Origin: Physocladia obscura
Taxonomy: Eukaryota > Chytridiomycota > Chytridiomycetes > Chytridiales > Chytriomycetaceae
Length of the DNA: 21,878 nucleotides
Assembly: GCA_027596945.1 (NCBI GenBank)
Contig: JADGJH010000224.1
Coordinates: 1 to 21,878, forward strand
Reading direction: 5' to 3'
A program made the translations under genes and the position numbers. Of this stretch, positions 1-21,878 are shown in pieces (position 1 is the first letter of the stretch; every line of letters starts with the position of its first letter). The notes under the pieces are model-generated. The model had not been told where the DNA came from and did not search any database. It saw only the letters and a list, made by a program, of their open reading frames with translations.

Positions 1-192
1 TATTCAAACTTGTCCTCATTAAATCATGTAAGGAGAGAAGTTTCGAAGGTGTTGAAATCAGCTACCAAGGAAGTACAACTTGGGGCATATAAAAAACAAG
101 GATTACCAGCATTGAACTATTGTACTAGAGGCAATAAGTGCCTGCTGAAAATGGACAGACTGAAGGTAGCTACTGGCACATCTCAAGAATGA
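1..192 (+). CDS. Possible 3' end of a gene entering from the left edge (uncertain)
   Basis: A reading frame is open from the first base and stops with TGA at 190-192, giving about 63 codons with no clear family match. The composition is mixed and basic (many Lys and Arg), and one CxxxxxxC spacing is visible (Cys near codons 41 and 47). It could be the last exon of a gene that begins outside the window, or a chance open frame. No splice acceptor can be fixed because the upstream sequence is missing. I do not recognise the product. Confidence 0.25.
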   Translation, partial: YSNLSSLNHVRREVSKVLKSATKEVQLGAYKKQGLPALNYCTRGNKCLLKMDRLKVATGTSQE

Positions 193-1036
193 GTGGAGAA
201 TAAAGGAGTTATTCATTTATGCATGTAATAATTTTGTTGTTTTCCAAAAACTTCATTTTTTTTTCCCCCACCATCTCATCAGAAACTATTATATACAGGG
301 AGGAATCCAAAATATTTTTAATTTTAATTTTTGCAAGTTATTATCCCTTCTTTTCATATTTTCTCCAAAAAAGTCTTATAATATTATTAATATAATACAT
401 ACTGTTCCTTAAATAATGCATGACAAATTTAATTGACTGTGATGTCCTTTTGCAGCCACTACAATGAATCATCTGTGAGTTTTTCAAAGTAAAAATTTGG
501 CTTTCCTTTTAAATGATCTTGTTCAAGTGTTGATATCGGTACAGACTCAAGAATAGGCTTGAAAAGTACATTGTGCTATTTGTAGACTTGTCTGATTGTG
601 TGACTGTGTAAATTGAATACACAATCTGTTTAGGTGTTTTCCCCTGCTCTGAATGGCCCACAGTCAATTTGATTATTGGTTCAATAGCCCTGTATGTATT
701 CCTATTGCTCAATCATGGTTGTTGCTAATCTCCTGACTGTTTTTTCAGAAAAAATAAAGTTGAAACTTCGATCTCAACTTTTAACCACTTTTATAGTAAT
801 ACTTGATTAAAACTGAGAGAATACTACAAATAAAATTATCAGTTTTGTGAACCACCAGCAGCAGGGTGAAAATAAGCCCTGCTGACGCCAAGGAAGTTCA
901 TACTCTTATAGAGTACAAAGAGTTATCCCAATCTGTAGAACATAGACACACATACAGCAGAAGCCCGCAGCAGAAGTCCAGTTCATTCACGGAGAAGCAA
1001 ACAACACAATGAAGAACCAAAACAACAAATAAACAG
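193..1036. other. Intergenic region, 844 bases
   Basis: No convincing gene is visible. The stretch is AT-rich and holds the 3' flank of the LRR gene, which ends at 1037 on the minus strand. A 67-codon minus-strand frame at 509-712 has a stretch that weakly resembles the helix-turn-helix start of Tc1/mariner-type transposases (SEQGKTPKQI), but it lacks an ATG at its beginning and nothing else of a transposase follows. Confidence 0.5.
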
Positions 1037-4000
1037 CTACTGAGCCCCAAAAAATGACGCAACACTGTGTGCAGGCCTTAGCCCCTCTCCATCAGATCCA
1101 TCAGTGCTATAACTTCTGCCACCGCTCCGCCATTCCTGACTTTGCTGCTGTATTTGTTGTAGCTGCACCCAATGTTGCTGCCGCAGTGCTTTAATTTGCG
1201 CAATAGTCACAGCCTGCCGATTCACAAGTGCAGGTAAGATTCCTCCAACACCACAGTCATTGGTACTTCTGTTAGTAGCAGTAGTAACATCACCGTCGTT
1301 TTGATGCAACGAAACAAGCTCGAACATAGATTCATTGTCATTGTAATTTTCAAAATCATTGTTCTCAGTGGAATAACGATGCTGCGATTCATGATGGTTA
1401 ATGCTGTCAACCGGTAACATGCGCTGGAAAAATTTTTGATGTGGCAGCGGCAACGGCAGTTGTTTTTGTTGGTGCTGGTTATTAGCGCTGAAATCGAGAG
1501 ACGTTGTAGCCCGATTCTTGATACTTGGCTGTCTGTTGATGCCTCGTAAATTCAAACGTAACACCGAAGCCTGCTGCGAATGCTGGAAACTTTTCCGGAA
1601 CGACAAAAAAGAGGACAAGAACGAGTTTCGTTCGTTATTACTTCCCATTGGCGACAGATTCGAGTGATACAAATTTTGTGTTGAAAATTGGTAGTTTTGC
1701 GAAATCGTGATTGGTAGTGATTGCGGAAGTCCCGTTGTAATGTTTGGAGTTGAGCCTAAAGACGGAAGTGGAGTCGCTCGAAAATGATCAATCGACAGTC
1801 GAGTTGCGGCTGCTGCGAAATTGTTCAAAGCCAGATTTGATTTTCGCGTCAAAAACGTAAACGGATGTTGTTCCGTAAAATCAGAACTGCCATCCTCAAC
1901 CACTGTTAACCAAGGCGCAGTCCATGCCTGCCCATTAAACATTTCGATTATTCGTTCTTGTTCGGTATCCCAGTGTCGCCAGCACAATCGTTCTTGCCCA
2001 ACCAAAATATTTCCGTCTTTGACTAACCGACGCCATCGCTCGATTTCGTATTCAAAAATAGGTCCAGCGCAGAAGCTACACATTGCAATCTTTCCCGACC
2101 GTAAATACGTCTTCAAGTGGGGCTGCATGTGCTTAAGAATTTTAGATCGCTGGTTGCGATGAAGTGCTGTTGTGGTGATTTTGAGAAGATGCTGAAATTT
2201 AATTGAAAAGGCCAATACGTTTTTCTGATCCTCGCTTATCTTTTTCGCAAATTTTATTAATCTGATTAATGCCAATTCTCAAACTCATCACTTGCACTCA
2301 TTGATTAAAAATTCGCTATATTTTGTTTCCATTTATTTTACCTCTTGCAGCCAACTCTTTAAGCGTCGGCGCATTATAAACTTGAGTCTTAATTGCGTGC
2401 GCGAAATCATCCAAAGCCTCATCCCCAAGAAGTCCATTGCATCCTTCAAGAACAAGCCGATGCAGTGTCTTCAATCGAAACAGCTCCACGGGAAGATATT
2501 GCATGCGTATGTTTTCCGAAAGCACAAGCTCCTGCAGATTCACACAGAGACCGATTTGTTGCGGCAGTTGAGTCAGTGTATTGGTGTTACGTGCCAGATT
2601 TAAATTACGTAGGTTAGTAAGAGCGCCGATCGAATTTGGGATGAGGAAAATATTGTTGTCGGTGCATTCAAGGTAGCGTAGTTTCGTACAATATGCAATT
2701 GTTGTTGGCAAAGTCTGCAGTTTGTTGCGGGACACGTTTAGTTTTGTGAGGTTCCGCAGGTGTCCAATTTCCGGCGGAAGGATGTGCAAGTCATTACAGC
2801 ATCTGTTGTAAAATTAAATTAGATTATTTGTTACATATATATATTTGATAATAGATTTTTACTCGCTTCATTTGTACTCGCTTTTTAATTTGTTTTGGAT
2901 ATGTTAGGGATAAAAACACAGCTTGCTTGGCTTATTTTCAAGATTGGAAATGGTACACTTACAACTCAAGGTCGACAATATTTTTCGCAAAGAAACCAAT
3001 ATTGGGAGACAAATGTACGAGATTCAGTGAACATAAAGACAAAAATGCTGCGCGATTCCGGCCAAGAGGTCGATTAGTTTGATGAGCGTTACTTAAGTTA
3101 TTATTATTCTTGTTAAAAACGTCGATAGCAAGAAGTGGCACCAGATGAGAGTCAGTGCTAGGAACAGCAGAAGTGAGAACGAGAGAAGTGGCTGCCGGTG
3201 TGGTCGTCGAAGCAGCAATTGGTTCCGGAGAGGTTAAACTAATTGCCGAATCAGATGAGGCATCAAGAGCAAGAACTGCGCGGTAAACTTGGACGTGATC
3301 AAAGAAACAGATAGAAGTGTTATTGTCTCTGTTGGCGACAAAATTTGATATGTTTGAATATATATTTTCGATTGTGTTTTCGTCAAGTTGTTCAACAAGT
3401 GGATCGAGATTAAAATCGGGAATTATTTGTGGTAGGGTTTGTTGATGTTGCTGTTGTTGGAATGTTTGGGGCGGCAACGGAATGGGGGCTGTAGTTGCCG
3501 ATGTGAATTTGATGTCAGCAACGGAAGTTGATGTCGAAGAAAACGGCGTGGCGGACACCGACACTGTCCGACGCAGAGACGCCGCCACACGCGAGAGAGC
3601 CGTAGTGGTATTAGTATTGTTGTTAATATTATTGGCATTTATTGCGATAGATGCAGTTGCAGAGATCGTTGCAGTTGGTGTGGAAATCGATGCTGAAGTG
3701 GCGGCAATGCTTGGCGGTGGCGCTGTTTCTGCTCGAAAATGATTTAATCTCGAGTGAAATTGGCGCGGGTAATACACAGCAGTTGTTAAAACAGGACTAG
3801 CGTAGAGTACGTTGTTGACATCATTTGTGGATGTTGCGGTTAGAATTGCTGTTGCTGTTGCGTGAATATGATTGGTGTTATGGTTGGTAGTGATTATGTC
3901 TTGGAGAAGAATTCGCTGTGCCGGCGCTGCAGTCGCATCGATTTGGCTGTTCTCGTTTGTGCTTTCGTCGCTGCTAATTCCATCATTGTTTGTGCTGTTT

Positions 4001-4047
4001 CGTGTTCGCGGTTCGGTTTGCTTTTGACGCGAATATCCAATGCGCAT
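1037..4047 (-). CDS. Leucine-rich-repeat protein with C-terminal CxxC/CxxH module
   Basis: Three exons on the minus strand: 4047-2963, 2802-2342 and 2277-1037, with GT-AG introns of 160 and 64 bases, giving 928 residues. Residues 1 to about 320 are low-complexity (Ser, Thr, Ala, Asn and Gln rich) and probably disordered. About six LRRs of the LPxxIGxLxNL type cover residues 338-480, and the first intron falls inside a repeat. A helical stretch follows, then Cys582, Cys585, Cys614 and His617 (CSFC and CWRH), a likely metal-binding module that many fungal LRR proteins share behind their repeats. The tail to 928 is again Ser/Asn/Gln rich. Both junctions restore LRR or helix consensus in frame, which supports the model. 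An earlier in-frame codon is only TTG, so I chose the ATG at 4047. LRR proteins of this kind are usually binding scaffolds; the partner is unknown. Convergent or downstream partners are not seen. Confidence 0.85.
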
Positions 4048-4097
4048 GACTTTTTTGGTTTGCAATCTCTGTTTCGATCAAAAAAATAACCAAAAGA
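4048..4097. promoter_or_regulatory. Very short divergent intergenic region (shared promoter)
   Basis: Only 50 bases separate the start codons of the LRR gene (minus) and the lipid kinase gene (plus). Any promoters and 5' leaders must overlap each other or the opposite coding region. An A-rich run lies at 4080-4093. No TATA box is evident. Shared control of the two genes is an inference from spacing alone. Confidence 0.5.
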
Positions 4098-5828
4098 ATG
4101 ACACAGACTGTCGAGTCTTCGCCAATTCTCCCGCTGTCCGCGCCAGTCGCTGTCTCCATCATCGTAAACTCTCTACACGCCGCTGCCTCCAAAGAGCCAA
4201 TTGCGCTTTTTGTTGCAGCTCTGAACCAACTCGCAACCACGACAGTTGCAAGTGTGACCGTAACCTGGACCTCTCACGCCGGTCATGCCCGATCTCTTGC
4301 GCGTGCTGCAATCGCGAATCCCGATCCCAATACCAGCACTAATACCGTCGAGTCCGTTATTGTTGCCGTTGGTGGCGACGGAACCATCCACGAAGTCCTC
4401 AACGGAATAATTGCACGGTCCCAAGAATCAAATCAGTCACGTCCATCGAACGTTACTCTCGCAATTATTCCCACAGGGTCCGGAAACGCGCTGGCTACCA
4501 CCCTCGGCTTCATCTCTGTTGAACAGGCTGTGAGTTATAGTATTGCGCCATTCAAAATCGTGCAACCTTCAAAAAATTTTGCTGAAAATTCGTTCCACTA
4601 GATTGATTCAGTCATCACTCATATTTCCTCCCGCTCTTCGCCATCTGATTCTTCCATCGCAAATACAGCTACAACTACTACTACGCGGCCCTTGCGACTT
4701 TCTTCGTTTGCGATTGCTCCTCCGCCGTTAACTTCCACAACCAACATATTAACTTCTTCCAATATTGAATCTCGCCATCAAATTGATTGGCCTGCGCCTC
4801 TTTGCGTTTGTTTTTGTGTCGTTTCTATCGGTCTTCATGCCCAAATCGTCAAGCAATCAGAGTCGTTACGATTTTTCTTAAAGAGCAAGTCCAGGTTTAA
4901 ACTAGTGTGTCAAGTGAAGCGACTGAAAAAAAAGAGAAGGAAAAGAATACGAAGCGAGTGAAATGAACGAAGCAAAAGATGGAACTACATTATTTTCGTT
5001 CCATACATTCATCTACCACAAGTGTATTTAACTGGCTGTTTTTCCAATCATTACGCTAGATTTCTTTTGGTTGCAATCTTTAACATCATATTCCTAAAAA
5101 CATACTGGGTTAGTTAAATGATGAATTTTCAGTTCATTATTAACGACAAAAATTTATGTTATATAGTTACGATTGTGGACAAGCGTCGACTCAAAAACTT
5201 TTTCTCAAGATTCGCGAACGTTCGTTCCAGATTCCGCTAGTTCCACAATAATCGACACTATAACTGGCGAACAACGCGAAAATGAAGTTCGCCTCATATA
5301 CGAAGGAAAACTCGGCACTTCATATTTTGTGTCATCAAAGGTAGAACACATTACTAAAAATGAAGCGAAAAAGACTCTAAAAAATAAAAAATAAAAAACA
5401 TATATAAGGTGACGCACTTTGAAAAAGGGTTTCATATTTCTCCAAGCGCAGATCCATCGTCCCGCCAAACGGACTTGATCTACACAACAACAAAGTTGCG
5501 CAAAAATGTTCAAGAAATGCTTGGAAAAGCTTCCGGAGATGCATCGCACCTGCTGCTTCCTTTCGTGACGGCTCAAAAAGCTCGCGCGTTTGTGTTTGAA
5601 TCCGTTTCAGATAGCGAAGGCGACAGCAATTCTCGCGTGAATATTGTAGCCGGATTTTTGAAGAGATGGGTGTTTTGGTGGTGGAAACCATCTGTTTCTG
5701 CGGCTGATGTTTGTGTTGATGGAGAAATGTATCGGATTCCGTCTGGGATGGCGTGTTGGATCAGAGATTTGGATGACGACACTCAGATTTTCCATATTGT
5801 CATACCACCATCAGCTACTTCCTCTTGA
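4098..5828 (+). CDS. Lipid kinase, diacylglycerol / sphingoid-base kinase superfamily
   Basis: Five exons: 4098-4529, 4602-4894, 5060-5108, 5167-5340 and 5409-5828 (introns of 72, 165, 58 and 68 bases), giving 455 residues. The catalytic DAGK domain is clear. The nucleotide-binding loop VGGDGTIHEVLNG starts at residue 91 and the PTGSGNALA loop lies at 125-133. After a Ser/Thr-rich insert (about 158-195) comes the second lobe with GLHAQIV, a stretch of the ...SRF...FLKTYW type, and a C-terminal beta region with HISPSA and the DGE of the family at 420-422. Known enzymes of this family transfer phosphate from ATP to diacylglycerol, sphingoid bases or ceramide; which substrate applies here cannot be told. 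The first intron is 72 bases and contains the in-frame TAG at 4599, so unspliced RNA would be truncated. Exons 2 and 3 (donor GTTTAA, acceptor CTAG) are the least certain junction. An AATAAA follows the stop. Confidence 0.85.
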
Positions 5829-6642
5829 CTGCCAAAAAAAATAAAGATAGAGAGTCACTGTTTTTCTAATTTTTTTTTTTTTTTTAAATTTTATTTGGAC
5901 TTCAAGGAAGTGAACTTTCTCAAACATGACTGGTAAAATTGTTCATTGAAAGTGCGGTTTTCGGGAAATAATTGGCTGTAATAATACGTTTCCACAAGTA
6001 TTTATTCAACTTTTTGACGTTGTAAAATTCTTTACTGGTATTAAAATATTGCATTTTAATGTTACTGTGTCAGGGATTCTAGAACCCGACACTGTTTCTA
6101 TTACAAATATTGTATTTGTTGCCTGTTTTAAAAATTAGTACATCTGACTAAGGAAAGATAGTAATAATCCAAAAACTACAAACTTTAACGTTTTTATAAT
6201 TTCAAGAATTGTCTATCTGATATTGATTGCTGATTTTTAGCAATTGTACTGTATGAAGAAGTTGCGATGTCATTGTCTATTAGCGGATTGGATTTAGTTT
6301 CCACAAAGCAATTGCACAAAACCAAAAAAAAAAAATCCAAAAAAAAAATAGATTCCAATGGTTATCTAAACTGTGGTTCTATTTGCTTATAACAGTAGAG
6401 ACTCTGAGTAGTTTTGCTTTTTTTTTTGATATCATTGCCAGCCGATTCAAGGAATAATCAGCTTTTGTATTATTGAATACCTCATCTGCTCCTTTGTTTC
6501 TGCAATCAATAATTCATGTGCAAAGAAATCTTTAATATAAACCAACGAATTAATTAGCTTTCAATCGTCGCTTTCCTTTTTTTTTTTTTAAATTTTTTTT
6601 TTTGATTTTAAGGGGTTTGAGAGATTACAATTGCTGAAAGAA
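5829..6642. other. Intergenic region between lipid kinase and first seven-helix gene
   Basis: AT-rich, with long T runs at about 5869-5885 and 6578-6603 and A runs near 6325-6349. It contains a decayed minus-strand copy of the seven-helix family (listed separately). Nothing else is recognisable. Confidence 0.6.
5925..6135 (-). pseudogene. Decayed antisense copy of the seven-helix membrane protein family
   Basis: Reading the minus strand, one frame gives a stretch with WKR followed by NYFPKTALSMNNF, which matches WKRGDIIVENYFPQTAKTM of the intact gene at 6643-7536. At the DNA level the match extends upstream: a CAATATTTG segment with nearby GAAACAGTG corresponds to the TM2 end of the intact gene, and AAGAATTTTACAACGTC matches AAGAATTTTGCAACATC before TM3. 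Stops and small deletions interrupt every frame, and the first and last thirds of the gene are not visible. The copy lies in the opposite direction to the tandem pair, so an inversion or an inverted duplication took place. Borders are approximate. Confidence 0.7.
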
Positions 6643-7536
6643 ATGAACAATACCACTGTAATATCAGACTGGAAATGGAATACTCTCAAAAATGCAAATA
6701 TTTCAGCTGCGGCAATTTCAGGAGCATCATTTTTTTTTCTAATTTGCTTTATATGGAGTTACGAAGTTGAAACCAAAATATTGCAAAACAAACTCGGAAA
6801 ATCAATAACAACATTCAACATCAGTTTAACAATGATAATTCTTTCAACAACTGCAATATTTGCAACAGAAGCAGTTTCAATTTCTTATCTTACAGATACT
6901 GATATAATAACAGATTTATTGCAGTACAATATTGAAACTGCTATAAAGAATTTTGCAACATCAACAATTGAATATGGATATCTTCAATATTCTTGGAAGC
7001 GAGGAGATATTATTGTTGAAAATTATTTCCCACAAACTGCAAAGACAATGAGCTTTGTTGTTGCAACATCAGCGGCTGTATTTTATTTACCGTTCATATG
7101 GTCTATTGTCCGATTTTTTGTATCTGCTACTTTCGTCCAAACCGTTGCAAATTATTTGAGCGCAATCCCACCATTTGTAGTTCTGACATTTGATATTATG
7201 CTGCTAATTGCGTTTGTGAAGTTCTTGCGGGAGACGCGCTCATTGGTATGTTTACCTCAGTCAGACGATTTGCAAATGAGCATAATATCAAATCATGGCA
7301 TTTGCACAATTTTTGTAATATTTTGTGGAATTAGCTTGTTTGTCAGCAGTGTGGCAGCACCGTTATCTAAATTTGAGAAGCGGCTGCTTCTTTATTTTTC
7401 ATATATTGCATTTTTGGCTGTTATTATAATTCTGTTGTCACAAAAGGTGGCACTCTATTTAAGCAAAGATAATAATGGAAAGACAAAAAGTGAATTAAAT
7501 AAGCTACGAAATTCGTTATTGAAAGATTTGCCTTAA
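6643..7536 (+). CDS. Seven-helix membrane protein, copy 1 (unrecognised family)
   Basis: Single exon, 297 residues, starting at the ATG at 6643; an in-frame TTG 12 bases earlier is not needed, and the paralogue starts with the same MNN. Seven hydrophobic segments are visible at about residues 20-39, 62-83, 100-117, 137-159, 170-193, 215-238 and 247-268. The loops after helices 1, 3 and 5 and the C-terminus are rich in Lys and Arg, so the positive-inside rule puts the N-terminus outside and the tail inside, as in G-protein-coupled receptors. The outside N-terminus carries a sequon (NNT). Marks shared with the other copies are QYSWKRGDIIV at the inner end of helix 3, a PPF...F(D)..LL.AFVKFL helix 5, and LSQKVALY after helix 7. 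No rhodopsin-type DRY or NPxxY motif is present. A receptor or transporter role is only a guess. AATAAA overlaps the stop. Confidence 0.8.
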   Translation: MNNTTVISDWKWNTLKNANISAAAISGASFFFLICFIWSYEVETKILQNKLGKSITTFNISLTMIILSTTAIFATEAVSISYLTDTDIITDLLQYNIETAIKNFATSTIEYGYLQYSWKRGDIIVENYFPQTAKTMSFVVATSAAVFYLPFIWSIVRFFVSATFVQTVANYLSAIPPFVVLTFDIMLLIAFVKFLRETRSLVCLPQSDDLQMSIISNHGICTIFVIFCGISLFVSSVAAPLSKFEKRLLLYFSYIAFLAVIIILLSQKVALYLSKDNNGKTKSELNKLRNSLLKDLP

Positions 7537-7654
7537 TAAAACAGAGATAATGTATCCTGTTATCACTTTTTATGTTTGCAAATAGATTTATATTTCACTT
7601 AGACAAAAATTTGATTTGATTTTATAAGAGATTAGCATATTTCTGTAATATAAA

Positions 7655-8552
7655 ATGAACAATGAAGAGTCGAAATGGAATGCTCTTATAGGATTAAACA
7701 TTGCAGCGTCAATAATATCTGGATTATCTCTGTTTTATCTTGTCTACTTTGTTGTTAAATACGAAACAAAAGCAAAGACATGGATCGATTTATTTCGACA
7801 AGCAACAACTCCTTTTAACGTCAGTCTCACAATAATAATAATCTCTTCTTTGATGATTTTTGCAACACAAGCAATCATTACTTTCTACAGTATGAGCGCA
7901 GCAGAATCAGTCTCTCAATTGAAATACCAGATTTCCCAAATAGTGCAACAATTTGCAACTTCGACTTTTGATTATCAATACATCCAATATTCTTGGAAAC
8001 GCGGTGACGTAGTTGTTGGTTGCTCCCTCAGAAGTGCAGAACCTTTCATGAAATTTATTGTGACCGCATCTCCACTCTGTTACCTAAAGTTTATCTGGTT
8101 AATAATTCAGTATTTCGTATCATCATCTCCAGTTGCTACTATCGCACTTGTATTGAAAGCAATCTCACCGTTCTTCATTATAATATTTGAAACGATTCTC
8201 TTGACAGCATTGGTAAAATTTCTGCACGAAGCACATGACTCGATCTCAGTTGATAATTTAAGGATGCGGATTATAGCTTCACATGGAATATATACAATAT
8301 GTGCCATAATTATTGGAGTTGCAATAAATGCTGTAGGTGTAATAGTAATAACAGACGTATTTCAAGAAATGCTCGTGTTTTATTTATCGTTTTTGCTTTT
8401 TCTGGTGATTATTGCGATTTTGATTTCCCAAAAAATTGCACTCTATTTTAACAAACAACGTAATCTGAAAACGCGAGAAAGCAAAGAGCGAAACAAATCA
8501 AATGTACCCGAAAATTCACATTCATTAACAGTCAAAATATCATCAACGTCGA

Positions 8553-8557
<5 letters not shown>
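7655..8557 (+). CDS. Seven-helix membrane protein, copy 2 (unrecognised family)
   Basis: Single exon, 300 residues, 118 bases behind copy 1 in the same direction, so a tandem duplicate. The start MNNEESKWN lines up with MNN...WKWN of copy 1. Layout and motifs are the same: seven hydrophobic segments, FNVSLTI in helix 2, IQYSWKRGDVV at 113-120, a long helix 5 ending in ALVKFL, and ISQKIALYFNK after helix 7. The tail is longer, very basic and then Ser/Thr rich, a possible phosphorylation region. Sequence identity to copy 1 is moderate, so the duplication is not recent. An almost pure A tract of about 40 bases starts at the stop codon. I do not recognise the family; function unknown. Confidence 0.8.
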
Positions 8558-8583
<26 letters not shown>

Positions 8584-8600
8584 AAGAAAGAAAAAGGAAA
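8556..8600 (+). repeat. A-rich tract directly after the stop of copy 2
   Basis: About 45 bases that are nearly all A, with one C and a few G, begin within the TAA stop at 8555-8557. It may be a simple 3' UTR low-complexity tract. An inserted poly(A) tail of a retrocopy would look similar, but no target-site duplication can be seen. Confidence 0.7.
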
Positions 8601-8669
8601 ATTTAACTATCAAATTATTTTCTTCAGATTTTGTGTTAACTTTCTCAAATAAATATTTTAAAAATTGAA

Positions 8670-8784
8670 AGAGACTGGCATCTTCCTATAAAATGAGCAA
8701 TACCATTGCAACAGGCTGTTCTTGCACGAAGAAAAAGCACAGTGCACTATCTTCATCTTTTCTAACATTAATATTTTTATAAAA
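8670..8784 (+). pseudogene. Leader and start remnant of a further seven-helix copy
   Basis: The bases GAGACTGGCATCTTCC followed by TATAAAATGAGCAAT resemble the leader of copy 2 (GAGATTAGCATATTTC, then TATAAAATGAACAAT), and ATGAGCAATACCATTGCAAC resembles the first codons of copy 1 (MNNTTV). The frame stops after about 29 codons and nothing of the membrane part follows. A second start of the same kind lies at 8784, which begins the larger remnant. So either two broken copies lie end to end or one leader was duplicated. Confidence 0.55.
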
Positions 8785-9202
8785 TGAATAATAGTGCTGT
8801 AATAGAGTTGAAATGAATGTTCTTGTGGAAGGAAATATTATACTGGCAACAATAGTCGAACTATTACCATTTTATCTCATCTACGGCGTTGCGGTAAAAT
8901 ACGAAACAGTGGCAAAAATCAACATTTATTTATTCTGGTAATGAATTTGTCAACTTTTTAGTAAACTTGATTTCTGCTTCGGTAGTTAACTGATGAAATT
9001 AAGAGTTTAGACTACTCACTGCCAAAAGGCAAATCTCTCATGAAGCTAAATATAATCGCAAATTCGTTCCCCTTGTATTTCCCTGCTATATTCAATTATA
9101 AAAATTGATCTTGTCTTTCGTTGTCGCGATTTTATTGAATGAAATCGTGCCATTCACTGTGGGGATATTTCGACTGGCATTTATTAAAATTGTGAGAATT
9201 TA
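8784..9202 (+). pseudogene. Decayed third tandem copy of the seven-helix family
   Basis: The start ATGAATAATAGTGCTGTAAT corresponds to MNNTTVI of copy 1. The next codons match the TGGAATGCTCTTAT of copy 2, but one G is lost (GAAATGAATGTTCTT), which shifts the frame and creates a stop. In the shifted frame helix 1 is still readable (PFYLIYGV.VKYET.AKI, compare FYLVYFVVKYETKAK). Helices 2 and 3, with the WKR motif, are gone. KGKSLMKLNIIANSFPLYF corresponds to helix 4, and a frame with VPFTVGIFRLAFIKIVRI to helix 5 (PPFVVLTFDIMLLIAFVKFLR). Helices 6 and 7 are not recognised. It lies 226 bases behind copy 2 in the same direction. Confidence 0.75.
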
Positions 9203-10224
9203 ACAAATGACCAAAATGAAACAAAATTTCTCTCCTCCATTCACAATCTTTCATTCAATCCGCTATAGACCAGTCATCATTTTTTTAATCACACTTGTTT
9301 TCATTTAGCCGTAACTTTTTTTGAATATTTTCGTTGAAATTTTTGGAGTTGTTTGAACTTTTACGTTGATTAAGGAAAACTGCAAGAAGGGACATGTTCA
9401 TTAAATGAAAGCTTAGTTAAGATTCCGAGGAAGAAATTTATCAAGGAAAAAAAATTTTGGTTACATGCGTTGTTCACAGTGTTGAAATAAATATGATAGT
9501 TTTCAGTGAACACAGTTTATTATCATACTTTTTTAGTTTAGCGAAAAAAAAAATTAAAAAAATAAAAATACAGTAGAAAATATGAATTATGTGTTATTTA
9601 AAAAAATTATAAAATTAGTGAATTATAATTCTTAAAAAAAATCCCCAAAAACTGTCGGCATAAACATTACACGAAAGGCACAAGGTAAGCATATTGCAAT
9701 TATAATTACAGGAAAACAATTTTCCAGTTCCAGTTAAACTACCTAACTGAACATTTTATTATTTCGTAACTTCACTTCACTTCTTGCCTTGATTAAATAT
9801 CAGACAAGGTTGATGGAATTTCGTTTCTCAAAATAATATGATCAGGATTCCTCAGCAAGTGCTCCATCAGATCCAAATGTTACCGCTGTGACGATCTTTA
9901 CGGCTACTTTGATTTCAAACTCTAGCTATATCAATTTAGCTGGCAATTTCAATTAACGATGGATGCCTGCCACAAAACTGTATGAACAAACAACTATTTG
10001 GCAACATAAGCTCCAGTACGACTAACGTTTACCTGATTTTGTATCGCATAATGTTTGGCCCAAAATTTGACTTAACCAAATGATTAATACATTCCTATCC
10101 ACCTTGTCGCACTGCTTTCATTTTGACATAGTTAGTATTTTTGTGTGTTTGCGAATTTGAGTTGAATAAATACATTTTATTATTTTCAGAAGTTGAAAAA
10201 GCACCCAGACAGAGCAGCACTATA
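9203..10224. other. Intergenic region between decayed copy and Hub1 gene
   Basis: AT-rich, with A runs at 9448-9456 and 9542-9566. A 36-codon open stretch behind a possible acceptor (9846-9957, Ser/Asn/Thr rich) is not recognisable and probably chance. Otherwise I see nothing. Confidence 0.5.
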
Positions 10225-10831
10225 TCAAGAGTAATACAGCTCCAAATTCATTCCATCGTGGATTTCATCTGGAAGGGAAAAAAAGTTAGTTAGCAACCTG
10301 TCCGCCTATTCAAATGCTTTCTCCTGCTTCGCTCGTTTGAAATATGAAGTACTCACAATCATCAAGAGTAATATGATCCTTGTAGACATTGTACCACTTT
10401 TTCAAAATGATTTTATCTGGCTTTGTGCCGATTTGAGCAGCAATGAGTTTCTTGAGATCGCCAACTGTGTCGTCACCGCTAAAATAAATCTATAATTATT
10501 ATGAATTTTGATGACGGATGAAAGGAGTAGAAATTCGATAGATTGTGATTCTGGATGCTTTACTCTCGTTTCCTCTGTATTTCACTTCCCTTCAACTTTT
10601 TTCCACTTGCTTCGGATACATTCGCCATACTTTCTCGCAATCAGTTCACGCAAAATCAAATAGAAACGTGCTTGAGTAAAGCAAAGAACAAAATGACTGA
10701 AACAAATCGGATCTTGTGGATGTGGGTGTGATGGTGGGTTTGGAGGTTGGGATGGGAGGGGAAGTGGCGGACATACTTGCATTTGACCCTGACCTTCTTT
10801 CCGAGTCGATCGTTGACAGTGATTTCAATCA
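10225..10831 (-). CDS. HUB1: Hub1 / UBL5 ubiquitin-like splicing modifier
   Basis: Coding exons on the minus strand: 10831-10777, 10478-10357 and 10268-10225, with introns of 298 and 88 bases (donors GTATGT and GTGAGT, acceptors TTTTAG and TTCCAG). Together with one base from an upstream exon they encode 73 residues, exactly the usual length. Diagnostic parts are [50 protein letters not shown] and the C-terminal Tyr-Tyr followed by a single residue. Hub1 acts without conjugation: it binds HIND motifs of spliceosomal proteins such as Snu66 and modulates alternative splice-site use. Asp22, which contacts HIND in yeast Hub1, is present. The first exon begins with TG after an acceptor TATAG at 10832-10833, so the A of the start codon must come from an upstream, mostly non-coding exon; GTG at the same place is not a normal start. 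The donor is uncertain (10908 or 10937 are candidates). Confidence 0.93.
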
Positions 10832-10937
10832 CTATAAGATATCAAAGGAAAAGCATTAGTCGGTTACGTTGCGTGTGTGTGCAACGTCGAATAGTAAGGC
10901 AACTGAACTCGTTGGTTTTTGGAACAAAAGAATGAAC

Positions 10938-11189
10938 TTATTCAGAAATGGCAGGAAAACAAGCGTTGTCAGCCTTGGAGAACGCGAATCGGACTAGCGG
11001 ATTTCCTGTTACAAGATTAACTTTAGAGACAGCATTTGGAGGGGCACGTTTTGCACGATGATAATCATTCGGACTGCGATTCGCAGTCGCAAAGCCATGA
11101 AGCTCAACACAGTCACAGTATCGATATAGGTTCCCAACGCTGGATTTGCACACTCCACATTTTGCGGAGATGCCGAATTCGCGTTTCAT
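10938..11189 (-). CDS. Uncertain small cysteine-containing ORF
   Basis: An ATG frame of 83 codons, upstream of and on the same strand as the Hub1 exons. The N-terminal part has CGVCKSSV followed by YCDC, a spacing that recalls the zinc-binding half of CRIPT-type small proteins (CxxCK..V....YCxxC), but the last spacing differs and no CRIPT N-terminal exon is seen. The rest is not recognised. It overlaps the place where the 5' exon of the Hub1 transcript should lie, so it may be 5' UTR of that gene or a chance frame. Confidence 0.25.
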   Translation of the reverse strand: MKREFGISAKCGVCKSSVGNLYRYCDCVELHGFATANRSPNDYHRAKRAPPNAVSKVNLVTGNPLVRFAFSKADNACFPAISE

Positions 11190-11554
11190 GTTGACGTGTT
11201 ATATTTGTGGATGGAGATGTATTAACATACGGAATTGTTTTACAGCGTTAACTTCAGTGATTGATTTAAAAATTAAGATACAATAATGGAGGGCCGAATA
11301 AAGAAGGGAATCATCAAAATTTTGAGTTCTATTATTATATATACCCTCTTGAGTTGAAATAAAAAAAATGCGACTCTTTCCTTTTTTGCTCTGCAATAAA
11401 AATCGGCAATCTTTGTTCGATGTTTGCAGGTTACTTTTGAAGCACCGCAAGCATTCTTGTATTGAGTAACCCATCTGTGGATCGTAGGTACAGACTTAGA
11501 TAGTTGCTAGCTTTTCATATTTATTCTTTGAAATTTTTGTTAACTTTTTGTTTT
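11190..11554. other. Intergenic region 5' of the cysteine ORF
   Basis: AT-rich; a 91-codon minus frame at 11199-11474 has no family resemblance. This is also the 3' flank of the third seven-helix gene, which ends at 11555. No other signal seen. Confidence 0.45.
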
Positions 11555-12604
11555 TTATGTTTTCTGGGGCTTGAAAGTTGCAGTTTGAGACAATAGCAAA
11601 ACAGTGTCATTTTTCACACTATTTTCCCTGCCTGATTCACGTACTTTTCTTAATTTTCGAAGAGCGTCTTTGCCAAATTGGCGCTCCAAGCTCATTTCTT
11701 GTTGTTTTGCATTATTTTTCTTGTTCCAGTACAGCGCAAGCTTTTGCCTCAACAAAATTAAAGCAATAACCAAGTCGAATTCCGCACCAAATCCAACGTA
11801 TAAGAATACCCAGTTGTTTAGAAAGAGACTCCGGCCAACGACAACAAAAGTCAAGGCAACAAACATGGCGACATTAGCAAAAATTCCATAGAAAGCAATA
11901 ATTTTCAACCTCGAGGTATCGACAGATATTGCCACGGAATTTCGAGAAATACGCAAAAATTTAATGAATGCGAACAGCAAAACAGAATCAAAAATGACCA
12001 GAAGTGTTGGAGGTATGACCGTACAGATGGAAGCAATAATTTGAAGAAGTTGCGAATTAGAATAGATCATTGCAGCTGTTAGAAACGTGTCAAGATAGAA
12101 AATAAATGGTGATATTTTGACAAGAAATTTCATGGTCGATGAAGCTTTAGGAATAATTTGATCAACAACAATTTCTGCTCGCTTCCATGCATACTGAATA
12201 AAGGCAAACTCAAAAGTCGACGTGAAAAGTATTATAAACGTTAGCCCAATTGCAGCTTGTGTATCCGTTACTTGACTCGTAAATGATAACAATACTAGCT
12301 GCGTTAAATACACGCCAATTGTTGATAAAATTATTGTAATCAAACATGCGTTGAAGGGAGTTCCAAATTTACGAAAGCGGGTCATCCAAGTGTCTGTTTC
12401 CTGGGCTTCGAGGCGCAGCACAAAAAAAACAAATGCGAAAAATAAAGTTCCAGAGATAGAAAGCACAGCATATCTTGTGTTGAGTAAAATTCTCAGTTGG
12501 AAATCAGTGATATTGATCATTGAAGGTTGTGGGAACGCAAATCTTTCTAAATTTTTTTCGTTCCAAATTTCGGAATGTGTAATTCTGAACAGGAAAAATT
12601 TCAT
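11555..12604 (-). CDS. Seven-helix membrane protein, copy 3 (unrecognised family)
   Basis: Single exon on the minus strand. The frame gives 349 residues from the ATG at 12604. The ATG at 12520 (MINITDF) lines up with the MNN start of copies 1 and 2 and would give 321 residues, so the first 28 residues may be untranslated leader. The family marks are all present: TPFNACLITIILS in helix 2, FIQYAWKRAEIVV at 137-147 (long numbering), IPPTLLVIFDSVLLFAFIKFL in helix 5 (given here in part as a motif), and LRQKLALYWNKKNN after helix 7. The tail is about 50 residues, strongly basic, and ends with a Ser/Thr stretch. It is the most divergent of the three copies and lies in the opposite direction, about 3 kb from copy 2 with the Hub1 gene between. 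Function unknown. Confidence 0.8.
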   Translation of the reverse strand: MKFFLFRITHSEIWNEKNLERFAFPQPSMINITDFQLRILLNTRYAVLSISGTLFFAFVFFVLRLEAQETDTWMTRFRKFGTPFNACLITIILSTIGVYLTQLVLLSFTSQVTDTQAAIGLTFIILFTSTFEFAFIQYAWKRAEIVVDQIIPKASSTMKFLVKISPFIFYLDTFLTAAMIYSNSQLLQIIASICTVIPPTLLVIFDSVLLFAFIKFLRISRNSVAISVDTSRLKIIAFYGIFANVAMFVALTFVVVGRSLFLNNWVFLYVGFGAEFDLVIALILLRQKLALYWNKKNNAKQQEMSLERQFGKDALRKLRKVRESGRENSVKNDTVLLLSQTATFKPQKT

Positions 12605-13693
12605 TATTCACATCCGTATTATTGCTATAATTTTACTTAATGCAAAAAGTTTAGAATTCAGAAACACTATTTTTGAAAGCATCTGATTAATTAATTTAGT
12701 AATAAAAATCCAAAAAATAGAGTTGTTTTTATTTTTTTCATTTTATTTTTATTTTTTTATTATTGATTTGATTTTATAATTTCAAAACATAAGAGTTTTC
12801 TGCTATCCCAGCCATATTACATAAGTAATTCTCTTGCCAACAAATTAAGTTGCATATTGAAATACAGAGTAATTATTCGCTATAACAGATAAAAACGAAA
12901 AATAATGGGTTCGCAAATCTGCTGTTTATCAAAAAGGATAATCTGAAGTTGTATGTTTGCGAGTGGTTATTTTCATGAAGGAGCCGTCTACTCTGGCGTG
13001 AAAGCAAAAAATTGTTTTCTCAATTTGTATTTGCCGAAGTTCGAATTAACTGCTGGCTGCTTCTCTCTGACAATATCAGATCGTTGAAATTTTTAGACCT
13101 TAGGCGTGATATTTTGTACAGTACATTGAGCTCGTTTCATTGTTGGGCAAGCTCTCCCACGTAATAAAATCCTTTCAACAGAAAAATACATAACTTGATT
13201 CTTTTGTTGAGCCTGTTATTGTCACAACCGGTTTTGTAGGGAATATACCATTACTGTGACTAATTTACTACCATTATCAATAGTCGAGTGGAGTCTCAAA
13301 CAAAGTACTGAAGAATAAATTGAGTTTGAATATATCTGCAAATGGTCACAAATTTCACCTTGAGTAATAGATAGACAAAATTGCGAAATTCAAGTTTTTG
13401 ACAAATAAAAGCAAAAGATTATACGCTATATCGATAGATTGTTGGTAGTTACTATTGTGGAGTAGTGTGCAAAAATATTATCCTTGAAAAAAACTTGAGA
13501 GTAGACTCTAAGATTTAAGAATAGAGTTTTGTATTTTTTTAAAGACACAAAAACTTAAGTTAGGGTAACTTATTCAAAGGTGCAAGATATTCGCAATGGA
13601 ATCAAAATTCGGAGTTAAGCGATTTCAAATTATTTAAAACAAAAAAAAAGATAAAAGGGCAGGCAACCCGTTCTCTATTTTGAACAAAACAAA
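12605..13693. other. Intergenic region between divergent copy 3 and thioredoxin-fold gene
   Basis: About 1.1 kb and AT-rich, with T-rich runs at 12720-12780. It must hold the promoters of both flanking genes, which diverge from it. I searched by eye for further seven-helix remnants (WKR, KFL and QK-ALY motifs) and found none. No RNA gene is recognised. Confidence 0.5.
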
Positions 13694-14462
13694 ATGGCTC
13701 TACCGACATCCACCGCAATTCTTGCAGGTTATTCAACTTCAGTGTCTGCCACCAACAAGATCGAAGCCTTTCTGGACTACACTTGCCCTTTTTCGAAAAG
13801 ATTTTTTGATCGAGTATACAACGATGTGATTCCGTGGGCCGATCAAGAGCACCCTGGCAAGTTCGCGTTCCAGTTCAGGTAAATAGAGTGTACTTCCACT
13901 GCAGCTTTGTCGATTTAAGTCCAATCTATCTCAAAATGACATAAAATGAAAAACAGACACCAAGTTCAGCCATGGCACCCTCAAAGCACTCTTTTGCACG
14001 AAGCAGCTATCGCCGTGCAGCAGATCGACCCGTCAAAATTTTTGCCCTTTTCTTCGAAACTCTTTGCTGTCGTCGCTGATCGTTGGTTCGATGTAAGTGA
14101 ACATACTTAACTTTTATTTCCAAATCGCGTGTTTGATTTCATTGTTGGCTGAATGAAACGCGCAGAATCTGGCGTATGAAAAATCGCGTTCAGAAATCTA
14201 TGGTGAACTCGCGACATTTGCTGAAGAGTCTGTCGGTATTCCTCGTGAGCAAGTCTTGAGTCTTTTGCGCCGCAAAATCGTTGAGGGCTCCAAGAACACT
14301 GGAAATGAGGTGACCAATGTATTGAAACTGCATGTGCGTATTTCGCGTCAGAATGCAATTCATGTTTCGCCAACTGTGCTCTTCAATGGTCTGATTGACA
14401 ACAATGTCTCATCTGGATGGGATTTGGAGCAATGGAAAGCATACCTTACTGACAGACTTTGA
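13694..14462 (+). CDS. Thioredoxin-fold (DsbA-like) protein with CPFS motif
   Basis: Three exons: 13694-13878, 13957-14092 and 14166-14462 (introns of 78 and 73 bases, donors GTAAAT and GTAAGT), giving 205 residues. The first strand ends in EAFLDYTCPFSKRFFDRVY with the active-site-like Cys31-Pro-Phe-Ser34. A helical insertion follows (QPWHPQSTLLHEAA, exon 2), and the cis-proline loop HVSPTVLFNG lies near residue 173. This layout is that of DsbA/2-hydroxychromene-isomerase-like proteins, and closely resembles a conserved fungal cytosolic family of unknown job. With Ser in place of the second Cys a dithiol oxidase reaction is unlikely; a glutathione-linked or monothiol role is possible. No signal peptide is seen. 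It converges with the MFS transporter gene, with only 76 bases between stops. Confidence 0.85.
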
Positions 14463-14538
14463 GACCTAAAGTTGAATGATCACGAAGGAATTTCATTCTT
14501 TTTATTCTATAATAACGAGTAAAAGATGTTGAAATATT

Positions 14539-15951
14539 TCAAACCAGCAACGGAGTTTCCTCATTAGATACGTCGACAACTTCTTCAAAAGATGCACTTT
14601 CAGCTCTTATTGAATCGATCCCGCTTTTCTTCAATCCCAAAAAGGCTGTAAGACATGAGCAGAAATCCAATCCAGCAATCAGAAAAAACAAAGCCTGTGG
14701 CATCCAAGAAACCGTTCCTTGATAAACCTTGTTGCATAAAACGGATCCAGCAAGTTGCGTTGCACTCAAGAACAGCTCAAGACTTCCAAACACGCGTCCT
14801 TGCATCTCGGCTGGTGTCAGAATCGATAGTAGAGATTTCGACGTTGGGTATGCAAAAGTTCCTAATGAAGCAAAAACTGTCGACACATAAAATTGCGTGG
14901 TGTCCCGCGAAATACCGAAAAAAATGCTGCTGACTGTCGCAGCAAAAAGAGAAAAGCGAAGCAATCGAATTTCCCCACTCATTTTGTCGCCGTTGTACTG
15001 CGAAATTCGCTCAAGCATAGGATGGCCTACTGTGAGGAGAAGAATACGTTGTGTGGATTTAAAGGACTGGAATTGGCCAATATCAAAGGCGTCCCATGCA
15101 AATGCTTTGGTTGGATACATTGTGAATAGTGGGCCCGATGCACTTAGAACAACTCCAAAAACCATCAAAATTAGCATTATTGATGCTGAAGCAGTGTGAG
15201 AAAAGAGGAATGATATTGTAGCGCTTGTTGTTGTAATTGATTCTTGAAAAATTTTAAGCAACTTTGATGACGAATTTGTGTTGGATGAACTGTTGATGTT
15301 GCCGCCACTTAGTCCGTTCCTTGTATCGGGAAATATAAAGAAAATATAAATCGCAAGTGCAACGGCACTGGAAAACATGATGGAGAACAGAGTTGGAAAT
15401 CCAAAAATCTTGGTAATATATCCTGCAAAAAGCGGACTTATAGCCGACGAGATTGATAATGCGCACAATTCAAACATGAAGTATTTTGTCCGGTTTATTG
15501 GTGTTGTTGTTGCGGCAATATATGCAGATTCGGCCATGGAAAATAGGGATGTGCCACCAGAGATTCCACAAATGAACCCCACAATCACAAGTGCATAAAA
15601 CGAAAGATTAGATATTGCGGCCAACAAATAGGCAAATGAGAGAACCAAGTATTGAATCAAGCCGGCTTTGAGCGCCGTCTTGTGCCCAAATGTGTCAACG
15701 AAGTATCCTGCGAATATAAGGACAAAGAAAGCTGGAACACTTTGGGACATTGTGAGCCAAAGGACCCAAGATGCAGTTTCCACTTGAACATCGGATCGTT
15801 TTGCGCATGTTTCGTAGTCTAATTCGAGCGATGCATCGAACTTGCTGCAAACCTTCAGTAGCAAAAATTGCTGAAACGGAGTTCCCATTAATAGGACAAA
15901 GCTTTGCATAAAAGCGACGACAATAGCATGTCCAGGATGAGGTTTGACCAT
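14539..15951 (-). CDS. Major facilitator superfamily (MFS) transporter
   Basis: Single exon, 470 residues from the ATG at 15951; an in-frame TTG 48 bases further upstream opens the frame but is not a likely start. About twelve hydrophobic segments are visible. MFS motif A between helices 2 and 3 reads GYFVDTFGHKTALK (about residues 82-95). A Gly-rich helix 4-5 region (GFICGISGGTSLF) and a short Asn/Ser-rich central loop separate the two halves. The first outside loop contains two Cys (35 and 49) and is long, as in SLC46-type and TetA-like carriers; a closer assignment is not safe. The C-terminus EETPLLV holds an acidic dileucine signal (ExxxLL), which in fungi often directs proteins to the vacuole. 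Substrate unknown. Confidence 0.85.
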   Translation of the reverse strand: MVKPHPGHAIVVAFMQSFVLLMGTPFQQFLLLKVCSKFDASLELDYETCAKRSDVQVETASWVLWLTMSQSVPAFFVLIFAGYFVDTFGHKTALKAGLIQYLVLSFAYLLAAISNLSFYALVIVGFICGISGGTSLFSMAESAYIAATTTPINRTKYFMFELCALSISSAISPLFAGYITKIFGFPTLFSIMFSSAVALAIYIFFIFPDTRNGLSGGNINSSSNTNSSSKLLKIFQESITTTSATISFLFSHTASASIMLILMVFGVVLSASGPLFTMYPTKAFAWDAFDIGQFQSFKSTQRILLLTVGHPMLERISQYNGDKMSGEIRLLRFSLFAATVSSIFFGISRDTTQFYVSTVFASLGTFAYPTSKSLLSILTPAEMQGRVFGSLELFLSATQLAGSVLCNKVYQGTVSWMPQALFFLIAGLDFCSCLTAFLGLKKSGIDSIRAESASFEEVVDVSNEETPLLV

Positions 15952-18348
15952 GGACGTATACACGAAATTGATAATTTTTTCATGTTGCTTTTGTTCCAAT
16001 CAGCACAAACAAATCGAAAATTTACAATCATTGATTTTTTCAACTTATGGCTATTTTCTTTTTTGGATAAAGCGCAGCATAATATAAAATGACACCTTAT
16101 GCCAATAAGCTAAAGTTCTACTGCAAAGACAGTAAAAATTGTATATGAACGTGGATTTGACCACAATCTCAATGTGGCAGAATTTCTTTTAATAGGGTGG
16201 CCAACAGCAAACGTGAAGACAAGGAAACATCTTAATTAGTTAAATGTGAAAGGCTTGGATTAGGATTCATGTCTTTGCCAAAGTGTAAACTGTTAGGTGA
16301 GTTCAATAAGTCTCTATTTTGCATGTTTATTTGAAATTTTGCCTGGGATTTGTATTCAGAGCTATCAATCTGAAAATGTGCAGATCATATTTGAACTTTA
16401 CACACAAATCAACAACATTAATTTTGAGCAGGATTTCCATTATTGAAAAATGCAACAGAAAAAACAAGATGGACTGAAAATGCAAAGAAATCAAACTTAT
16501 GGACCCAATTTCTTGAAAAGCATTCCTCTTGCATTACAAAGACTATGAATTCCATCCCAACTTGTGCCCAGCATGACCATCACTCCAAAAAGCTGAATTG
16601 AATCAAAAAGTTGTTAATTTTAACCTGTCAAAAACTTTGACAACATTCCAACTTTACTTATACGCAACTTTTAAATGATAATATTGAAAGCTGTGAAGTC
16701 ACACAAATGAGTGACAATTGCGCAATCAATAAAGAATAATTAACTTTATCAAAAAATCCGTGCAATCCTTCACCATGACAAATACAAAATACATTTCCAA
16801 ATTCACCTTTTTAATTTAAAAAATTTCAAAAATGATGTATTTTAGTCTGCTTACACTGATGGCGAAGTGTGGTGTGTATGTGCACACAAAGATAATGTGA
16901 AATAATTGAAGTTGAATACAATGAGTTGCCACATAAACAAAGAATGGTTAGGTCTGTTGAATTGCACAGATTGGTATGTCAAGCATATTGAATGGCATAT
17001 ATTTAAGTGTCTACGTCACAAAATATTGTTATTTTTACTATTTTTTTTATTCAAAAAGCTTAAAAATAAAGTGATGATTGCAGCAATCCCATTTATCTAA
17101 GAAAGCAGCCTATTAACTACTCTCACTTGCCTTACCACACAAAGCGTTTTCACAGAGATTGGTGATAAATTTGGAGTTGTAGAATCTACTGAAGTTTCAA
17201 TTGCAGACAAAATCGCAGAATTCCTAATTACTTAATTTGAAAATATTGTCATACAGTTTGTAGATTGTACTATTAATAGCCAAAAAGTAATATGGCAGTT
17301 TTTGATTGAACAAAAATCAACGTTGCGGGTTGCAAGAATTTTGTAATAGTTATTGGCAGAATTCATATCCTAATCCAGTAGCCAAAAAACAATACTGGGA
17401 ATACAAATAGTTATATTTGCTTTTTACCAATATTTGCAGTTTTATCCTTTTTTTTTTATGTTTCAAGAGTGTTGAATCCTGTGCCTGTGGATTGGATTCA
17501 CTTCTGTTAGAGGTCCAAAGGTTCTCCGAAGGTGCGTTTATCTAAAGGTCGCAAGCGACAATGTTTTCAGGATAAATCTCTGTTTTGTTGACAATTCCTT
17601 CATTTGAGCTTGTATAGTAGCTCCGTATAGCTCCAACAACTTCGAACGGTTTTCTTGGGTATATTAATTTAATTTTGGTTAAAATCTTCTTGTTTATTTT
17701 TTTCAGAACAGAACTTTAAATAAGATGTTTAAATTTGTGTCTCATTTAAACCATTTCCAATAATACTAAATTTCTTTCTGCTGGAATTTGTGTGACAAAG
17801 TTAGAAATTAAATTTCCCCATTCTTAAAAATAAATTCTTTGACAGCAATATCCATTCAAGTAAAATTTCTGTTTTAAGTTTTAATAAACAGTTTCTCTAT
17901 CCAATTCAGCACTTCTAATTTGCATTCAGCTTGTATATTGTATATTTATTCTTTTCAATCTAACAAAGAATACTGTTGCGATTTGCTTTTTCAGTAGTGT
18001 TACACAATTGCGAATGCATTTGTGGAGTCTTGCATTGGGTAAATTGGTGGTGTTGGATTTTGGCATGTGAGGAACATGTTTTAGAGGAAGAGGGAGGGCA
18101 CAAAATACACTTGAAATTGGAAAGTTTGTTGATTTTGTTTGCTTTGTTAGACTGATTACACGTTTGGAATTATTATTCTTGGTCAGACCGTCTGTCGCAA
18201 AGATACCGCTTTTCTGTCAATTAAATTGGATCTTTGTACAGCTCACGGACGAATTTTCTGCACAGCACACTCAAACTTAACTACAGTAGAGTTACAAGGA
18301 TTTCAAAAGAACTCTTTAATTTTTTTCAAAGGTATTTATAAAGTTGCT
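15952..18348. other. Long gene-poor AT-rich region, about 2.4 kb
   Basis: No long open frame is found. A possible small minus-strand gene at 16497-16805 is listed separately. At 17546-17557 there is a small perfect hairpin (GTCGC-AA-GCGAC). A 53-codon minus frame around 17550-17720 is unrecognised. No tRNA or other RNA gene can be called by eye. The 3' flank of the ankyrin gene lies at its right end. Confidence 0.45.
16497..16805 (-). CDS. Possible small two-exon gene (uncertain)
   Basis: On the minus strand an acceptor TTCAATTCAG (ending 16593) is followed by a 31-codon frame, LFGVMVMLGTSWDGIHSLCN and onward to a TAA at 16497-16499. About 150 bases upstream a frame with CHGEGLHGFFDK ends at a possible donor GTTAAT (16744), and the two would join in phase 0. 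The joined product has an amphipathic or hydrophobic segment and a basic end. No start codon is fixed and no family is recognised, so this may be chance. Confidence 0.25.
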
Positions 18349-19389
18349 CTAACCCCAAAGCCCTCCTTGTATATCAACTTGGTTTGAAAGAGAATTTAAA
18401 TCAAGTCGGTGGTCTTTTTTCAAAAATTCAATAACAGCATGATGGTTGCCAATGGTCGCATTTCTTAGAGGCGAGTCGTAGTTACATCCACCAACATCCC
18501 AGTATTCCATCAAAGCATTGATGTTCACTTTTGTTTCAGACAACAGCATAGAAACAATTTGTATTGATCCAAAATAACAAGCGGCTCTGAGACAAGCCGA
18601 TTCATCCCAGGTGGGATCACAACGTGCATCAGAAAGCAGAAGTCGCGCAACGTGTAGATGTCCAGCTCTTGCAGCTGCAACAAGAGCCTGACTCTCATTA
18701 CCTTGCCTTCTAAAATCCTTCAAAAGAAGTTCGACAACGTTTATATGTCCGTTCAAGGCAGCAGTTATGAGATGAACGTTTTTCTGCAAAATGACCTCCT
18801 CCTCGCACCCATCCAACTCCAATATACTGCATTCGGCGTTTGGATCAACGCGAGAATCTTTGAGCAATAGTGCAGCTACATTCACGTGGCCATGCTCACA
18901 TGCAATACGTAACGCTGCATTTTCGTTTGCTGCTGGGTCATCTCCTGTTCGAATTAAATATTCAACAGCATTTATTGCTCCGCATCGCGCAGACCATCTC
19001 AACAGACTTCCAGTCCAATCAATCTTGTTGCTGCTGAATAAAAAATTGTAACTATCGTGTTTGACTGCGGTCGCAACGTTAATTTTGTGGATAGTTGCAA
19101 TTTCAACAGCGTTAGTCACTGTGTTTGGCGTTGCTAATTCGGCTGATTTATTCTTCCAGAACTCAGAATAAACTGTTAATGCAGCGCGATAGAATGGCGG
19201 CAGAATCGCCCAATCGTCGAACATTGTGACTTCTCCACGCAGATAAACATTGTGGATATGCTTTTTAACGCAAAACATATCCTCGAAAACCGCTGGAATT
19301 CTCAATGCCAATCGTATATTCTCGAGATTTCTGTCAATTGAAAGCTCGGCAATGATTGTTTGCTGGATTTCAAGTGCCAAGAATTGCAT
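18349..19389 (-). CDS. Ankyrin-repeat protein with F-box-like N-terminus
   Basis: Single exon, 346 residues from the ATG at 19389; the open frame begins 39 bases earlier with TTG, which is not a likely start. The first 45 residues (MQFLALEIQQTIIAEL then a Leu/Ile pattern) resemble an F-box helix set. From about residue 128 to 340 ankyrin repeats follow, of the LRxAxxxGHxxVxxLLLxDxRVDP type common in fungi; the clearest units contain CEHGHVNVAALLL, NGHINVVELLL and RAGHLHVARLLL. Such proteins may serve as adaptors of SCF ubiquitin ligases if the F-box is real; the target is unknown. A second frame upstream (about 19390-19520) looks coding-like but is not in phase, so the N-terminus may be longer than given. 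Confidence 0.8.
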   Translation of the reverse strand: MQFLALEIQQTIIAELSIDRNLENIRLALRIPAVFEDMFCVKKHIHNVYLRGEVTMFDDWAILPPFYRAALTVYSEFWKNKSAELATPNTVTNAVEIATIHKINVATAVKHDSYNFLFSSNKIDWTGSLLRWSARCGAINAVEYLIRTGDDPAANENAALRIACEHGHVNVAALLLKDSRVDPNAECSILELDGCEEEVILQKNVHLITAALNGHINVVELLLKDFRRQGNESQALVAAARAGHLHVARLLLSDARCDPTWDESACLRAACYFGSIQIVSMLLSETKVNINALMEYWDVGGCNYDSPLRNATIGNHHAVIEFLKKDHRLDLNSLSNQVDIQGGLWG

Positions 19390-19910
19390 GCTTTTTGGAT
19401 GTTTTTTTGTCAAGTGACATTTTGTCAAGAAAGTTCAAAAGTTCTGTCACTGTTGAAGGAATACGGCTTTGTGTTAAATCCTGCAAAGACAGATCCGACT
19501 CAAATTGTTCTTAGTCAATTGTTATTTTAGTTGAAAATTATTGTTCACTTTTCAAAGAATAGAATGTATTAAAAACAGAATCTTTTTCTATACCTTATTG
19601 CAAACTATTCTGTTACATGCTGTCAGTGAAATAAACGCAAGTACTTATCTTTGTCATCAGTAAAATTGTAGGGCATTTCAAGTTATTCCAACTTGTACCC
19701 TTGCTCTGACGACCTTTTCTATGGATATACTTGGCTTTGGCTTGCAAGCCAGTGTGTTTCTGTAAAAACTCTATTACAAAGAGATCTGTTAAAGGAAGGC
19801 ATTACTAATGCAATTATTTATTGGCAGATTAGATTGAGTCTTCGAAAATTAATTACAGAGTCAGTTTCTAAATAAAAATTCATAGAAACAGACCAAAAAA
19901 AAAAAAAGGA
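19390..19910. other. Intergenic region between ankyrin gene and DUF4286 gene
   Basis: Divergent promoter space of 521 bases. The part next to the ankyrin gene holds a coding-like minus frame out of phase with that gene (see findings). A 60-codon plus frame at 19693-19875 begins with TTG and is not supported. A run of A lies just before the ATG at 19911. Confidence 0.5.
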
Positions 19911-20445
19911 ATGAGCGACAGCAAATCAGCAGCAATCGCTATTCCCCAGAGCACAAAAACAGCAGGCGAAATAGGCCCACTAAGTTTACTTGGAACATCG
20001 GTTGATTCACTGTCAAATCTGATCAGTGCCGGATCAGCACCAATAATTTACGAAGTGAATCTATCTGTGCCTAAAGATAACGCGCGCGCATATATTGAAT
20101 ATCTCCACGACTTTACGCTACGTGTATGCGAATCTGTACCCGGTAAGACTACTTTGGAGCTCTTTTTTTTGTTTTTTTTTTTTCATTTATTTTATTTTGT
20201 TTCAACGCCTTGCAGGATTCACAAAATGCAACGTATTCACGCAGCCAAAACCGTCAGGACTACACTGGCTCAGTGATGAAGGCGATACCAAAGTATACCT
20301 AGTTGTGCACTATCACATTGACTCCGAGTCTCACCTGGATAACTATCTTGAGACAGCCCAAGATGCAATCAGCAAACAGGATCAGAATAAGTGGGGCTTC
20401 TTAGTTATCAACAGACGTATTTTGAGAATACAATTGAGTGTCTGA
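19911..20445 (+). CDS. DUF4286-type protein (ferredoxin-like fold), two exons
   Basis: Exons 19911-20142 and 20216-20445 with a 73-base intron (donor GTAAGA, T-rich tract, acceptor CTTGCAG), giving 153 residues. After a polar N-terminal extension of about 44 residues, the body starts with IIYEVNLSVPKDNARAYIEY, continues with a helix, and after the junction (PGFTKCNVFTQP) gives a second strand with KVYLVVHYHIDS and a helix SHLDNYLETAQDAI. This alternation resembles DUF4286 and other small dimeric alpha/beta-barrel proteins, whose role is unknown. No signal peptide or catalytic motif is seen. Confidence 0.75.
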
Positions 20446-21552
20446 ACGCTAACTCGAATGGATCGAATAAAAATTTCTTTTTTTATTTTCAATGGTACCA
20501 AATCAAATGATACTGCGAATTTGAACATCGAACTTTTGTCTTCAAGGTCGAATACAATTTCTGTTCTTACCGTCAAAATCAAGATCTTCGAATTTGAATT
20601 GTTTGTAGGAATAATTAGCGTCACCGACACGGATCTTTAAACAATATTCTCAGCATTTGAAGTATTTTGAAACAAATGGATTCTTGATTTATTCCTTGAA
20701 ATCTCCTCAACAAGCATTTTGTTAGCGTACTTCCATCCTTCACCACATATACCAATATGCCAAAAAATGGTTGTTTGATTCATTCGATTTTCTCTCATTG
20801 AGCAAGAGTGCCTTTTCATTAGCTTTGCGTTTGGATTGAACAACAAAAAAAAAAAATGCTGACTTTGATCACCAGTTTGATTTTTGTGCCATCTGCAGAT
20901 GTCTGTGCATATAAGCTCAAATGAAGCAAAAGGGAATTGTCAATAAAGAGAGAATTTTATCGAAAAACTAGGTCACTTACTATCTGAAGATAAAAGCACC
21001 TTTGGAGAACCTTCCATCGACCGCTGGAACTCTAATAGTCTGAACACCTTTAAATAATCAGCTCAGCTATGTTAATGCTGTTAAAAGTATTCAACCTGCC
21101 CAGAAGTTTACATTTTGAGTTTGCTGCATCCTGGAGTCAGTGAAGTGCTCAATCAACACAGCTAACGCCTGCTGCCCAAAAATCCGCCAGCTCGTCTTGA
21201 ATCGACAAGCCGGCCAGCAAATTCGAGTCAGTAATCACAAGCGGCTCTATCGACTCGGCTCAAGCCGGTTTATAAAAAAATCAACAAAAAAAAAAAAAAA
21301 AATCCCGTGTTGGTGAGACCTATCAAACCTTTTGCAAGCCTCTAAAATATAATTTTCTCCGCTCCATGTTTATCGCCACCCTGCCTATTGGCGCATATCG
21401 CAATTTGGAAAAGAGTAGCTTTGCAGGATTTGTACCAGATCTTGACATGATAAATTTTATATAAATTTTCAAGCACATTGTATATTGAGTTAAAAAACAA
21501 AATCTTTCATTGATGCAATTACTTCAAAAATATGACAGCAAATTCGAGAAGA
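20446..21552. other. Region between DUF4286 gene and neuferricin-type gene
   Basis: Mixed content. Short frames at 20458-20640 (plus) and 20637-20846 (minus) are unrecognised and unsupported. A GC-richer island with coding-like frames lies at 20980-21290 (listed separately), followed by an A run at 21283-21302. Around 21363-21474 a plus frame reads MFIATLPIGAYRN, a faint echo of the LPIGAY motif of NAPE-PLD-type metallo-lactamase-fold enzymes, but nothing around it supports such a gene. Confidence 0.45.
20980..21235 (-). CDS. Unrecognised coding-like fragment, two possible exons
   Basis: On the minus strand a frame with SWRIFGQQALAVLIEHFTDS runs to WAG at a donor after 21096. A 48-base intron (21048-21095, with TTAAC branch-like sequences) leads to an exon with VQTIRVPAVDGRFSKGAFIF and then an in-frame TAG at 20980-20982. 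The junction is in phase and rebuilds a Gly codon. Upstream, a TGA and a second open frame (LLAGLSIQDELADFW) compete, so the 5' part is either another exon or frameshifted. The island is clearly richer in GC than its surroundings. It may be the 3' end of a gene or a decaying copy. I do not recognise the family. Confidence 0.35.
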
Positions 21553-21878
21553 TTATCTACAAGGCTCAGGCAAAGGTGTATCATCCGGAATCGGATCATG
21601 AATAACCTGGCCAACATAAAAATACTTGGGATGTTTCTCAAAGAAATCAACCCAATGCTGGAGATCCTGGATTTTCTCAAGCTTAGTCAAAGAAAAGAAT
21701 GAATAAAATATAATAAAATTAACGCAATGCCTTATTGATTTGATCTTCAGTCAAGCCTCGTAAATCATGTGTGAGGTGTGTTTGAAAGCATCCTGTAATA
21801 TATGCTCTGGCAGCATCGACTCCGCTAAAAAAGCTATAACCCCCACCCTAAACGCGAGATTAAATAAATAAAATAACA
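21553..21878 (-). CDS. Neuferricin-type (MAPR, cytochrome b5-like) protein, 3' part
   Basis: Two exons on the minus strand are inside the window: 21847-21731 and 21681-21553 (stop TAA). The gene continues to the right; an intron runs from 21848 past the edge. The visible 81 residues contain GGGYSFFSGVDAARAYITGC, then DLRGLTEDQ and LQHWVDFFEKHPKYFYVGQV, which is the C-terminal half of the cytochrome b5-like domain of MAPR/CYB5D2 proteins. These bind heme through Tyr and are membrane or secretory proteins with roles in sterol or heme handling; the N-terminal membrane anchor would lie outside. The tail has the family's Pro-rich PLPEPC end. The 49-base intron 21730-21682 fits only with a GC donor (AAG-GCATTG), because the nearby GT would shift the frame. 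Confidence 0.82.

Follow-up and report, generated by a model that had tools for sequence, protein, structure and literature searches.

The window, by which we mean the whole 21,878-nucleotide stretch of Physocladia obscura DNA analysed here, carries a cluster of seven-helix (7TM) membrane protein genes, and the question it raises is whether these genes belong to any named family and, if not, what kind of protein they encode. A preliminary description of the cluster proposed three intact intronless genes accompanied by decayed copies. This gene content was borne out, as all three frames run uninterrupted over the coordinates listed below and tblastn of the three proteins against the window recovered two relics.

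5941..6122, minus strand: inverted relic of a gene-1-like copy, comprising pieces of helices 2–3 and the YSWKR region, outside the 6643–12604 span
6643..7536, plus strand: gene 1 (W6643), intact intronless 7TM gene, 297 aa, with N-tail sequons at N2 and N3 (MNNTT)
7655..8557, plus strand: gene 2 (W7655), intact intronless 7TM gene, 300 aa, in tandem to gene 1
8810..8935, plus strand: relic of a third tandem copy, helix 1 region, identified by tblastn and followed, as judged by eye, by a stop
11555..12604, minus strand: gene 3 (W11558), intact intronless 7TM gene, 349 aa, inverted

The locus is ordered as inverted relic, gene 1, gene 2, second relic, a split HUB1-like gene and the inverted gene 3, whose true start may be the internal Met at residue 29 (MINIT). 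The three proteins are alignable end to end over their full length, with 41% identity between genes 1 and 2 and 32–35% between gene 3 and genes 1 and 2 (tblastn, E 7e-63 to 2e-33); on this sequence comparison, the three window ORFs are paralogues. The relic at 8810–8935 aligns with gene 2 at 50% identity over 42 aa (E 0.003), its DNA being 67% identical across 132 bp (E 3e-12, from a local comparison of small size), and the relic at 5941–6122 was matched in two pieces (E 7e-5).

The surrounding genes had been described as rich in introns. This holds, by eye, for the split DAGK-like and HUB1-like neighbours and fails for the MFS gene (14539–15951) and the ankyrin gene (18349–19389), both of which are long single ORFs. 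The diacylglycerol/sphingosine-kinase-like open frame lies at 4098–4601 on the plus strand (DAGK_cat, E 6e-17). Between inverted 7TM copies, at 10250–10850 on the minus strand, the HUB1-like gene was read by eye as three exons; we take it to be HUB1/UBL5-like, encoding a ubiquitin-like protein.

Extent, descent and selection in the family

The same assembly (21.76 Mb, 1,222 contigs) was searched with seven protein queries, two being partial proteins, and a place was counted when E ≤ 0.01 was reached in at least one query. The family occupies at least 31 places on 20 of the 1,222 contigs, these counts being lower bounds: C224, which carries the window (3), C71 (2), C761, C459, C586 (3), C15, C884, C520, C1006, C1124, C1013 (3), C90 (2), C577, C435, C254, C681 (3), C25 (2), C52, C126 and C131, with a single place wherever no number is given. 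Included in the 31 are weak matches on C126, C131 and C52 and at the second C71 place; two more short pieces on C90 were left out, and C77, with a best E of 0.31, was dropped from the family. We studied 22 of the 31 places and, because several of the other nine are fragments or bear stops, estimate that the genome holds about 20–25 live family genes. Decayed places adjoin intact ones on three contigs (C224, C90 and C1013). Together with the 31 homologous places, this supports the rapid gain and loss proposed for the cluster, that is, a duplicating family whose copies are gained and lost in clusters.

The 22 members comprise 15 full-length single-ORF proteins, six proteins joined from two exons, and C435, which toward its C-terminus continues in a different frame and was used in that state. 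Profile–profile comparison with hhalign used 18 of them, in subfamilies of 6, 6, 4 and 2 (C15, C90, C52 and C435 being left out), and all four subfamilies match each other with E values from 9e-9 to 2e-27 over 205–287 columns, against 0.57 and 0.65 for shuffled-column controls. A tree of the 22 members, in which the deep branches are without resolution, places the window genes in one group with C71, C761 and C459 (support 100/98). Since it pairs gene 2 with its nearest relative on C71 (58% identity) and gene 3 with its nearest relative on C459 (69% identity), it suggests that the window cluster predates the dispersal of its copies.

Six of the 22 members contain one intron, located within helix 3, and the 15 full-length single-ORF members contain none; intronlessness is consequently a feature of subfamilies, and the earlier picture of an intronless family applies to the three window genes without extending to the family as a whole. 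The three genes on C586 and the one on C254 share a phase-1 intron of 55–72 bases, placed a few codons before Y-S-W-x-R, and in those on C25 and C681 the intron, also in phase 1, spans 71 and 63 bases, respectively, and lies four codons downstream of that site. Where several donors were possible, the choice followed the alignment, and the C681 acceptor, AAG, was placed by homology.

Selection was estimated as NG86 dN/dS for seven pairs, with YN00 values (in brackets) obtained for five of them. The ratios, to be read with the caveat that synonymous divergence of about 1 or more is at saturation, were 0.23 (0.32) for gene 3 and C459, 0.25 (0.26) for gene 2 and C71, 0.26 for C884 and C520, 0.27 for genes 1 and 2, 0.41 (0.66) for C577 and C435, 0.49 (0.62) for C586_1 and C586_2, and 0.77 (1.1) for C586_2 and C586_3, the youngest pair. 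Purifying selection acts on the window genes, and the youngest copies, on C586, look relaxed. These three young tandem copies occupy positions 10149–15823 of C586 and are 75–89% identical in the second exon, the third having an earlier stop in its tail.

The decay of some copies is what would be expected if the frames were chance ORFs or remnants rather than real genes, but the probability of this reading is close to nil in view of the long intact ORFs, the dN/dS of 0.23–0.32 for two window genes and the profile–profile E values reaching 2e-27 between subfamilies, and the conservation pattern refutes it.

Membrane topology, conserved residues and possible function

For the topology of the 15 full-length proteins, helix boundaries were defined manually on W7655. 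Hydrophobicity profiles display six clear helix peaks and, for helix 3, a weak one of about 1.0; seven helices are indicated, and the loop charges alternate accordingly. Lys and Arg number 1.5–2.3 per 10 residues in the inner loops and tail, 1.0 in the N-tail and 0.1–0.65 in the outer loops, and the inner set exceeds the outer set both in number and per residue in 15/15 proteins, by the smallest margin in C761 and C90, although family members are related by descent and counts of topology and conservation are therefore not independent. Acidic residues are as many as basic ones in inner loop 3. Under the positive-inside rule, the N-terminus is predicted to lie outside and the C-terminus inside in all 15. 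In addition, an N-tail glycosylation sequon is present in 14 of the 22 members, compared with 2.4 expected.

This orientation bears on insect-type gustatory-receptor-like (GRL) ion channels, with which the present proteins share seven helices, a multigene family and occurrence in a flagellate fungus. GRLs are reported from two Spizellomyces chytrids, with a single candidate in each of two fungi and with an intracellular N-terminus (PMC7746228). The charges of the present family indicate an outside N-terminus in 15/15 proteins, its N-tail sequons are enriched, and the single candidate reported per fungus contrasts with a multigene family; we consider a GRL identity very improbable. Insect OR/GRL channels were set aside on topology, an intracellular N-terminus not being what the charges indicate.

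Conservation is distributed unevenly across the membrane. Inner loops are conserved and outer loops, which are short (mean 6–9 residues), vary between paralogues, with relative entropies of 1.9–2.0 and 1.07–1.15 bits, respectively; the N-tail reaches 1.8 bits with the start Met included, and conservation within the helices climbs toward the inside (Spearman 0.28, p 3e-4). Of the four motifs originally put forward as strict marks, three occur in all three window genes, and FN(V/I)SLT occurs in two, the remaining gene reading FNACLI. Across the 22 members, those three motifs keep their exact form in only four or five, the helix 7 end reading QK.ALY, MK.ALH or similar. Conservation in 22/22 is instead seen at R116, G211, L58, D/E179 and Y/H210 (W7655 numbering), where R116 is the invariant Arg at the end of helix 3 and D/E179 an acidic residue inside helix 5, and K/R260 at the helix 7 end is present in 21/21 members having that part. 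By eye, W11558, C459, C761 and C90 have in common a C-terminal tail motif of approximately LE..(L/I)GK..L.(K/R), which is possibly an amphipathic helix following helix 7.

Structural prediction was of limited quality, the two AlphaFold models having pLDDT values of 42 and 54. The better one contains seven helices of at least 27 residues at low confidence, and the other is too broken to count. In the comparison with GPCR folds proposed in the preliminary description, the top Foldseek matches of the better model were mostly GPCRs, but the matches are weak (TM-score about 0.3–0.4) and the list also includes microbial rhodopsins and channels.

The presence of rhodopsins and channels in that list, the very short outer loops (mean 6–9 aa), and the acidic D/E179 in helix 5 (22/22) and K/R at the helix 7 end (21/21), both of which could serve transport, would also suit small seven-helix transporters or channels moving a solute or ion, in which case dose or substrate range would explain the multiplication of copies. 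As no transporter or channel Pfam family scores over its cut-off and the top fold matches, weak as they are, are mostly receptors, we regard this reading as unlikely, though with an appreciable chance of being correct.

The best single explanation, which we find somewhat probable, is that the genes form an unrecognised, duplicating family of GPCR-like receptors in a flagellate fungus that is probably a chytrid. Receptor function is plausible, and we infer surface location, ligand sensing, G-protein coupling and use in zoospores. Under this explanation, the proteins would be small seven-helix receptors of about 270–350 aa working like GPCRs, presenting to the outside a short N-tail, in many cases open to glycosylation, together with outer loops that are very short and vary between paralogues. 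Their conserved cytosolic face would be built from the end of helix 1, the start of helix 2, the invariant Arg at the end of helix 3, the end of helix 5, the start of helix 6, the Lys at the helix 7 end and the basic tail, and would couple to an effector, most likely a G-alpha of the genome. Six G-alpha gene regions, with exon matches grouped by eye, are located on C713 (two), C438 (two), C19 and C973; six G-alpha genes are a large set for a fungus. A radial-spoke protein also scores over its cut-off in the genome, implying that the organism builds motile flagella.

Named families and known receptor systems

The initial impression of an unrecognised family was sustained by database searches. 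No Pfam family scored over its cut-off in the three window genes or in a set of 22 sequences scanned with hmmscan, made up of 12 intact members and 10 further proteins or pieces (the latter including two from one gene on C25 and one from C77, which is not counted in the family), and no GPCR family appeared in the hmmscan lists at a maximum E of 10, where HMMER filters drop most matches above about 0.1. By sequence, the PDB gave no match at E 10. Among 5.8 billion proteins, a 12-row profile, one window protein and a 6-row profile found no match, the profile searches scoring the approximately 8,000 most word-sharing candidates in a collection of uncontrolled chytrid content and so saying little on chytrid distribution. 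The open-access literature yielded no publication naming this seven-helix family, which does not establish its absence from print. Scattered sub-threshold Pfam matches, each in one protein, such as those to tetraspanin (E 0.17), RDD (0.016), Hus1 (0.014) and glycophorin (0.012) were judged to be chance.

An ER-lumen receptor match (E 0.016) was likewise judged to be chance. It would favour divergent seven-helix housekeeping membrane proteins, engaged in trafficking, lipid handling or accessory/chaperone roles and expanded in this lineage, but it occurs in one of the 22 proteins or pieces scanned, an intron-bearing member, and reaches 16.5 bits where the cut-off is 25.6. Housekeeping proteins, moreover, do not usually show decay of some copies next to live ones or variability of the outer loops, which counts against this reading; we hold it to be decidedly unlikely. 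Collectively, the window family is a real, sizeable and unnamed seven-helix family with receptor-like topology; it looks GPCR-like in anatomy and, by any test run, a member of no named GPCR family.

The setting for such a family is given by two surveys. A 2025 survey covering 1,357 species of fungi distinguishes 17 GPCR classes, with class 1 confined to Ascomycota; it places all of its consensus new candidate receptors in Agaricomycotina and leaves 1,969 clusters of seven-helix proteins unassigned, of which mainly the largest were analysed (PMC12842992). The present family could thus be among the unassigned ones, unseen. For Chytridiomycota, a 2012 survey describes no reliable Ste2, Ste3 or Git3 homologues and mainly animal-type GPCRs (PMC3251606). 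A receptor-like family with about 31 loci, unnamed in the searched libraries, offers concrete genes for testing and may be a new set of sensors in a flagellate fungus.

The closest known system within the same genome is that of the Dicty_CAR (PF05462) cAMP-receptor-like genes, or fungal class 5 GPCRs, which likewise have seven helices and are mostly single frames of 318–377 aa, partly neighbouring. They score over the cut-off at four places (C318, C642 with two, and C196; best E 2e-11), a fifth, on C196, being below the cut-off and bearing a stop. Profile–profile comparison with three Dicty_CAR members found no relationship, at E 0.33 for the whole family and 0.08 for the best subfamily beside controls of 0.16 (an MFS protein) and 0.65 (shuffled columns), although a Dicty_CAR profile of three rows, one incomplete at both ends (Neff 1.95), is still compatible with a very remote link. 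By eye, the third inner loop is shorter in the present family than in Dicty_CAR. Git3 has a single weak match in the genome (E 0.01, under the cut-off), which falls on the Dicty_CAR gene at C318. STE2, representing the class D GPCR Ste2, is not among the members' Pfam matches, and its profile matches neither this genome nor the control genomes, so that its absence is not demonstrated. Bac_rhodopsin is absent from the family's Pfam matches, and the conserved K260 lies at the cytosolic end of helix 7 rather than mid-helix, in contrast to microbial rhodopsins.

DUF6534 proteins, an expanded and lineage-specific 7TM family that the 2025 survey proposes, from indirect evidence, to be GPCRs (PMC12842992), are comparable in these respects but belong to another lineage, Agaricomycotina, and DUF6534 is absent from the present family's Pfam matches.

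If, as we tentatively consider possible, the family is a new fungal GPCR class, unrelated in sequence to the 17 recognised classes, its roughly 20–25 live genes would be lineage-specific chemoreceptors evolving by birth and death, with which zoospores find or recognise substrates or hosts. Vertebrate TAS2R bitter receptors are about 300 aa long, with short tails and outer loops and intronless clustered genes undergoing birth and death. The present family resembles them in size, short outer loops and clustered genes, and they rank high in the Foldseek list, but the fold match is weak (E 0.12 or worse, TM-score about 0.3–0.4), there is no sequence link, and to our knowledge none of the family's motifs is known from TAS2Rs. 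Under the new-class reading, the repertoire would be analogous to the taste or odorant receptors of vertebrates.
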